Below are positions 1-64,000 of a DNA stretch of 64,000 nucleotides, in pieces (the stretch's first letter is position 1; each line of letters begins with the position of its first letter). The notes under the pieces were generated by a model. That model ran no database searches, was not told where the DNA came from, and was given only the letters and a program-made list of their open reading frames with translations. The position numbers were made by a program, and so were the translations under genes. The stretch comes from Spirochaetota bacterium (GTDB taxonomy: Bacteria; Spirochaetota; Spirochaetia; ARS1246): assembly GCA_024275515.1 (NCBI GenBank), contig JAJRYZ010000255.1, positions 1 to 64,000 of the forward strand, given 5' to 3'.

Positions 1-728
1 ACGTAGAACGCGCAACCGGCGACGCGACGGGAATCTGTCGCGGCCCTTCCGTATCGCCGATCGAGGGAGAAGCTTTCGAGGCGAAGCTGCGGATACCCGA
101 TACGGCAGGTTTCCCCGTCACCGACATCGGCTTCGAGATCTCAGGCGGCGGTCGGGGTACCCTTCGATGCGCGGTCGACACCGTCTCATTCGCCGGGCCG
201 TTCCGCATCACTCTTCGGCACGGATTCCCTTTTGGCGCCGACGGACGCATCCTTGGTTGGATCGACGATATGGACACCTTTCATAACGTTCTGCGAAATA
301 TGGTGCCGGAGACTCAGTGCTTCGGCCGAGACGCGGGAGTCGGTCATCTCGCGACGGGGACGAGAGACTGGAAGGATTACGTGGTCGACACCGACCTCAT
401 GATCCACGTGGCCGACGCCGCCGGCGTTATGGTCCGCTACCAAGGACTAAAGCGGTATCTGGCGCTCGTTAAGACGCCGAAGTCGGTCAAAATCGTCCGC
501 GTGGTGTACGACAAAGAGGTTCTCTACGAAAAGGATGCCGAATGGAGAGAACACGAGTTTCACCGGATACGCATCGAAACCTCCGGTCGGCAGGTCCGGT
601 TCTTCCTCGACGGCGCGCTCATCTTCGAGTTGGACGAGAAGCTTCTTCTGTGCGGCGGGGTCGGGTTTCTCGTCGAGAACGGCGTTGCGGGAATAAGGTC
701 ACTCGACATCACCGGCCGACTTGTATAG
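1..728 (+). CDS. C-terminal part of a protein with a LamG/ConA-like beta-sandwich domain (5' end outside window)
   Basis: The frame ending at 728 stays open back to base 3, so the gene starts outside the window; the listed ATG at 270 is internal. About 240 residues are visible. The last 120 or so alternate short beta strands, with a 'DWKDYVVDTDLMIH' element, a 'VMVRYQGLKRYLAL' element and a terminal 'FFLDGALIFEL' strand. That pattern is typical of LamG/3-keto-disaccharide-hydrolase-like lectin folds. Comparable domains occur at the C-terminus of ADP-ribosylglycohydrolase-family proteins, and from memory this is my best guess, but no catalytic part is visible. It is convergent with the cysteine desulfurase gene and overlaps its end by 20 nt. 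Confidence 0.6.
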   Translation, partial: VERATGDATGICRGPSVSPIEGEAFEAKLRIPDTAGFPVTDIGFEISGGGRGTLRCAVDTVSFAGPFRITLRHGFPFGADGRILGWIDDMDTFHNVLRNMVPETQCFGRDAGVGHLATGTRDWKDYVVDTDLMIHVADAAGVMVRYQGLKRYLALVKTPKSVKIVRVVYDKEVLYEKDAEWREHEFHRIRIETSGRQVRFFLDGALIFELDEKLLLCGGVGFLVENGVAGIRSLDITGRLV

Positions 729-1983
729 ACCGGGCATTTGACGCGATCCTTCCGACGGCGTCGCACACAACATCCACGGTCCGCTCAATCTCTTCCTTGC
801 TCGTCGTTCTGCCCGTTGAGAATCGGAGGGTTCCTTTGGCCCACTCGAGGGGAACGCGCATCGCGGTAAGCACGGATGAGATCTCGACCGCACCCGAGTG
901 GCACGCCGCCCCCGCTGAGGCGGCAACATAGGGGCCGATTTCTTCCAGCAGCCGGTTCGCTTCGATCCCCCGAAAACTCACGCTGAGAGTATTGGGGAGA
1001 CGTAGCTCGGGGTGACCGTTCAACCGGATATCGCCGGCTCTTTCCTCAAGACCCCGGCACAGCAGGTCGCGCGTCTCGGTCATGTGCTCCATATTGGCCT
1101 GAAGGCCGCGTCCGGCAATCTCGCACGCCTTACCCAGTCCCACGATCTGCATAACATTCTCCGTCCCCGGGCGCCTGCCGTTCTCCTGACCGGCGCCGTA
1201 CATGAGCGGCTCCAGCTCCACACCCGTACGGATGTAGAGAGCTCCGACGCCTTTGGGAGCATAGACTTTGTGTCCCGCCACCGAGAGCAGATCGACGCCA
1301 AGCGCTTCCACATCGGCGCGGATCTTCCCGATCGACTGCGCGGCGTCGCTGTGGAGCACGATTCCGTTCCTGCGCGCGATCGCCGAGATCTCCGCGATCG
1401 GCTGTATCGTGCCCACCTCGTTGTTGGCGTGCATGACCGTGATGAGGATCGTCTCCTTCGAGACCGCGTTTTCAAGATCGGAAAGCCGGATCATTCCCGC
1501 TTCATCGACCGGTAGATAGGTCACCCGAAACCCGTTTCGTTCAAGGAAGCCGCATGTCCGGAGAACCGCAGGATGCTCGATCTGCGTGGTAATCACGTGG
1601 TTCCCGAGACCGCGCCGCGCCATGGCGGCGCCGATGATGGCGTAGTTGTTTGATTCCGTTCCTCCGCTCGTAAAGACGACTTCGTCGACCCGGCTGTTGA
1701 GCAGAGCGGCAACCTGCCGCCGACTCTCTGCAATCGCCTTCCTGGGCGTGACGCCGAATGCGTGGGAGCTTGAAGGGTTTCCGTACTCCGTCTCTAGATA
1801 GGGTCGGATTGCCTCGATAACCTCGGGAGCATGCGGGGTGGTTGCGTTGTAGTCGAGGTATATCGGCTTTGCGCCGCTTTGGTGTGCAGTCATCTCTAGA
1901 ACCACCGGTGCAGCCAGTACTTCTCGAATAGCACCTTGCCGAGATGCAAGGCGAGGCTCGGTCCGTAAAGTCGAATCTTTCAT
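709..1983 (-). CDS. Cysteine desulfurase (NifS/IscS-type, PLP-dependent)
   Basis: Fold-type I aminotransferase-like enzyme that takes sulfur from L-cysteine as a protein persulfide for Fe-S clusters or other thio-compounds. The N-terminal 'YLDYNATTPHAPEV' block, the His after 'TTQIEH', the PLP lysine in 'SVAGHKVYAPKG' (about K239) and the persulfide cysteine in 'SAGAACHSG' (about C361) are all present. The ATG at 1983 has an AGGGGG Shine-Dalgarno at good spacing; an internal ATG at 1893 would start closer to the conserved core, so the first 30 residues are less certain. It is the last gene of a minus-strand operon with a DsrE-like protein and an ArsR-rhodanese regulator, 9 nt after the DsrE gene. 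This points to sulfur relay rather than a general isc or suf operon, as no scaffold gene is adjacent. Confidence 0.93.
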   Translation of the reverse strand: MKDSTLRTEPRLASRQGAIREVLAAPVVLEMTAHQSGAKPIYLDYNATTPHAPEVIEAIRPYLETEYGNPSSSHAFGVTPRKAIAESRRQVAALLNSRVDEVVFTSGGTESNNYAIIGAAMARRGLGNHVITTQIEHPAVLRTCGFLERNGFRVTYLPVDEAGMIRLSDLENAVSKETILITVMHANNEVGTIQPIAEISAIARRNGIVLHSDAAQSIGKIRADVEALGVDLLSVAGHKVYAPKGVGALYIRTGVELEPLMYGAGQENGRRPGTENVMQIVGLGKACEIAGRGLQANMEHMTETRDLLCRGLEERAGDIRLNGHPELRLPNTLSVSFRGIEANRLLEEIGPYVAASAGAACHSGAVEISSVLTAMRVPLEWAKGTLRFSTGRTTSKEEIERTVDVVCDAVGRIASNARSIQVGR

Positions 1984-1992
1984 ACATGCCCC

Positions 1993-2343
1993 CTAGAACA
2001 CAATGACCTTGTCGGCCCACAGACTCCATGCCGTCAACTCGTCCAACGTGCTCGGACGGGCGCCCTCCAGCAAATCGTCCTTCGTAATACCTCTGGCTTC
2101 CATACAGGAGCCGCAGACACCGATTTCCCCACCTTGGCGAACGACCGCTTTGCTCATGAGCTCGATGTTGTAGTAGCAGTGGGGGACATTCTGGCCCTTC
2201 CGGGCACACGCGGCTGCGTCTCCGATGAGGAATACTTTAACATCGGTTTCTTTTCGCTTAGCGAGCGAGCCGGCGAGCCTTAGTCCGTTGTAGCTTCTCT
2301 CGGTTCCGTACGGCGGATCGTTCAAAATCGTTAATACTTTCAT
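1993..2343 (-). CDS. DsrE/DsrF-like sulfur-carrier family protein
   Basis: A 116-residue cytoplasmic protein of the DsrE-like fold: 'MKVLTILNDPPYG' first strand and loop, 'VKVFLIGDAAACA' second strand, then a cysteine pair in 'VCGSCMEARGI' at about residues 78-81, where family members carry the sulfur-accepting cysteine. Start ATG 2343 follows an AGGAAGGAC ribosome-binding site. It sits between the ArsR-rhodanese regulator and the cysteine desulfurase with short gaps, so a role in accepting or passing persulfide sulfur is likely. The exact partner cannot be told from sequence. Confidence 0.85.
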   Translation of the reverse strand: MKVLTILNDPPYGTERSYNGLRLAGSLAKRKETDVKVFLIGDAAACARKGQNVPHCYYNIELMSKAVVRQGGEIGVCGSCMEARGITKDDLLEGARPSTLDELTAWSLWADKVIVF

Positions 2344-2359
2344 GTTTGTCCTTCCTTTT

Positions 2360-3079
2360 TCATCCGGCGACTTCGTTATTTCGACCGTGCCCGGTCTCTG
2401 CCTCGGGTGCGCCGCTCAACCGCCAATCGACGACGCCTGCCGTCAGGCGATACGCGGCGATTCCGTGTCTTTTGAGGATTCCCACGGCTTCCTTCGACAG
2501 GAGGCAGAACGGTCCGCGGCAGTACGCGACGACCTCTTTCCCTCTTTGCAGCGATGCTACTCGTGCCTCCAACTCTTTGAGAGGAAGCGACACCGCTCCC
2601 GGGAAATGACCCGCCTCGTATTCGTCCGTCGGCCGCACATCCACCAAGAGAATTTCATTCCTCTCTACCATTTCCTGCAGCTCCGACATACCCACGACGC
2701 GGAACTCTTCCTCCGCATCGAAGAACGACAGGACCGCGCACTTTATCTCTGCGATGCTTTCGTTACCGATATCGACGAGGTTTTTCCACACTCGCATTCC
2801 GGCATGAGTCGCCCGATAGAAGACAAAGCGGCCCTGTTTGCGCGCCACAACGAGTCTCGACGCTTTCAGTATCTGCAGGTGATGCGAAGTCGAAGCAACG
2901 CTCATCTTAAGCTCGCCCGAAAGCCGCTCGACGTTTTTCTCCGATTGGCAAAGCAAGTCGAGCAATTCAAGCCGCCTGGGATCGGCAACCGCACTTCCCA
3001 CCTTTGCAAGCTCGCCGTAGGTGAGCGCTTTGAAGGCAGGTCCGGACAGCGGGTCGGCGAGATAATTTCTGCCGCTCAC
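2360..3079 (-). CDS. ArsR-family transcriptional regulator fused to a rhodanese domain
   Basis: The N-terminal half (about residues 20-100) is an ArsR-type winged helix: 'LADPRRLELLDLL'-like helix followed by 'MSVASTSHHLQILKASRLV' recognition helix and 'GRFVFYRA' wing. The C-terminal half (about 130-225) is a rhodanese with 'VDVRPTDEYEAGHFPGAV' and the active-site loop 'CRGPFC', so the catalytic cysteine is kept. Such fusions can sense sulfane sulfur or electrophiles at the rhodanese cysteine and control DNA binding; that mechanism is inferred here. Start is GTG 3079, chosen for a strong GAGGAGGGA site upstream. It heads the operon with the DsrE-like and cysteine desulfurase genes. A TTACATT-N6-AATGTAA dyad about 100 bp upstream is the likely autoregulatory operator. 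Confidence 0.9.
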   Translation of the reverse strand: MSGRNYLADPLSGPAFKALTYGELAKVGSAVADPRRLELLDLLCQSEKNVERLSGELKMSVASTSHHLQILKASRLVVARKQGRFVFYRATHAGMRVWKNLVDIGNESIAEIKCAVLSFFDAEEEFRVVGMSELQEMVERNEILLVDVRPTDEYEAGHFPGAVSLPLKELEARVASLQRGKEVVAYCRGPFCLLSKEAVGILKRHGIAAYRLTAGVVDWRLSGAPEAETGHGRNNEVAG

Positions 3080-3176
3080 GAGTCCCTCCTCATCGCGACT
3101 GCCCTCCGAAGCGGAGCTACCGGAGGACTTACGCCTCGATCACGTTCCGCAATCACGGGATTCATGGTCGCGCTTC

Positions 3177-3205
3177 ATATTACATTCAAACTAATGTAAG
3201 AATAT
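3177..3205. promoter_or_regulatory. ArsR-type operator dyad upstream of the sulfur-relay operon
   Basis: A perfect 7-bp inverted repeat, TTACATT (3180-3186), six spacer bases and AATGTAA (3193-3199), with further A/T symmetry on both flanks. Its size, spacing and base composition match operators of ArsR/SmtB-family repressors. It lies about 100 bp upstream of the ArsR-rhodanese start at 3079, in the only non-coding stretch before that operon. Confidence 0.7.
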
Positions 3206-3247
3206 CGAAGAATCAAGTAGTTTCTGAAAGAAGCCGTGTCGGTGCTT

Positions 3248-4453
3248 TTACCGGCGCGAATCCTCTCCGGTACCGAAACGCGGTCGGTAATCTCGCACGA
3301 TACGCATTATCTCGAACGGCGGGACGACGGATACCTCTTTCGTAAGCGGATACGAATCGTCCCCGGGATATACCACGAACATCCGCTCCGGTCCTAGATC
3401 TTTACATGCCGAATGAAATCCGCGTTCCAGTTTCGGCGCAAGACTTCGCTTGACTTCAATTACCCACTTTTCACCACCGGGCCAGACAAGAAGCAAATCT
3501 ACCTCCGCGCCGCCGCTCGTCCGGTAGAAGTATGCCTGCGCGCCGTCCGCCGCCGCTGTGAGAAGATTTTCGATGATGAATCCTTCCCAGCTCCGTCCCA
3601 CGATGGGGTGCGAAAGCAGATTGTCAATGTCGTCGACGCCGAGCAGCGCGTGAAGAATGCCGGTATCGCGTATGAATATCTTCGGCGACTTGACTATCCG
3701 TTTTCCGACGTTTGCATGCCACGAGGGAAGGCGTCTGACCAAAAGCAGGTCGACAAGTAGATCGACATAGCTTCCGGCGGTCTTCGTGTCGATACCGATG
3801 TTTCTCGCAAGTTGTGCGGTATTCAAATTCGTGCCCTCGAGATGCGCGAGCATTGTCCAGAACCGCCGCAACGTCTCGGCCGCGATGCGCGGTCCGAATT
3901 GAGGGATATCCCGTTCGAGATACGTTCGTATAAAATCTTCTCTCCACCGCATGCTTTCCGCATCGCTATCGGAGAGAAAAGCATCCGGAAAACCGCCGCG
4001 CAGCCAGAGCCGATCGAGGTCTCGGATCTCGGACGCGGTTTCGAGAATGGAAAACGGGTGAAGCTCCAGGAAACTCACCCGCCCGGCGAGGGTTTCTCCG
4101 GACTGCTTGAGCAGGTCCAACGCGGCCGAACCGAGTAGCAAATAGAGTCCACGGCGATACCCGTTTCGACGCGCCCGGTCGATCAGTCCGCGAATGATCG
4201 GGAATAGACCGGGAACTCGATGCACCTCATCGAGAATTGTGAGCGTCTCGAACCGATTCGAAAGATAGAGTTCCGGTTCCGCGAGTTTCGATCGGTCTCG
4301 TTCCGATTCCAGGTCGAGATAGAGGGCGCCGCGCGATTCACCTACCGAAAGAGCAAGCGTGGTTTTTCCGACCTGACGCGGTCCGGTGAGGACGACCGCC
4401 GGAACCTCGCTGAGTCGCTGATTGAGACTTTTTTCCAGAGTACGCGGTATCAT
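3248..4453 (-). CDS. AAA-family ATPase with DUF4143 domain
   Basis: A 401-residue P-loop ATPase. Walker A is 'GPRQVGKTT' (about residues 24-32), Walker B is 'TLTILDEVHR', and a sensor-like 'LLLGSAALDLL' follows. The C-terminal half has the DUF4143 pattern: 'SYVDLLVDLLLVRRLPSW' winged-helix-like part, then 'SWEGFIIENLL' and a PD-(D/E)XK-like 'AEVDLLLVWPGGEKWVIEVKRS'. Proteins of this widespread family have no settled function, though the nuclease-like C-terminus has suggested mobile-element or toxin-like roles. Start ATG 4453 lies immediately downstream of a perfect 11-bp palindrome in the leader. It is monocistronic, between two unrelated operons, as is usual for this frequently transferred family. 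Confidence 0.88.
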   Translation of the reverse strand: MIPRTLEKSLNQRLSEVPAVVLTGPRQVGKTTLALSVGESRGALYLDLESERDRSKLAEPELYLSNRFETLTILDEVHRVPGLFPIIRGLIDRARRNGYRRGLYLLLGSAALDLLKQSGETLAGRVSFLELHPFSILETASEIRDLDRLWLRGGFPDAFLSDSDAESMRWREDFIRTYLERDIPQFGPRIAAETLRRFWTMLAHLEGTNLNTAQLARNIGIDTKTAGSYVDLLVDLLLVRRLPSWHANVGKRIVKSPKIFIRDTGILHALLGVDDIDNLLSHPIVGRSWEGFIIENLLTAAADGAQAYFYRTSGGAEVDLLLVWPGGEKWVIEVKRSLAPKLERGFHSACKDLGPERMFVVYPGDDSYPLTKEVSVVPPFEIMRIVRDYRPRFGTGEDSRR

Positions 4454-4459
4454 CCATGT

Positions 4460-4484
4460 AATTATGGAATTTTATTCCATAATT
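4460..4484. repeat. Perfect 11-bp palindrome at the start of the AAA/DUF4143 ATPase gene
   Basis: AATTATGGAAT (4460-4470), a TTT loop, and ATTCCATAATT (4474-4484) form a perfect inverted repeat that ends only 6 bp upstream of the ATG at 4453. As RNA it would be a stable hairpin covering the ribosome-binding region; as DNA it could be an operator. Its AT-richness contrasts with the surrounding GC-rich sequence. Confidence 0.8.
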
Positions 4485-4540
4485 TGCAAGGTTGACCGTG
4501 GTGCCGACGCAACAGTCTCTCCGGCTCGGGATGACAGTCA

Positions 4541-4549
4541 TGCTATACT
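4541..4549 (+). promoter_or_regulatory. Putative extended -10 promoter for the aminotransferase operon
   Basis: TGCTATACT fits an extended -10 element (TGnTATACT) for a housekeeping sigma factor, 40 bp before the ATG at 4589. No good -35 hexamer is seen at the usual distance, which an extended -10 can tolerate. A GAGGAG ribosome-binding site follows. Confidence 0.45.
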
Positions 4550-4588
4550 TCAAAGCCGCACCGGTATTGGCCGTGAGGAGATCCGAAT

Positions 4589-5761
4589 ATGAGCGATGAA
4601 GCAATAGTTGCGGAGCTACGAAAGTTATTTCCCGTCGTTGAGCACTGGACATATTTGTATAACGGCAGCATCCATCCGTGCGCGAGGCCGGTCGCAGAAG
4701 CAATGAGTTCGTTTCTGCAACAATGGCAAGATGGTGGAGAAGCGGCGTTCTTCCCGGCTTTTGAGGCGTTCGGTAGGCTCAAGGAAAAGTTCGCCCGCCT
4801 GGTTCACGCCAAGGCCCGTAATATCGTTATTACCGAATCCACCACCGCCGGGATCAACATAGCTGCACATCTTCTGAGGCCGCGGATCGGACAAAACGTG
4901 GTCGTGACCGATCTCGCTTTTATGAGCAATACCTACCCGTGGCTCGCCGGCCAGGCAGGGGCTGAAGCGGAAGTGCGATTCGTCGAAAGCAGCAATGGGA
5001 AGATTCGCCTGGAGGACATGGCGGCGCGGATCGACGAACACACCGCCGCCGTCACGCTTTGCGCGGTAACGGTTGGGAGCGGGTTTCGTTTTGATTTGTC
5101 GGCTGTTCATCAGATTACCGGCCGATATAATGTACCTTTGGTTGTCGACGGCGCGCAGGCTCTTGGGGTGATAGACATTGACGTCAATGATCCGCCTCTA
5201 GATTTTCTTGCGACGACCGCCGGCAAGTGGTTGATGGGACCGACCGGTATTGGATTCCTGTATGTAGACGATCGTTACTTGAAATCTACTCCGCCGACGG
5301 TTGGTTGGCTGTCGGCTGCCAACGTGGCCGATTGGGATGTACAACACTGTCAGTTGCACGACGATGCTATGCGTTTTCAGGGAGGCATCCCCAATCTCAT
5401 AGGAGTTGTCGGCGCTTTGGCGGGGCTTGAATTGCTGGATCAGATTGGGCGCGAGTTCGTTGAAAGGCGCGTACATCACTTGACCACCTATCTAATCGAA
5501 AAGTTGGAGGCGATCGGCGTGGCAATCTGGACGCCTCGCGTCGACTCCGAACGGGCGGGCATCGTGTTTTTCAATGTTCCGAATCACGAGTCGCTACATT
5601 CCAGGCTCAAGGACCGGCGGATCTATTGTGGTAGTTTTCTCGGCGGGATCCGGTGCGATCCGGCTTTCTATAACACCATTGAAGAGTTGGATCGATTTCT
5701 GGGTGTTGTCGAATCTCATGTAGCTGAACAGCGGAGAGGGGTACGTGACGGCAATGAGTGA
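4589..5761 (+). CDS. Class V aminotransferase-fold PLP enzyme (isopenicillin-N epimerase/cysteine desulfurase-like)
   Basis: A 390-residue fold-type I PLP enzyme. The cofactor aspartate is in 'VVDGAQALGV' (about D188) and the Schiff-base lysine in 'TTAGKWLMGPTGIGF' (about K213). The cysteine loop of true desulfurases is not evident, so it is better placed with the epimerase, kynureninase-like or aminotransferase branch; the substrate is unknown. Start ATG 4589 has a GAGGAG site 8 nt upstream. It is the first gene of a plus-strand cluster with an OSBS/NSAR-type enzyme and an aldehyde dehydrogenase, which suggests amino-acid or amino-alcohol catabolism or racemisation. Confidence 0.85.
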   Translation: MSDEAIVAELRKLFPVVEHWTYLYNGSIHPCARPVAEAMSSFLQQWQDGGEAAFFPAFEAFGRLKEKFARLVHAKARNIVITESTTAGINIAAHLLRPRIGQNVVVTDLAFMSNTYPWLAGQAGAEAEVRFVESSNGKIRLEDMAARIDEHTAAVTLCAVTVGSGFRFDLSAVHQITGRYNVPLVVDGAQALGVIDIDVNDPPLDFLATTAGKWLMGPTGIGFLYVDDRYLKSTPPTVGWLSAANVADWDVQHCQLHDDAMRFQGGIPNLIGVVGALAGLELLDQIGREFVERRVHHLTTYLIEKLEAIGVAIWTPRVDSERAGIVFFNVPNHESLHSRLKDRRIYCGSFLGGIRCDPAFYNTIEELDRFLGVVESHVAEQRRGVRDGNE

Positions 5762-5813
5762 CAAACAATGTGGTCGCGACGATGGATGTGCTATTTCCCG
5801 AGAGGGTGTTTTC

Positions 5814-6992
5814 ATGAGCGCGAACGACGATGCGTTAGGCGGCTCAAACGGCGCATCGATCTCAAGCGAAGGTGGAGCGGCAGGCACTATTGAAAAGATA
5901 GACATTCATCGTGTCCGCATGCCGCTGGACGAGCCGTGGACGACGGCCTACGGCAGCGATGACGCGGTCGAATCTGTTCTCGTTAGCATGACCGTCGACG
6001 GTGTAACCGGATGGGGCGAGTCGACTCCGCTGTGCGCACCAACGTATAGCCCGGAATACGCCAAGGGTGTTTTTTCCGTCATTCGTGATTTTTTGGCTCC
6101 GAGATTGATCGGACGGCATATTGAATCGGGCGTCGCGCTTCAGGATAGTCTGTCGTGTTTCAAGGGAAATCAGTTCGCCAAAGCGGCACTCGACCTGGCC
6201 TGGTGGGACGCCCACGCAAAACGGCTTGCTCAACCGCTGTGGCGCGTGCTGGGCGGAAAGACATCGACGGTGCAGGTGGGCGAAGACTTCGGAGTTCAAG
6301 CGAATATCGACCAACTGCTTGCCGAAATACGGCTCGCGACGGGGCGAGGCATCACACGAATCAAACTCAAATACAGACCCGGTTGGGATTTTCCGATTGT
6401 TGCCGCGGTGCGTCAACAATTTCCCGATCTTGTAATGCACATCGATTGCAATAGTGGATATACATTGGACGACCTGGAAATGTTTCGACAACTCGATGAA
6501 CTCAATCTTGCCATGATTGAACAGCCTCTGGCCCATGACGATCTAGTCGACCACGCGCGACTACAAGAGCTCATAGCAACACCCATTTGCCTGGACGAAA
6601 GCATCACTTCATTTGATAAGGCGCGCAAGGCTATTCAGCTCAATGCCTGCCGTTGGATAAACATTAAACCTGGGCGGGTCGGTGGATTAACCGAGGCCAA
6701 AAGGATTCACGATTATTGCGAGCAACGTGACATGCCTTGTTGGGTGGGGGGAATGCTCGAGTCCAGCCTGGGGCTATCGTTCATGGTGGCGCTGGCGACA
6801 CTGCCTAACATGAAGTATCCAAACGATATTCTGCCTTCAAGCAAGTTCTATAAACACGACTTGTCAACTCCCGCCGTCGAACGATCCGGACCTTCCTGCA
6901 TCACCGCTTCAACTCAACCCGGGGTGGGCTGTAGGCCGGATCCGGCGCAATTGCAGCGGCTAGGGCTGGAGCATGTAGAGGTTAGCGATTGA
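5814..6992 (+). CDS. Enolase-superfamily enzyme, o-succinylbenzoate synthase/N-succinylamino-acid racemase type
   Basis: Two-domain enolase-superfamily protein. The barrel carries the KxK pair in 'RIKLKYRPG', the three metal-binding acids in 'HIDCNSG', 'MIEQPL' and 'CLDESI', and the second catalytic lysine in 'NIKPGRVGG'. This is the residue pattern of the MenC/NSAR subgroup. With no other menaquinone gene nearby and an aminotransferase-fold gene directly upstream, an N-acylamino-acid racemase role is more likely than MenC. The ORF track starts at GTG 5745, which overlaps the upstream gene. ATG 5754 and ATG 5814 also fit, and I chose 5814 for its GAGAGG site; even so, about 25 residues precede the conserved 'IEKIDIHRVRMPL'. 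It ends 46 nt before the aldehyde dehydrogenase. Confidence 0.87.
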   Translation: MSANDDALGGSNGASISSEGGAAGTIEKIDIHRVRMPLDEPWTTAYGSDDAVESVLVSMTVDGVTGWGESTPLCAPTYSPEYAKGVFSVIRDFLAPRLIGRHIESGVALQDSLSCFKGNQFAKAALDLAWWDAHAKRLAQPLWRVLGGKTSTVQVGEDFGVQANIDQLLAEIRLATGRGITRIKLKYRPGWDFPIVAAVRQQFPDLVMHIDCNSGYTLDDLEMFRQLDELNLAMIEQPLAHDDLVDHARLQELIATPICLDESITSFDKARKAIQLNACRWINIKPGRVGGLTEAKRIHDYCEQRDMPCWVGGMLESSLGLSFMVALATLPNMKYPNDILPSSKFYKHDLSTPAVERSGPSCITASTQPGVGCRPDPAQLQRLGLEHVEVSD

Positions 6993-7038
6993 TCGGTGGT
7001 GTTGACCGATTCTTGGACTGCGTCCACAGGAGGGTGTC

Positions 7039-8511
7039 ATGCAGCTAAAGGAATTCAGGCTCTTTATCGACGGCCGGTACACGGATTCGGAAGGCGCCGA
7101 AACATTCGCGTCCGTCAATCCTGCCGACGGCTCTCGCATCGCAGAGATTTCCCAAGCGACACCGGCTGATGTTGACCGTGCCGTCGAAGCGGCCCGGCGG
7201 GCGTTTTCGACATGGTCTTTGATGTCCGGTGAACAACGGGGCGGTATTCTCAGGCGCGCTGCCGATATACTGGAGAAACGAACAGACGAGTTTGCTATGC
7301 TGGAGTCGCAGGATACGGGCAAGACACGTAAGGACACCAACGCAATCGACGTTCCCGCGTCGGTTGCGTTCCTGCGATGGTACGGCCAAGCATCACTTGA
7401 CTTCCAGGCTGAAACCATCCCCATCGGCAGCCCGAATCAAATAGATTTTACACTCCGGCAACCATATGGGGTTGTTGGACTGATTGCACCGTGGAATTTT
7501 CCGCTTCTGATCGCGATTTTGAAAATCGGTCCGGCGTTGGCTGTGGGGAATACCGCGGTCATGCTGCCGGCAAAGCAGACCAGCATCACTACCCTCCGAT
7601 TGGGCGAGGTCTTTGAAGATGCCGGCCTTCCTGAGGGAGTGCTTAACATCGTCGCCGGCGTCGGAGAGGTGGTGGGCGAAGCGATCGTTTCTCATCCGAA
7701 GGTAAGCAAGATCTTTTTCACCGGTTCGACGAGGACCGGCAAGCGCATCATGAAAGTCGCTTCGGAGAATCTAACCGACGTGGCCATGGAACTGGGAGGC
7801 AAAAGCCCCAACATTGTTTTCGCCGATGCCGACTGGAAACAGGCGCTGTCCGGCGCAACGTACGCAATCCTTTTTAACAACGGACAAAACTGTATCGCCG
7901 GCTCGCGACTATTGGTGCAAAAATGCATATATTCGAAATTTGTGACCGAACTGACCGAGCGTTTCAGAGCGATTAGGCTTGGAGATCCCGCGGACCGGTC
8001 AACACAGCTTGGACCGTTGGTTTCGCGAGAGCATTACGAGAGAGTCATGAGCTACATTGATGTTGGCCGCGACGAAGGGGCCGGGGTGGCGTGTGGCGGG
8101 ATTCATCCGGCAGGCGAAGCATTCGCGAAAGGTTATTATGTCGAGCCTACGCTTTTTACCGACGTTCACAACGGCATGCGGATTGCGCAAGAGGAGATAT
8201 TCGGGCCGGTACTTGCCGCCATTCCATTTGAAGATGAAGAGCAAGCTGTTGCAATTGCCAATGATACACCGTACGGCCTGGGCGCGGGAGTGTTTACGAC
8301 CGACGTAAACAAGGCCCACCGCATGATTCGTGCTCTCGAATGCGGAACCGTGTACGTTAATACGTACAACATGGTCTATCCGCAAGCACCTTTTCCGGCA
8401 TGGAAGGGAAGCGGCAATTGCGTCGAACGCGGTCGTCACGGACTCTTGGAAAACACGCGCTATAAAAACGTCATTATGGACATCAGCGGTGAGTCGATTC
8501 AGTGGGGTTAG
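7039..8511 (+). CDS. NAD(P)-dependent aldehyde dehydrogenase
   Basis: A 490-residue ALDH-superfamily enzyme that oxidises an aldehyde to an acid. The catalytic cysteine is in 'NNGQNCIAGSR' (about C285), the general-base glutamate in 'MELGGKSPN' (about E251), the oxyanion asparagine in 'PWNFPL', and the Rossmann 'FFTGSTRTGKRI' turn is present. The usual 'KPAExT' cofactor segment reads 'LPAKQTS', so the ribose-contacting Lys and the NAD/NADP-selecting Glu are both changed. An ideal AGGAGGG ribosome-binding site precedes ATG 7039. It closes the cluster with the aminotransferase-like and racemase-like genes and probably oxidises an aldehyde from the same pathway. Confidence 0.93.
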   Translation: MQLKEFRLFIDGRYTDSEGAETFASVNPADGSRIAEISQATPADVDRAVEAARRAFSTWSLMSGEQRGGILRRAADILEKRTDEFAMLESQDTGKTRKDTNAIDVPASVAFLRWYGQASLDFQAETIPIGSPNQIDFTLRQPYGVVGLIAPWNFPLLIAILKIGPALAVGNTAVMLPAKQTSITTLRLGEVFEDAGLPEGVLNIVAGVGEVVGEAIVSHPKVSKIFFTGSTRTGKRIMKVASENLTDVAMELGGKSPNIVFADADWKQALSGATYAILFNNGQNCIAGSRLLVQKCIYSKFVTELTERFRAIRLGDPADRSTQLGPLVSREHYERVMSYIDVGRDEGAGVACGGIHPAGEAFAKGYYVEPTLFTDVHNGMRIAQEEIFGPVLAAIPFEDEEQAVAIANDTPYGLGAGVFTTDVNKAHRMIRALECGTVYVNTYNMVYPQAPFPAWKGSGNCVERGRHGLLENTRYKNVIMDISGESIQWG

Positions 8512-8646
8512 CGAGGCCTAACAATTCCTGGTGTGGCGCGAATACCTTTCCGGTTCTTAAGACACAGGTCATTGAATCTCCGACTTCCAACCTGAAAAGA
8601 CATAACAGTTGTTTGATAAGATTAGAAATGCACTTGACAAGAGGGA

Positions 8647-10398
8647 TCAGCATCCGCGCAAACTGTCATGGCCATTGAAGTCTGCATGCTCCACTATGGG
8701 GATCCGTATTGAAACTCTTGTTCCTTCCCCCTCTTTGCTTTCGTAATGCAGTCCGTACTTGGGGCCATAGTAGAGTTGAATGCGTTGATGAACGTTTTTG
8801 ATGCCGTATCCGTCGCTCTCTTGGTCGAGTATCGTCTTGAGGTCGTCCTTTGGGATGCCTACCCCGTCGTCGCAGACATTGATAATAATATCATTTTTGT
8901 TTTTGTTCGCTTGTATCAGAATACTGCCAGTTTTTCCTTCTTTTGCATGGATTCCATGGTATATGGCGTTTTCCACCAAAGGCTGCAGAATCATTTTGAT
9001 CATCTGATGTGTGAGGATGTCCGGCTGCAAGTCGCGTTTCAGCTGAATTCGCCGACCAAATCGCATATTCTGAATCAACACATAGTCTTCGACACTCCGC
9101 ACTTCTTCAGATAGGGAGACATAATCTTTGCCCCTGTTGAGGTTGAAGCGATAGAGTCCGGAAAGAGCCTCTAGAACCGATACGATGTCGTGTGCCCCTT
9201 TCCTCGCAGCCATCCATTTCATACTCTCAAGTGTGTTATAGAGAAAATGCGGATTTATCTGGGCTTCAAGTGCTTTGAACTGGGCCTCTTTCAAGCGGCT
9301 GGTTGTATCCGCCACCTTTTTTACCAGGCGGTGAATAGCCCTGACCATACTGTTGTGCTGTTTCTGGAGTTCAGTGATTTCATCGTTTCCTTCAACCGTG
9401 ACGAGCTGACCGTAGTTGCCCTTCCTGACTTGCCCCATGCTGTGAACTATCGCGTCTAGTCGTCTCGTGTAGAGCCGTGAGAAAAGGAACGCAACAATGC
9501 CATCTACAATAAGAAGACCCAGGGCAAACAAAACAGTGACGGCCGCCACGCGTTGGGAGGATTGCCTGAGTATACGTACCGGGGAGAGGGCGACGAGGGT
9601 CCACGGAGCGTCGGAAAGCTCTTTTTTGGAGATGAGAAACGATTCTCCGGCGAAAAGAACATGTTTCTCATTGCTCTGCAGAAGGAAGGAGGCGGCGTTT
9701 TCATCGACGGCATAGGTAGAAGGGGAGGATGCGACAAAACGATTCGTTGCGAGAACGACAATCCTGTCCTCTTCAGGCAGTCTTATCGCTTTCAGTACGT
9801 CTTCGAGGAGGTCCATGCGAACATCTATTTGCAGAGCTCCCAAAGCACGACGTGGAGTGTGCAGATCGGGAATACTTCGTGTCAGCTGGATAACATCCAG
9901 TCCGGAAGGATAGAGATCAGTTTTGACCGACACCACGTCCCAAAAAAGGCGACTATAGCTGCGAAGAAGAATTTCCTGATTGTCAAGCGCTTCGGTGAGA
10001 AAAATGATCGTGCCTTCCTGCGAGTAAAGTACGCGGGGCCTAATATATAGTCGTACATTTCCGACGTACTCATCATTCTGTACACTCTCGATAAGGTCGA
10101 CGAGGTCGCGATAGTCCTCGAGTTCTTGACCTTTGTCTTGGTACCCTCTTTCGGCGCGCTGGAGGATGACCTGCAAAGTTCTGCTTCTTACCAAGACCTC
10201 CGATACAGCGCCAATCTTTGCAAGTTTGTCTTCAATGCTATCGGCCGCTTGCGTGATCGTGGCATCTATGCGACTCATTGTCTGCAGGCGAATTTGATCT
10301 ACCGATCTGATGTAGGAATATGTTCCCAATAGCGCCAACGGTACCACACTGAGAACGATGAAAGTGAAAAGGAGCTTGGACCGATATCTCAGTTTCAC
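8647..10398 (-). CDS. YesM-type sensor histidine kinase
   Basis: Membrane kinase of the LytS/YesM class. In order: membrane segment 'LLFTFIVLSVVPLALLGTY', a large extracytoplasmic sensing region, second membrane segment 'VLFALGLLIVDGIVAFLF', HAMP, a His_kinase domain with the phospho-histidine in 'INPHFLYNTLE', and an ATPase with 'VENAIYHGI' and 'DDGVGIP'. The ORF-track start at 10428 is a TTG. I prefer GTG 10398, which overlaps the stop of the upstream response regulator as GTGA, a sign of translational coupling. Such kinases respond to extracellular sugars and phosphorylate an AraC-type regulator, here the adjacent gene. Confidence 0.9.
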   Translation of the reverse strand: MKLRYRSKLLFTFIVLSVVPLALLGTYSYIRSVDQIRLQTMSRIDATITQAADSIEDKLAKIGAVSEVLVRSRTLQVILQRAERGYQDKGQELEDYRDLVDLIESVQNDEYVGNVRLYIRPRVLYSQEGTIIFLTEALDNQEILLRSYSRLFWDVVSVKTDLYPSGLDVIQLTRSIPDLHTPRRALGALQIDVRMDLLEDVLKAIRLPEEDRIVVLATNRFVASSPSTYAVDENAASFLLQSNEKHVLFAGESFLISKKELSDAPWTLVALSPVRILRQSSQRVAAVTVLFALGLLIVDGIVAFLFSRLYTRRLDAIVHSMGQVRKGNYGQLVTVEGNDEITELQKQHNSMVRAIHRLVKKVADTTSRLKEAQFKALEAQINPHFLYNTLESMKWMAARKGAHDIVSVLEALSGLYRFNLNRGKDYVSLSEEVRSVEDYVLIQNMRFGRRIQLKRDLQPDILTHQMIKMILQPLVENAIYHGIHAKEGKTGSILIQANKNKNDIIINVCDDGVGIPKDDLKTILDQESDGYGIKNVHQRIQLYYGPKYGLHYESKEGEGTRVSIRIPIVEHADFNGHDSLRGC

Positions 10399-11183
10399 CG
10401 TGAATCCCTGTATTGCGTCGGCGTGCAACCTTCAATTCTGCGAAAGCATTTGGCGAAATAATTGGCGTCGCTGTAACCGATTCCCCTGGCTATATCACGG
10501 ATCCTGTGATTTGTTTCTTTAAGCAGAAGTTTCGCTTCCTGATGACGCCTGCGTATGAGATGTTCATGGACCGTTGAACCGGTTTGGTTTTTGAATATGC
10601 GGCAGAGATAGTTTGGGCTTAGGCATACACCGTCAGCGATAGTCTGAATAGAGAGATCAGACCGATAGTAGTTTGCATCAATGAACTTTCGTATCTGATG
10701 AATAATCCGCTTTTCGTCTGTGGCGTGATCCGATTCCCCGGTTGCATTGCTATCGCTCATGTCGGACGGGCCTTCCCTGTCCGAATACAATGAACTCACC
10801 GCCTTTTTTATGACGTCATGGAGTTCTTCGGTCCGCATTGGTTTGAACAGGTAATCAAGTGCGTCATATTTGAACGCACTTTTTATGAATTCCAAATCCT
10901 GAAAGGCACTCATCAAGATAATGCGTGTTCTGCTCGACGTTTTCCTAATCGTCCGGATGAGCTCGATCCCGTCGACTTGCGTCATCACCACGTCAGTCAA
11001 TACGATGTCAGGCTTATATGTTGTGAACTCGAGGAGTGCTGCTCTTCCGTCTTCCGCATCTCTTATTTCATCTACGCCTAAGGATTTCCAATCGACAAGA
11101 TCCCGTAAACCTTCCCGGATCTGTATCTCATCGTCCACTATTAGGAGTTTTACGGGCTTGCGCAGGCGTTCATGAACGTCCAT
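10395..11183 (-). CDS. YesN-type response regulator with AraC DNA-binding domain
   Basis: The N-terminal receiver has the acidic pair in 'LLIVDDE', phospho-acceptor Asp in 'DIVLTDVVM' and the lysine in 'DYLFKPM'. The C-terminal AraC helix-turn-helix pair spans about residues 165-262 ('IQTIADGVCLSPNYLCRIFK' and 'RDIARGIGYSDANYFAKCF'). It controls transcription for the kinase in the same operon, with which it overlaps by GTGA. Start ATG 11183 is chosen; the track start 11219 is a TTG with 12 unconserved residues. A TTGACA hexamer with a TACCAT box ends just before this ATG, so the transcript may be nearly leaderless. Likely target: the sugar ABC genes starting at 14694. Confidence 0.9.
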   Translation of the reverse strand: MDVHERLRKPVKLLIVDDEIQIREGLRDLVDWKSLGVDEIRDAEDGRAALLEFTTYKPDIVLTDVVMTQVDGIELIRTIRKTSSRTRIILMSAFQDLEFIKSAFKYDALDYLFKPMRTEELHDVIKKAVSSLYSDREGPSDMSDSNATGESDHATDEKRIIHQIRKFIDANYYRSDLSIQTIADGVCLSPNYLCRIFKNQTGSTVHEHLIRRRHQEAKLLLKETNHRIRDIARGIGYSDANYFAKCFRRIEGCTPTQYRDSR

Positions 11184-11355
11184 CTGACAATGGTATGAGA
11201 TCGTCTCGATTACTGTCAATGATAAGGGTGCGGGTGGTCATCATCGACAAAACCATAGGCGCGATGTTCTACAAAGAACAACGCGCCGAATCGCCACCTG
11301 GTCTCCTTGTCCTTGTGCCGCGGCGGGTATCGCCGTACGATTCGCCGCGGAACTG

Positions 11356-13695
11356 TTACGACCCGACCGCGGCGGCAGTCGCCCTGTTTGTTAGCGATGA
11401 ATCTGCGTACGGACATGCCAATACACATGGTTCGGCTACCACCGGTCGGAACTTTTTAATCGGATCATGCTTTTTTAGTGCATCTGCAAGTTTGTCTGGA
11501 GTCACAGAATCGCCGGGGTTTTCATTCACAAGGGATCCGACGTACTTGAACCCGCTTTCTCCCATGAGAGCCCACCGCTTTGTCCAATCGCAAAGATCGC
11601 CCTTGATTTTATGGAAAGAAAATTCCCTGCCTTCACAGATGAACGTGATCTCATCGGCCCCGATCGCCTTGCTCGGACACGCGGCAATACACATTCTCTC
11701 GCAATTATCACACAGAGATCTGGCGTTGGATGAAATGAGATGTGAAGCGTCAAGCTCCGCGTCCGTAATTATGGCGATAAATCGTTGCCGTATGCCGAAC
11801 TCAGGCGTTACCGCATGCGCACTCACTGTGAGATCGGCTAGTCCGGCTGCGACGGCTGCAAACCTGTTGCTGAAAAGATCGGCTTGCGGTCCTCGTGGGT
11901 TCGCCGTGTATGATCCGGTTCCCAACAGATCCATGCTGATCGCGGCCTTGTAGCCGAGTCCTTCGAGACGCTTGACGATCTGAGACGCGATTACCGATCC
12001 CAACCATTGGGTGACATACGTGAGGAACGAATACGGTCCAACCGCTTCTGCGGGTGGCTTCGTAGCTTGTTTGAGTACTTCTTCATGGTAACGCAACGCG
12101 AAAACGAACACCGAATGAGCCGTACTCAGAAGATCCCTCGGCATGATAACGGTTCTGGTTTCCGTTTCTATTTCCGGCTCCCAGGCCCGGAAACGTATCG
12201 AGTTGTCGTTGGCGTTCAGGACCCTCTCGCCGTCGAAAAAAGGTGCAATCTGTCTAGCTATCTCTTCGATTCTGCTTACCGGCGCAACGCCAACCAGATC
12301 AGCTCCCAAATCTTCAGCGAGTGAGCTGACGGCACGAGTCACTGCAGAACGGTTTCGTCTTCCGGCGGCGCCGATCGCCGCTTCATCGCGTTTGCTATGC
12401 CTGGTCCTAATTACTTTTCGGGTGAGAATCGTGTTACCGTACGAACGATCCTTGTCTATTCCGTCGGCGCCGTCGAGAATGAGGGCAGAATAATTGGGTG
12501 TTGTCATTGGATCAGAATGAGATTCGTCCTCCTCGATCGTCATATATGATCGAAAGCCAAGCTCCTCCAACTCCCGAGTCAAGTCATAGCATAGTGAATT
12601 GACGAAATGACGGTATCCGAAGTCGAGTATCCGTTCTGTTTCCTCCGATGTGACCTCAGATGGTTTGCTCATAGCCAATGTGACGGCACTCTGAGCTCCA
12701 GGAAGAAGCCTTTCGATATCGATCCCGCGCCTTTTCAGCTCCCGTGCGGAGTGAACAAGGATGTGTTCGAGACCGCGTCCATGTAGACGAGAGAAAGATC
12801 TGTCCACTGTCGCTCGGGATTCGAGCTCTTCGTCAAGCCTGATGGAAAGCTTCCGCACCGGCGTTCGTGAATACTCTCTTTCCCAGGTCCGCAGATTCGC
12901 GGGGAGACAGAACTTGAGGCACTGTCCCATTTCGCCCTTTCTGATTCCGTATTTCTCGATATATTCGAGGATGTTTTTCTCATTCACCTTCTCCGGGATG
13001 TCGAGAAAGACTTCCAAATCAAAATGCTCACCCCAAGAACAGCGCCATAGGTTTTTATTGGGAAACCGGTACTCATTGTCCTCTATTATTAATACCTTAT
13101 CACCGTCGATCTCTTTTGAAAGCGCGTTGGTGGGACAGAACTTCCGGCACAGCATGCAGTTGTCGCAGACGGTTCCCGGCGGAATAAGGGGATCCGGTTC
13201 GATGTCGGCGTCCGTTATCACGGTGACGAAACGATTGCGTGCGCCGTACTCGGGAGTAAGCGCAAGCCCGTTAAAGCCCATGTCGGCGAGACCAGCCACT
13301 ACCGCCATATAGATATGGCTCACATCAGGAGCGAAGATAGCGTTGAGATCTTTGTATTGATTGTAGCGCCAGATATTGCTCGAAACAATGGGAATCGCAT
13401 TGTAACCAAGATCCTCAAGATACGTAGCCATGCGATAAGATGATTCGTCCAGACGTGAATTCATCAAATACTGGATAGAGTAAGGTCCGATGTCCTGTGG
13501 GTGCTTCTCGCCGCCCAACTCTATCGCGGTATCCGGATGATGAAAGGCCATCGAAATGACCGTGCGGCTACCGGGGAACAGCCCCTGTGGACTCATCATG
13601 ATAGGCGCGTGCTCACAACGTTCCACGTTTCCGAATCCCACAAGATTTGCGCCCAGCTGATACGCGTAGTCCTTGACGATCTCTTTTACGGACAT
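11356..13695 (-). CDS. Internally duplicated ferredoxin-type protein, QueG/reductive-dehalogenase-like
   Basis: A 779-residue cytoplasmic protein made of two related halves. Each half has 'GPYS...', 'AGLAD', 'TPE(Y/F)G.R.RF...ITDA' blocks followed by a cysteine cluster: 'CDNCMLCRKFCP' in the first (CxxCxxCxxxCP) and 'CDNCERMCIAACP' in the second (CxxCxxxCxxxCP). The block pattern resembles epoxyqueuosine reductase QueG and reductive dehalogenases, which couple 4Fe-4S clusters to a corrinoid, but I cannot see a corrinoid-binding determinant. The track start at 13842 is too early: ATG 13695 has a GGAGGAA site. It starts 2 nt after the IclR stop, so both genes are co-transcribed, and it faces the sugar transporter cluster. 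The substrate is unknown. Confidence 0.75.
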   Translation of the reverse strand: MSVKEIVKDYAYQLGANLVGFGNVERCEHAPIMMSPQGLFPGSRTVISMAFHHPDTAIELGGEKHPQDIGPYSIQYLMNSRLDESSYRMATYLEDLGYNAIPIVSSNIWRYNQYKDLNAIFAPDVSHIYMAVVAGLADMGFNGLALTPEYGARNRFVTVITDADIEPDPLIPPGTVCDNCMLCRKFCPTNALSKEIDGDKVLIIEDNEYRFPNKNLWRCSWGEHFDLEVFLDIPEKVNEKNILEYIEKYGIRKGEMGQCLKFCLPANLRTWEREYSRTPVRKLSIRLDEELESRATVDRSFSRLHGRGLEHILVHSARELKRRGIDIERLLPGAQSAVTLAMSKPSEVTSEETERILDFGYRHFVNSLCYDLTRELEELGFRSYMTIEEDESHSDPMTTPNYSALILDGADGIDKDRSYGNTILTRKVIRTRHSKRDEAAIGAAGRRNRSAVTRAVSSLAEDLGADLVGVAPVSRIEEIARQIAPFFDGERVLNANDNSIRFRAWEPEIETETRTVIMPRDLLSTAHSVFVFALRYHEEVLKQATKPPAEAVGPYSFLTYVTQWLGSVIASQIVKRLEGLGYKAAISMDLLGTGSYTANPRGPQADLFSNRFAAVAAGLADLTVSAHAVTPEFGIRQRFIAIITDAELDASHLISSNARSLCDNCERMCIAACPSKAIGADEITFICEGREFSFHKIKGDLCDWTKRWALMGESGFKYVGSLVNENPGDSVTPDKLADALKKHDPIKKFRPVVAEPCVLACPYADSSLTNRATAAAVGS

Positions 13696-13697
13696 TT

Positions 13698-14450
13698 TCA
13701 GTTTCCTCCATTGCATAGGTTGCATGATATTTTTTTTGCGGTTTGAATGACTAAATTCAGAATTCGTTTCTTGTGCTTTCCCGTGAATCTTGATACGGGT
13801 AGGAAGACACCCAGCGCGGCGGCAATGATACCGTTGCTGCATATCCCCGCGGCAATACCGATCAGTTCACTGCCGCAAGGGCCGTATGAATAACAGTCCA
13901 TTGTTCTCAACTTCGCACAGGCCTCCTCGAGTTCTTCCACACTGGAGATGCCGTCCCACCGACCCGATGGCAGTCCTTGTGCCTTCGCCATCCGCGCCCG
14001 TTCGCGTGGATTAAGATGAGCAATCAGCAATCTGCCGGTCGCCGTCGTGTAGGGGTCCTGCTCCTCCATGTAATCCAGACGGAGTCTAAAAGGAGAATCA
14101 CGATCCACTTTACAGAGAATAACCTTTTTCCATCGGCTCAGGCGGGCAAGGAGGCATGTCTCATCCACTTCCTCGACAAGATGCTGCATGTGAGGTTGGG
14201 CTATGTCGATGAGCTTGTGTAAATAGGAATTGGCACGGGTAAGACGGAATGGCTCCGGCCCAAGAATGTAACTTCGAGATCCGGCGGCCGTTTCAAGGTA
14301 TCCGTTTCGAACTAGAGCCTGAACGATATTTGTGCATGTGGTTTGATTGATTCCGAGTTTTCTCGCGAGATCCGAAACACGTACAGGTTTTTCAGAATTA
14401 GCACTCACCAACCTGAGAATGTTAAAGGCTCGCTCAAGTACTTGTATCAT
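13698..14450 (-). CDS. IclR-family transcriptional regulator
   Basis: The N-terminal winged helix (about residues 1-60) has 'VSDLARKLGINQTTCTNIVQALVRNGYLE'. The C-terminal effector domain has 'YTTATGRLLIAHL' and 'GPCGSELIGIAAGI', as in IclR sugar- and acid-responsive regulators. Start ATG 14450 aligns with the family start ('MIQVLERAFNIL'); the track start at 14501 adds 17 residues without a ribosome-binding site. It is co-transcribed with the duplicated ferredoxin-type gene and divergent from the LplB/LplC permease genes, so it probably controls both through the shared 240-bp region. Confidence 0.88.
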   Translation of the reverse strand: MIQVLERAFNILRLVSANSEKPVRVSDLARKLGINQTTCTNIVQALVRNGYLETAAGSRSYILGPEPFRLTRANSYLHKLIDIAQPHMQHLVEEVDETCLLARLSRWKKVILCKVDRDSPFRLRLDYMEEQDPYTTATGRLLIAHLNPRERARMAKAQGLPSGRWDGISSVEELEEACAKLRTMDCYSYGPCGSELIGIAAGICSNGIIAAALGVFLPVSRFTGKHKKRILNLVIQTAKKISCNLCNGGN

Positions 14451-14693
14451 GCCTGTTATCAATACTGTTGATGCGTAGCTATTATTATTGAATAGCGTCA
14501 TGATGTCAATCGTTTTTTCGCGCCTCCGCAGAGTACTTGATCAGCAGACTTGAGTATTCACGTAAACCGGAGCTTCGCACTTGCGTATGGGCAGGCGGCG
14601 CCATCAAACTTTGATTTCAACGGATATTACCCGGAATCATAGTTTTTTCCTCTTGTGATCTGCAGTAGCAAGACCGCAAAATACTCTTTACTT

Positions 14694-15638
14694 ATGCTGC
14701 CTACAAAGCTTCCGGCGGTAAAACGAAAACAAAAGCTTCTTGACTATTTGAGAAGCAACTATGACCTGTACCTGTTTCTCGTACCGGGTCTATTGGCTCT
14801 CGTCATTTTCAAATATATTCCCATACTCGGGATTTCGGTAGCCTTCAAGGACTTCACTTTGAGGGAAGGAATCATCGGCAGTCCATGGGCTAACCCCTGG
14901 TTCTTACATTTCCAAACCCTCTTCGCCTTGCCCCAATTCATCCGCGTTGTAACGAACACACTTATCATCAACCTGTACATGCTCGTGTTCCAATGGCCCA
15001 TTCCGATCATACTCGCCATCGCTATCAGCGAGATCGGTAGCATGGGATATAAGCGAGTAGCCCAGACGGTAACCTACATGCCCCATTTTCTTTCTTGGGT
15101 CGTAGTAGGCGCGATTTTCATTGACATCCTTTCCACGCAAAATGGATTGGTTAATATTGTTTTGGGATGGTTCGGCGTTGAACCCGTGCTTTTTTTGGCG
15201 AGGCCGCCTCTGTTTCGTCCGATCCTGGTCATTTCTCAAGCGTGGAAAGAGTCTGGCTGGGCGAGCATCATCTATCTGGCAGCCCTGCAGTCAATCGACC
15301 CGCAGCTGTACGATGCGGCGCGCATTGACGGGGCTACTAAGATGCAGCAGGTATGGCGGATAACATTGCCGGGTCTTCTTTCCACCATGGTATTCGTCGT
15401 TTTGCTTAGAATTGCTCGCGCCTTAGACTACAACGTTCAGCAGATTATCATGCTCTACAACCCGTTAGTTTATGAGAGAGGAGATGTAATTTCGAGCTAC
15501 ATCTATCGTGTAGGATTGCAGCAGCTCAAGTTCAGCCTGACAACCGCTCTCGGCGTCTTCAAAGGACTGATCGGCCTACTCATGGTTGTTTTTTCGAATT
15601 ATCTTGCCAGGCGCTTCGCAGGCAGGGGACTGTTCTGA
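14694..15638 (+). CDS. CUT1-family sugar ABC transporter permease (LplB-like)
   Basis: Inner-membrane permease of about 314 residues with six predicted helices, beginning 'YLFLVPGLLALVIF', and the cytoplasmic coupling (EAA-like) loop 'YDAARIDGATKMQQVWRITLPG' that contacts the ATPase. The LplB subgroup marker 'PILGISVAFKDF' is present. The track start 14655 is GTG; ATG 14694 is preferred as nearer the family start, without a strong ribosome-binding site either way. It overlaps the next permease by TGATG. It works with the LplC-like permease and the binding protein; no ATPase is encoded in the cluster. Confidence 0.9.
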   Translation: MLPTKLPAVKRKQKLLDYLRSNYDLYLFLVPGLLALVIFKYIPILGISVAFKDFTLREGIIGSPWANPWFLHFQTLFALPQFIRVVTNTLIINLYMLVFQWPIPIILAIAISEIGSMGYKRVAQTVTYMPHFLSWVVVGAIFIDILSTQNGLVNIVLGWFGVEPVLFLARPPLFRPILVISQAWKESGWASIIYLAALQSIDPQLYDAARIDGATKMQQVWRITLPGLLSTMVFVVLLRIARALDYNVQQIIMLYNPLVYERGDVISSYIYRVGLQQLKFSLTTALGVFKGLIGLLMVVFSNYLARRFAGRGLF

Positions 15639-16510
15639 TGGCAAGCAGAATCCGTGACCGTGATGAATTCCGTTTTAGGATGGCGAGCACCATAACAGTA
15701 ACAGTTTTCCTCATTGTGACTCTTATCCCATTCATAAACATCATTAGCAAATCCCTGAGTGATGAGGCGTCAGTGCTTGCCGGTGAAGTGCTCCTGTGGC
15801 CCATTAATTTCAATGTGCAGGCGTACAAGATCGTATTGGCTAACCATGAGTTTCTTCGCGCACTCAGTATTTCTGTCTATGTCACCGCCGTTGGAACTAT
15901 TCTGACCACTACCGCCACAGTGTTAGTGGCGTATGCTCTTTCACGAGACTATCTGAAGGGGCAAAGGGTTTTCCGCTTTCTCTATATCTTTACTATGCTT
16001 TTCAGCGGAGGACTCATTCCAACATACCTCGTCGTCAGGGCGGTCGGTCTCATCGATAATCTCTATGCCCTGATTCTACCCAACCTAGTGGGTGTGTTTC
16101 AAATGCTCCTAGTGTCGAACTACTTCTATACAATACCCAAAGACATCGAAGAGTCGGCAAAGATTGATGGAGCGGGAAACACATTGATTCTGCGCCGTAT
16201 TATGGTGCCTTTAGCCATGCCGGTCATTGCCACGATTATCCTCTTCTATGCCGTTGGCTTGTGGAATGAGTTCTTTGCGGCCCTCATGTACCTAAATCGC
16301 AGAGATCTCAGACCTCTGCAAATCTACCTGCGGGATCTTATTATGCAGGCTGATAATAATCAAATGAATGCAGACATTATGCGGGATGTACCAATGGAGA
16401 GTATCCAAGGCGCAACGCTGGTGGCTGCCACAGCGCCCATTCTGATCGTATATCCCTACCTTCAGCGATACTTCGTGAAGGGAATGATGGTAGGAGCGGT
16501 AAAGCAATAG
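15638..16510 (+). CDS. CUT1-family sugar ABC transporter permease (LplC/YtcP-like)
   Basis: Second permease of the module, 290 residues, with six predicted membrane segments. The coupling loop is 'EESAKIDGAGNTLILRRIMVPLAMP' and the family C-terminus is 'YLQRYFVKGMMVGAVKQ'. Its ATG shares one base with the stop of the first permease (TGATG), a strong sign of coupled translation. The binding-protein gene follows after 45 nt. It is paralogous to the gene at 26993-27877, whose C-terminus is nearly identical in pattern. Confidence 0.92.
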   Translation: MASRIRDRDEFRFRMASTITVTVFLIVTLIPFINIISKSLSDEASVLAGEVLLWPINFNVQAYKIVLANHEFLRALSISVYVTAVGTILTTTATVLVAYALSRDYLKGQRVFRFLYIFTMLFSGGLIPTYLVVRAVGLIDNLYALILPNLVGVFQMLLVSNYFYTIPKDIEESAKIDGAGNTLILRRIMVPLAMPVIATIILFYAVGLWNEFFAALMYLNRRDLRPLQIYLRDLIMQADNNQMNADIMRDVPMESIQGATLVAATAPILIVYPYLQRYFVKGMMVGAVKQ

Positions 16511-16555
16511 CATATCCCGGTTCCGCATGGGATCGGAAAAGCAATGGAGGTTTCT

Positions 16556-18022
16556 ATGAAAAGATTTTTGGTGGTTACGTTGATGGCGTTCGTTGTTGCA
16601 TCGGTTGGGTTCGCTGCAGCCGCCGCAGAACAGGAAGCGTCCTCTGAGCGTATTACGCTTACCGTTTGGACGAATTCAAACATGGAAGCGTTTCCTCCGG
16701 GACAAGATGAGAACAACAATCCCATCCATGCGTATCTGGAAGAAAAAACGGGCTATAAGCTTCACTGGCTTATTGGTTCTCAGGAAAACGCCCTGGCAAA
16801 ACTCAGCCTCCTCTTGGCATCAGGCGATCCTCCTGATCTGCTCTCTCCCATATCGAGGCAGTTTTTCGGCGAGCTCGTGAACCAGAGGGTGTTGTATGAA
16901 CTTGATGAACTGATAGAAAAACGCGGCTCAATCTTTAAAAGAGACGACGTCGTGCCGGCCGGTCTTTGGCTGGCAGCACGTTCCGGTGGCCACACGTACG
17001 GTATTCCACAGCAAGGCGCCGTTCAGTCGCTGGGCGGGCCGCTCATCCGGAAAGATTGGCTGGATGAAGCAGGCCTTGAAGTTCCGACAACAATCGAGGA
17101 CTTCTATAACGTTTTGCAGGCATTCAAAACCATGCGTCCGGAATCCATACCCATGACAGGAGATACAAACAGTGTCCGGGGGGGGATATCGCCGTTTGCC
17201 GGCCACTTCAATGCTGCAGTGATTTACGCGGAGTCGAATGGCAAGGTAATCGACACTCGGGTTACTGACGATATGAAAGAGTTTCTAGGCTTTCTTGCAC
17301 GGCTCGTTCGCGAAGAACTCTTGGATCAGGAATACGTGATCAACAAAGGTAAGAATATCAAGGAGAAAGTGGCCGGCGGTAAAGTTGGTCTCTTTTCGAG
17401 TGCTCCTTGGGGATTGCGAGATCTTCTTCCCGCCTTTGAGGAAAAGAATCCGGGAGGCAAGTACATTTTTATCGCGCCTGCGATAGATAAGAACGGAAAT
17501 GCAGGCGTACGTGAGCGGAACCCGATTCGAGGATTTGCCACGATTGCAGCCGATTCGAAGCATCCCGATGAAGCGTTTGATTTTCTCGTAAAATATGCTT
17601 CCAGCCGGGAAATCCAAGACTTTGTGTCCTACGGCGTGGAAGGAGTTCACTACAATAGGGACTCGAACGGCATTATCACAGCCACGGAAGCCGGGGCGGC
17701 GAGAAAGCACAACATTTACTACGTGATTTGGAATACGCCCGATGCGCACCTGATGCGGGCGAAAATGAAGGGCTTTTGGCCGGTCTATGAGCCAACATTC
17801 AAATACTCTCTGTACAAAGACGTCACTTCTTATGCACCCCCTATCGCCGACCTGGAGGCCGTAAAGACGCAGTTGGCGGATCTCACCGACGAGATGTTCG
17901 ATAAAATCATTATTGGTGCCGAACCCTTATCTGCTTTCGATGAGTATAAAAGGCAATGGAAGCAACTTGGCGGACAAAAAGCGCTTGATGCGGTAAACGC
18001 CTGGTACGCAAGTACACAGTAA
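16556..18022 (+). CDS. Extracellular sugar-binding protein of the first ABC module
   Basis: A 488-residue periplasmic solute-binding protein of the LipO/CUT1 type. The signal peptide is 'MKRFLVVTLMAFVVASVGF' followed by an Ala-rich cleavage site and mature 'EQEASSERITLTVW'; no lipobox cysteine is present. Start ATG 16556 is chosen over ATG 16544 because GGAGG lies between them at ideal spacing. The C-terminus 'ALDAVNAWYASTQ' parallels 'EINAWYSSRR' of the second module's binding protein. It is followed by a strong 13-bp terminator hairpin. Confidence 0.9.
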   Translation: MKRFLVVTLMAFVVASVGFAAAAAEQEASSERITLTVWTNSNMEAFPPGQDENNNPIHAYLEEKTGYKLHWLIGSQENALAKLSLLLASGDPPDLLSPISRQFFGELVNQRVLYELDELIEKRGSIFKRDDVVPAGLWLAARSGGHTYGIPQQGAVQSLGGPLIRKDWLDEAGLEVPTTIEDFYNVLQAFKTMRPESIPMTGDTNSVRGGISPFAGHFNAAVIYAESNGKVIDTRVTDDMKEFLGFLARLVREELLDQEYVINKGKNIKEKVAGGKVGLFSSAPWGLRDLLPAFEEKNPGGKYIFIAPAIDKNGNAGVRERNPIRGFATIAADSKHPDEAFDFLVKYASSREIQDFVSYGVEGVHYNRDSNGIITATEAGAARKHNIYYVIWNTPDAHLMRAKMKGFWPVYEPTFKYSLYKDVTSYAPPIADLEAVKTQLADLTDEMFDKIIIGAEPLSAFDEYKRQWKQLGGQKALDAVNAWYASTQ

Positions 18023-18044
18023 CAAGCAGCCTGTCAATCCAAAG

Positions 18045-18077
18045 TGGAGCCGCAGGATGAGAATTCCTGCGGCTCCA
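18045..18077. terminator. Bidirectional terminator hairpin between binding protein and sulfatase genes
   Basis: TGGAGCCGCAGGA and TCCTGCGGCTCCA form a perfect 13-bp stem with a 7-nt loop between two convergent stop codons (18022 and 18120). A canonical U-run is weak on both strands, so termination efficiency is uncertain. Confidence 0.75.
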
Positions 18078-18119
18078 ACAATTAGAAAGTTCCTGCAATC
18101 CGGCTGAACAGGAATATCT

Positions 18120-19580
18120 TTACATAGTCATTGGGTCCAGCCACGGATTGGAATCCGCACTCCAAAGAGTACCTCCGGAAATATCGCTTTCCGGCACTCC
18201 GGAGGAGTAACCTGCATTGATATAATTCGGATCGCCGTGTGGACCGTATCCAAGTTCAGAAAGACGTCGGCGGAAACGCCCCATTATGTCCACATATTCC
18301 GGCTCCAAAGCAACGTTCTGTAATTCAGCCGGATCGGCGTTCAAGTCGAAAAGCACTTCGGGAATATCTTCGCCGTAGTACTGATACTTAAGATGATCTT
18401 TCTTGATCATGACATGATCGCGATGGTGGCGGTTAATGTGAGAGACGACCTCGTTGGACCATTCTAGCGCATCCCCTCGCACAAGGGGAAGAAGCGTGCG
18501 GCTGTCCAATCCCGGCGGAGCATCCAATCCACTCAAGTCGCACAGGGTAGCATAGAGGTCGCAAAGACTCACGTTTTGTTCAACACGTTTGCCCGCGGGA
18601 ATCTGTCCGGGCCAACGGATGAAAAAGGGAACGCGTACGCTTGCGTCGTAAAACCGCGTTTTTTCCCAAATGCCGTGCTGACCGAGCATCTCGCCATGAT
18701 CCGACAGATACACGATAATCCAATCATCAAGATCTTGCCCACATTGACGCAATGTGCCTAGAAGCTCGCCAAAGTGGGTGTCGATCGTTTCGACCATACC
18801 ATAATAGGTAGCCGTCGCTCGGCGAATTTCATCCGGAGTTACATTGACCGGATCTTCCGCCTGGCTCTGTGAAAGAACAGGATGTTGACAAGGTTTTTCG
18901 GTATACACAGGTACTTTTGAGTAATAGTAATCAAATTTCTTTTGATCGGTACAGAAAGGATAATGAGGTTGTTTTAAACTCACCTTCAGCATCAACGGGC
19001 GGCATCGAGAAGTCCGCTCACTAAAATAGGACTGTATAAAGTGCTGTGCAGCGTCAACAGCATGAGCGTCGAACCACTGGTGTTTACCGAACTCTACCGA
19101 AGCGCCGCGAACAATGCTCTCATTAGTTGGCCGTCCGCGCGTAAGCGGTTGATCTTGGGCCAGCCACGCCTCCTTCAATAGGCCTTCCTGGTACTTCACA
19201 AATACTTTCGCATCCGGCGCCAGTCGCTGAGTCCAACCCTGCATTTGATCGGTGCCTATGTGATGGAGTTTGCCGGAACAGACGGTATTGTAAGCATTTT
19301 GAGAAAACCGCCGCGAAAAAGTCGGATACCCCGGAGCAAGATCCATCCAGCTTCCGTCACAACCACAGGTCTTAGGCAGTTGACCCGACATGAGACATTG
19401 CCGGGCCGGTACGCAGATAGGAGAGGGTGTGTAAGCATTATCAAAAACCGTTCCTTCTCGGGCAAGACAATCAAGAACAGGCGTTTTGACTATTGAATTG
19501 CCGCCGAATCCGGAAAGGTCGGCCCGATGTTCGTCACTCATGAGAATTAGAATATTAGGGTAACAGCTGTTATTAGACAT
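18120..19580 (-). CDS. Type I sulfatase (Cys-type)
   Basis: A 486-residue sulfatase of the alkaline-phosphatase superfamily, which hydrolyses sulfate esters. The maturation signature C-x-P-x-R is 'SPICVPARQCLMSG' (about C56), so formylglycine conversion is required. Metal ligands fit 'LILMSDEHRAD' near the N-terminus and 'VYLSDHGEMLGQHG' in the middle. Start ATG 19580 has a GAGGAG site; the track start 19601 does not. No signal peptide is seen, so it is probably cytoplasmic and acts on imported sulfated oligosaccharides. It starts 10 nt after the flavodiiron gene, giving an unusual two-gene unit, and converges on the sugar-binding protein gene. Confidence 0.9.
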   Translation of the reverse strand: MSNNSCYPNILILMSDEHRADLSGFGGNSIVKTPVLDCLAREGTVFDNAYTPSPICVPARQCLMSGQLPKTCGCDGSWMDLAPGYPTFSRRFSQNAYNTVCSGKLHHIGTDQMQGWTQRLAPDAKVFVKYQEGLLKEAWLAQDQPLTRGRPTNESIVRGASVEFGKHQWFDAHAVDAAQHFIQSYFSERTSRCRPLMLKVSLKQPHYPFCTDQKKFDYYYSKVPVYTEKPCQHPVLSQSQAEDPVNVTPDEIRRATATYYGMVETIDTHFGELLGTLRQCGQDLDDWIIVYLSDHGEMLGQHGIWEKTRFYDASVRVPFFIRWPGQIPAGKRVEQNVSLCDLYATLCDLSGLDAPPGLDSRTLLPLVRGDALEWSNEVVSHINRHHRDHVMIKKDHLKYQYYGEDIPEVLFDLNADPAELQNVALEPEYVDIMGRFRRRLSELGYGPHGDPNYINAGYSSGVPESDISGGTLWSADSNPWLDPMTM

Positions 19581-19590
19581 CAAGACTCCT

Positions 19591-20784
19591 CTATATGTCA
19601 AACTGCGCTATCAGGTTCCGGCCGTAGTCGGCCGCATCGTCTTTCGCCTGGTCGGTTGGAGTCCATTGGGCCTTGAATCCCTCGTCAACCACGGTAAACC
19701 CCGAGCGATCGAGCAGTTCGCCGATGCGTTTCGTTGCCTCACCGCTCCAACCGTAGCAGCCGAACATCGCAGCCTTCTTGCCCCGGAACCCCAGCCCACG
19801 CATTTCTTCCATGAGTCCCGCAATTGACGTGAGGATACCTTTGTTTATCGTGGGCGATCCGACGACGACGGCTTTTGATTTAAAGACTTCCGCGACGATA
19901 TCGTTCTTGTCAGTCTTTGCGCTGTTGTAGAGCTTCACCGCGACCGCGGGGGCTGCGGAAGTCAGTCCTTCGGCGATGTTCTCGGCGATGCATTTCGTTC
20001 CATTCCACATCGTGTCGTAGATAATCGTGATCTGGTTCTCGCAGTATTCGTTCGACCACTCCAGATACTTCTCCACGATCTGCCCCGGGTTGTCCCTCCA
20101 GATCACGCCGTGGCTGGGACATATGAGGTCGAGGGGTAGCTCAAGTGAAAGAAACTCCTCGATCTTTTTCCGCACCAGCCGATTGAACGGCGTCAGGATA
20201 TTCGCGTAGTATTTCAGTGCTTCGGCGAACAACTCGCACTGATCGACCTTGTCGTTAAAAAGAAACTCCGTCGCGTAGTGCTGCCCGAACGCGTCGTTGC
20301 TGAAAAGGATATTGTCTTCGGTCAGATAGCTGAACATGCTGTCGGGCCAGTGCAGCATCGGAGCCTCGATGAATACAAGCTCGCGGCTACCGAGGTTCAG
20401 GTGGTCACCGGTTCTTACGGTGTGGTAGTTCCAGTCCTGATGGTAGTGTCCCGACAGACACCTCGCACCGTTGGAAGTACAGTAGATCGGCACATCGGGT
20501 ATGCGACGCATAAGCTCAGGGAGAGCGCCGCTGTGATCGACCTCTGCGTGATTGGCGATCACATAGTCGATCTTCTTCAGATCGATCTCAGCCGCCAGAT
20601 TATCGACAAACTTCTCGCCGAACGGGACCCACACGGTGTCGACGAGTGCGGTCTTCTCGTCCCGTATAAGATATGAATTATACGACGAGCCGCGATCGGT
20701 CGAGTATTCGTCGCCGTGGAACTTCCGGAGCTCCCAGTCGGTTATGCCGACCCAGTAGACTTCGTTCTTTATCAGCCTCTTCAT
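19591..20784 (-). CDS. Flavodiiron protein (A-type flavoprotein, O2/NO reductase)
   Basis: A 397-residue soluble protein with an N-terminal metallo-beta-lactamase-like diiron domain and a C-terminal flavodoxin domain (FMN). Diiron ligands are visible in 'NHAEVDHSG' (HxExDH), 'HWPDSMFSY', 'FSNDAFGQH' and 'PSHGVIW'. The flavodoxin phosphate loop is 'TMWNGTKCIAENIAEG'. Such enzymes reduce O2 to water and/or NO to N2O in anaerobes, with electrons from rubredoxin or NADH; no rubredoxin domain is attached. ATG 20784 is chosen for its AAGGAG site; the track start 20814 adds ten residues. It is upstream of the sulfatase by 10 nt and divergent from the FAD oxidoreductase operon. Confidence 0.93.
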   Translation of the reverse strand: MKRLIKNEVYWVGITDWELRKFHGDEYSTDRGSSYNSYLIRDEKTALVDTVWVPFGEKFVDNLAAEIDLKKIDYVIANHAEVDHSGALPELMRRIPDVPIYCTSNGARCLSGHYHQDWNYHTVRTGDHLNLGSRELVFIEAPMLHWPDSMFSYLTEDNILFSNDAFGQHYATEFLFNDKVDQCELFAEALKYYANILTPFNRLVRKKIEEFLSLELPLDLICPSHGVIWRDNPGQIVEKYLEWSNEYCENQITIIYDTMWNGTKCIAENIAEGLTSAAPAVAVKLYNSAKTDKNDIVAEVFKSKAVVVGSPTINKGILTSIAGLMEEMRGLGFRGKKAAMFGCYGWSGEATKRIGELLDRSGFTVVDEGFKAQWTPTDQAKDDAADYGRNLIAQFDI

Positions 20785-21320
20785 CTTCTTCTCCTTCCGT
20801 TGCTGCAAAGACACTCACTCGACCGCCTCGATGAGTTTCCGACTTTCCTGCTCGGCCGATGGTGATTTGATCAGTAGATATTCCGTTCAGCGCGAAGTCT
20901 AACATCTTCGACCGGCCGAATCAAAGAGCTCGGCTCTTCGCGCTTCCGCGCACCGTTGCGAGCAATCGAAGACGGCTCTCCGCCATGCCCGGCACAGAGC
21001 AGAGGGTTGCGGAAAGGCCATCGCCGACTCGGCGCCCGGCGCGCAGAGATGAGGCCCTAATGAGGAAAGTGTCGGAAAAACCCCGCGATTCGCAGGAACC
21101 GAATAGCGTTGCCCTGTGGTGGCGAAAACCTTTTACGGAACAGAATTACACTCCGGGAAGGCGCGGTGCCAATCCGCAAGTTCGGCAGATCGCCGAACGG
21201 CAGGGGCCGCCGCGTCAACTTCCGGTCCGCCTTTGCGTTTTGCCCCCTCAGAATGCAGCAATGCCACCGTTTACGGTTGCCCGGGACCGTGCGACAATTA
21301 ATCAATAAGGACAAGCCTCT
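20785..21320. other. 536-bp divergent intergenic region
   Basis: No convincing gene: the 107-residue track ORF on the plus strand has no ribosome-binding site and no domain-like pattern. It holds the promoters for the flavodiiron gene (minus) and the FAD oxidoreductase operon (plus). The only structure I see is a small hairpin, AAGAGC-TCG-GCTCTT, at 20924-20938, with no obvious role. Confidence 0.5.
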
Positions 21321-22670
21321 ATGCACATCGCCGAACGTCTCAAGACCCCCGTTGCGGGTGAATATGACGTCGTAGTAGCCGGCGGCGGACCCGCGGGCGT
21401 GCCCGCCGCGGTGGCGTCGGCCAGGAACGGCGCCGAAACGTTGCTCCTCGAGACAAACGGGTGCCTGGGAGGGGTATGGACCGCCGGGATATTGACGTGG
21501 GTTTTCGATATTGAAAAAAACGGCATCGGCAAGGAGATAATAACCGGACTGCGTGAACGAAATGCGTACGTCGAAGCAGCTTCGCGTGGCATGGTGAACT
21601 TTACCTACGATGTGGAAGCAATGAAGCTGCTGCTGGAGCGGATGTGCGCGGAGAGCGGGGTTGACCTGCTTCTTCACACGAGAGTGGTGGGCGCCGAAAT
21701 GTCCGGGGACGGCAGACGCCTGCGCGCCGTTATCACCGAATCGAAGTCGGGGCGCCAAGCCTGGAGAGCCAAGGCGTTCGTGGATTGCACGGGGGACGGC
21801 GATCTTGCGGCACGGGTCGGTTGCAGGTTTGATCTGGGATCCGCCGACACCGGAGAGATACAGCCGCTCACGTTCATGGCTACCATCGTTGTGGCGAATC
21901 ACCGGGAGTTGGAGCAATACATATCCTTTTACGGCGGAGTCCCCGAACACCGCCGGCGCACCGAAGCGTTCAAGGCACATCTCGCACGTCTGGGAATCGA
22001 TTCATCATACGCGGTGCCGACTCTTTTTCAGATCAGGGAGAACCTTTTGGCCATAATGGTCAACCACCAATACGGTGTAGTCTCTCACGACGCTAAGCAG
22101 ATGACCCGCGCAACCGTACAAGCCAGAGCCGAGGTCGCCGGAATAGTGGACGCCCTCGCGACTAGTGACGGTCCGTTCCGCGGGTGCTATCTCGCTTCCA
22201 CCGCGGAGCACATCGGCGTGCGGGACGGACGGCGCGTGCACGGTCGATATCGGGTTACGATCGACGACATCGCCAAAGGGGCGCGATTCGACGACGCGGT
22301 ATGCCGCGTACGCTTTGGTGTCGACATTCACGCGACGAGCGCAAGGATGCGGGATTTGAAGCATCAAAACTCGGCCAGAGGAGTGAGGATGAGGCCGTAC
22401 GACATTCCGATGCGGGCTCTCATCGCGAAAGACGTTCACGGACTGCTCCTTGCGGGCCGGTGCATAAGCGGCGATTGGTTTGCGCATGCCAGCTACCGTG
22501 TTACCGGTGAGGCTGTAAGTATGGGGGAGGCAGCGGGCGTGTTGGCGTCGCTGAGCGCGGATAGAGGGCGACTCCCCCACGAAGTGCCGTGGGCCGAGGT
22601 GAAGGCGTTGATTCCGGAAGTCCGTGACTATTGGCAGGATCCACAAGCGGACGTTGATTCATCCCGCTGA
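21321..22670 (+). CDS. FAD-dependent oxidoreductase (FAD_oxidored family)
   Basis: A 449-residue flavoprotein. The N-terminal dinucleotide-binding motif is 'VVVAGGGPAGVPAAVASARNG', followed by the acid-ended strand 'TLLLE' and 'TNGCLGG'. The second FAD motif is 'VDCTGDGDLAARVG', and near the C-terminus 'GLLLAGRCISGDWFAHASYR' closes the site. Members of this group are poorly characterised and occur in sugar or sugar-acid loci; the substrate here is unknown. ATG 21321 follows an AAGGAC site. It is the first gene of a six-gene plus-strand run with a YesN regulator 18 nt downstream, YesM kinase, two permeases and a binding protein, so it likely acts on the imported sugar. Confidence 0.85.
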   Translation: MHIAERLKTPVAGEYDVVVAGGGPAGVPAAVASARNGAETLLLETNGCLGGVWTAGILTWVFDIEKNGIGKEIITGLRERNAYVEAASRGMVNFTYDVEAMKLLLERMCAESGVDLLLHTRVVGAEMSGDGRRLRAVITESKSGRQAWRAKAFVDCTGDGDLAARVGCRFDLGSADTGEIQPLTFMATIVVANHRELEQYISFYGGVPEHRRRTEAFKAHLARLGIDSSYAVPTLFQIRENLLAIMVNHQYGVVSHDAKQMTRATVQARAEVAGIVDALATSDGPFRGCYLASTAEHIGVRDGRRVHGRYRVTIDDIAKGARFDDAVCRVRFGVDIHATSARMRDLKHQNSARGVRMRPYDIPMRALIAKDVHGLLLAGRCISGDWFAHASYRVTGEAVSMGEAAGVLASLSADRGRLPHEVPWAEVKALIPEVRDYWQDPQADVDSSR

Positions 22671-22688
22671 TCGTGGAACTATGACGGC

Positions 22689-24287
22689 ATGGAGAAAGTG
22701 CTTATCGTCGACGACGAACCGGCGGCATTGAGAGGATTGCGCGCCTGCATCGACTGGGAAGGCCTCGAGCTGGAGATCTGCGCCGAGGCCCGAAACGGCG
22801 CGCGGGCGTTCGAACTAGTGGAAGAGCACAATCCGGCGGTGGTCGTGTCCGACGTGAGAATGCCGTTTGTCGACGGAATCGAGTTGGCACGCAGCATTCA
22901 AGAACGAGCGCCCGATACGAAAGTAATTCTTATAAGCGCGTATGCAGATCTGGATCAGATAAGATCCGGATTCAAACTGGACGCCGTCGATTACGTACTC
23001 AAGCCGATTCAGGTGCAGGAACTGGAAGCCGCCGTGTCTCGTGCTTTGCAGAAGCGCGCACGGGAAAAAAAGGCAAAGACGATTCTCAGAGAGAAATTCC
23101 TCGTCGAGCTTATCGCGGGGGTTCACTCCAAGAGTTCCTCCATACGGCAAAGAATGCGATGGCTCGACATCGATTTGCCGCTTTCCTGTCCTTATCTGGC
23201 CTGCGTCGTCCTTCCGGCTGAAGAGCTTGACGACCCGGCCGCAAAAGAGATGCTTTTGATGGCCGCCGGCGAGCTGATCCAAAGAATAATGCGTGACTAT
23301 TTTGACGGAGTAGCATTCCGATCACTGTCGGGAGAGATCGTGTGCTTGATTCCCGTGAATATGGAACGTACCGTCTTTTTTGACAGACTAGATGCATTCC
23401 TGGGCGCATCGCCGCGCGCCTTTGAAAGGGAGCGATTGGGAGATGTGTGGATCGGTGTCGGTACCGAAGCGGGCGACATCGGAGAGGTGAACGGCAGCTA
23501 TGACAACGCGCGAATCGCGTTGGAACAGCGCTTCTTCGAAGACGGTACGCAGGTGTACTATTGCGACTTTTCAGAAACGGCGAAGAACGATCATATTCAG
23601 ATACATCCCGGTGATCTCGAATCGGTCAGACACGCCGTCGCGGCGGGCAACGAACAGTTTCTTCGCTCCATCGTCGAAAAGCTCATCGCCGATGCGGTCT
23701 CTTCCCGCGCCAGGGACGTCGGCTTGGTACACAGTCTTGGCTTTCGCCTTATCATCGAGGCGGCCGACACGCTGGTAAAGCTCGGTGAGCCCGGAGCGGC
23801 CGTTGCGGTTGACGCGTATGGCGCGTGGAGAACGGCGGAACGGCAGAAGTCGTTTGTGGCGTTTCAAGAGGTGCTGCTGCAATACCTCCTTGGCGCCTGC
23901 CAAGAGATCGCCGAGCGCCGAAAGACTCATAATCAGGCGTTGGTTGATCAGATTCGGGATTACGTCGAAGAGAACTATGATCAGCCTATAGGTATTTCCC
24001 ACATTGCCGACACTCTGGAATACACCGTATCTCATATCTGCAATGTTTTCAAAAAACAGACCGGTATGACGATCAATGCCTATCTTACCCAGCATCGCCT
24101 GCGGCGAGCTGTTGAACTCCTCAGAAACCACTCCCTCAGACTGTATGAAATCTGTTCAAGAGTCGGATATGGAGACTACAAGCACTTTGTGTCTCTGTTC
24201 AAGCGGCACTACGGTGTTACTCCGTCTCGATATCGAGATCGACTGGTGTATGAAGAATGCGTACATGATTCTCGCCTCGGTCGGTAG
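22689..24287 (+). CDS. YesN-type response regulator with AraC DNA-binding domain (second module)
   Basis: A 532-residue regulator. The receiver (about residues 1-120) has 'VLIVDDEPAAL', 'PAVVVSDVRMPFVDGIEL' with the phospho-acceptor Asp, and 'DYVLKPI'. A long central region without a recognised motif (about 130-420) is typical of large YesN proteins. The AraC pair is at the C-terminus: 'IGISHIADTLEYTVSHICNVFKKQTG' and 'YEICSRVGYGDYKHFVSLFKRHYGVTPSRYR'. It starts 18 nt after the FAD oxidoreductase and overlaps the kinase gene by 38 nt. It probably activates its own operon in response to the sugar sensed by the kinase. Confidence 0.9.
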   Translation: MEKVLIVDDEPAALRGLRACIDWEGLELEICAEARNGARAFELVEEHNPAVVVSDVRMPFVDGIELARSIQERAPDTKVILISAYADLDQIRSGFKLDAVDYVLKPIQVQELEAAVSRALQKRAREKKAKTILREKFLVELIAGVHSKSSSIRQRMRWLDIDLPLSCPYLACVVLPAEELDDPAAKEMLLMAAGELIQRIMRDYFDGVAFRSLSGEIVCLIPVNMERTVFFDRLDAFLGASPRAFERERLGDVWIGVGTEAGDIGEVNGSYDNARIALEQRFFEDGTQVYYCDFSETAKNDHIQIHPGDLESVRHAVAAGNEQFLRSIVEKLIADAVSSRARDVGLVHSLGFRLIIEAADTLVKLGEPGAAVAVDAYGAWRTAERQKSFVAFQEVLLQYLLGACQEIAERRKTHNQALVDQIRDYVEENYDQPIGISHIADTLEYTVSHICNVFKKQTGMTINAYLTQHRLRRAVELLRNHSLRLYEICSRVGYGDYKHFVSLFKRHYGVTPSRYRDRLVYEECVHDSRLGR

Positions 24288-26004
24288 GCTCTACGGACGC
24301 CTGAAACTCCGCTGGAAGATTCTCTTTTCCTATATGCTTCTTCTGGTTCTTCTCGTAATAAGCCTCGGAATCGCCGCATTGTGGCAGACATCCAGGCTGG
24401 TAGACGACAGGTTTCTCACGGCGGTCTCAAGCGCTCTCAACCAGTTGGGGATACATCTTTCCTACCGAATGCAGATTGTGGTCAACAGTTCGGAAATCGT
24501 AGCATGGAACAACGATCTGCTTCGGATCCTGAAATACGAATCAGGGACTTATCCTCTTGCCAGGCAGATTGACGATATCCAGATTGTCAAAGACATCCTC
24601 ATGACCGTCCGGTCGAACCGCGACGTATTGTCGGTCCGTTTGTACATGCCCGAAGACAGTCTCCTGAGCCGGGAGAGAAGCACCTTTTTCCCGTTATCCG
24701 AGATTGAAGGAATGTCCTGGTTTCCGTCGGTCACCGGCTCGGGCGGTCGCGTTCTTTGGCTTGGCGCGCGTGAAGAAAGGCAGGCGCGCGAATCCCCCAT
24801 TACCTGTGTCCGGTGCATTCGGGATCCGACCAATGTATCGGGGTGCCTTGCCGTTCTGGTAATAGACGTCGACCCCAAGGTCGTTACGAACGTGATGCGA
24901 CGCAGCGGCTTGCTTCACGAAGCGAGCGGTTTGGTCCTTCTGGACTCGGCAGGCGAGGCGGTCGCGACAGTGGGAGAGCCGCCCGACGATATCATATCGG
25001 AGATCAAGGAATACGATTACGCCGCCGGAATAACCGACCATAAACCATATCGAATTCTTCGTGCGCGTCTCGATTTTCCGGATTGGCAACTCTACGCGTT
25101 CATACCCGATGAGGCGGTGAAAAAGGGAAAAGTACGACTCATCCTCACGTTCCTTGGGATTCTCGGCGTCGTGAGTACGCTTGCCACCATCTTCACGCTC
25201 AGGCTCTCTCGTCGTATCAGCGAACGCATAACAAAGCTCGCAAAAGTTGTTTCCGACCCGCCGCAGCCGCAAAGCGCAGGTTTGAATAAGCCGGAACGGT
25301 ACGACGATGAAATAACCCAATTGGAGCAGTTTCTTCTGCAGCTCGTTGCAAAGAACCGGGAGCTTGTGGGCAGGGTATTCGAAGAACAGATGGCTGAAAA
25401 AGAGGCTAAACTGCAGGCGCTTCAAATGCAAATCAATCCGCATTTTCTCTACAACACTCTCGACACTATCAACTGGATGGCCCTTGAAAAGAGAGAGCTT
25501 GAAATCAGCGACCTCGTGAGTCTTCTGGCCCGCTACTACCGACTCAGCATCAATCGTGGCGTCGACGTAGTGACCATTGCGGAGGAAATCGAGCACGTGA
25601 AGGTCTTTCTGCGGATCTGCGAAAAACGCTACGAGGGATCCGTGCGTGCGATATTCGATGTCGCGGATGAAATACTCCGATACAAGACGGTCAAATTGGT
25701 CCTTCAGCCTTTGGCGGAAAACGCCGTCGTACACGGAATAGCCAACACTGAATCTCAATCCGGCGCCGTTACGATAGCCGGAGTGCTAAGAGAGAGTCAC
25801 ATAGAGATTTCGGTGGCCGATGACGGGATCGGAATGAAAAAAGAAGATTACGAGCGCATCATCGCGAATGAGCGGGCCGGTTTTGCCGTCAAGAATGTGG
25901 ATGAGCGCGTCAGGATGTTCTGCGGACCTCGCTACGGGCTGAGTTATGATTTTGGAGTACCGGTTGGTACGCGGGCGATCCTGAGACTGGCCAAGATCCG
26001 CTAG
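24250..26004 (+). CDS. YesM-type sensor histidine kinase (second module)
   Basis: A 584-residue membrane kinase: TM1 'ILFSYMLLLVLLVISLGIAALW', extracytoplasmic domain, TM2 'LILTFLGILGVVSTLATIF', HAMP, phospho-histidine in 'QINPHFLYNTLDT', and ATPase with 'AENAVVHGIAN' and 'DDGIGM'. The track start at 24076 lies deep inside the regulator gene; ATG 24250 ('MKNAYMILAS') is a realistic start and overlaps the regulator by 38 nt, while ATG 24268 is an alternative. It is the cognate partner of the adjacent YesN regulator. Confidence 0.88.
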   Translation: MKNAYMILASVGRLYGRLKLRWKILFSYMLLLVLLVISLGIAALWQTSRLVDDRFLTAVSSALNQLGIHLSYRMQIVVNSSEIVAWNNDLLRILKYESGTYPLARQIDDIQIVKDILMTVRSNRDVLSVRLYMPEDSLLSRERSTFFPLSEIEGMSWFPSVTGSGGRVLWLGAREERQARESPITCVRCIRDPTNVSGCLAVLVIDVDPKVVTNVMRRSGLLHEASGLVLLDSAGEAVATVGEPPDDIISEIKEYDYAAGITDHKPYRILRARLDFPDWQLYAFIPDEAVKKGKVRLILTFLGILGVVSTLATIFTLRLSRRISERITKLAKVVSDPPQPQSAGLNKPERYDDEITQLEQFLLQLVAKNRELVGRVFEEQMAEKEAKLQALQMQINPHFLYNTLDTINWMALEKRELEISDLVSLLARYYRLSINRGVDVVTIAEEIEHVKVFLRICEKRYEGSVRAIFDVADEILRYKTVKLVLQPLAENAVVHGIANTESQSGAVTIAGVLRESHIEISVADDGIGMKKEDYERIIANERAGFAVKNVDERVRMFCGPRYGLSYDFGVPVGTRAILRLAKIR

Positions 26005-26087
26005 AGCCTGTTTTCCAATTATCACCCCCACATAATGCGGAATCCTCCCCATTTACTCCACCTGTTTCCCGTGCGACGGTTTCTCAC

Positions 26088-26999
26088 ATGAACACCCGCC
26101 GGATGATGGCCGATATACGCAAAGATATGGCCCTACATATCCTGCTGTTCCCGCCCGTCGTGTTCATGATCGTTTTCAGGTTTCTTCCCCTCACATGGAT
26201 AGTCATGGCTTTTCAGGATTACAACATATTCCGCGGGCTCGCCGGGAGCCCCTGGGTGGGTCTGCACCATTTCAGGAAGTTGTTTTCCTCTGAAGAATTT
26301 TTGCTCGTCTTTCGAAATACGCTCATAATTAACATATACAGAATCGTTTTCTTGTTTCCTGCCCCGATCATTGTTGCTTTGCTCCTCAATGAAATCAGAA
26401 CTCTGTTGTTCAAACGGGTCGTGCAAACGATCATCTATATTCCTCATTTCCTGTCATGGGTAGTAATAGCCGCCATTTTTATTCAGATTCTTTCGGTAGA
26501 CGGCGGGCTGGTCAATCAGATGCTCATGGCCCTTGGCATCCGACCCGTACCCTTTCTGATGGACAAACGGTTTTTTCGAGGCATCCTCGTTTTTACGGCC
26601 GGCTGGAAAGACGTTGGGTGGAACACGATCATATATCTCGCCGCGATAACCGGAATAGATCCGAATCTCTACGAAGCGGCCATGGTTGAAGGGGCCGGGC
26701 GGTTTCGCAAGATGTGGCATATCACTCTGCCCGGAATAGCAACAACGGTCATCGTACTTCTTCTGCTCAGAATGGGACAGATTCTCACCAGCAACGTCGA
26801 TCAGGTTCTCATGCTGTACAACCCGCTGGTATATGAAGTGGGCGACGTGCTGGGCACCTATGTATACAGGATGGGTCTGGGAAAGATGGAGTATAGCTTC
26901 GGGACCGCTGTCGGACTCTTCAATTCAGTTATTGGTTTTGTCCTTTTGCTCGGGGCCAACGCGTTAACCAGGAAACTCGGCGACAGGAGCATATGGTGA
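26088..26999 (+). CDS. CUT1-family sugar ABC transporter permease (LplB-like, second module)
   Basis: A 303-residue permease with six predicted helices. The family block 'FLPLTWIVMAFQDYNIF' is near the N-terminus and the coupling loop is 'YEAAMVEGAGRFRKMWHITLPG'. It is paralogous to the gene at 14694-15638 ('VLMLYNPLVYEVGDV' against 'IIMLYNPLVYERGDV'). It follows the kinase gene by 83 nt and overlaps the next permease by 7 nt. Confidence 0.91.
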   Translation: MNTRRMMADIRKDMALHILLFPPVVFMIVFRFLPLTWIVMAFQDYNIFRGLAGSPWVGLHHFRKLFSSEEFLLVFRNTLIINIYRIVFLFPAPIIVALLLNEIRTLLFKRVVQTIIYIPHFLSWVVIAAIFIQILSVDGGLVNQMLMALGIRPVPFLMDKRFFRGILVFTAGWKDVGWNTIIYLAAITGIDPNLYEAAMVEGAGRFRKMWHITLPGIATTVIVLLLLRMGQILTSNVDQVLMLYNPLVYEVGDVLGTYVYRMGLGKMEYSFGTAVGLFNSVIGFVLLLGANALTRKLGDRSIW

Positions 27000-27877
27000 C
27001 GAGGCTGCGCCGATTGACGGCCTTCGGCGTAATTAACGCGCTTCTCTTGATCATGTTGTGCATCGTTACTCTGGCGCCGTTCCTTAACGTCCTGGCCAAA
27101 TCTCTGAGTTCCGAACAAGCCATACTCATGGGTAAAGTAACGGTGCTACCCGTAGATCCAAACTTCCGATCGTACGCATATGTATTGAAATCCAAGGACT
27201 TTTTTCGCGCTTTCGCGGTGCAAACGATCGTCACCGCATCCGGGACAGCCCTAGGAATGACGTTGACGCTGATGATGGCCTATCCTCTATCCCGAACCCG
27301 GTTGACCGGCAAGAATGTTGTTCTGGTCATGGTCGTAATAACAATGATCTTCAACGCCGGAATCATCCCGAACTATATGCTGATACGGAGACTTGGTCTT
27401 CTCAACTCGCTGATGGCGTTGATCGTACCCCTCTGCTTCAACGGATTCAACATGTTCATTGTCCGAAGTTACATGCAAACCATACCGCTTAGTGTTATCG
27501 AATCAGCGATGATAGACGGGGCGCACCACGCTCAGGTTTTGTGCAAAATCGTCATACCTTTTTCCATTCCCGTCATTGCCACTATTAGCTTGTTCTTCGC
27601 CGTAACGTATTGGAACGACTATTTCAACGCGATGCTGTATATCACCAACTATCGCCTTAAGCCGCTCCAGCTCTATCTCAGGGAGATTATCTACCTGGCG
27701 CTCGACCCGCAGGGCAGCGTGGGAACTCAGCAGACCAGCGAGAGCTTCATGTTCGTCTCACCCATTTCGGTCCGGGCGGCGACGATCATTGCTTCCACGC
27801 TGCCGATCCTGCTGGTATACCCGTTTCTACAGCGTTACTACATCAAGGGAATCATGATCGGTTCAGTTAAGCAGTAA
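26993..27877 (+). CDS. CUT1-family sugar ABC transporter permease (LplC-like, second module)
   Basis: A 294-residue permease. The coupling loop is 'ESAMIDGAHHAQVLCKIVIPFSIP' and the C-terminus is 'FLQRYYIKGIMIGSVKQ'. Its start ATG 26993 lies inside the end of the first permease gene (ATGGTGA), so translation is coupled. It forms a membrane pair with the LplB-like protein; the ATPase must come from elsewhere in the genome. Confidence 0.92.
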   Translation: MVTRLRRLTAFGVINALLLIMLCIVTLAPFLNVLAKSLSSEQAILMGKVTVLPVDPNFRSYAYVLKSKDFFRAFAVQTIVTASGTALGMTLTLMMAYPLSRTRLTGKNVVLVMVVITMIFNAGIIPNYMLIRRLGLLNSLMALIVPLCFNGFNMFIVRSYMQTIPLSVIESAMIDGAHHAQVLCKIVIPFSIPVIATISLFFAVTYWNDYFNAMLYITNYRLKPLQLYLREIIYLALDPQGSVGTQQTSESFMFVSPISVRAATIIASTLPILLVYPFLQRYYIKGIMIGSVKQ

Positions 27878-27926
27878 TCCGGACGGCGAAAATGGGGCCG
27901 TCAGTAAAAACTATTGGAGGTTCGAA

Positions 27927-29435
27927 ATGAAGCGAGTTATTTCGTGCTTGGTCTTGGTCATGCTGCTCCTGTTATCCGCGCAGGTGTTTGCTTCCGGGGA
28001 TCAAGAGAAGGCGGCCGACGCGGTTGAAAAACCGGTATTGAAGTTTCTGGGAGGAAGCATCGGGGTTTTTGGAGATCCCAACGAAGGACCGGCCAAGGAA
28101 GCGCTGGAGGCAATTACGGGGTATCGGCTTGAGGTTACCTCTCTACCGACGGAAAACAGAGCCCAGGCGCTGAATTTGCAGATGGCGTCCGGGGAAAAAT
28201 ATGATCTGATCCGGAACGTCGACGAATCGCAATTCCTCACCTTTGTCGCAAACGGCGCCGTGCTTCCGATCACGGAACTTGTCAACGAATATGGCCCACA
28301 TATCAAAGCCGCCGTTCCTGATGAAGTATGGGAAGCACTCCGGGCGAAAGACGGCTTGGTATACGGCTTTCCCAGTACCGCCTCACCTATTCTTGGAATG
28401 GCCATGGTCGCTCGGACGGATTGGCTGGAGAAGCTCGGACTGCAGGCGCCGCAGAATCTCGATGAGTTCCGGGACGCACTCAGAACGATAAAAGACCGGG
28501 ACCCGGGCAACATAGGCGCTCGACTGATTCCGTATACCGGATTCGACTGGTGGCGCTGGAAACATGTCGCTTTTCAGGAGCCGTTCCTTTCCGCGTTCGG
28601 TCTGACGTATGAGTGGATAGAGAAGAATGGCGAGATCATATCTCGATATGAATCTGATGGAATGATGAAGTACATCGAGTATATGAAAGGACTGTATGAG
28701 GATGGCCTTCTTGATCCCGATTTCGCCGTTCTTCAAAAGAATGTCGTGGATGAGAAAGTCACATCCGGACGCGTCGCTTTTGCACTCTATCACTGGGACT
28801 CGATGTATAAGACCCGAAACGCCTGGGCGGCGGAAGGGAAGGACTGGGAAATCGACTACATCAAGTATCCCGTTGGACCGAACGGGCGAACCGGGGCGGC
28901 GGTGGGTTCCGGCGTGGGTGTCTCTACTTTCATTCCTCAATTCGCTGAACACCCCGAGGACGCCGTGAAGTACGTCAACGAATTCATCAAACCGGAGAAC
29001 TATCAGAGACTGATTATCGGGGACGAAGGAGTTCATTGGAAATGGGAAGGTGAGAGTCGCGTCCCCATTCTTCCAATCTTTAACGAAGAGCGCGGCAATA
29101 TGTTCTGGTACGAACCCATTCGAATCGGAGAGGTCTACTACCCCTTGTGGAAAACCCGCGTTAACAAGATCAAGGGTATGGGTATCGCCTACAAGGAGAC
29201 CGAAGACGTGTTGCTGGATATCGTACTGCGAAATCCGATCGGCATGGCGACACAACTCAGCGCAACCGAGCTGCATGCCTCTTCGCTTCGACAGATGGCG
29301 GGGGATGAGGTATTGAAGTTCATTCTCGGCGCGCGCGACATCGTCGAATACGACAAGTTTCTGAAGAAGTGGATGGATGAAGGCGGGGCGGCTTCAAAGC
29401 AAGAGATAAACGCCTGGTATTCGTCCCGGCGGTAG
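27927..29435 (+). CDS. Extracellular sugar-binding protein of the second ABC module
   Basis: A 502-residue solute-binding protein. The signal peptide 'MKRVISCLVLVMLLLLSAQVF' ends at an Ala-Ser-Gly junction and the mature N-terminus 'SGDQEKAADAVEKP' is Gln/Glu-rich, as I recall for spirochaetal binding proteins. The signal peptide contains a Cys, but it lies before the hydrophobic core and is not a lipobox. A TTGGAGG site precedes ATG 27927. It is the last gene of the operon, followed by a terminator-like hairpin at 29463-29497. Confidence 0.91.
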   Translation: MKRVISCLVLVMLLLLSAQVFASGDQEKAADAVEKPVLKFLGGSIGVFGDPNEGPAKEALEAITGYRLEVTSLPTENRAQALNLQMASGEKYDLIRNVDESQFLTFVANGAVLPITELVNEYGPHIKAAVPDEVWEALRAKDGLVYGFPSTASPILGMAMVARTDWLEKLGLQAPQNLDEFRDALRTIKDRDPGNIGARLIPYTGFDWWRWKHVAFQEPFLSAFGLTYEWIEKNGEIISRYESDGMMKYIEYMKGLYEDGLLDPDFAVLQKNVVDEKVTSGRVAFALYHWDSMYKTRNAWAAEGKDWEIDYIKYPVGPNGRTGAAVGSGVGVSTFIPQFAEHPEDAVKYVNEFIKPENYQRLIIGDEGVHWKWEGESRVPILPIFNEERGNMFWYEPIRIGEVYYPLWKTRVNKIKGMGIAYKETEDVLLDIVLRNPIGMATQLSATELHASSLRQMAGDEVLKFILGARDIVEYDKFLKKWMDEGGAASKQEINAWYSSRR

Positions 29436-29462
29436 ATCCGACGGAACTCACATCGACCGTGT

Positions 29463-29497
29463 GGCGGCTGAGGCGTAGATATGATGCCTTGGCCGCC
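29463..29497. terminator. Terminator-like hairpin after the second ABC operon
   Basis: GGCGGCTGAGGC and GCCTTGGCCGCC form a 12-bp stem (two G-U type pairs) with an 11-nt loop, between convergent stop codons at 29435 and 29563. It lacks a strong U-run. Confidence 0.55.
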
Positions 29498-29562
29498 TCT
29501 CCACGAAAAGCCGCCTGTTCATGCTTGTTTCAGGAGCGCGGGCGCGTCGAGCCGGGCTAAGA

Positions 29563-30060
29563 CTAAGACACGGCCGCGCGCTCGGCGCTCTCGAACGCAA
29601 CGATCTCACGCACACGCAGGACATTGAGCAATTCAGCTTCCGTCTGAATCACTCCCAAGCTGAACCTGCCCGCCGCATCGCCGAGGTGAGCCGGCGGCGG
29701 CTCGATGTCGGAGTGTTCGACCGTGATTATGTCTTCTACCCGGCTCACGAGCAGACCGATCATATCCGGGCCGGTCTCGTCATCCACCACGCCTTTTTCC
29801 AAGAACCGGCTCATCATGCGCGAGTTTCTCAACACGACGCACCTAGATTCCGAGCGTATCTTCTGATCGCCGACGCCGATCCTGACGCCCAGGTCGATTA
29901 CGGTGACTATCTGACCGCGCAGATTGAGTAACCCGCAGACATACTCCGGCGCCCCCGCGACGGGAACAATGTCGAGCTGGCGATTGATTTCATAGACAAG
30001 CAAAACATCGATCCCGAAGAGCATCTCACCGATCCTGAAAGTGACAAACTGACGCTTCAT
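29563..30060 (-). CDS. cheW: Chemotaxis coupling protein CheW
   Basis: A 165-residue CheW-domain protein that links receptors to CheA. It shows the two-subdomain pattern: 'FVTFRIGEMLFGIDVLLVYEINR', 'VPGAPEYVCGLLNLRGQIVTVIDL'-like block, then 'MIGLLVSRVEDIITVEHSDIEPPP'. Start ATG 30060 has a GGAGG site. It is the last gene of the minus-strand chemotaxis cluster, 123 nt after cheA, with a strong hairpin in the gap that may tune its expression relative to cheA. Confidence 0.93.
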   Translation of the reverse strand: MKRQFVTFRIGEMLFGIDVLLVYEINRQLDIVPVAGAPEYVCGLLNLRGQIVTVIDLGVRIGVGDQKIRSESRCVVLRNSRMMSRFLEKGVVDDETGPDMIGLLVSRVEDIITVEHSDIEPPPAHLGDAAGRFSLGVIQTEAELLNVLRVREIVAFESAERAAVS

Positions 30061-30087
30061 ATTTCAACCTCCACTCCGGCCGTCAAA

Positions 30088-30134
30088 CCGGCCACCGCCG
30101 CACGACCATCTCGGTCGTCTCGACCGGTGGCCGG
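30088..30134 (-). other. Intercistronic double hairpin between cheA and cheW
   Basis: Outer arms CCGGCCACCG (30088-30097) and CGGTGGCCGG (30125-30134) pair perfectly over 10 bp. Inside them ACGACC and GGTCGT form a second 6-bp stem. It lies wholly between the cheA stop and the cheW ribosome-binding site, so it could be an attenuator, a processing site or an mRNA stabiliser. Confidence 0.65.
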
Positions 30135-30183
30135 AGTTTCAGATGTCACAATGAGAACTCCTGTCTCGTGACGGTGGACCGCG

Positions 30184-32772
30184 TCATCGCGGAACCAACG
30201 CTTTCAGCGTCGTGCGGAGTCCCTCTTTGTCGAATTTCGCCTCGAAAGCGTCGACCCCGGCGTCCAGAATTCGCTTTCGATCGCTTTCGTGCACCATGGA
30301 AGTGAGTGCCACGACAGGAAGTCCCGTATGCTTCCGGGAAGAGCGCACCAACGCAGTCAACTCTAATCCGTCAAGTTTGGGCATCTGAATGTCCGTAACC
30401 AGCAGGTCGTAATCACTCGCGTTGAGCATGGACCACGCTTCTTCGCCGTCCTTCGCAACGTCCATTTCGCAGCCGATTTCCCTCAGGTAGGTGCTCACGA
30501 CTATGCGGAAGAACTCCGTATCCTCGGCAAGCAATACGCGCTTCCCGCGGAGCTCTTCGCCGGCGCCGGTTTCCTGGTACATCGTGGGTTCCGCCGCTTC
30601 CAGTAGGCCATACACCTCGAGACAGATGATGAGATCCCCTCCCGCAACTATGGATCCCAAGACGCCCGTACCCGTAATTGTCTCTCTGTCGAGCCGAGCG
30701 TCCGTCTCGAGAATATCCTCGACACGACTTGCGCAAATCCCGACCCGCTTGCTCACGAGTTTCGGCACGATGACGAAGAGTTCGTCGTCGTCTGATTCCG
30801 GACGCTTCACGGGAAGATAATCGTGAAGCCTGATAAGGCGCATCGTGGCGTCTTCGTATTTCAGGTACTCCTTGTCATCTATCCATTCGACGGCGCCTCG
30901 GTCGACTCTCTCTATCCGCTTTACCATCGACAGGTTGATCGCAAAGTGCTCGGAAGTGCCGCTTCGGAAGAGCAGCAGGGACTGCTTCTCCCTTATGCCG
31001 TCTCCGTCTTTGCCTTCAGATAGTGCCGATTCGATTCTCTCCAGGTCTCCTCCGAAACGCAGGCGAGCGGTAGTGGCCATGCCGGCCGCATCCAGGATCA
31101 TAGCGACGCGACCATCTCCCATAATCGTGGTGCCGGCGTAAAAGGGGCATTTTTTTAGATACGCCGGAAGAGGCTTAACGACGATCTCTTCGTTGTCTCT
31201 GAGAGTTTCGACGACAAGACCGTATGGGTTGGCGCCGACACGCAGGACGATTATGTTCAACGCGTTACGAAGATTGCGTCGCCGATCCGAAGCGTCGCGC
31301 CGTCGGTCGTCTTCGGCCTGTTTTCGTTTGGATTCGGACTCGCAGGATGCGTTCGCCGCCCGGTCGCTCGTTTCCCGCGAAATCGCGCCGGAGTCGAGCT
31401 CGGTAGCCCGTCGGTCCAGAATGCCTGTCCGCCGTTCGGCATGTCGCGTGCCCGTCGCGTCGACGTACGTGCTTTCGATTCCGAGCGCATCGTTCAAGCG
31501 GATGAGAGGAAGCACTTTTTCGCGCAACCTCATCACCGGCCGTCCATGGATGCTCTCAATTCGGCGCGGTACATCCCGCGCGCGAATGCGCACCAGCTCC
31601 TCGATGTCGACCTGAGGGATCGCGAACACCCGATCTTCGTTCTCAAGGATCAACGCCGGCATGACGGCCAGCGTGAGAGGCAGTTTGAGCGTGACGCGAG
31701 TCCCCTGCCCGAGTTTCGATTCGATATCCACCGTTCCGCCTATTTTCTCGATGTTGGAACGTACCACGTCCATTCCCACACCACGCCCGGAAACGTCGCT
31801 TACCTGCTCCGCCGTTGAAAAACCCGGCGCAAGTATCAGCCGTAGCGCCTCGCGGTCCGACATCTGGTCTGCGTCATTTGGGGAGATCATGTCACGTTCG
31901 ATCGCCTTTTGCTTGATTCTTTCGGGATCGATACCGCCGCCGTCGTCGACTATCTCGATGACGACCTGCCCGCCTTCGTGCCGCGCACTCAGTTCGACGT
32001 GTCCCTGGGCCGCTTTTCCCGCGGCCTTTCGTTCCTCGGGAGTTTCAATGCCATGATCGGCGCAATTGCGAATGAGATGCGTGAGCGGATCCCCGAGCGC
32101 TTCTATGATCGACTTGTCCAGCTCCACGTTTTCGCCTTGTATGACGAGCTCAATCTCCTTTCCCAGTTTTCGGCTCAAGTCACGGATCAGGCGGGGGAAT
32201 TTCGAGAAGACGGTTCCGACCAACTGCATGCGGGTTCCCATGACACCGCCTTGAAGTTCACTCGTAACACCGTCAATGTCGAGCATAGCGCCGTTCAATA
32301 GCGGCAAATCGGAAAAGGTGCCGTCCAACAACTGGCGTAGCGCGGCGTTGATGTTGTTGAACTCGCGTTCGACAAGCTCCGCGAACGCATCCGCGCCTCC
32401 ATTGCCCGACGTGCGCGCCGCGGCGTCTAGACTTTCCCGGGAGGAAGCCAGTTGCTTCCTCAGCCGGTTCAATTCGGGGCTGCGCGCCATTCCGGAGGAC
32501 AGTTTTTCCATGAGCGACCGCTTAATGCGGTTGCGGCTCAGCACCAACTCTCCCGTGAGGTTCATCAGGTTATCCAGCAGGTCGATCCGAACACGAAGCG
32601 ATTGGGAACTTGAGGACGCTCCCGTGTCTTTCTCTCGGCGCGGGGGATCCGTAACCGGCTCGCTCGATCGCGCGTCTCGGGTCGTCTCCTCCGGCGTCGA
32701 CTCGCCGGCGGCCGTTTGGGAAGGCAGGAAGGCCACCAGCGGCGCCAGCTTTTCCGCGATCGCTTCTCTCAA
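30184..32772 (-). CDS. cheA: CheA kinase core with C-terminal receiver (3' part of a cheA split by an in-frame TGA)
   Basis: The segment carries CheA dimerisation ('LLDNLMNLTGELVLSRNRI'), ATPase ('HLIRNCADHGIETPEERKAAG', 'DDGGGIDP', 'GRGVGMDVV', 'GQGTRVTLKLPL'), CheW-like regulatory domains, and a C-terminal receiver with 'LLAEDTEFFRIVV' and 'LLVTDIQMPKLDG'. The Hpt domain is not here but in the gene directly upstream, in the same reading frame, separated only by TGA-TTC. The track start at 32772 is a TTG with no ribosome-binding site, so this looks like the rest of one 1078-codon CheA rather than an independent gene. If both parts are made, they could still work in trans. Confidence 0.85.
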   Translation of the reverse strand: MREAIAEKLAPLVAFLPSQTAAGESTPEETTRDARSSEPVTDPPRREKDTGASSSSQSLRVRIDLLDNLMNLTGELVLSRNRIKRSLMEKLSSGMARSPELNRLRKQLASSRESLDAAARTSGNGGADAFAELVEREFNNINAALRQLLDGTFSDLPLLNGAMLDIDGVTSELQGGVMGTRMQLVGTVFSKFPRLIRDLSRKLGKEIELVIQGENVELDKSIIEALGDPLTHLIRNCADHGIETPEERKAAGKAAQGHVELSARHEGGQVVIEIVDDGGGIDPERIKQKAIERDMISPNDADQMSDREALRLILAPGFSTAEQVSDVSGRGVGMDVVRSNIEKIGGTVDIESKLGQGTRVTLKLPLTLAVMPALILENEDRVFAIPQVDIEELVRIRARDVPRRIESIHGRPVMRLREKVLPLIRLNDALGIESTYVDATGTRHAERRTGILDRRATELDSGAISRETSDRAANASCESESKRKQAEDDRRRDASDRRRNLRNALNIIVLRVGANPYGLVVETLRDNEEIVVKPLPAYLKKCPFYAGTTIMGDGRVAMILDAAGMATTARLRFGGDLERIESALSEGKDGDGIREKQSLLLFRSGTSEHFAINLSMVKRIERVDRGAVEWIDDKEYLKYEDATMRLIRLHDYLPVKRPESDDDELFVIVPKLVSKRVGICASRVEDILETDARLDRETITGTGVLGSIVAGGDLIICLEVYGLLEAAEPTMYQETGAGEELRGKRVLLAEDTEFFRIVVSTYLREIGCEMDVAKDGEEAWSMLNASDYDLLVTDIQMPKLDGLELTALVRSSRKHTGLPVVALTSMVHESDRKRILDAGVDAFEAKFDKEGLRTTLKALVPR

Positions 32773-32775
32773 GAA

Positions 32776-33420
32776 TCAGTCGAGATCGGTCACTTTGACG
32801 ATGGCCAGGTAATCGGCGAGAACGTCCTCCGCGCCGGCTTTTCCTTCCGCGGTTACTTGTTCACATATGGTTCGCAGCAATTCGCCGAGCCGTTCGGCAA
32901 GCTCGGCGGGAAGCTCGTCGAAATCGGCGGACTGCAGAAGACTCATAGCCTCTATAAACTCGGGAGTCCCCTGGTTCCGTGAATGAGCCGCCGCCTCACC
33001 GCTCTTTTCGTCCGACTTGAGAGAATCGGGCCGTTCGGACGGGAGTATCTCCGACAACCGGGCAAGCTCTTCATCGATGGGGATGGTTTCGGAGGCATGC
33101 ACATCATCGATCAACACTCGAAGCTTATCGGCGCCTGCAAGCAGAACGTCCACGATTTCGGCCCGCACCGACAGCTTGCCGTCGCGTATCAGGCCCATGA
33201 TGTTCTCCATTGAATGGGCCAACTCGGTGATATGGGTCATCGAAAAGAAACCGAATCCCCCTTTCATGCTGTGGACGGCGCGGAAAATCCGATTCACCGC
33301 CTCCGGGTCCACGACATCGGGATGAGCCTCCAGCGCCATGAGCTCCGGTTCAATCGCCTCGAGATGCTCCTTCGATTCCGTGACCAGCTCATCGAGCAGG
33401 TCTTCATCAACATCGGCCAT
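32776..33420 (-). CDS. cheA: CheA Hpt (P1) domain part, ending at an in-frame TGA
   Basis: A 214-residue N-terminal part of CheA. The phospho-accepting histidine is in 'FRAVHSMKGGFGFF' (about H49), followed by the acidic 'LAHSMENIMGLIRDGKL' helix. After a linker, a helical segment ends 'ADYLAIVKVTDLD' at TGA 32776-32778. The next codons in the same frame continue 'FLREAIAEKLAPLVAF', so TGG to TGA (Trp) is the simplest change that restores one protein. Start ATG 33420; it follows cheY by 32 nt. The break may be a real nonsense mutation, read-through, or an assembly error. Confidence 0.85.
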   Translation of the reverse strand: MADVDEDLLDELVTESKEHLEAIEPELMALEAHPDVVDPEAVNRIFRAVHSMKGGFGFFSMTHITELAHSMENIMGLIRDGKLSVRAEIVDVLLAGADKLRVLIDDVHASETIPIDEELARLSEILPSERPDSLKSDEKSGEAAAHSRNQGTPEFIEAMSLLQSADFDELPAELAERLGELLRTICEQVTAEGKAGAEDVLADYLAIVKVTDLD

Positions 33421-33452
33421 GCGACGTACTCCTCTCTTTACCCGTCCGCGAA

Positions 33453-33833
33453 TCAGAACTCATCATCGATATCAAGTACCTCCATGAGCCGGGTCGTGAT
33501 ATCCTCGGGCGTGAACGGCTTGGTCACGTAATGTCTGGCGCCGAGCCGGATGGCCTTAAGCACGGACTCCTTCTCCGATTCGGCGCTGACCATGATTACC
33601 GGAATATGCTGGAAGTTCGGGTTCGCCTTGATAATCTCGAGGCATTCGATCCCGTCCATCTCAGGCATGGTGATATCCAGGGTAATGGCGGCTATGTGAG
33701 CTGCATCCGTCTCCAGAGCCTCCAGCGCCTCGCGCCCGTCCTTGGCTTCGATTATTTCATACCCCATTATTTGCGCAGCGCCGGATATCATCCGTCTCAT
33801 TACGGTCGAGTCGTCTACAACGAGTAGCTTCAT
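33453..33833 (-). CDS. cheY: CheY-like single-domain response regulator
   Basis: A 126-residue receiver: acidic pair in 'LLVVDDSTVMRRM', phospho-acceptor Asp in 'AITLDITMPEMDG', Thr/Ser in 'IMVSAESE' and Lys in 'HYVTKPF'. Its ATG overlaps the stop of cheR as ATGA (33830-33833), which shows cheR's 3' frame is the true one. It is probably the CheA target that binds the flagellar switch; a second CheY-like protein is encoded at 46403. Confidence 0.9.
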   Translation of the reverse strand: MKLLVVDDSTVMRRMISGAAQIMGYEIIEAKDGREALEALETDAAHIAAITLDITMPEMDGIECLEIIKANPNFQHIPVIMVSAESEKESVLKAIRLGARHYVTKPFTPEDITTRLMEVLDIDDEF

Positions 33834-34129
33834 TGTCGGCTCCTTGGTATTGAGTTTTTGACCTGGTAGTAGACGCCCGTCGTTCCCGTTCTCATGTCAA
33901 ACGCGGTGCTGTAGCCGGCCAACGACTCCGACGCACCGAGGAAAAAGTAGCCCCCGGGGTAAAGCGCTTTGGATATTCGGTCGAACAGGTCGCGCTTGAA
34001 CTCATCGGAGAAATAAATGGCGGTGTTTCGACAGAGAATAATGTCGAAACTTCCGAGCTGAGCAAAAGAGTTCTGGAGGTTGAATTTCTTCAATCTCACC
34101 ATCCGCTTGACCTCCGGAGCGATTTCCAC
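33830..34129 (-). pseudogene. cheR: CheR C-terminal fragment (downstream of frameshift)
   Basis: This frame encodes the second half of the CheR methyltransferase domain: 'VEIAPEVKRMVRLKKFNL', 'FDIILCRNTAIYFS' (the SAM-enzyme 'CRNVxIYF' block) and 'GGYFFLGASESLAGYS'. It connects to the N-terminal fragment if one G is restored in the run at about 34126 ('RVW' then 'EIAPEV'). It ends in an ATGA overlap with cheY, as expected of the intact operon. The long track ORF starting at 34558 has only nonsense before this point. Confidence 0.8.
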
Positions 34130-34695
34130 ACCCGCCCGTTCTGCACAAAGAACGCGTCCCGATACTCCGGCGGAAGTCCGCGGCTCATTGCAATGGATTC
34201 GTAGCGCCCAAGCTTGGCAAGGCGCAGGGCGCTCGTTGAAATGTCCGATGCGAGTATGTCGCAGCTCAGTTTTGCGATGTCCGGGTTCGAACGTGCGGCG
34301 TCTATGAAGGTCATCGCGATGGAGTACGGCTCCTGCCCCGTCGAGCAGGCTGCCGACCAGATTTTTATGGATGTGCGGCCGTTCTCGCGCGCCCGGTTTG
34401 CGTATTCGGGAAGCAGGATCTCCTTCAGGATGGTGAAGGGGTGACTGTCGCGAAACCACAGTGTCTCGTTCGTGGACATCAGATCGACGACCTTGTCGCG
34501 CAGATCGTCGTCTCCACCGTATTTGACTTTGTTGTAGAATTCGGAGAACGATTCGCACCCCGTTTCCAGAACCAGGGAACCCAGACGCGTCTCTATGAGA
34601 TATGCCTTATTTTCCGCAACCAGGATACCGCTCATCTCCGCCAACAGCTTGCGAAACGCCGAGAACTCGCGTGCACTTATGCTGAGCACCGCCAT
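34096..34695 (-). pseudogene. cheR: CheR N-terminal fragment (upstream of frameshift)
   Basis: N-terminal helical domain ('FSAFRKLLAEMSGILV...YLIETRLGSLV') plus the first half of the methyltransferase domain with 'NETLWFRDSHPF', 'KIWSAACSTGQEPYSIAM' (SAM-binding) and 'ASDISTSALRLAKLGRYES'. After 'FFVQNGRVW' the frame turns into 'KSLRRSSGW' and stops. The continuation is in the overlapping frame of 33830-34129, so a single-base deletion separates them. ATG 34695 shares one base with the stop of the upstream receiver gene (TGATG). CheR methylates receptor glutamates; the product would be inactive unless the shift is an artefact or is corrected. Confidence 0.82.
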
Positions 34696-35312
34696 CAATC
34701 GGTTCCCGACGGCTCCGTACCGCGTCGGTCCGCGCGGGGCGACAGAAGATCAATGACCTCCGCGATCCGACCTTTCGAATCGTCGATCTCGCGAAGGATC
34801 GACACGGCCTCGTCGATTTTCCGCCTCAACTCAAAAACACGCGCCTCGAGCACCCGTACTTCGTGTTCGGCATGACGTTCAACGACATCCTTCGCTTCAC
34901 GAACATCGCTCAGCTCCGCGTCACGCGACAGATAATCACAAACATTACTTATCTTTTCCAGCAGAAGTGTACCGTCCACCGGCTTCTCGATGTAATCGCG
35001 CGCTCCCATGCGCATCGCCTCCACGGCGGAGCGTACGGAATTACTCGCGGTAATGACGATAACCTCCAGCTCGGGACGTTCCGCCTTGCATCGGCGCAGC
35101 ACATCGAGACCCGATATTCCCGGCAGCATCAAATCCGTGACCAGCAGATCGTACGCGCCCGACGAAAGCCGCTCCAGACCTTCCTCCCCCGTTTCAACCG
35201 CGTCGACGATACACTCACCGAAACCGTATTCATCAAGTCCCTCTGCAAGAATACCCCTGAACATCTCAACCATTATCGGATCGTCTTCTATGTGTAGTAT
35301 TCTCATTGTCAT
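34695..35312 (-). CDS. Receiver-domain response regulator with C-terminal coiled coil
   Basis: A 205-residue protein: receiver at about 1-120 with 'ILHIEDDPIMVEMFRG', 'LLVTDLMLPGISGLDVL' and 'DYIEKPVDG', then a charged coiled coil to the end ('EVRVLEARVFELRRKIDEAVSIL'). No output domain is present. The track start at 35456 lies inside cheB; ATG 35312 overlaps the cheB stop as ATGA, so it is the real start. Its place between cheB and cheR suggests an adaptor or phosphate sink in the same chemosensory pathway. Confidence 0.88.
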   Translation of the reverse strand: MTMRILHIEDDPIMVEMFRGILAEGLDEYGFGECIVDAVETGEEGLERLSSGAYDLLVTDLMLPGISGLDVLRRCKAERPELEVIVITASNSVRSAVEAMRMGARDYIEKPVDGTLLLEKISNVCDYLSRDAELSDVREAKDVVERHAEHEVRVLEARVFELRRKIDEAVSILREIDDSKGRIAEVIDLLSPRADRRGTEPSGTD

Positions 35313-36379
35313 CCTGCTCCCTTCCGGGCGAGGGCTACGATACGTTCCGCGATTTTGTCCAGGTCCACTGACTCGTCGCTCAATCCCGCGGCATCGACGG
35401 CTTGCGGCATGCCGTACACGACGCATGTTGTCTCGGACTGCGTGATACAATAGCATCCTTTCCGCTTCAGCGCCTCTACGCCTTTCTTCCCGTCCGAACC
35501 CATTCCCGTCATTATCGCGGCAAGAACTCCTTCATCGCCGTAACATGCGGCGAGTGCGCGGAAAAGCACGTCGACCGCCGGCCGACAACTGTTTTCCTTG
35601 GGACCGTCGTTGACGCCGACCGTAACGCCGTTCGCAGTCTTGCGTACAACCATGTGCCGACTGCCCGGAGCGATCAGCGCAAGACCGGGTCGAAGAATAT
35701 CTCCCTCTTTGCCCTCCCGAACGACAAGTTCGGACTTCCTGTTCAAATCGGCGGCCAACGCCTTCGTAAACGGCGCGGGCATATGCTGCACCACGACGAC
35801 GGGCAGCGGAAAACTACGCGGCAGGGCGGGAATTACTCGAGCCAGCGCGTTCGGACCTCCGGTAGAAATACCGATACCCAGCACGCCAAACCGAGTGGGA
35901 ACAGGCGCGATGCGACGTTGCGCGGGCCTTTCGTCCGTTCTTCCCACCGCGCCGCGCATGCGTCGGCGAAGCCAAACGGCTTTGAGTACATCCTGCAAAG
36001 CGGTCTTCAGCTCCGTTGCGTTCTCCGCCGCGTCCGGGCCAATCGGCTTGCGGACAAACTCGAAAGCCCCGGCATTCATGGCTTTTATCGTCGTTGACGC
36101 GGCGTGTTCCGAGACTCCGCTTACCATCACGACGTCAACATCGGGGAAATCGCGCTTGATCCGGCCGAGCGTCTCGAGCCCGCCGATGCCCGGCATCTCG
36201 ACGTCCAGCAATACCAGATCAAACCTCGATGCGGCGAGTTTTTTAAGCGCAATTTCCCCCGTGGGAGCCCTCTCCCCTACCGTGGCGAAGGGGAGAGCAT
36301 CGACGGCGTCGGAAACCAAGGCGCGATAAGTTATCGTGTCGTCGACGACGAGTGCGACGAGTTGTTCGGTCATTCGCAT
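35309..36379 (-). CDS. cheB: Chemotaxis methylesterase CheB
   Basis: A 356-residue CheB. Receiver at about 1-125 ('ALVVDDTITYRAL', 'LVLLDVEMPGIGGL', 'FVRKPIG') and a C-terminal methylesterase with the catalytic triad Ser in 'GISTGGPNAL', His in 'VVQHMPAPFT' and Asp in 'MTGMGSDGKKG'. It removes methyl groups from, or deamidates, receptor glutamates when phosphorylated by CheA. Start ATG 36379 or 36373. The gene follows the MCP by about 50 nt and is coupled to the next regulator by ATGA. Confidence 0.94.
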   Translation of the reverse strand: MRMTEQLVALVVDDTITYRALVSDAVDALPFATVGERAPTGEIALKKLAASRFDLVLLDVEMPGIGGLETLGRIKRDFPDVDVVMVSGVSEHAASTTIKAMNAGAFEFVRKPIGPDAAENATELKTALQDVLKAVWLRRRMRGAVGRTDERPAQRRIAPVPTRFGVLGIGISTGGPNALARVIPALPRSFPLPVVVVQHMPAPFTKALAADLNRKSELVVREGKEGDILRPGLALIAPGSRHMVVRKTANGVTVGVNDGPKENSCRPAVDVLFRALAACYGDEGVLAAIMTGMGSDGKKGVEALKRKGCYCITQSETTCVVYGMPQAVDAAGLSDESVDLDKIAERIVALARKGAG

Positions 36380-36429
36380 CGTGCCATATCACCATTCATA
36401 ATTCACATGTCGCTGAATTCGGAAAGTTC

Positions 36430-38814
36430 TCAACTCGTTTTGAATTGCCCGACCAGCTCGCTCAGGCGCGCGGCCATTTCCGCCAGATCCGCGCTGCCGG
36501 CGTTCGTCTGGTCCGCGCCGGACTTGACCACTTCCGACGACAACCTCAAACTCTGAATGTTCTCGGACACTTCGGCTGCGCCGGTCGACGCTTCCTGGAT
36601 GTTTCGTGAAATGTCGGTGGCGGCCTGCGATGCGCTCCCGACGCTGTGAGCGAGTTCATTGGTGGTGGCAGACTGTTCCTCGACCGCGCCGGCGATCGTT
36701 TGCATGACTCCACTGAGCTGGTCGATCGTTTCCGAAATAACGCCGGTGGCGACTACGGCTTCTCCCGTCTTACCCTGCATTTGGCCGATGAGCCGCCCGA
36801 TCTCTTCGGTCGCCTGGGCCGTCTGCTTCGCCAGTTCTTTTACCTCGTTTGCCACTACGGCGAAGCCCTTCCCGGCTTCCCCCGCGCCCGCGGCCTCGAT
36901 GGCGGCGTTGAGAGCCAACAGGTTTGTTTGGTCGGCGATGTCGCTGATAGTCTCGAGAACCTTGCCTATTTCCTCCGCGGATGTGTTAAGCGCCTCCATG
37001 GTCTTACCGGCCGCGTTCGATTTCGCGTTGGCGTCCATCGACATCCGCGAGCCGTCCGCGCAATTCCTGGCTACCTCCGAAAGCGACGAGCTCATCTGCT
37101 CGATCGCCGCGGCGGCCGTGGTAACCGTCGTCGACATTTCCTCGGCGGCCGCGGCGATGTTCGTGAGATTTGACGACAGTTCCTCAACGGCGGCCGCGGC
37201 GCCGGTAGAATGCATGTTCATCTCATCGGCCGAGGAAGCCGATTCTCCCGCGTTTGCCGTTAGCTCCTCGCTCGTCGAAGCCAGGACGGAGGTGTGAGTC
37301 GCCACCTCGCGGATGATGCCCTGCAGCTTTTCCATGAAAAAGTTGAAATAGCGGGCCAATTCGCCGAGTTCGTCCGTTCTCTTCAGGTCGATGCGCGCGG
37401 TAAGATCGCCTTCGCCTTCGCTGATATCTTTCAACATCGCGACGGTCCTGTTGAGTGGAGCGGATATTCCGCGCGACACGAAATAAACCAACACGATAAC
37501 GATAAGAGTCACGGCGACCGCGATGGAGGCGAGGGAAATGAGTGATGCACGTGAAGACGCTCGCAGCGACGCGACCTCGTCGAGCAAGTCCGCCGACAGT
37601 TTGTCTTCGACTTCCTTCATCAGGTCTATTTTGCGGGTGATCGTATCGAACCAAAACGACACATCGACGCCGAAATTGCCGTTTACCAACGAGTCGGCCA
37701 ACTCCGCCAAGGCGGCGAGGGCGGGACCGTCGTCGACTTTCACTATCGCGTCGGTTTCCGATATCGTTTTATGTTCGGTGTCGTACGCCTCGACAACCTT
37801 TGCTAGTCCGTCGTTGTATTCGGAGAGCGTGCTACGTATCGTCGCGTACCATTCGATCTCCCTATCACTCTCGGCCAACGACTCAAGCTCATCGAGCAAT
37901 CGGTTCGCCCGCTCGTAATTCTTTTGGAAACGGTCGCGGTACTTCGTGTCGTTTCGCAGCACATAGTTCTTGAAGTTGTGAATAGCGCCGCCGTAGCCGA
38001 TTTCGCTCATGAGCTTTGCGACTATCGTCGCTTTACCGGTAAGCTCTCCTTTCTTGTAGACGATGTCCCGGATCCTCTGTACTTCCTCTACGGCCGGATC
38101 CGAGAGTTTCCGTTCGAAAAAAGCGACATCGTCGGGCGAAGCTATCCTCCTGAAAGCGGACAGATAGGTTTCTTGAGCATTAACCAGAGACACGACCCGT
38201 TGCAGCGCGCCGGGTTCGAACCGATTCGCGGTGAGGATTCTGCTTACCACCGCCCTTTCGATTCCGGCCCGCTCTTTGCTTTGTAGAAAACTGTCGTAAG
38301 CGGTGGCGGTTCTGGACAGTTCGCTGACGTCGCTGAATCGCGACACCCCCGATACGATGTCCAGCAGGGAAGTGTTGTGTTCGGTGTACAAGCGCAACGC
38401 CTCGGCGGCCGGAATCGACAGACCGTCGACTTTGGCCCGGTAGTCGTCGATCGATTCCATATTCTTCACCGCGACCGCCAATTCCTCCTCGAACTCCCGA
38501 CCGAATGCGGAGGCGTCGAAGGAGTCCAGATACTCCAACAGAGTCGCCCGACCGGCGTCGGTAGCTCTTCGCTGCGCGGCCAACTCCTCGCCGAAAATAG
38601 CCCCGCCGCTCGTCATAAAGACGTAGGATGCACCGCGCTCTTTCTGCGTCTCGTGAACATACCCGCCGACGTGACTCACCAGTTGCACAAGGCGATTCAG
38701 ATCGTTCGTGTGGACGAAATCGCTCCAGGCGCCGTTCACCGAAATACCGGTAAGAACGAGCGCGAAAATAAGAGGAATCCCCGTAATCAACATCAGCCGA
38801 AACCGTATCGACAT
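36430..38814 (-). CDS. Methyl-accepting chemotaxis protein with NIT-like sensor domain
   Basis: A 794-residue membrane receptor. TM1 '[20 protein letters not shown]'; a large helical periplasmic region starting '[17 protein letters not shown]', which matches the nitrate/nitrite-sensing (NIT) domain pattern; TM2 '[21 protein letters not shown]'; HAMP; then a signalling domain with the hairpin tip '[21 protein letters not shown]'. ATG 38814 is chosen, since the track start 38889 adds 25 residues before 'MSIRFRLML'. It heads the minus-strand chemotaxis cluster, so it is likely the dedicated receptor of that CheA. The ligand may be nitrate/nitrite, but the NIT domain is not proof. Confidence 0.9.
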
Positions 38815-39121
38815 ATTCACGTTCCTACTACTTTGCACAGCGACGTGTGGGCTTCTTCGGAATGTCTCCGTGAAAACTACAGAGATCACCCGCTTTTTTC
38901 AAGGCAACGTCGTCAATTGCGAGTAATTATCGATTTCGAAAACGAAATAGAGAACTTTTGATCGACAATTCAAAATCCGACGTGACGGATTTTAACGCCC
39001 TCACTTCCGATAGATTGCTTGACAGCAGGACGAGCATTCCGCATGTTTTATGTGTGTGTCGCGCGGCAGGTACAAGATGTTCGCAACGACTCACGTTCCG
39101 TATGAACGGTAGAGAGGAAAG
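38815..39121. other. 307-bp divergent region between MCP and HD-GYP genes
   Basis: No gene seen. It holds the promoters for the MCP/che operon (minus) and the HD-GYP regulator (plus), an 8-bp inverted repeat at 38972-38993, and a TTGACA hexamer at 39019 without a convincing -10 partner. Confidence 0.5.
38972..38993. promoter_or_regulatory. AAAATCCG-N6-CGGATTTT dyad
   Basis: Perfect 8-bp inverted repeat with a six-base spacer in the divergent MCP/HD-GYP promoter region. Symmetry and position suggest an operator serving one or both genes. A terminator is unlikely because both neighbours read away from it. Confidence 0.5.
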
Positions 39122-40246
39122 ATGGATATCCCCGTGGGATTCTCGGAAAGCAAAAACATTCTGGTCGTGGACGATACCAAGGCGAACCTGGACATACTTG
39201 TCGAAGCGTTGGGCGACACATACAACGTAAGCGTCGCCTTGAACGGGAAAACGGCTCTCGAGAGTATTGACGACGTGCTGCCGGACCTGATTCTGCTCGA
39301 CATCATGATGCCCGGGATGGACGGTTTCGCGGTATGCCAAGCGTTGAAAAGCGATGTTCGCACCCAAGATATCCCCATCATCTTCCTTTCGGCCATGGAC
39401 CAGATCGACGCGAAAACACGCGGGTTTAGGGCCGGCGCGGTCGACTACATTACTAAACCGTTTGAGATTCTGGAAATCAGGGCGAGAGTGAGAAACCATC
39501 TGCTTATCGGGGAAGCGAAGATGTATCTTACGCGTCAGAACGAAATACTCGAACGGAAGGTGAAAGAAAGGACGAACGAGCTTCAGGTGACCCAGGACGT
39601 CACCATTCGGAGTCTCGCGTCCCTCGCCGAGACCAGAGATAACGAAACGGGACGCCACATACAAAGGACCCAGTATTATGTCCGGCTGCTTTCCGAACAG
39701 CTGATCAGCAAGCGTCAATATAGCGATCTGTTGACGCCGAGGGCGCTTGAGCTGTTGCCGAAGTCCGCACCGCTCCACGACGTGGGTAAGGTCGGAGTTC
39801 CCGACAGCATTCTTCTGAAACCCGGGAAACTCACCGACGAAGAGTTTGAGATTATGAAAACACACACAAAGCTCGGCAGGAACGCGTTTCTGCAGGCGGA
39901 AGCCGATCTCGGATCAAACTCCTTTCTCAAACACGCCAAGGAGTTCGCGTATACGCATCATGAAAAATGGGACGGAACCGGCTACCCGGAGGGCAGGTCC
40001 GGCTTGCAGATCCCGCTCGAAGGACGACTCATGGCCTTGGCCGACGTCTATGATGCGCTCGTCTCCAGGAGAGTCTACAAACCCCCCTTCACCCACTCCG
40101 AAGCGGTTTCTACCATACTAAACGACAGTGGTACGCATTTCGATCCCGTCGTCGTCGCCGCCTTCGAAATCGTGCAAGAGGATTTCCGGCGGTTCGCGTT
40201 GAAACACGCGGACTCCGAAGAGGAAAAAGAGACCCTCAAGGCATGA
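39122..40246 (+). CDS. Response regulator with HD-GYP domain (c-di-GMP phosphodiesterase type)
   Basis: A 374-residue protein: receiver at about 12-130 ('[14 protein letters not shown]', '[14 protein letters not shown]', 'DYITKPFEI'), a coiled linker, then HD-GYP at about 160-355 with '[12 protein letters not shown]', '[13 protein letters not shown]' (HD) and '[13 protein letters not shown]' (GYP). Such proteins break down cyclic di-GMP when phosphorylated. A GAGAGGAAAG site precedes ATG 39122. It is divergent from the MCP and its end overlaps the convergent giant hybrid kinase by 11 nt, so it may receive phosphate from that kinase. Confidence 0.93.
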
Positions 40247-43200
40247 CGTCCGGGTCGAGCTTTGCAAGGAGTTCTTGAAGAACTTTCGTTGCGCCGTCGA
40301 ACCGGTAGCTGAGAATCAGCTTGTTAAGTTCGTCGGTCCTTTGAGCATACTCCTCCGGAACCGAATACCGCCCCATCTCCTCGAGAATCGGCGCGCACAT
40401 TTTAGGCCGCCGCTTTTTCACTTCGGGCTCGAGACGTCTGAGGAACCGAAGAAAATCTTCGGGCGACAGCGCGTCTCGATCCTCTCCCCCGGACTGCCTG
40501 ACTTCCGTTCTTTCGCGTATACCCGCGTCGTCGATAGCCGCGATCAGTCGTTTCAAGGCGTCTTCGTATTTCGCAAGCAAAATCGGGTCGCCGTCGCCAC
40601 GCTGCAGCGCCGAATCCAGGGCCGTAACCGCCGTGTTAAGGTCCTTCGCTCCGAGATTCCCCGAGATGCCCTTAATCGTGTGCGTCAGCTTCTCCGCCGC
40701 GGAGGGGTCTCCGTGCCCGAGAAGCTTCCGAATCTCCTCGGCGGAACCCGCGAAGTCCTCGCGAAAGCTACCCAGCAGTTGTACGTAGAGTTGTCGATTG
40801 CCGTTTACCTTCTCGAGCCCTTCGGCCAAGTCGACGCCGCGGACCAAAGGGAGCACATCTTCATCGGCGTTCGGCGAAGCTCCGAATCCGTCGAATCCTT
40901 CGGGCAGGTCGCGCTCACCCGGCTTCAACCACCGGACAAGGACGTTCCACAACTCCTGAGAATCTATCGGCTTCGATACATAGTCGTTCATCCCGGCTTC
41001 TTTTACTCGGCGGCGCACTCCGGTCATCGCGTCGGCGGTCATTGCTACTATCGGCAAGCTCGCGTACCGAGGATCATCGCGAATTATCCTTGTCGCCTCA
41101 AACCCATCCATGACCGGCATCTGCAGATCCATCAGCACGAGCTCGTACCGATTCTCCTCGCGAAGCCGTTCGATCGCCTCCTTGCCGTTGCTCGCCACCT
41201 CCACGAAAAACCCCTCTTGCTTCAGCGTTTCGGCGGCGACTTGTTGATTGATCTCGTTGTCTTCCACCAGGAGAAGCACGGCGCCCCTTACGCTCTCGAT
41301 TCCCTTCGGCGTCCTCTCCTCCCGCTCGATGGTCGTTTCAGAATCGGCGCGTCTTCCGAAGGCTTTGAGAATCGCAGCAAACAACTTCTTCGGGGAAACA
41401 GGTTTGATCAGACACGCATCTATACCGTGGCTCTGCTTTGCGGCCGCCCTTCCTCTGCTTCCCGTTGTAATGATGATCCTGGGAGCTTTCTCATTCTCAA
41501 GCTCCGATCGTATTCTCTTCGCTATTTCAAGGCCGTTCATATCGGCCATACTGTCGTCAATCAGCGCGAGGTCGTAATTCCTCTCCGCCGACGTTTCCGC
41601 ATCGATGATTCTGCGATAGGCAAGCTCACCCGACGACGCGGAATCCACCTCGAAGGAGAGGGCCTCCAGATATGAGGTCAGCACGTCGAGCGAGGTCCTG
41701 TTGTCGTCCGCAACGAGCACTCTCAAGGCTCTCAGATCATCCGGAATCTTGACCGGTTCCTCGTCCGGGACGACGCCGAACGTTGCCGTGAAGTAGAAAG
41801 TGCTTCCCTTCCCGTATTCGCTCTCGACTCCGATCTCTCCCCGCATCATCTCGGCAAGCCGCTTGCAGATCGACAACCCCAAACCCGTGCCGCCGTACTT
41901 TCTCGTCGTCGACGAATCCGCCTGATTGAAGGAAAGAAAAAGCCTGTCCTGCTGCTCCGCGGTCAGTCCGATTCCGGTGTCCCGCACTTCGAAACGAACG
42001 ACCACCTCTCCGTCGGTTCTCGATACCGGGCTCGCCGAAACTACGATCTCCCCCTTATCGGTGAACTTGACCGCGTTGTTTGCCAGATTGAGCAGGACTT
42101 GACCAAGCCTCAATGGATCGCCGACCAGGAGACAAGGCGCCGCGGCCGCTCGGCTGAATACCAACTCAACGCCCTTTTCCCGCGCATCGTCTTCGATCAG
42201 ACTGAATAGGTTGTCCATCACATCATCAAGACTGAAAGTCGTCGATTCCAAAGCGAGCTTCCCCGCTTCGATTTTTGAAAAATCCAGAATATCGTTGATG
42301 ATCGTCAGCAGGTCTTTGGCCGACCGTTTTATCTTCTCTACATAATCTCGCTGTTTCGGGTCCAGATCGGTCTGCGCCAGAAGACTGTTCAATCCAATGA
42401 TCGCGTTCATCGGTGTACGAATCTCATGGCTCATGTTCGCCAGAAAACGGCTCTTTGCCGTCGTCGCGGCCTCCGCCATGTTCTTCGCTTCCAGGAGTTG
42501 TCGCTCCATCTGCTTCTGTTCGGTAATGTCGATCAACGTACCGGTCATTTGCACCGCCCGGTCGTTTTCGTCGCGGAACGGCACATTAGCTCTCGCCACG
42601 ATCCACCTGATCGTGCCGTCGGGCTGCAGGACCGGGTAGGTCGCGCGGAAAGAGTCGTATTTCCCCGACACGGTGCCGTAGTAGCGCTCGAGAGTCTCGT
42701 TGATGATCTGTTTGTATTCGGCGTTTCCGACTCCCGTTCGCTTCATCACGGTAAGCCAGTCGCTGATTCTGTAGGAATAATCATCGGATTGACTCGGAGG
42801 GATACCCATGAGCTTGGCGGCAATATCCAGAGCGTGCAAGGTGTCTTCTTCGGAGAAATCGATCCACCAGGCGCCCACGGCCGCCGATTCCAGAGACCCG
42901 TGGACCAGCTGATTCATCAACGACAAAGCCTCTTCGGCCTTCTTGCGCGCCGTTATGTCCTCCTTCAAACCGACGAAGTGAGTTATTCTGCCGGTTTCAT
43001 CCTTCAAAGGCGCGATTGCCACGGACTCCCAGTAGATCTCTCCCTGCTTGCTCTTGTTTGCGATCTCTCCGTGCCAGTGTTTTCCGGCGGCTATCGTCTC
43101 CCACAGCTCGGCGAAGAACTCCCTCGGCTGGATTCCCGCGTTCAGTATGCGGGGATTCTCGCCGATCGCCTCTTCCGCCGAGTAGCCGGTGACTTTCTCG

Positions 43201-45626
43201 AACTTCCGGTTGACATACTCGATGCGACCCTCCGGGTCCGTGATAACGATTGAGATGGGACTTTGTTCGACGGTCGCGGACAGTTTTCTGATTTCCTCGT
43301 CCGCTTTCTTCCGTCGCGTGATGTCGCGAACCGAGGCCATTATCAAATAGCCTTCCGGAGTTTCATGAGAACTGAAGCTGATTTCCGCCGGAAAAACATC
43401 GCCGTTTTTGCGTTTGACGTCGACCTCGAGACCGTCGCGCGATTTCCGTGAGCTCAGGAAACCCGGAAGATCATTCCGCATGAACTCAAGCCGCTCCCAC
43501 AACTTTTCGGGAAAGAGAATCGCGGCTCGCTCGCCGATCAGCTCGTTACGCGTATACCCGAACATTCGCTCCGTCGCGCTGTTTATCAGTACAATGGTGT
43601 AGTTCTTCTCATCGACGATGACCATTCCATCGGGCGACGCCTCCAGGAGCGCTTGAAAGCGTTTTTCCAGGGCCTTTCGCTCGGTGACATCCATGAAGGT
43701 GACCACCGCTCCCTCCAACCTTCCGTCTTTCCGAATCGGAGTGCTCGTGCAGGCGACCGAAAAAGGAGTTCGGTCCTTGCGCCAAAACGTCTCGTCCGCA
43801 ACAAATCGCGTCCCGTTGCCCAAATGTGCGGCGCACAACGGGCAAGTTTCGTCGGGATAATCGGAACCGTCGGCGCGGGAGTGATGGACCATTTCGTGGA
43901 AGTTCTTTCCGATGAGCTCATCTCTCGCGTACCCCAGCATCTTCTCCGTCGCGGGATTGACGAACGTCACCTCGCCGGTTGTGTTCATGCCGAGAATCCC
44001 CTCTCCCGCCGATTCCAACACAAGCCGTGATCGCGCCTCTTCTTCCTCCAGGCGCCTCTGTTTTTCTTCCAGTTCCGCGGTCCGCTCCGCCACCTCTTTT
44101 TCGAGATAGTCCTTTACTCCGCGAAGCGTGGTATTCGCGCGTTCCCCGAGGATGAGAACGAGAAAAGCGGCGCCGATAGTCAGGAGCAGGGCCGCTCCGA
44201 GAACAATCAGGACGGTAATCCGCAACGTGAAAACGGACGACAGCGCCTCCTCCACGTCGATTTCCGAAATAATCCCAATTCCAAGATTCGCCGCCCAGAC
44301 GCCGGCGCCGAACACAGGGACGCCGCGATAGTCCCGGTACCCGTTCATGTTCGTCTCGACGGCCGGACGGGAGTCGACGATAGAACGCAATACCGCTTCC
44401 GCCATTCGAGTCGGCGGTTGCTCGGTCCGCGACAGGAGCGGGCGCTTCCCTTTGACGAGATTCACTCCCGGATCCCGAACTTCAACATTCAGGGCCGAGA
44501 CTTGCGTCTCTCCGAGCAGACCAATATCGCGGAGCTGTTCCACGAAACGACTCTCCGAAAGAAGCACTCCGTCGCGGCTCATGGCGTAGACGTCGCCGGT
44601 GATACTGCTCGTCGAGCTCTGCAGCGCATCGGTAAACTCGTTCGACGGATCGACCCGCAACGCGACGAGAGCCTCGATAATTCCATCCGACCGCCGGACC
44701 GGGCCAAGCAAGAACATCGTGGGATCGGCCCGTCCCTGTCCGGCCCTCGGTGCTTCAGTAAGCGAAACATCGGACGCTATCGGCGGAACGAACACCGCCT
44801 CGCCACGAAACGCTCGGTCGATGAGATCCGGGCGCTGTCTCGCGATGAGATTCAGAGTGCCGAGATTCTTATCGCGACTCGAACCGATACTGATGCTTTC
44901 CGTATTGATGATAAAAAACCCTATGTTCGGGTAGATATCCTGTCGTTCGCTAAAGAAAAGCCTCATTTCGGCGAGTACGGGGGACGCATGCAGGCTCGGC
45001 AAAACCGGTTTCACCGTCATCAGACGCTCGACAAGAGCGGTGAACTCCGAGTCTCGCCCCAAATCTTCAAGATAGGATATCTTCTGGTCGATCCTCCGGG
45101 TCAGCCTTTCGCGGGCGTTCTGCAGGGCAATCTCGAGATTCGCTTCCGAAGCCGCGACGACTTCTCTCCTGTAGCGTTCGACGAGAAGGATTCCCAGAAC
45201 GGATAGAAGGATCGTAATGCTAAACAACCCGACGATGATGATCCAACGGAACTGTTTAGACCCGAAAGCAAAGGACAAGTTCTTTTTTTTTGCGGTCCGA
45301 TAGAGCATCCAGAAACCCAACCACAAAAGCAACAAAAGCAGCAAGAGATATACGACGATTCTGTCCGCCGCGAGCCAGCGACCCGTCGGCGACGCCTCGA
45401 AGTGAGCGCCGGTTCCGGACGCTCCCGACAACGATTCCGGTTTCAACTCGCCCGCAGGCCGCGACGACATCGACGCCGTTGCCGGTTCTGCGTCGTCGGC
45501 GAGTCCGAGCGACCGGGCGCCGCCGTGCGGGGCCGCTGCTATTCGTTCGTTCGGCTCTGCCTGCAAACCTATCGACGAACCGATGATAACGATACCACAC
45601 AAGAAGATCGTTCGGCGTGCTTTCAT
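40236..45626 (-). CDS. Giant multi-PAS hybrid sensor histidine kinase with two receivers and Hpt
   Basis: At 1796 residues this is the largest protein in the window. In order: signal peptide; two membrane helices ('[18 protein letters not shown]', '[21 protein letters not shown]'); a Cache-like sensor region; a further helix ('[21 protein letters not shown]'); a coiled coil; about four PAS/PAC domains; HisKA with '[18 protein letters not shown]'; ATPase ('[15 protein letters not shown]', 'DTGIGL', '[12 protein letters not shown]'); two receivers (Asp in '[13 protein letters not shown]' and '[13 protein letters not shown]'); and an Hpt with His in '[13 protein letters not shown]'. Phosphate can pass through a full internal relay. 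ATG 45626 has a GGGAGAG site. The divergent Hpt/CheY/CheX genes are candidate partners. Confidence 0.92.
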
Positions 45627-45744
45627 TCGCTCTCCCGATTTGTTATTCTTCCATATTACCCCGTCTTTGATAACAGTGCTCCGCGTGGATGACGGGCATT
45701 GTTTTCACACCGGGGAAGGTGGTGCGGCGCCGACGGAGGGGCGA

Positions 45745-45831
45745 ATGACTAGATTGCGAAACCTATTGCTCTTGGCCGGCTGCGAAGGACCGTCATGCGG
45801 CGGATCACTTCCGGGGGACGTTCTCACGTGA
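45745..45831 (+). CDS. 28-residue small ORF with lipobox-like end, coupled to the Hpt gene
   Basis: ATG 45745 has an ideal GGAGG site, and the ORF 'MTRLRNLLLLAGCEGPSCGG...' ends at a TGA overlapping the GTG of the Hpt gene as GTGA. The 'LLLLAGC' stretch resembles a minimal lipoprotein signal. It could be a leader peptide, a tiny lipoprotein or chance. It is contained in a longer track ORF starting at 45583. No family recognised. Confidence 0.35.
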   Translation: MTRLRNLLLLAGCEGPSCGGSLPGDVLT

Positions 45832-46250
45832 TCGCGGAAAAGAGCTTCGGAGAGAGCGGCGATTACGCGGATGACGCTCGATCGTTTGAGAAGATTCCCG
45901 GTATGGATTTCCAGGACGGCCTTCGTCGGTTGCGGGGCAATCGCACGCTTTATTTCACGCTATTAGGCAAATTGGCCGTCGATGTGGAGAAACGTCTTGC
46001 AGCGATGCGTCGGAAGCTCGCCGAGCAGGATTTTGCCGATATCACGTATCACGCGCATACGATAAAAGGCGCCGCCGCAAATCTTGGCGCAACGGCCGTC
46101 AGCGAGTTCGCCCTGAAGCTGGAAACGGAATTGAAACAAGGGAACGGCGCCGATGTTGAAAACCTGTTGAGCAGCCTTGAGAAAAGCCATGCGGCCATGG
46201 TTGAATGCCTACGCTCACTGGGAATAATAACGGATTCGCCGAGCCCGTGA
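45828..46250 (+). CDS. Stand-alone Hpt-domain phosphotransfer protein
   Basis: About 140 residues, with one Hpt domain at about 35-130: 'DGLRRLRGNRTLYFTLLGKL' helix and the phospho-accepting His in 'ITYHAHTIKGAAANLGA'. Start GTG 45828 is preferred over ATG 45795 because GGGGGAC lies 8 nt upstream and it overlaps the upstream small ORF. It is divergent from the giant hybrid kinase and precedes a CheY and a CheX gene, so it may carry phosphate between that kinase and the soluble receiver. Confidence 0.85.
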   Translation: MIAEKSFGESGDYADDARSFEKIPGMDFQDGLRRLRGNRTLYFTLLGKLAVDVEKRLAAMRRKLAEQDFADITYHAHTIKGAAANLGATAVSEFALKLETELKQGNGADVENLLSSLEKSHAAMVECLRSLGIITDSPSP

Positions 46251-46402
46251 CGCGTTTCGGTCGCGGTGCGTCGGCTCACCGATGAAACATTCTCGTGGAG
46301 CGATTCGGCGGAACCGCTGCTTCCTTGTGCGCCGAAACACGTAGCGGTACAATGAGGCGAGGCTTGACATTGCTCTCGATAAGGAGTGAATGAGGAGCGG
46401 GT

Positions 46403-46837
46403 ATGAAAGTAAAAGACGACATATTGTCGGCGATAAACGCCAAAAAACCCGACGGAATCAACGGGTTCGAGCGGTCATATCGCGTGCTCGTCGCCGACGA
46501 TTCTACCAGCATGAGAAAAATCGTGGGGCAACATCTCAGAAGCGAGGCGTATGAAATATGCGGGGAAGCCGCAAACGGGAAGGAAGCGCTCGAGTTATAC
46601 AAGGAACTCGGCCCCGACGCGGTGACCCTTGACATCAATATGCCCGTTATGGATGGTCTTGACGCCCTGAAGGCCATTCTCGAATACGACAAGGATGCCC
46701 GTATTGTTATGTTGACCAGCGAGGCGCAGAAATCCACGGTCGTCGATGCCCTCAAGATGGGTGCTCGGGGGTATGTCGTAAAGCCTCCCAACAAGGCTGC
46801 GGTGTGTGAAAAGGTCAAAAAGGCGATTCAAGGATAG
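46403..46837 (+). CDS. cheY: CheY-like response regulator with N-terminal extension
   Basis: A 144-residue receiver preceded by about 26 extra residues ('MKVKDDILSAINAKKP'). Active-site residues are in 'VLVADDSTSMRKIV', 'AVTLDINMPVMDGLDAL', 'VMLTSEAQ' and 'YVVKPPN'. A GAGGAG site precedes ATG 46403. It is followed after 6 nt by CheX, which dephosphorylates CheY-P, so this pair is the likely output and reset of a chemotaxis branch. Confidence 0.9.
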   Translation: MKVKDDILSAINAKKPDGINGFERSYRVLVADDSTSMRKIVGQHLRSEAYEICGEAANGKEALELYKELGPDAVTLDINMPVMDGLDALKAILEYDKDARIVMLTSEAQKSTVVDALKMGARGYVVKPPNKAAVCEKVKKAIQG

Positions 46838-46843
46838 CGATCA

Positions 46844-47317
46844 ATGGATACACATCTGCGCGATGCCATAACCAAAGCAACCGTTGAAACAATCGCCGCT
46901 CTCGGCGGTGAGACTCTCGTCCCGAAGGAACCGTTGGATGGCGCGGGAGCGAAATCATTCGTTGCCGACACCAGTGTCGTGATCAGCGTGGTGGGAAACA
47001 TAAGTGGCGCGTTTGTACTCCGATGTTCCCAGAAATACGCCGCGGAGCTCGCCGGGAGCATGCTCGGCGTAGAAGTCGAACCTGGTTCCGAAGAGATGAA
47101 AGACGCGATCGGCGAGGTGCAGAATATGATTGTCGGCGCCGTAAAACGGCACCTGTCGTATTCCGCAGATCCGTATAAGATGTCGATACCCACCACGATC
47201 GTCGGCTCCGACTACACGGTTCACGTCCACGCTTCGAAAGCGACAAGCGTCGGGTTGGTTCCATTCGCGACGAAAGATGAAATCATCGGAATGGAAGCAT
47301 ACGTGGAAAAACGATAG
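46844..47317 (+). CDS. cheX: CheX-like CheY-phosphate phosphatase
   Basis: A 157-residue protein of the CheC/CheX/FliY phosphatase family. The active-site helix is 'DAIGEVQNMIVGAVKRHL', with the Glu and Asn spaced as in CheX (E-x2-N). The rest alternates strands such as 'VVISVVGNISGAFVLRCS'. CheX dimers remove phosphate from CheY; they are typical of spirochaetes, Thermotoga and some other bacteria lacking CheZ. The gene starts 6 nt after cheY and converges on the hemerythrin-type gene. Confidence 0.9.
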   Translation: MDTHLRDAITKATVETIAALGGETLVPKEPLDGAGAKSFVADTSVVISVVGNISGAFVLRCSQKYAAELAGSMLGVEVEPGSEEMKDAIGEVQNMIVGAVKRHLSYSADPYKMSIPTTIVGSDYTVHVHASKATSVGLVPFATKDEIIGMEAYVEKR

Positions 47318-47365
47318 GTGCGCCGTGTGCACCGTTTGAAAAGCCGGGACCATCGGGCGGTCCGC

Positions 47366-48133
47366 CTATCGGGCGCCGAGCTCCGCGATGAACGCTTCGT
47401 GTCTCCGTGGTGCGTCGCCGAACTCGGCGTCCACGTCTCTGAAACGAGAGAATAACTCCCCGACCTGGGATACGCTCAACCCGCGATCGATCCAGCGATA
47501 GAGTGCCTCGTCTTCCTTCCGGATGTGCTCGGTGAGAAGCGTTGCGTAGGCTTCAAGATGAGTTACGACGGCATCGTCGTCGCCGTCGTCGAGTGCCGTC
47601 ACGATCGCCGCCACGTGCGCCCGGGCCGCTTCGTGGTCACGATACATGACCTGGAAGATCTCGGCGGTGTCGTCGCAATACGTAAAGAGGATGTCCTCTT
47701 CCTTGGCGTGGTGATAACGATCCGCGTAGGAGCGAATAAAGTCGACCGCGTTTTCGACAAGGGATCTTCCCGATTCAGGTTTCGTTCTGAGCTCTGATAC
47801 GAGATATGGAACGCTCGCCAGGAGTTTCTTGATATGTACGTGCTCATCGACGAGTTTTTTCACCGGAGGTGAGTATGGTTGCCGTTCCGGAGCCGCCTTC
47901 CTGTGAGAACGAGGGATCGTCACCTCCCGACCGGGGAACATGACGTTCGCGATCCCGGACAGGACCGCGTGCTCTTCATCCGGGGTAAGATTGTGGATTT
48001 CGATGATGTCTCTCAAGATGCACGTGCCGACGTTGCAGGTGACACAGGCGATTCCGTGCGCGTCCAGCACATCTCCCACGGCCGGATACTCGTCGATAAT
48101 CTCTTTGATGTTTCTGTTTAGCTGGTCAATCAT
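47366..48133 (-). CDS. Hemerythrin-domain protein, RIC/ScdA-like Fe-S repair type
   Basis: A 255-residue soluble protein. The N-terminal part (about 1-75) has 'GIACVTCNVGTCILRDI', a cysteine-rich DUF1858/ScdA_N-like segment. The C-terminal part (about 95-235) is a hemerythrin HHE domain with iron-ligand patterns 'VDEHVHIKKLL', 'RYHHAKEEDILF', 'YRDHEAARAHV' and 'LTEHIRKEDEALYRW'. Such diiron proteins repair Fe-S clusters after NO or oxidative damage, or bind O2. It follows the small Fe-S-type gene by about 100 nt on the same strand and probably shares its dyad-controlled promoter. Confidence 0.83.
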   Translation of the reverse strand: MIDQLNRNIKEIIDEYPAVGDVLDAHGIACVTCNVGTCILRDIIEIHNLTPDEEHAVLSGIANVMFPGREVTIPRSHRKAAPERQPYSPPVKKLVDEHVHIKKLLASVPYLVSELRTKPESGRSLVENAVDFIRSYADRYHHAKEEDILFTYCDDTAEIFQVMYRDHEAARAHVAAIVTALDDGDDDAVVTHLEAYATLLTEHIRKEDEALYRWIDRGLSVSQVGELFSRFRDVDAEFGDAPRRHEAFIAELGAR

Positions 48134-48234
48134 GGGCTCCCCAATGCCGATCCTTCGGCCGCGAGCTGACTACACCGGAGCACCTTGCGCCTCGGGGTTG
48201 TTCCGACGAGCTGCCGACGGGCGAATCTCTTTCC

Positions 48235-48708
48235 CTATATTTCGACCCATTCGTCCTGCAGTATCTCTCCTTCCACGCTTACCACCTGCAGCTTGATCGG
48301 CACCTGACGTTCCGCCTTTGCCGCGGCTTCGACCGCCATCGCGAGGAGACCACGACAGCACGGCACCTGCATGATCATGACGGTGAGAGTGTTGATTTTG
48401 GCCTCATCGATCAGAGCCACTATTTTTTGTTGGTAAATGTCGTGACCTTCGTCGAGCTTCGGACAGGCGATCCCGAGGGCTTTGCCTTTCAGGTGTTCCG
48501 CGTGAAAGCTGCCCATCGCATAGGCCACGCAGTCGGCGCTCAGCAACACGTCCGCGCCCTGGTAGTACGGTGCGCTCGGGGATACCAGATGCATCTGAAC
48601 CGGCCATTGCCGGAGTTGGGAAGACGCGTCGGTCGTCGCCGTCGCGGCCTCCTCCTGTTCGTTGCTCCGATCGATCATCCTCGATCCCGGACATCCTGCA
48701 AACTCCAT
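48235..48708 (-). CDS. Small CPGS-motif protein related to the C-terminus of 4Fe-4S ferredoxin-type proteins
   Basis: 157 residues. It begins 'MEFAGCPGSRM' and then shows the conserved blocks 'SQLRQWPVQMHLVSPSAPYYQGADVLL', 'ADCVAYAMGSFH', 'IACPKLDEG' and 'INTLTVMIMQVPCCRGL'. From memory, these blocks normally follow a two-cluster ferredoxin domain; that domain is absent here. The start is secure: TTGGAGG lies 7 nt before ATG 48708, with a promoter-like palindrome region upstream. Four cysteines remain (CPGS, ADC, ACP, PCC) that could hold a cluster. Co-orientation with the hemerythrin gene suggests a redox or NO-stress role. Confidence 0.75.
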   Translation of the reverse strand: MEFAGCPGSRMIDRSNEQEEAATATTDASSQLRQWPVQMHLVSPSAPYYQGADVLLSADCVAYAMGSFHAEHLKGKALGIACPKLDEGHDIYQQKIVALIDEAKINTLTVMIMQVPCCRGLLAMAVEAAAKAERQVPIKLQVVSVEGEILQDEWVEI

Positions 48709-48773
48709 CTCAAACCTCCAATTGTGCGTCTGAAACCCGACGAAAACTTCACGCGGGCCACACGTTTAAACAT

Positions 48774-48804
48774 GCTAAACAGGATACTACATATCCCGTT
48801 TAGC
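48774..48804. promoter_or_regulatory. 31-bp near-perfect operator-like dyad
   Basis: GCTAAACAGGATA, CTACA, TATCCCGTTTAGC: 12 of 13 positions are symmetric. A separate GTTTAAAC at 48764-48771 repeats the GTTTA half-site. The dyad is about 65 bp upstream of ATG 48708, where an activator or repressor of the CPGS/hemerythrin genes would bind. It does not match FNR (TTGAT-N4-ATCAA). Confidence 0.65.
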
Positions 48805-48848
48805 CAATAATAAGTACCCGCTTCTCTCGTGTCAATGCTTTTCTGCGC

Positions 48849-49067
48849 TTATCCCAGCTTCAGGTGCTTCACGGGAAATCTGATACCGGCCTGGGCAAGC
48901 CTGTGTGCCTGCGGACTGCCTCTCCGAAACGCAACCGAACCGGTGGCGATCCCCGCCAAGCCTGAAGTAATATAGTACAAGTCGGCAATGCCGCGACGGT
49001 GGTGGACCCGGATGCGGATCGCGAGTTTCCCTGCATGAACGCTCGAATAGGCCGGTCCGGCGGACAT
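48849..49067 (-). CDS. Possible 72-residue hypothetical protein
   Basis: The ORF 'MSAGPAYSSVHAGKLAIRIR...' has codon choice like real genes here (many C/G third positions) and ends in a hydrophobic-then-basic pattern ('YYITSGLAGIATGS', 'IRFPVKHLKLG'). No ribosome-binding site is found at useful spacing, and no family is recognised. It may be a small gene, a remnant of a larger one, or chance. Confidence 0.3.
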   Translation of the reverse strand: MSAGPAYSSVHAGKLAIRIRVHHRRGIADLYYITSGLAGIATGSVAFRRGSPQAHRLAQAGIRFPVKHLKLG

Positions 49068-49111
49068 CCCTTTCGGCCGATCCCGATCCGGTGTCCCGCG
49101 GAGGCAAAGAG

Positions 49112-51574
49112 ATGACCGAACGCGAACGTCCGCAGTCCGAAACAGAAAGAGACAATCGGGAATGGATCGAGTCGGTCGAGCCGCTCGATCTGACCAACAG
49201 GAGAGGAAACGATCTATCCGCGGACTACTGCCGGATCCTATCCCGATGGGTTGGCTTTGCAGACACGACCTTTGAAACGTGGCCCGAACGACCCGGATGC
49301 GGCCATTTCTTCGGCGGCTCCTATTGGTACGGTAACGATACGGCCAATCCGGTCCTCGTCTACGCCGTGATGTCTCGCGCCCCGGAGTACGACGAAACGC
49401 TCTCCGGCCTGACGCGAGCGGCGCTCGGCGAGAGGGCCGTCGCGGCCATTCGCTTCCTCTGCTATACCCACGACAGTGGCCCCGAGGACTGCGTCCGGCC
49501 GAAGGGGCCGAACCCTCACGCGAGCGGCCGAAAATGGGGCGGAAAAGGCGACACGTTCTTTCGCGCGATCGTACACGCAGTTCCGATTTGCGCTCTTGGT
49601 GTGGGTTCGTGGATCATCTGGGATGAGTTGGACTCGGAACTGAAGGCACGCATTGCAACTATCGTTACCGACTTTGCCGATCGCTGGAGCCGAGAAGATC
49701 CGCGAAACGGCGCCTACTACGACACCCAATCTGAAGAGAACGCGTGTACCGGAATGGGAATCGCGTTTGGCGCGAACATGTTTCCCGAACATCCTCACGC
49801 GCCGGCATGGGAAGAGGCGGCAAAGAAGTGGATCGTGAATTGCTGCACCGTGCCGGAAGACCGGTACGGCGATCTCATGCTCGACGGAAAGCGAGTGCGG
49901 GACTGGGTAACCACGACCACCACTCACCCGGACTTCACCGTCGAGAACCACGGCATCGTCCACCCGAATTATATGGGTTCCAAGATCGGCCTTGCCGGAA
50001 TCTACGCGCTGTGGCACCTGCTCTCCGGAAAGAACACCCCTGCAGTCGCCTGGTACCACGCGCCGGAAATCTACCGGGTTCTCAAACAGATGCACGATGT
50101 CGACGGCCAGTGCAACTTCGTCCAGAGTCAGGACTGGTGGTACATCCGGTACACCGACGCTGCCGTGCTTCACTGTTTCATGAACGTTCTCGGTAATGAC
50201 CCGGAGGCGGCGCTTCAGGAACGTATCGCCCTCGACTATGCGGTCAAGCTACAGAACAGCAACGAGTCCGGCTGCCTTTTCATCGAAAACGGGTCGGCGT
50301 TCAGGATTACCGAGTATCAAACCGCATGGAGCTTCGAGCCCCAGACTGCCGGACGGCTGGCTCTGGGCTACCTGCTCCATCTTTTCGGTGGAATCGGAGT
50401 CGAGCCCTGCACACCACAACAGTTCGCCAAGAATAACGGCGGGACATTCGTTTTCCCCCACGGAGGTTTTATCATCCATAGCGAACCGGGCAGTTTCGCC
50501 TCCACGTCGTGGCGAAACACCATTATGCATCTGACGATGCCCCGGGAGGGGAAGTGGGCGGTCTCACCATACCCCAAGAGCTACGTCGGAGAGTTCGTCA
50601 CCGCCGATTCGGCGAACGATCGACCTGCTCTGCTTGCTCATCGATATGAGCTTCGGGAAGCCGGGTATTCCAGCACCGCTCACTACGTACGAGCCGGCGG
50701 CGCGATCGACCAGTTCACGGCGTTCACCTCGCTGCCGGGGGGTGTCACCGTCTACTCGGAGATCTCCGTGGCCACAACGAACGTCGATCTCGATGAGATT
50801 CGTGGATGCCCGGTCGGCATCAGAAACGAGTCGTACGGCGAATTGGGATCCTTGGCGAAAGGCTTTCGACATATCTACAGCGCAGGCGGCGTGCTGGAGG
50901 CGAGGGGCTACACGGGAGGGGATAGTGACGAGTGGTTCCATTTCCCCGGACTCGACTGGATCAACATCGACGATACCATGGGCTACCTTCTATCGGGCAG
51001 CCTCGGAGTTTCCTACCGGAACCGCCACCTCTACCCCAAATGGAAAGGGATTGAGGACGTGCTCTATCTCAACTATTCGCGGGACCGCCGCCGGCTCGTC
51101 GCGGGAGCGCCGATAACGAGCCTGCTGGCTTGCACATTCGCAAACCAGCATCATGACACCACGAGAGCTCTCTCGGAACGAGTACCAACACCGGTCTCTT
51201 CGCGGGAGTCGACCGCAATAACAGTCGAGGATTTTCTCGTTGTGTCGAATTTCGCTTGCCATGAACGCAACGTCGAGGTCGAAATCGACATACGCGGATT
51301 GGACACCTTTCCGATCTTTCCGGGAAGCGGGCGAATCACCGCCGGTCGGTACCGTCTCGACGTCCCGGTCGGCGGTTTGTGTACCGAGGTTCTCCGCGCG
51401 GCCGCCTTCGTCGGCGGTGTGGATGCGGAGGATCTGACGATCGACGTGCCTTGCCGCAGCCGACTGCTTATTGAAAACAGAAGGCGCGCGGAGACGACGA
51501 TCATGGTGACGGTCGATCGGCGGAGGCGATCGATCCGTCTCGCTTCCGCCGCCGTCACACCCGTCGATCTTTAG
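49112..51574 (+). CDS. Predicted polysaccharide lyase-like protein with (alpha/alpha)-toroid and beta-sandwich
   Basis: An 820-residue protein without a signal peptide. The N-terminal half is helical, with aromatic patches and a catalytic-looking 'TVENHGIVHPNYMGSK' block (Asn-His and Tyr), as in heparinase II/III or alginate-lyase toroid folds. The C-terminal half is beta-rich ('GGTFVFPHGGFIIHSEPG', 'GGAIDQFTAFTSLPGGVTVYSEIS'), as in the sandwich of such lyases. I cannot name the family or substrate. The track start 49091 is a GTG; ATG 49112 with GGAGG is better. Sulfatases and a GH2 enzyme elsewhere in the window fit a role in uronate-containing glycan breakdown, acting inside the cell on imported oligosaccharides. 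Confidence 0.6.
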   Translation: MTERERPQSETERDNREWIESVEPLDLTNRRGNDLSADYCRILSRWVGFADTTFETWPERPGCGHFFGGSYWYGNDTANPVLVYAVMSRAPEYDETLSGLTRAALGERAVAAIRFLCYTHDSGPEDCVRPKGPNPHASGRKWGGKGDTFFRAIVHAVPICALGVGSWIIWDELDSELKARIATIVTDFADRWSREDPRNGAYYDTQSEENACTGMGIAFGANMFPEHPHAPAWEEAAKKWIVNCCTVPEDRYGDLMLDGKRVRDWVTTTTTHPDFTVENHGIVHPNYMGSKIGLAGIYALWHLLSGKNTPAVAWYHAPEIYRVLKQMHDVDGQCNFVQSQDWWYIRYTDAAVLHCFMNVLGNDPEAALQERIALDYAVKLQNSNESGCLFIENGSAFRITEYQTAWSFEPQTAGRLALGYLLHLFGGIGVEPCTPQQFAKNNGGTFVFPHGGFIIHSEPGSFASTSWRNTIMHLTMPREGKWAVSPYPKSYVGEFVTADSANDRPALLAHRYELREAGYSSTAHYVRAGGAIDQFTAFTSLPGGVTVYSEISVATTNVDLDEIRGCPVGIRNESYGELGSLAKGFRHIYSAGGVLEARGYTGGDSDEWFHFPGLDWINIDDTMGYLLSGSLGVSYRNRHLYPKWKGIEDVLYLNYSRDRRRLVAGAPITSLLACTFANQHHDTTRALSERVPTPVSSRESTAITVEDFLVVSNFACHERNVEVEIDIRGLDTFPIFPGSGRITAGRYRLDVPVGGLCTEVLRAAAFVGGVDAEDLTIDVPCRSRLLIENRRRAETTIMVTVDRRRRSIRLASAAVTPVDL

Positions 51575-51658
51575 CGCATCATGACCGGCGTGAACGAATC
51601 AGTGAGAACCGACAAAAGATCACTTCGATCGGCGGGGCAACTGCTTGTACCGGACGGC

Positions 51659-51889
51659 TCAGACCGGATTCAGCTCACGACGGGAATTGTCGCATTCCGG
51701 CCACAGCTGAATGGCGTTTGAACCGGTCACGAGATCTCCGACGTCGATCCTCACCAGTGGGAAGGTGTAGGAACAACAATGTCGACGGGCCACGCCGGAG
51801 TCCGCCCATCCATGAGTGCAACCGGTCCAGGCTACGGTCGGTGACCGGAGGACGCCGCGTTTGCATCCGACATCGTTTCTCAAGAGCAA
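51659..51889 (-). pseudogene. Possible relic of a beta-sandwich protein
   Basis: The 76-residue frame contains 'FPLVRIDVGDLVTGSNAIQL', the pattern of a paired beta-strand/turn found in carbohydrate-active beta-sandwich domains ('V-x-I-D-V-x-x-L-V-x-G-x-N'). There is no start signal and the rest is not domain-like, so a decayed gene end is the best reading. Chance is possible. Confidence 0.25.
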
Positions 51890-51906
51890 TTTGCCCGGGT
51901 CGCGCG

Positions 51907-51939
51907 CAATTATTACAATTGGGTGTAGTTACGAATTGT
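51907..51939. promoter_or_regulatory. AATT-repeat dyads, putative Fur-family operator
   Basis: CAATT-ATTAC-AATTG (51907-51921) is a perfect 5-5-5 dyad, and a further GAATTGT (51933-51939) pairs with ACAATTG (51915-51921) across 11 bp. The array lies 18-50 bp before the Fur-family ATG. It is unlike the surrounding GC-rich DNA and suits autoregulation by a Fur-type dimer. Confidence 0.55.
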
Positions 51940-51956
51940 CGCAAGAAGGGGGAGCG

Positions 51957-52421
51957 ATGAGTCACGACTTACCGGCCATTGCAGTTCGATTGCGTCGGGC
52001 AGGCTACAGGATGACGCCGCAGCGACAACTTATTCTCGACGCGGTCTGTGATTTGGGCGGGCATGTGGCGCCGGAACAGGTGTACGAACACGTACAAAAC
52101 ACTGCGCCCACGCTCAACCGGGCGACGGTCTATCGTGCGCTCAGTTTCCTCACCGAGCAGCGTATTATCACCGCCACGCAACGGTCGCCCGGTCGTCTCT
52201 GCTACGAAATCCCCAGCCGGGAACCGCATCACCACCTGGTCTGTCGTCGGTGCGGCAAATCCATCGTACTGCCAAACACCACGCTCAAAAAACTCGTTGA
52301 GGCGGTGGAAACCCGACACGGCTTCCGTATCGATATGGACCACATCTCATTTTTCGGTCATTGCTCTCGTTGCCGCCGGAATGAGAAACGAGAAACCGAG
52401 TCAGGTCCGCCGGCGAGGTAG
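51957..52421 (+). CDS. Fur-family metalloregulator
   Basis: A 154-residue regulator. The N-terminal winged helix is 'YRMTPQRQLILDAV' through 'NRATVYRALSFLTEQRII'. The C-terminal metal/dimer domain has 'EPHHHLVCRRCGKSI' and a second CxxC, 'HCSRCRRNE', which form the structural zinc site. The track start at 51816 is too early; ATG 51957 has GGGGGAG. The adjacent NiCoT transporter suggests a nickel (Nur-like) or cobalt role, but Zur, PerR or Fur cannot be excluded. AATT dyads upstream suggest autoregulation. Confidence 0.9.
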   Translation: MSHDLPAIAVRLRRAGYRMTPQRQLILDAVCDLGGHVAPEQVYEHVQNTAPTLNRATVYRALSFLTEQRIITATQRSPGRLCYEIPSREPHHHLVCRRCGKSIVLPNTTLKKLVEAVETRHGFRIDMDHISFFGHCSRCRRNEKRETESGPPAR

Positions 52422-52462
52422 AAGATAGGTCGGCGACAACAAGCATCTCTTGGGAGGTTTCT

Positions 52463-53290
52463 ATGTTCGACGGCGCTCCCGCACTCATTTTGCTCGGTCT
52501 TGCGCTTGGATTACGCCACGGGATCGACTGGGACCACATTGCAGCCATTACCGATATTACCGGCTCGGTCGTTTCAACTGAGGAAGCGGCAGGGCCGGCG
52601 ACGGTTGCCCGGTCGGGCACGCTGACGATGAATGCGAACGCGGCCGCCGCCAAGCGACGCGAGGTGAAGCACGGCTTCTTCCTGGGTACGCTTTATGCGC
52701 TGGGCCACGCGACGGTGGTCGCTTCCTTGGGTCTGTTGGCGATATGGGCCGGCGCCATCCTGCCGGGTTGGATCGACCCGATCATGAAGCGGATTGTGGG
52801 CGTAACGTTGTTGGCCCTGGGGGTCTGGATTTTTTACTCGCTCTGGCGCTACGGGCGTTCCTTTCGTCTCCGCAGTCGGTGGATGATCGTGTTTGCCCTG
52901 ATCGCCGGGGGCTGGAATCGGCTAAAGAGCCGGATAACCAGGCGGGTACCGACCCATGATCACGCCAAGGCAATCGTCCGGTACGGCGGCAAGGCCGCCT
53001 TTGGCATCGGGATGATTCATGGTGTCGGCGCGGAGACAGGCTCGCAGGCACTGCTGCTTGCCGGCGCGGCGGGGGCGACGACTCCGCTGAGCGGTTCGTT
53101 GATGCTACTTTCCTTTGTGGCGGGGTTGGTCATATCCAATTCGTTGATTACGCTCTTTTCGTTGATCGGGCTTGTTTCCTCAACTACCAAGCGAAATGTG
53201 TACGTGGTGGTCGGCGTCTTCGTCGGTCTTTTCAGCCTGATCGTCGGCGCCAGTTTTGTTTTCGGGCAGGGAGTGCGATTCCCGGAATAG
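52463..53290 (+). CDS. NiCoT-type nickel/cobalt transporter
   Basis: A 275-residue inner-membrane permease. TM2 carries the family signature 'GLRHGIDWDHIAAITD' (H-x4-DH). Further marks are 'GFFLGTLYALGHATVVASLGLLAIW' and 'GIGMIHGVGAETGSQALLL'. It imports Ni2+ or Co2+ for enzymes such as hydrogenase, urease or corrinoid proteins. A TGGGAGG site precedes ATG 52463. It follows the Fur-family regulator by 41 nt, so it is probably its target. Confidence 0.92.
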   Translation: MFDGAPALILLGLALGLRHGIDWDHIAAITDITGSVVSTEEAAGPATVARSGTLTMNANAAAAKRREVKHGFFLGTLYALGHATVVASLGLLAIWAGAILPGWIDPIMKRIVGVTLLALGVWIFYSLWRYGRSFRLRSRWMIVFALIAGGWNRLKSRITRRVPTHDHAKAIVRYGGKAAFGIGMIHGVGAETGSQALLLAGAAGATTPLSGSLMLLSFVAGLVISNSLITLFSLIGLVSSTTKRNVYVVVGVFVGLFSLIVGASFVFGQGVRFPE

Positions 53291-53562
53291 ACTTCCTCCG
53301 ATTTTGCCGACGGACGAGACGAGTCTGAGCGACGCTTTCGGCGGCGAAGGAGTATTGAAACGTCACCTCGAATTGCCGCCCACAGCAATCGAAACCCCGC
53401 CATTTTCGTGACGATTCGGCGGTTCCTCCGACTAAACGTCAGAAAATGGTGCAGCGCCCGATGTTCCCAGTGTCACATTTCGAATTACTGACCCCGGATC
53501 ACGAGTGTAAACGACGACACGGAACGAGTATTTCCTGTTCATTTTGCCCGTCGGCCGACAAG

Positions 53563-54576
53563 CTATCCCATGCTTAAGTGTGTAACCGGCGGGCTGAATC
53601 CCACATAGATGATAAGAAACATCATCACCGCGGCCACGGAAATGTATCCCCAAACGATCACTTTCCGAGTCGTTGAATTCATCGATTGACTTCTGTCAAC
53701 ATAGGGAATCACCAGCAAACCTACCAGCATGATGAGCGGAGCGGTAAGGAGGGCGTAGAGGCCGATCCAATCCTCTAAGGCGTAGAGCACGAGGAACAAC
53801 CAGGGCGGCTTGGTCAATTCTACACCTGTGTACGGCCCCGGAAACAGAACCGACGGGAACTGAGCCGCCAGGAAGGCGACGGCGCCATAAATGATCATAC
53901 TGAACCAGAGCACCTTCTTCATGTGCGCGAAAAAGGTAGAGGTGCGCGACGAACTGCTCCCCGGTAGTGGTGAGAGGCCGTTCAGCTTCATAAGGGCAAG
54001 GTGCGGAAGAAGAAGTACCCCGAGCAGTACCGGCAGCACCAAAACATGAGTCGCGAGTATGCGCATTACCGCAAGGATGCCCTCCAGAAAAGAGGCCGTT
54101 AGCGCTCCTATCACGGGGATTACTTTGGTTGTCTCGACGACGTGTTCGTAGGCTTCGAAGCCTTCCTGGTCCCACTTGAGCACGGTGCCGGTAAAAAAGA
54201 ACCCAACGGTAACAAAGAGGAGGACGACTCCAAAGATCCAGTTGAGTTTCCGGCTTCCCCGATAGGAACCGGTAAAGATCACGCGGCTCAAATGCAGGAT
54301 CACGAGAAACGTGACCGCCTCGGCCGTCCATCTATGAAATGAGCGAACCCACAGGCCGAGCGGGGCGGAACTCAGTTTGAGAACGCTGCTTCTGGCATCG
54401 TCAACTGACGGGACGTAAAAGAAGACCATGATAATGCCGGTCAGAATGAGCAACGCGAACCCTACGACTACTATTCCGCCGATGGTGTAGCCGAAACGCC
54501 CCGCGTGTTCCGGTACCGAGTAGTTTAGATCGCTCAACTTCCACGATTTCTCTTCGGATAGACTCCCGGAGCTCAT
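53563..54576 (-). CDS. Cytochrome b (bc1/b6-type), orphan
   Basis: A 337-residue membrane protein with an N-terminal four-helix di-heme core: haem-ligand histidines fit 'VRSFHRWTAEAVTFLVILHLSRV' and 'ILATHVLVLP...LLLPHLALMKLNG'. The C-terminal helices have 'ELTKPPWLFLVLYALEDWIG', which recalls the 'PDWYFL' block of subunit IV, so the b6 and petD-like parts are fused. It takes part in quinol oxidation. No Rieske or cytochrome c gene is adjacent; only a small membrane protein gene is coupled to it by ATGA. It may work with a dehydrogenase encoded elsewhere. Confidence 0.85.
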   Translation of the reverse strand: MSSGSLSEEKSWKLSDLNYSVPEHAGRFGYTIGGIVVVGFALLILTGIIMVFFYVPSVDDARSSVLKLSSAPLGLWVRSFHRWTAEAVTFLVILHLSRVIFTGSYRGSRKLNWIFGVVLLFVTVGFFFTGTVLKWDQEGFEAYEHVVETTKVIPVIGALTASFLEGILAVMRILATHVLVLPVLLGVLLLPHLALMKLNGLSPLPGSSSSRTSTFFAHMKKVLWFSMIIYGAVAFLAAQFPSVLFPGPYTGVELTKPPWLFLVLYALEDWIGLYALLTAPLIMLVGLLVIPYVDRSQSMNSTTRKVIVWGYISVAAVMMFLIIYVGFSPPVTHLSMG

Positions 54577-54884
54577 TCAATGTCTCCTTGCCTTTTCCTC
54601 CCGAGGTACACTAGAGCGATACCCGCGATCGCGACGGCCAAAGCAAGAGTCTTGATGATGACAAAAACGGCGGAGCGGGCGACTTCGTCTCGAATGGTCT
54701 GGAAATCTTTCTCCATGGCGGCCTCGGCCTGCTCGTCATGACCGGATTCGGAGTGATCACCGGCTATGGTCTCGCTCGTCACCTTACGAGGTTCTTCGTT
54801 ATCCTCACCTTCATGGGCGTACCCATTGAGGGTGATCACCGTCAACAATCCCACCGCTAGAAGAAAAAAAACGACGCGTTTCAT
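54573..54884 (-). CDS. Small membrane protein upstream of cytochrome b
   Basis: About 103 residues: a signal sequence 'MKRVVFFLLAVGLLTVITLNGYA', an acidic, His-rich periplasmic stretch ('HEGEDNEEP', 'GDHSESGHDEQ'), and a C-terminal helix 'VFVIIKTLALAVAIAGIALVYLG'. No family is recognised. ATG 54884 has a GAGG site; its stop overlaps the cytochrome b ATG (ATGA), so both proteins are made together and it is likely a subunit or metal/redox-binding partner. Confidence 0.75.
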   Translation of the reverse strand: MKRVVFFLLAVGLLTVITLNGYAHEGEDNEEPRKVTSETIAGDHSESGHDEQAEAAMEKDFQTIRDEVARSAVFVIIKTLALAVAIAGIALVYLGRKRQGDIE

Positions 54885-55216
54885 GAACCACCTCACTTCT
54901 CGTTAGTGAAAGCCGGCATCCGGGCGCTTCACGACATGACCGAGTCTGTCAGAGAGGCGTCCTTCCTACAGCAGCGATATTCCCTTATGTTAAACTTGTC
55001 TTTCGTCCGCACCGAATGTCAAGTTTTTTCACGGCTCGTGCCGCCCTCTTCCGGCCAACGGCGCCGGCGGCGAATCTGTTCGGCTCGAAAGAGGTTCATA
55101 CGGCGCTTCATGAGAGAAGAACGTGTTTTCCCGCTATTGCGGCAATTGTCGTCTTCTCCGACGCTTTTGCTTCCATTGTTGATAAAACTGGTTACATTCA
55201 CATCGGGGAGACAACA
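54885..55216. other. 332-bp divergent region
   Basis: Promoter region between the cytochrome b operon (minus) and the small coiled-coil membrane protein (plus). I see no gene, repeat or operator in it; the track ORFs are shadows. Confidence 0.45.
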
Positions 55217-55594
55217 ATGAGTGATTATGATCATGAAAAGGAGCTGCTGGAAGAGCTCGAGAACTTCAAAAGAGACAAAGAGAGGATAAAAAAAGTCATT
55301 GGCTCAATTGGCGGAAGGAACTTCGCCAAGAAAGACAAGTTTCTGAACTATCTTTTCCTTGCCTTGATTCTGACATTCTTCACGCTTGAAATCACGACGA
55401 AGTTTTTGCCCACTTACATAAGCTTGGAATTTGCCGTCCTGCTAATATCGATTAAGATCATTTGGCTCATCAACAACATAACCAAGATGGATCATTTCCA
55501 GTTTTGGATACTGAACTCAATCGAGTTTAGAATTAACAACTTGGCGAACAAATTGACGGCAATCGAGAAAAGTCTGAACGAAAAAAAAACCTGA
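55217..55594 (+). CDS. Hypothetical small membrane protein with coiled coil
   Basis: 125 residues: an N-terminal charged coiled coil ('EKELLEELENFKRDKERIKKV'), two hydrophobic segments ('YLFLALILTFFTLEI' and 'LEFAVLLISIKIIWLI'), and a polar helix at the end. ATG 55217 has a GGGGAGAC site; the track start 55016 adds 67 unlikely residues. Its lower GC and Lys/Asn/Ile-rich composition differ from its neighbours and may mark a transferred gene. No function can be assigned. Confidence 0.7.
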   Translation: MSDYDHEKELLEELENFKRDKERIKKVIGSIGGRNFAKKDKFLNYLFLALILTFFTLEITTKFLPTYISLEFAVLLISIKIIWLINNITKMDHFQFWILNSIEFRINNLANKLTAIEKSLNEKKT

Positions 55595-55807
55595 ACCCAA
55601 AGCTCCGCGTCTCGGCATGTTCGTGGCATCTATGGCGCCGCACGCCCGACGTCCGTGAACTCCGCTTCGGCCGGTGCGTTCGGTTGGTCGGGAGCATTTC
55701 TCGTTCCCAAGCTTGGCGATTACGGATCTCTTGGTTCATATGTGCACTGAAACAAGGCATTTCGGGAAAGGGCGTGCTATATATGCCTCCGTCCAGTGCA
55801 CGTATCA

Positions 55808-56893
55808 TTATTTTGACAGAAGCTCATACAGTCTGTCGTTCAGATACACCGTTTCCCGGCCGATTTTTTCCTTTCTCACGATGTTGATTCTCGCAAGCTC
55901 GTTCAGGTAGTCGCTCGCGATATTCCGGGAGGCGATTCCGGCGTCGACGAGAAAAGCGATTTTACAGTAGGGTCGCCGGAAAAGCAGCTCGATTAGCTCT
56001 TTTGAATAAACACGGCTCGGAAGTTCCCTGCGGGCCCTCTCTTCCGTCTCCTGCATCAAATCCCTGACGAGGAGAAACCGTTCGCGGGCGAACGCGGCGG
56101 TCTCTTCGACGGCCGCAAGCATGAAAAGGATCCACGGCTTCCATCTGTTTTTCCCGGCGACCCGTCTCAAGAGCCGATAATAATCGTCTTTGCGTTTGAC
56201 GATTGCTTTGCTGAGACACAACGCCGGAACGTTCAAAAGGCCGGAGTGGATCAGGAACAAGATGGTGATAATCCGACCCGCCCGCCCGTTGCCGTCCGGA
56301 AACGGATGGATAGCTTCAAACTGGTATTGAATCAATGCCGTCTTGATCAGCGGATCCAGCCCGTCCTCGGCATGAATGAATTCCTCAAGATTCTTGAGCT
56401 TGTCCCGAATGATTTTCCCGCCTTCCGGTGGCGTATAGACGGCTTTCTCGCCGGAACCGTTTTTGATTATCGCACCGGGCGTCGTGCGGATACCGGTTTT
56501 GTTATTCATAATCGTCCGAACGATCGCGATGAAAAGGTCGATCGAAAGAACCGGATGTTTTCCGAGCGTACTATAACCTTCCCAAAGGGCGGCGCGGTAA
56601 CGAAGCACTTCCTCGGTGGCCGGCGCCACCCGACCGGCATTCGCGCCGAGCGTCATGAACAGAGCACCATTGGTCGCGAATACACCGTCGATTTCCGAGC
56701 CGGCTTTCGCTTCCTGGAGCATAAGCGCGTTCACCAACAGAGCCTGATTGGGCGACGTTTCCGCCATTCCCTTTAGTTCGGCAAGCGCACGACTCGCGGC
56801 GACGGCCTGTCTGAGCACGGGCTTTGACTCTACGTCCGCGCCCGGCGGCAGCGACGGCAGGTTATTGAAAGGTCTGTTTCGGTCGAACTTCAT
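55808..56893 (-). CDS. Fic-family protein (AMPylation-type)
   Basis: A 361-residue protein. The Fic core has the canonical 'HPFPDGNGRAGR' motif, so the catalytic His and nucleotide-binding residues are intact. The N-terminal part contains 'AKAGSEIDGV', resembling the (S/T)xxxE(G/N) inhibitory helix of self-limited Fic proteins. The C-terminus is a winged-helix-like 'IASRNIASDYLNELARINIVRKEKIGRETVYL'. Such proteins usually transfer AMP to a target protein. ATG 56893 with GAGG is preferred over 56926. No antitoxin gene is adjacent, consistent with built-in inhibition. Confidence 0.9.
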   Translation of the reverse strand: MKFDRNRPFNNLPSLPPGADVESKPVLRQAVAASRALAELKGMAETSPNQALLVNALMLQEAKAGSEIDGVFATNGALFMTLGANAGRVAPATEEVLRYRAALWEGYSTLGKHPVLSIDLFIAIVRTIMNNKTGIRTTPGAIIKNGSGEKAVYTPPEGGKIIRDKLKNLEEFIHAEDGLDPLIKTALIQYQFEAIHPFPDGNGRAGRIITILFLIHSGLLNVPALCLSKAIVKRKDDYYRLLRRVAGKNRWKPWILFMLAAVEETAAFARERFLLVRDLMQETEERARRELPSRVYSKELIELLFRRPYCKIAFLVDAGIASRNIASDYLNELARINIVRKEKIGRETVYLNDRLYELLSK

Positions 56894-57044
56894 CTTACCT
56901 CGCCACTGTGAAGAATCTCCCCGCATTGTGCACTAATGTGCGCCGCGCTCCAATGTATGATATAAGCGATCTCGTTCTCGTCTTTCGACCGAACAGATGG
57001 TGTACAATGCGCGTCGGACGATGCCTGCGCGAAGGAGCGTTTCA

Positions 57045-58754
57045 ATGATTAGATGTTTTGCCGAACACGAAAAGAGGAGTGTGACGGATCTCGAAGGCAT
57101 GTGGGATTTTACTTTCTTGGGAGACCTTGACGTCGCCCAAACCGATGTAGCGCGTATCGCTTACAACGACCGTATCGCGGTTCCCGGTTGTTTTGACGCG
57201 ACGCCGAAATACGCCGGCTGCCGCGGCCTCGCGGCGTACCGAAAGCGGATACATTTTGATGACGCCACACGCCATCGGTTCACCTTTAACGGCGTGCATC
57301 ACCGGTGTCGCGTGGTTGTAGTGCAGGGCGAAAAGACGATCACCCTCGCAGAACACGCGGGGGGATTTACCGTCTTTTCGACCGACAGTACCGACCACGA
57401 TCCCGGCGCCGCGGACCTCGTCGTGCTCGTTGACAATCGGTTCGATTACGACCGATGTCCGACTCATCTCGATTACTTCGACTGGTATCACTACGGCGGC
57501 ATTGCCCGAGGGGCGGAGCTTTCGCGACTCGGAAATACGTGGATCGAGTCGGTGCGGATAGATACCTCGGACTTCCGCTCGAAAACGGTGTCCGTCCGCG
57601 TCGTCTGTAGAACCGACTCCGTGTCCGCCGACGATGAGGCGGCGCTCGCGATTTCCATAAATGACGATGAGATTTCCTCCTTTCCCGTCGCGTTCGCCGC
57701 CGGCGTTGCTCGGGTCGACGCCGATTTTACCTTGGTCGACGCAAAGCTCTGGTTTCCGGATCGTCCCGCGCTCAATACCGCACGGTTCGCCCTCGGGGAT
57801 GATGATCTGATCGAGCGATTCGGCATACGCCGAGTTTCGATCGAACAGGGTGAAATCAGAATCAACGACCGTCCGGTCAGGCTGCTCGGTGTGTGCCGGC
57901 ACGAGGCGCATCCACAGTTCGGCTGCGGTCTGCCCAAATCGATTCTTGTCGAAGACATACAACTCATCGAAGAGATGGGCTGCAATTTCGTGCGCGGTTC
58001 CCATTACCCACAGGACCCGGCTTTCTTGGATCTCTGCGACGAACGCGGGATCTGCGTGTGGAGCGAGGCGATCGGCTGGCAGCATACCGCCGAACATCTG
58101 AATGATCCCGACTTCATCAACGCGCAGGTCGTCGACATCCGCGAAATGGTAGCGACGTCATGCAACCATCCGTCGGTGATAATGTGGGGGCTTCAAAACG
58201 AGAGTCATAGCGAAGATCCTGCGAACAGACGAGGTTACGAAACACTCATCGGAGAGATCCGCTCTCTCGATCCAAGCAGACCCGTGACTTTTGCCTCTAA
58301 TCACTGGCCCGACGATCTGTTTCACGATCTTATCGATATTATTTCGATTAACATGTATCCCGGATGGTACGACGGCGAGATAGGAGAAATACCGGCAAAG
58401 ATCGATGCAATCGTCGGTTCCATCGACGCATCGAGCTCGGGCGGGAAACCTATCATCATCAGCGAGATAGGCGCCGGCGCCGTGCCCGGCACACATGACA
58501 GAAACAAGACGCGATGGAGCGAAGAGTATCAGGCGGCATTGATCGACATTGTGATCGAACACCTGTTTGAGAAACGCGATCGCGTGTGCGGTCTGTCTCT
58601 CTGGCAGTTTTGCGACTGTCGAACAAGCGAAGAGGTGCGTCGGATCCTGTCTCGGCCCCGCGGATTCAACAACAAGGGCGTCGTTGACGAGTACCGCCGG
58701 CCGAAACTCGCGTTCGATGTCGTAAAGAGTCGATTCAACTCCCTTCGGCGATAA
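57045..58754 (+). CDS. Glycoside hydrolase family 2 enzyme (beta-glucuronidase/beta-galactosidase-like)
   Basis: A 569-residue enzyme with the GH2 layout: N-terminal sandwich, Ig-like domain, TIM barrel. The acid/base Glu is in 'NHPSVIMWGLQNESHSE' and the nucleophile Glu in 'KPIIISEIGAGAVPG'. It is on the short side for beta-galactosidase and closer to beta-glucuronidase. It has no signal peptide, so it acts on imported oligosaccharides. ATG 57045 with AAGGAG is chosen over 56997. It lies in the same direction as a split transketolase, a LacI regulator and a sulfatase, forming a sugar utilisation locus. Confidence 0.9.
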   Translation: MIRCFAEHEKRSVTDLEGMWDFTFLGDLDVAQTDVARIAYNDRIAVPGCFDATPKYAGCRGLAAYRKRIHFDDATRHRFTFNGVHHRCRVVVVQGEKTITLAEHAGGFTVFSTDSTDHDPGAADLVVLVDNRFDYDRCPTHLDYFDWYHYGGIARGAELSRLGNTWIESVRIDTSDFRSKTVSVRVVCRTDSVSADDEAALAISINDDEISSFPVAFAAGVARVDADFTLVDAKLWFPDRPALNTARFALGDDDLIERFGIRRVSIEQGEIRINDRPVRLLGVCRHEAHPQFGCGLPKSILVEDIQLIEEMGCNFVRGSHYPQDPAFLDLCDERGICVWSEAIGWQHTAEHLNDPDFINAQVVDIREMVATSCNHPSVIMWGLQNESHSEDPANRRGYETLIGEIRSLDPSRPVTFASNHWPDDLFHDLIDIISINMYPGWYDGEIGEIPAKIDAIVGSIDASSSGGKPIIISEIGAGAVPGTHDRNKTRWSEEYQAALIDIVIEHLFEKRDRVCGLSLWQFCDCRTSEEVRRILSRPRGFNNKGVVDEYRRPKLAFDVVKSRFNSLRR

Positions 58755-58812
58755 CGACCGTGTCTATTGTATGCACGGCGGACGCGCCGGGAAAACAAAC
58801 GGAGGAGTTTTT

Positions 58813-59649
58813 ATGCCCGCCCAACCCATGTCGGTGAACGAGCTCGAAGACACGGCAGTGACGATCCGTAAAGACATTATTGAGATGATTTCGACGGCCA
58901 AAGCGGGACATCCAGGGGGGAGTCTTTCCGCCGCCGACATAGTGACGGCGCTCTATTTCCGCATCATGCGCGTGGACCCCGACAACCCCGACCGGCCCGA
59001 CCGGGACCGCTTTATTCTTTCAAAGGGCCACGCGTGTCCGGTATGGTATGCCGCGCTCGCCGAAAGGGGCTTTTTCGACAAAAAGCATCTCGGCACTCTC
59101 CGCAGACTGAACAGCATTCTACAGGGACATGCCGACATGAGAAAAACCCCCGGCGTCGATATGACCGTCGGATCTCTCGGACAGGGAATTTCCGCCGGCC
59201 TCGGAATGGCGCTCAGCGGCAAGCTTCGGAAGAAGGACTACCACGTGTGGGTTATTGTCGGGGACGGTGAGTGTCAGGAAGGATCGGTGTGGGAGGCCGC
59301 CATGGCCGGCCCACGATGGAAGTTGGATAATTTCACCGTTATCGTAGACAAAAATCGCCTGCAAAACGACGCGTTTGTCGATGAAGTGATGCCGGTTGAT
59401 CCTTTGGCCGAAAAATGGCGGGCGTTCAACTGGAATGTCGTCGAGATCGACGGTCATGACATGCGGCAAGTTGTCGACGGTCTGGAGCACGCCGCCGCGA
59501 CGAAGGGCGGGCCGACGGTCGTCATCGCGCACACGATTAAGGGAAAAGGCGTTTCATTCATGGAAAATGTACCCAAGTGGCACGGCGCGGCGCCGAACGC
59601 CGAAGAAACGAAGATCGCCTTGTCGGAAATCATCGGAGCAAGAAAATGA
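58813..59649 (+). CDS. Transketolase, N-terminal subunit (ThDP-binding)
   Basis: A 278-residue split-type transketolase alpha half. It carries 'AKAGHPGGSLSAADIVTALYF', the ThDP motif 'IVGDGECQEGSVWEAAMAGPRWKLDN' and 'HTIKGKGVSFMEN'. It moves two-carbon units between sugar phosphates together with the next gene's product. The track start at 58771 is replaced by ATG 58813, which has a GGAGGAG site. It overlaps the second subunit by ATGA. Confidence 0.93.
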   Translation: MPAQPMSVNELEDTAVTIRKDIIEMISTAKAGHPGGSLSAADIVTALYFRIMRVDPDNPDRPDRDRFILSKGHACPVWYAALAERGFFDKKHLGTLRRLNSILQGHADMRKTPGVDMTVGSLGQGISAGLGMALSGKLRKKDYHVWVIVGDGECQEGSVWEAAMAGPRWKLDNFTVIVDKNRLQNDAFVDEVMPVDPLAEKWRAFNWNVVEIDGHDMRQVVDGLEHAAATKGGPTVVIAHTIKGKGVSFMENVPKWHGAAPNAEETKIALSEIIGARK

Positions 59650-60665
59650 AACGAACCGATGATTCTGTCTATAAATACGTGCTCCCGGAGGTGATCGGTT
59701 GCTTGCTCCACGGTGACGCGTACCAGCGGCTGGACAAGCAGGCGACGCGCCACGCGTACGCCGAGGCGATTATCGAGGTGGGCGAGACAAACCCGGATGT
59801 AGTCGTCCTTGACGCCGATGTGGCCAACTCGATCAAAACGACGGAGTTTCGAAAACGTTTTCCGGAGAGGGAGTTCAACTTCGGCATAGCCGAGCAAAAT
59901 ATGATGGCCGCCGCGGCCGGCATGGCTTCCACCGGTCTCATTCCCTTCGTGTCGACCTACGCGGTTTTTGCGAGTCTGCGGGCGTTGGATCAGTTGCGGA
60001 ACAGTATTCATTATCCGCGGCTCAACGTAAAAGTCGCCGCGAGCCACAGCGGAATCACGCCCGGGCCCGATGGAGTCACCCATCAGGCACAGGAAGACAT
60101 GTCCATTCTGCGAAGCCTCGCGAACTCCACCGTAGTCGCGCCGGCGGATCCCGTTACTACGAAAAAGGCGATTCACGAGGCCGCGGAGTTCGTTGGACCC
60201 GTTTATATCAGCCTGACTCGCGATCCGGCGCCGTATCTATACGGCGAGGATTTCCCCTTTGAGATCGGCAAAGCGGTCACTATTCGGGAGGGAAGCGATA
60301 TCGCGCTCATCGCCATCCGCGACCTGGTTTTTCAGGCCTTGATTGCGGCCGAGACACTGGCACGAGAAGGAATTGATGTTCGGGTAATCGATTGCCACAC
60401 CCTCAAGCCTCTCGACGAAACGACGATTCTGCGCGCGGCCGGGGAAACCGGCGCCGTCGTAACCGCCGAAAACAACGTGATTTTCGGTGGTCTGGGGAGC
60501 GCGGTGGCGGAATTGCTGGTGGAGAATCACCCGATTCCCATGAGGCGGGTCGGTGTGCAAGACACATTTGCCGAATCGGGTCCGTACCTGGAGGTGATCG
60601 ACAAGTACGGACTGACCTCGCCGCACATCGTGGAAGCGGTGCGGAATGTGCTGGCACGGCGATAG
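59646..60665 (+). CDS. Transketolase, C-terminal subunit
   Basis: A 339-residue split-type transketolase beta half: pyrimidine-binding domain with 'FNFGIAEQNMMAAAAGMASTGLIPFVSTYA' (Glu activates ThDP), 'SHSGITPGPDGVTHQA', then a C-terminal 'VTAENNVIFGGLGSAVAELL' domain. ATG 59646 overlaps the stop of the first subunit (ATGA), so the track start 59577 is wrong. Its location beside GH2, LacI and sulfatase genes suggests it serves a pentose or ketose pathway from the imported glycan, in addition to the general pentose phosphate route. Confidence 0.93.
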   Translation: MKRTDDSVYKYVLPEVIGCLLHGDAYQRLDKQATRHAYAEAIIEVGETNPDVVVLDADVANSIKTTEFRKRFPEREFNFGIAEQNMMAAAAGMASTGLIPFVSTYAVFASLRALDQLRNSIHYPRLNVKVAASHSGITPGPDGVTHQAQEDMSILRSLANSTVVAPADPVTTKKAIHEAAEFVGPVYISLTRDPAPYLYGEDFPFEIGKAVTIREGSDIALIAIRDLVFQALIAAETLAREGIDVRVIDCHTLKPLDETTILRAAGETGAVVTAENNVIFGGLGSAVAELLVENHPIPMRRVGVQDTFAESGPYLEVIDKYGLTSPHIVEAVRNVLARR

Positions 60666-60705
60666 GGACGGCGCACGAGACGACGCGGTTGTGGTCGGAC
60701 CGTAC

Positions 60706-60766
60706 TTGACTTTTGCCCTAGCGGATACTAATGTGGACTCACCTAAACGTTACCGTTAACGTTAAT
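60706..60766 (+). promoter_or_regulatory. Promoter and LacI-type operator of the lacI-family gene
   Basis: A TTGACT -35 hexamer (60706-60711) is followed after about 17 bp by a weak TAATGT box. Downstream the region has AACGTTA and the perfect 10-bp palindrome TTAACGTTAA with central CG (60756-60765), the typical shape of a LacI-family operator. The palindrome overlaps ATG 60765, which argues for the start at 60789. Confidence 0.65.
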
Positions 60767-60788
60767 GGACGTCGAGACGGGCGGGAGA

Positions 60789-61784
60789 ATGAGATCACCT
60801 ACCATAAGAGATGTGGCGCAAGCCGCGAATGTTTCAACCAATACCGTTTCGCGAGCCCTCAATAATAAGCCCGATGTAAGCCCGGAGACCCGCCGAAGAG
60901 TTCTTGCGGCCGCGAAGGAGCTGAATTATTCGCCGAACAATCTCGCCAGGAGCCTCATATCAAAGAAAACCGGCACTTTGGGAGTCGTCGTCACCGACAA
61001 CGCCAATCCGTTCTACGCGCGAATAATAAAAGGCATAGAAGATGTGGGAAGGAGACACGGGTACAGCATCATTCTGTGCAACACCGACGAGGATTCGGAA
61101 CGTGAAGAGGAGGCAATCCGCCTTCTCCAACAGAAGCGTGTGGACGGGATTCTGATAACGCCGGTACAAAAAGATTTTCGGTATCTTGAAGTACTGCGGA
61201 ACTATCAGAGTCCTTTTGTGCTGCTCAACCGCCATCCGAAGAATGAAATGGTCGACTATGTAATCAACGACAATGCGTACGGCGCGCGTCTCGCGATCGG
61301 GCGGTTGATCTCCGTCGGTCGCCGGAAGATAGCGTATATCTGCGGACCCTCCACTATATCTAGTGTTCAAGAGCGCCTTGAAGGATGTTTCGCCGCGATG
61401 GAGGCGGGCGGGCTGTCGCCGAAATCCCTTCATGTCGAGAGAACCAATTTGAAAATGGAGGACGGCTTTGAGGCAATGCAGAAACTGCTCGAGAACGACC
61501 GGCCGGACGGCGTTTTCGCTTACAGCGACATTCTCGCCATAGGCGCCATGAAGTCCATTCTGGAGGCGAATCTGAGAATACCCGAAGACATCGCCTTGAT
61601 CGGTTATGACGACATCGAGTTCGCGAGTATGCTGGAGGTTCCTTTGACGACGGTGCGGCAGCCGCGGTATCGAATCGGAGAAAAGGCGGCGAATATGCTC
61701 ATAAACAAGTTGAACAACAAGAACGGTACGGAAGTCGAAAGCGTTGTTCTGCGACCGGAACTGATTCTTCGAAAATCTGCGTAA
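60789..61784 (+). CDS. LacI-family transcriptional regulator
   Basis: A 331-residue repressor: DNA-binding domain 'TIRDVAQAANVSTNTVSRALNNKPDVSPETR', hinge 'NYSPNNLARSLISKKT', then a periplasmic-binding-protein-like effector domain ('GVVVTDNANPFYARIIKGIEDV', 'GYDDIEFASMLEVPLTTVRQP'). ATG 60789 gives the usual LacI N-terminus; the track start at 60765 lies in the operator. It probably represses the surrounding genes in the absence of a sugar and is autoregulated by the upstream TTAACGTTAA site. Confidence 0.92.
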   Translation: MRSPTIRDVAQAANVSTNTVSRALNNKPDVSPETRRRVLAAAKELNYSPNNLARSLISKKTGTLGVVVTDNANPFYARIIKGIEDVGRRHGYSIILCNTDEDSEREEEAIRLLQQKRVDGILITPVQKDFRYLEVLRNYQSPFVLLNRHPKNEMVDYVINDNAYGARLAIGRLISVGRRKIAYICGPSTISSVQERLEGCFAAMEAGGLSPKSLHVERTNLKMEDGFEAMQKLLENDRPDGVFAYSDILAIGAMKSILEANLRIPEDIALIGYDDIEFASMLEVPLTTVRQPRYRIGEKAANMLINKLNNKNGTEVESVVLRPELILRKSA

Positions 61785-61869
61785 GAGACTGCCGTCGGAT
61801 CGACGTGAATCCCGCGAGGTTGCGGCGGCAAATCCGTTTGGGTTCGTGGACGGAGGAAGGGATACCGTT

Positions 61870-62016
61870 GTGGAGTATCATATGGCCGGCGCCCGGACGG
61901 GAACCGTGGAAAGGATTCTTCACCGGATCGAGCAGGATCGGAGAGTCATGCACGAGATGTGCGGCGGAGCGACCGGGGGTGTCGTCTTCGGCGGGTTGAC
62001 CGAGGCGGCCCGATGA
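61870..62016 (+). CDS. Possible 48-residue small ORF coupled to the second sulfatase
   Basis: GTG 61870 (or ATG 61882) opens a frame containing 'AGARTGTVERILHRIEQDRRV' and 'GGATGGVVFGGLTEAAR'; its TGA overlaps the sulfatase ATG as ATGA. GAAGGG lies 8 nt before the GTG. It is not in the ORF track. No family is recognised, so it may be a coupling leader or chance. Confidence 0.3.
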   Translation: MEYHMAGARTGTVERILHRIEQDRRVMHEMCGGATGGVVFGGLTEAAR

Positions 62017-63449
62017 ATCGGCCGAATATCCTTCTTTTATGCGCCGATATGGCCGGCGCCGCCGATTTCGGTTGTTACGGAAGCGTGTCCGACATTACGC
62101 CGAACATCGACGGCCTCGCCGCCGCCGGCGTGCTCTTTGAACAAGCCTACTGCCCGTGCCCGCCGTGTATTCCCGCTCGGGTTTCCCTGATGAGCGGTCT
62201 CTACGCTCATACCCACGGCAAGATCGCGCACCTCAAAATGCGCCCGGCGCCGCAGCCGCCGCTTCTCCCCGAGTTGCTGTCCCGGGCGGGGTATCGTGCC
62301 GGAATTGTGGGAAAAACCCACTGGTGGCCGCCGACGGCGACGCTCGGTTGTGACGATACATACATTACCATCGACAATCATCTTACTCCGGAGCTCGGGA
62401 AGAACGACGCGTACATGCAGTTCCTCGAATCGAAAGGCCTATTCGAGTACGACGACGACACGTGGGAACACGAAAAAGACAAACTCAAACCCGATCTGCT
62501 TCCATTCGACTGTCTGAAGGCGAATTGGACGGCCCGGCAGACCTGTGAGCTTCTTGCGACCTACGCCCGGAATGAAGAACCGTTTTTCCTTTTTTGCTCA
62601 TTTGTCGAGCCCCACGGCGCAGGCAAGGTCCCAAGCGAATACCTCGAAAAGATCGACGCCGCCACGCTTCCGCCTATAATCGAGCGGAACGGCGAGCATG
62701 AGGACAAGCCGCGGATTCAAAGACGGGCCGTTGAGCGCTGGACCGTTGAACGAGACGCAAAGGAGACATATCGCAGAGAGGTGTACGCCGGAATCGGGTT
62801 GGTCGATCAGAATGTCGGCAAAATTCTCGACACCGTGCGCGAGCTGGGTTTGGCGGAGAACACGGCGGTTGTTTTTTTGACCGATCACGGTGATCTGATG
62901 TATGACCACGGGTGTATCGAAAAGACCTTTCTCTACGAGCAGGCGATTCGCATCCCGTTTCTCATATCCGGACCGGGAATTCCATCAGGCGAGAGAAGGA
63001 AGCACTTGGTCAGTCAAATCGATCTTCTCCCGACCATTCTCGACCTCTGCGATATCGAAGTCGATTCTCTGAGAATCGAGGGGCGAAGCGTGCTGCCGAT
63101 AATACGGAACCCGGGCGTCGACTGGCGCACCAGGTTATATGCCGAAGTCGATCAAACGGTTCATCTCAAAGGGCTCGTCTCGAGCGCCTCGGCCAAGATG
63201 GTCCGGGAGGGATCGTGGAAGTATATCTACACGCTGGTTGAGGGCCATGTGGTGGAAGAGGAGCTTTACGATCTGGACGAAGACCCCGATGAGTTGTTCA
63301 ACAAGGCCGGCCTACCGGCCCACCGGGAGAGGCTGCGCGCGTTTCAGGCCGACATCCTTCGGTGGTTGGTGGCCACGGAGGTAAACAGATCGCATCCTGC
63401 GCCGGAGAATCACTACCCGGTGCCGAGCATTGACAAACGATTCTTCTAG
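62013..63449 (+). CDS. Type I sulfatase (second, Cys-type)
   Basis: A 478-residue sulfatase with the maturation motif C-x-P-x-R in 'CPPCIPARVSLMSGLYAHTHG' (about C52) and metal ligands in 'VVFLTDHGDLMYDHG'. Near the N-terminus 'LLLCADMAGAADFGCYG' replaces the more common Asp-Asp pair. No signal peptide, so it is likely cytoplasmic. ATG 62013 is chosen over 61959. It is 15 nt upstream of an ABC ATPase gene, which links sulfate-ester cleavage to an import system that starts at the window's edge. Confidence 0.9.
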   Translation: MNRPNILLLCADMAGAADFGCYGSVSDITPNIDGLAAAGVLFEQAYCPCPPCIPARVSLMSGLYAHTHGKIAHLKMRPAPQPPLLPELLSRAGYRAGIVGKTHWWPPTATLGCDDTYITIDNHLTPELGKNDAYMQFLESKGLFEYDDDTWEHEKDKLKPDLLPFDCLKANWTARQTCELLATYARNEEPFFLFCSFVEPHGAGKVPSEYLEKIDAATLPPIIERNGEHEDKPRIQRRAVERWTVERDAKETYRREVYAGIGLVDQNVGKILDTVRELGLAENTAVVFLTDHGDLMYDHGCIEKTFLYEQAIRIPFLISGPGIPSGERRKHLVSQIDLLPTILDLCDIEVDSLRIEGRSVLPIIRNPGVDWRTRLYAEVDQTVHLKGLVSSASAKMVREGSWKYIYTLVEGHVVEEELYDLDEDPDELFNKAGLPAHRERLRAFQADILRWLVATEVNRSHPAPENHYPVPSIDKRFF

Positions 63450-63464
63450 ACGGTGGGTTGAGTT

Positions 63465-64000
63465 TTGAATAACAACATTCTTGAGATAAAGAACCTGAGA
63501 ACCTATTTCTTTCTCGATGAGGGCACTCTGAAAGCGGTCGACGACGTCAGCTTCTCCGTGCGAGAGAGGCAGATTCTCGGTGTCATCGGGGAGAGCGGCT
63601 GCGGAAAAAGCGTTACCGCGCAATCGGTCATCCGCATAGTGCCTCGACCGGGGAAGATCGTCGGTGGGAGTATTCTTTTCCATCGGGACGGTGAACAGAT
63701 CGATATCGTCGGACTCGACGTGAACGGCGAAGCGGTCCGAGCGATACGGGGCAAAGAGATTACCATGATTTTTCAGGAGCCGATGACAAGTCTCTCTCCG
63801 GTTCACACGATCGGCAACCAGATCATGGAGGTGATTCTTCTTCATAAGACCAAGGATCGGAAAGAAGCGCGGGAGGCGACCATCGAGATGCTGGCGAAGG
63901 TAGGTATGCCCGAACCGGTCAAGCGCGTCGACTATTACCCGCATCAATTGTCGGGGGGGCTTCGGCAACGCGCGATGATCGCGATGGCGCTCTCGTGCGG
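63465..64000 (+). CDS. Oligopeptide/sugar-type ABC transporter ATP-binding protein (OppD/DppD-like), 3' end outside window
   Basis: Missing from the ORF track because it has no stop in the window. TTG 63465 starts 'LEIKNLRTYFFLDEGTLKAVDDVSFSV'-like sequence; Walker A is 'GESGCGKSVT', the Q-loop is 'MIFQEPMTSLSPVHTIG', and the ABC signature 'HQLSGGLRQRAMIAMALSCG' is at the window's edge. The Q-loop and signature patterns are those of the DppD/OppD group. GGTGGG lies before the TTG, and the sulfatase stop is 15 nt upstream. The minus-strand ORF at 63312-63968 is its shadow. Confidence 0.9.
   Translation, partial: MNNNILEIKNLRTYFFLDEGTLKAVDDVSFSVRERQILGVIGESGCGKSVTAQSVIRIVPRPGKIVGGSILFHRDGEQIDIVGLDVNGEAVRAIRGKEITMIFQEPMTSLSPVHTIGNQIMEVILLHKTKDRKEAREATIEMLAKVGMPEPVKRVDYYPHQLSGGLRQRAMIAMALSC

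Follow-up and report, generated by a model that had tools for sequence, protein, structure and literature searches.

A dyad over the promoter of a CPGS/hemerythrin operon in a spirochaete genome is a putative Rrf2-type operator with a second copy before an Rrf2-family gene

We analyzed a 64,000-nucleotide stretch of a Spirochaetota genome (hereafter the window) and found that an inverted repeat ahead of a gene pair, encoding a short CPGS-motif protein and a hemerythrin protein, probably serves as operator for a repressor of the Rrf2 family. The sequence of the dyad, the promoter next to it, the restriction of the motif to two loci and the homology of both promoters are direct observations, whereas binding, repression and the signal are predictions. 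The best reading is an autoregulated Rrf2-type repressor with a putative two-site regulon, an operator-regulator pair that is ordinary in kind and has a clear origin. A repeat that had no assignment thereby becomes part of a testable pair of regulator and operator, and the finding points to Rrf2 control of a widespread, unnamed hemerythrin/CPGS gene pair.

Table 1 Features of the window and of related loci (window positions unless a locus is named).
Feature	Position	Strand	Remark
-35 hexamer TTGACA, operon promoter	48830..48835	-	promoter search
-10 hexamer TATTAT	48807..48812	-	17 nt from -35; 11/12 consensus positions
Putative operator dyad GCTAAACGGGATA-TGTAG-TATCCTGTTTAGC	48774..48804	-	starts 2 nt after -10; same module in C126 Rrf2 promoter
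GTTTAAAC palindrome, extra half-site of the preliminary description	48764..48771	.	absent from second module copy
GCGTGAAGTTTTCGTC, 16 nt identical to C126 Rrf2 start codon and first codons	48738..48753	-	alignment
Short CPGS-motif protein, 157 aa	48235..48708	-	five invariant cysteines: C5, C59, C81, C116, C117 (alignment numbering)
DUF1858-like plus hemerythrin protein, 255 aa	47366..48133	-	partner of short CPGS protein in many phyla
AATGATAC-N7-GTATCATT sites	L024 523, L030 3909, L032 2922, L039 3613, L045 3756, L050 776, L051 3071, L062 4205, L065 1252, L076 3685, L094 3775		
C175-type Rrf2 clade loci	L142, L145-L147, L172-L183		

The dyad and the promoter of the CPGS/hemerythrin operon

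The dyad, GCTAAACAGGATA-CTACA-TATCCCGTTTAGC on the plus strand, consists of two 13-nt arms separated by a 5-nt spacer and forms 12 of 13 arm pairs; it is present before the CPGS/hemerythrin pair exactly as the preliminary description had written it. The single mismatched pair is A/C on the plus strand and G-T on the minus strand. A scan of every window position for dyads of 13+5+13 geometry reached 12/13 pairs at one further place, 18046 (chance expectation 0.04). That stretch, 18046-18076 (GGAGCCGCAGGATGAGAATTCCTGCGGCTCC), is an equally good dyad, GC-rich and resembling a terminator hairpin, near where the reading frame 16544-18022 ends. The earlier count of at least three GTTTA half-sites is unsupported, because the additional element, GTTTAAAC, is a self-complementary 8-mer, a palindrome of its own, and is missing from the module's second copy, on contig C126; it probably lies outside the operator. 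The earlier description of a regulatory-looking dyad before a CPGS/hemerythrin pair that matches no standard box of FNR, NsrR or PerR was borne out.

The minus strand is the coding strand of the operon and carries a strong, near-consensus sigma-70 promoter, TTGACA-N17-TATTAT (48835-48807). A sigma-70 promoter search of 48650-49150 found this one promoter, compared with 0.1 expected in shuffles. Since the dyad starts two bases past the -10 hexamer, it likely covers the start site, whose position is deduced from the promoter. A dyad over the likely start site is the layout of a repressor and its operator for the CPGS/hemerythrin operon, and its odd-centred form, overlapping -10 and the predicted +1, is what would be expected of the operator of an autoregulated Rrf2 repressor.

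The short CPGS protein has no Pfam or NCBIfam match; its five cysteines are invariant among relatives, and its AlphaFold model is poor (pLDDT 59), with PDB matches to the model that are not meaningful. The partner protein contains a hemerythrin domain (PF01814, 5.5e-17) and an N-terminus with a sub-threshold DUF1858/prismane-associated match. A relative of this DUF1858/hemerythrin gene adjoins the CPGS gene in 30/38 short-form loci versus 1/69 loci of the longer, ferredoxin-fused form, and the CPGS/hemerythrin pair is therefore a real module. We infer that its genes may act in NO stress. Hybrid cluster protein (Hcp) was considered as a third target and rejected: the sole prismane-family gene encodes the CO dehydrogenase catalytic subunit CooS (L171 1399-3324, G000:C171), so the genome appears to lack Hcp.

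A second promoter-operator copy and its common descent

The outer pattern GCTAAAC-N17-GTTTAGC, for which the preliminary description had suggested a genome-wide scan, has no second match at 0 or 1 mismatch anywhere in the 4.2-Mb genome. The full dyad is unique in that sense; its core together with a single outer arm recurs once, within an Rrf2 promoter. Namely, GGATA-N5-TATCC-N-GTTTAGC at 0 mismatches is found at two loci only: the window, in both dyad orientations, and contig C126, at 157-179, ahead of an Rrf2 start at 125. The promoter of this Rrf2-family gene reads TTGACA-N17-TATAAT, two bases, then GCTAAACAGGATATTCAATATCC (GCTAAACAGGATA-N5-TATCC), and the spacing TTGACA-N17-TATnAT-N2-operator is identical at both loci. 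C126 does not retain the dyad's right outer arm. A site placed within an Rrf2 gene's own promoter is what would be expected of the operator of an autoregulated Rrf2 repressor.

Among 395 genomes of the class, the promoter-operator pattern TATNATNNGCTAAACNGGATANNNNNTATCC occurs at 0 mismatches in the window and on C126 and nowhere else with fewer than 3. All matches in other class genomes have 3 mismatches; the three that were inspected, in G162, G234 and G153, genomes that also carry an rrf2 gene of the type found on contig C175 (below), are coding or unrelated sequence and were rejected as not lying in comparable promoters. A candidate third site for the core with one arm, on contig C18 (1 mismatch), was dismissed because it falls within a 384-aa reading frame and has no matching promoter; with two sites and no further one, there is no basis for refining the motif. 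A search for the motif ahead of orthologues in 118 relatives yielded, elsewhere, nothing better than matches with 2 to 3 mismatches. The preliminary description had taken absence before orthologues to count against the motif; literally it is absent in other lineages, but their operators and regulators differ, which argues for a lineage-specific operator rather than the absence of one. Paper searches for the motif strings returned nothing relevant.

The window and C126 regions align over ~96 bp with a local score of 61 (shuffle mean 22, sd 3.2, largest 38 of 1000). Downstream of the operator alone the alignment is weaker, reached by 6/2000 shuffles, and contains a 16-nt identity in register. 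On C126 this segment, GCGTGAAGTTTTCGTC, is the start of the Rrf2 gene (GTG AAG TTT TCG TC, MKFSS), and its GTG lies 54 nt from the operator start, versus 52 nt in the window. The window copy sits in the CPGS gene's leader and is probably vestigial, since the Shine-Dalgarno-like AAGGA present before it on C126 is missing there. Between the copies, both hexamers, the left arm of the dyad and the core are conserved, in contrast to the diverged 17-nt promoter spacer and a leader that has changed over most of its length. This pattern argues for selection maintaining promoter and operator. The promoters are homologous by descent, so their similarity does not reflect two independent inventions of the motif. 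By this comparison the window promoter appears to derive from an Rrf2 promoter, either through duplication or because an rrf2 gene formerly at the head of the operon was lost, and such descent would account for the rrf2 start codons left over in the leader. These would provide a clean example of promoter recruitment by duplication or regulator-gene loss.

The candidate regulator and Rrf2 genes beside the module elsewhere

The C126 gene is seen for 41 codons, an Rrf2-family N-terminus (41% to intact Rrf2, tblastn), before the contig ends, and its PF02082 match (25.5 bits) is therefore under the curated cut-off. Apart from it, the genome has just one broken Rrf2 gene, of which a 92-codon C-terminal part stands at the beginning of contig C175. 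The two ends (L135, L133) abut exactly and in frame (ETY-L-EQIL), and joined they give a 134-aa protein without cysteine. That they are surely one gene, however, is weakened by the differing affinity of the two parts: the C175 part has 42-66% identity to its clade, the N-terminal 40 residues of C126 17-33% to the same clade, and this gap is larger than in any pair of clade members (between-half identity difference 0.06 +/- 0.07, max 0.24). We somewhat favor a single gene, perhaps a hybrid, over two separate genes that happen to be interrupted at one and the same codon.

The C175 part belongs to a clade whose members have few cysteines or none and carry the signature GALAPVESVSKYFYE, and in which a TauE/SafE-type exporter is linked in 16/18 loci, suggesting a sulfur-related signal for the clade. 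For the proposed regulator of the window operon, our confidence in any signal is much lower than in the Rrf2-type operator: Fe-S/NO would be the candidate if the true C-terminus lies elsewhere, and reactive sulfur or another cluster-free signal if C175 continues C126.

Rrf2 genes accompany the same module in other lineages. An Rrf2 gene is located in the same ~10-kb locus in 9/38 short-form loci, there within 5 kb of the short CPGS gene, and in 9/69 long-form loci, counts that are lower bounds given a home-made profile and loci often ended by contig ends. In one spirochaete (L045) the gene order is rrf2-hemerythrin-CPGS. The linked Rrf2 proteins have the cysteines that typify the Fe-S members of the family, and a strongly conserved operator AATGATAC-N7-GTATCATT or close (0-2 mismatches) is found at 11 loci in several phyla, upstream of rrf2-hemerythrin-CPGS or rrf2-CPGS clusters of Omnitrophota, Planctomycetota, Spirochaetia, Chlamydiae, Elusimicrobia and others. 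A full-text search found no published description of this operator, and it does not occur in the window's genome at 0-1 mismatch. The linked rrf2 genes and the shared operator suggest that Rrf2 control of the module is common, with the window's genome carrying its own variant, and the conserved element offers a handle on what the gene pair responds to. The closest orthologue of the short CPGS gene in the class (G054) has an FNR/HcpR-like TTGACCCGGATCAA upstream (L097 907-920) and no Rrf2-type site.

Taken together, an Rrf2-family repressor would bind the dyad on the start site of the strong sigma-70 promoter and would repress its own gene through the second promoter-operator copy on C126. On meeting its signal, most likely nitrogen-oxide, oxidative or reactive-sulfur stress, the regulator would leave the DNA and the CPGS/hemerythrin operon would be expressed. 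A bolder proposal, which we put forward tentatively and consider rather doubtful, is that regulon growth is seen here in the act: a repressor's promoter, operator and first codons would have been copied before a stress operon (or left there by a lost linked rrf2), whereby the linked Fe-S Rrf2 that controls the same pair in other phyla gave way to an unlinked Rrf2, possibly hybrid and cysteine-free.

Alternative explanations and comparison with known regulators

The dyad might instead act as RNA, as a stable hairpin at the 5' end of the operon mRNA, shielding the transcript or masking its leader. The minus-strand RNA indeed forms an uninterrupted hairpin (z-score -3.5), because the lone mismatch becomes a G-U pair, and this hairpin would stand at the likely 5' end of the mRNA. 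We nevertheless regard this role as improbable: on C126 the outer arms no longer pair, yet GCTAAACNGGATA-N5-TATCC is kept, as DNA recognition predicts, the first bases of the left arm are probably upstream of +1, and Rfam gave no match above threshold, the one weaker hit being a chance match that lies outside the dyad. Slightly less credible still is that the promoters resemble each other through recent duplication only, with a dyad of no regulatory role. Homology over ~96 bp that includes rrf2 codons would fit such a history, but the -35, the -10, the left arm and the core were kept where the spacer and most of the leader diverged, and in the window the copy is moreover nearly perfect as a dyad.

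Sites for other regulator families are very unlikely. A Fur-family gene (PF01475, 4.8e-23) lies three kilobases off, at 51816-52421, and Fur and PerR boxes, of 7-1-7 form (GATAATnATTATC or TTATAATnATTATAA), are odd-centred as well, both of which would suit a site for a Fur/PerR-type regulator such as the product of that gene. Read directly, however, the dyad is not a 7-1-7 box, nor of GATAATGAT or TTATAAT type; the motif is nowhere else in the window, hence not before 51816-52421, and its sole other genomic copy precedes an Rrf2 gene. We give equally little credence to a site for an NO regulator of the CRP/FNR type (HcpR, DNR, FNR), even with the FNR/HcpR-like element of the G054 orthologue and with HcpR regulons that often include hemerythrin- and ferredoxin-like genes (PMC1274295). 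Published sites for HcpR, FNR and CRP have an even centre and a spacer of 4 or 6 bases (PMC1274295), whereas the 31-bp dyad is odd-centred and has half-sites other than those of TTGAC-N4-GTCAA, GTAAC-N4-GTTAC and TGTGA-N6-TCACA, and CRP-type HTH matches in the window's genome are weak (best 30 bits).

Read as an Rrf2-type operator, the dyad would share with NsrR the regulator family, a small regulon to which the regulator's own promoter belongs, a repressor site over a strong promoter, and stress-defense targets including di-iron repair proteins. It differs in sequence from the NsrR consensus, AAGATGyATTT-N-AAATrCATCTT, and the joined C126/C175 protein, its joining being uncertain, scores 37.2 bits against the NsrR model (cut-off 182). 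Given this operator misfit and a score far below the cut-off, we do not file the regulator as NsrR. Neither the C126 half nor the C175 half, an uncertain continuation of C126, contains the cluster-binding cysteines, of which NsrR has three. In Streptomyces coelicolor, the NsrR operators are those of hmpA1, hmpA2 and nsrR, 23-bp sites (PMC9338935).

Odd-centred dyads over the promoter are usual for Rrf2 repressors, and the SifR operator, TGTAA-N9-TTACA (PMC9218516), is odd-centred like the window dyad. If C126 and C175 are one gene, their product would be cluster-free like CymR, SifR and HypR, and CymR is its best match among the named models (84 bits, cut-off 195, the joining being uncertain). 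It differs from these repressors in operator sequence, in a score below the CymR cut-off and in having no cysteine in the parts seen. The rrf2-hemerythrin-CPGS operons of other lineages (e.g. L045, L076, L024) present the same gene pair with an Rrf2 regulator and a dyad over the promoter, but there the regulator is linked, has Fe-S-type cysteines and is paired with the AATGATAC-N7-GTATCATT operator.
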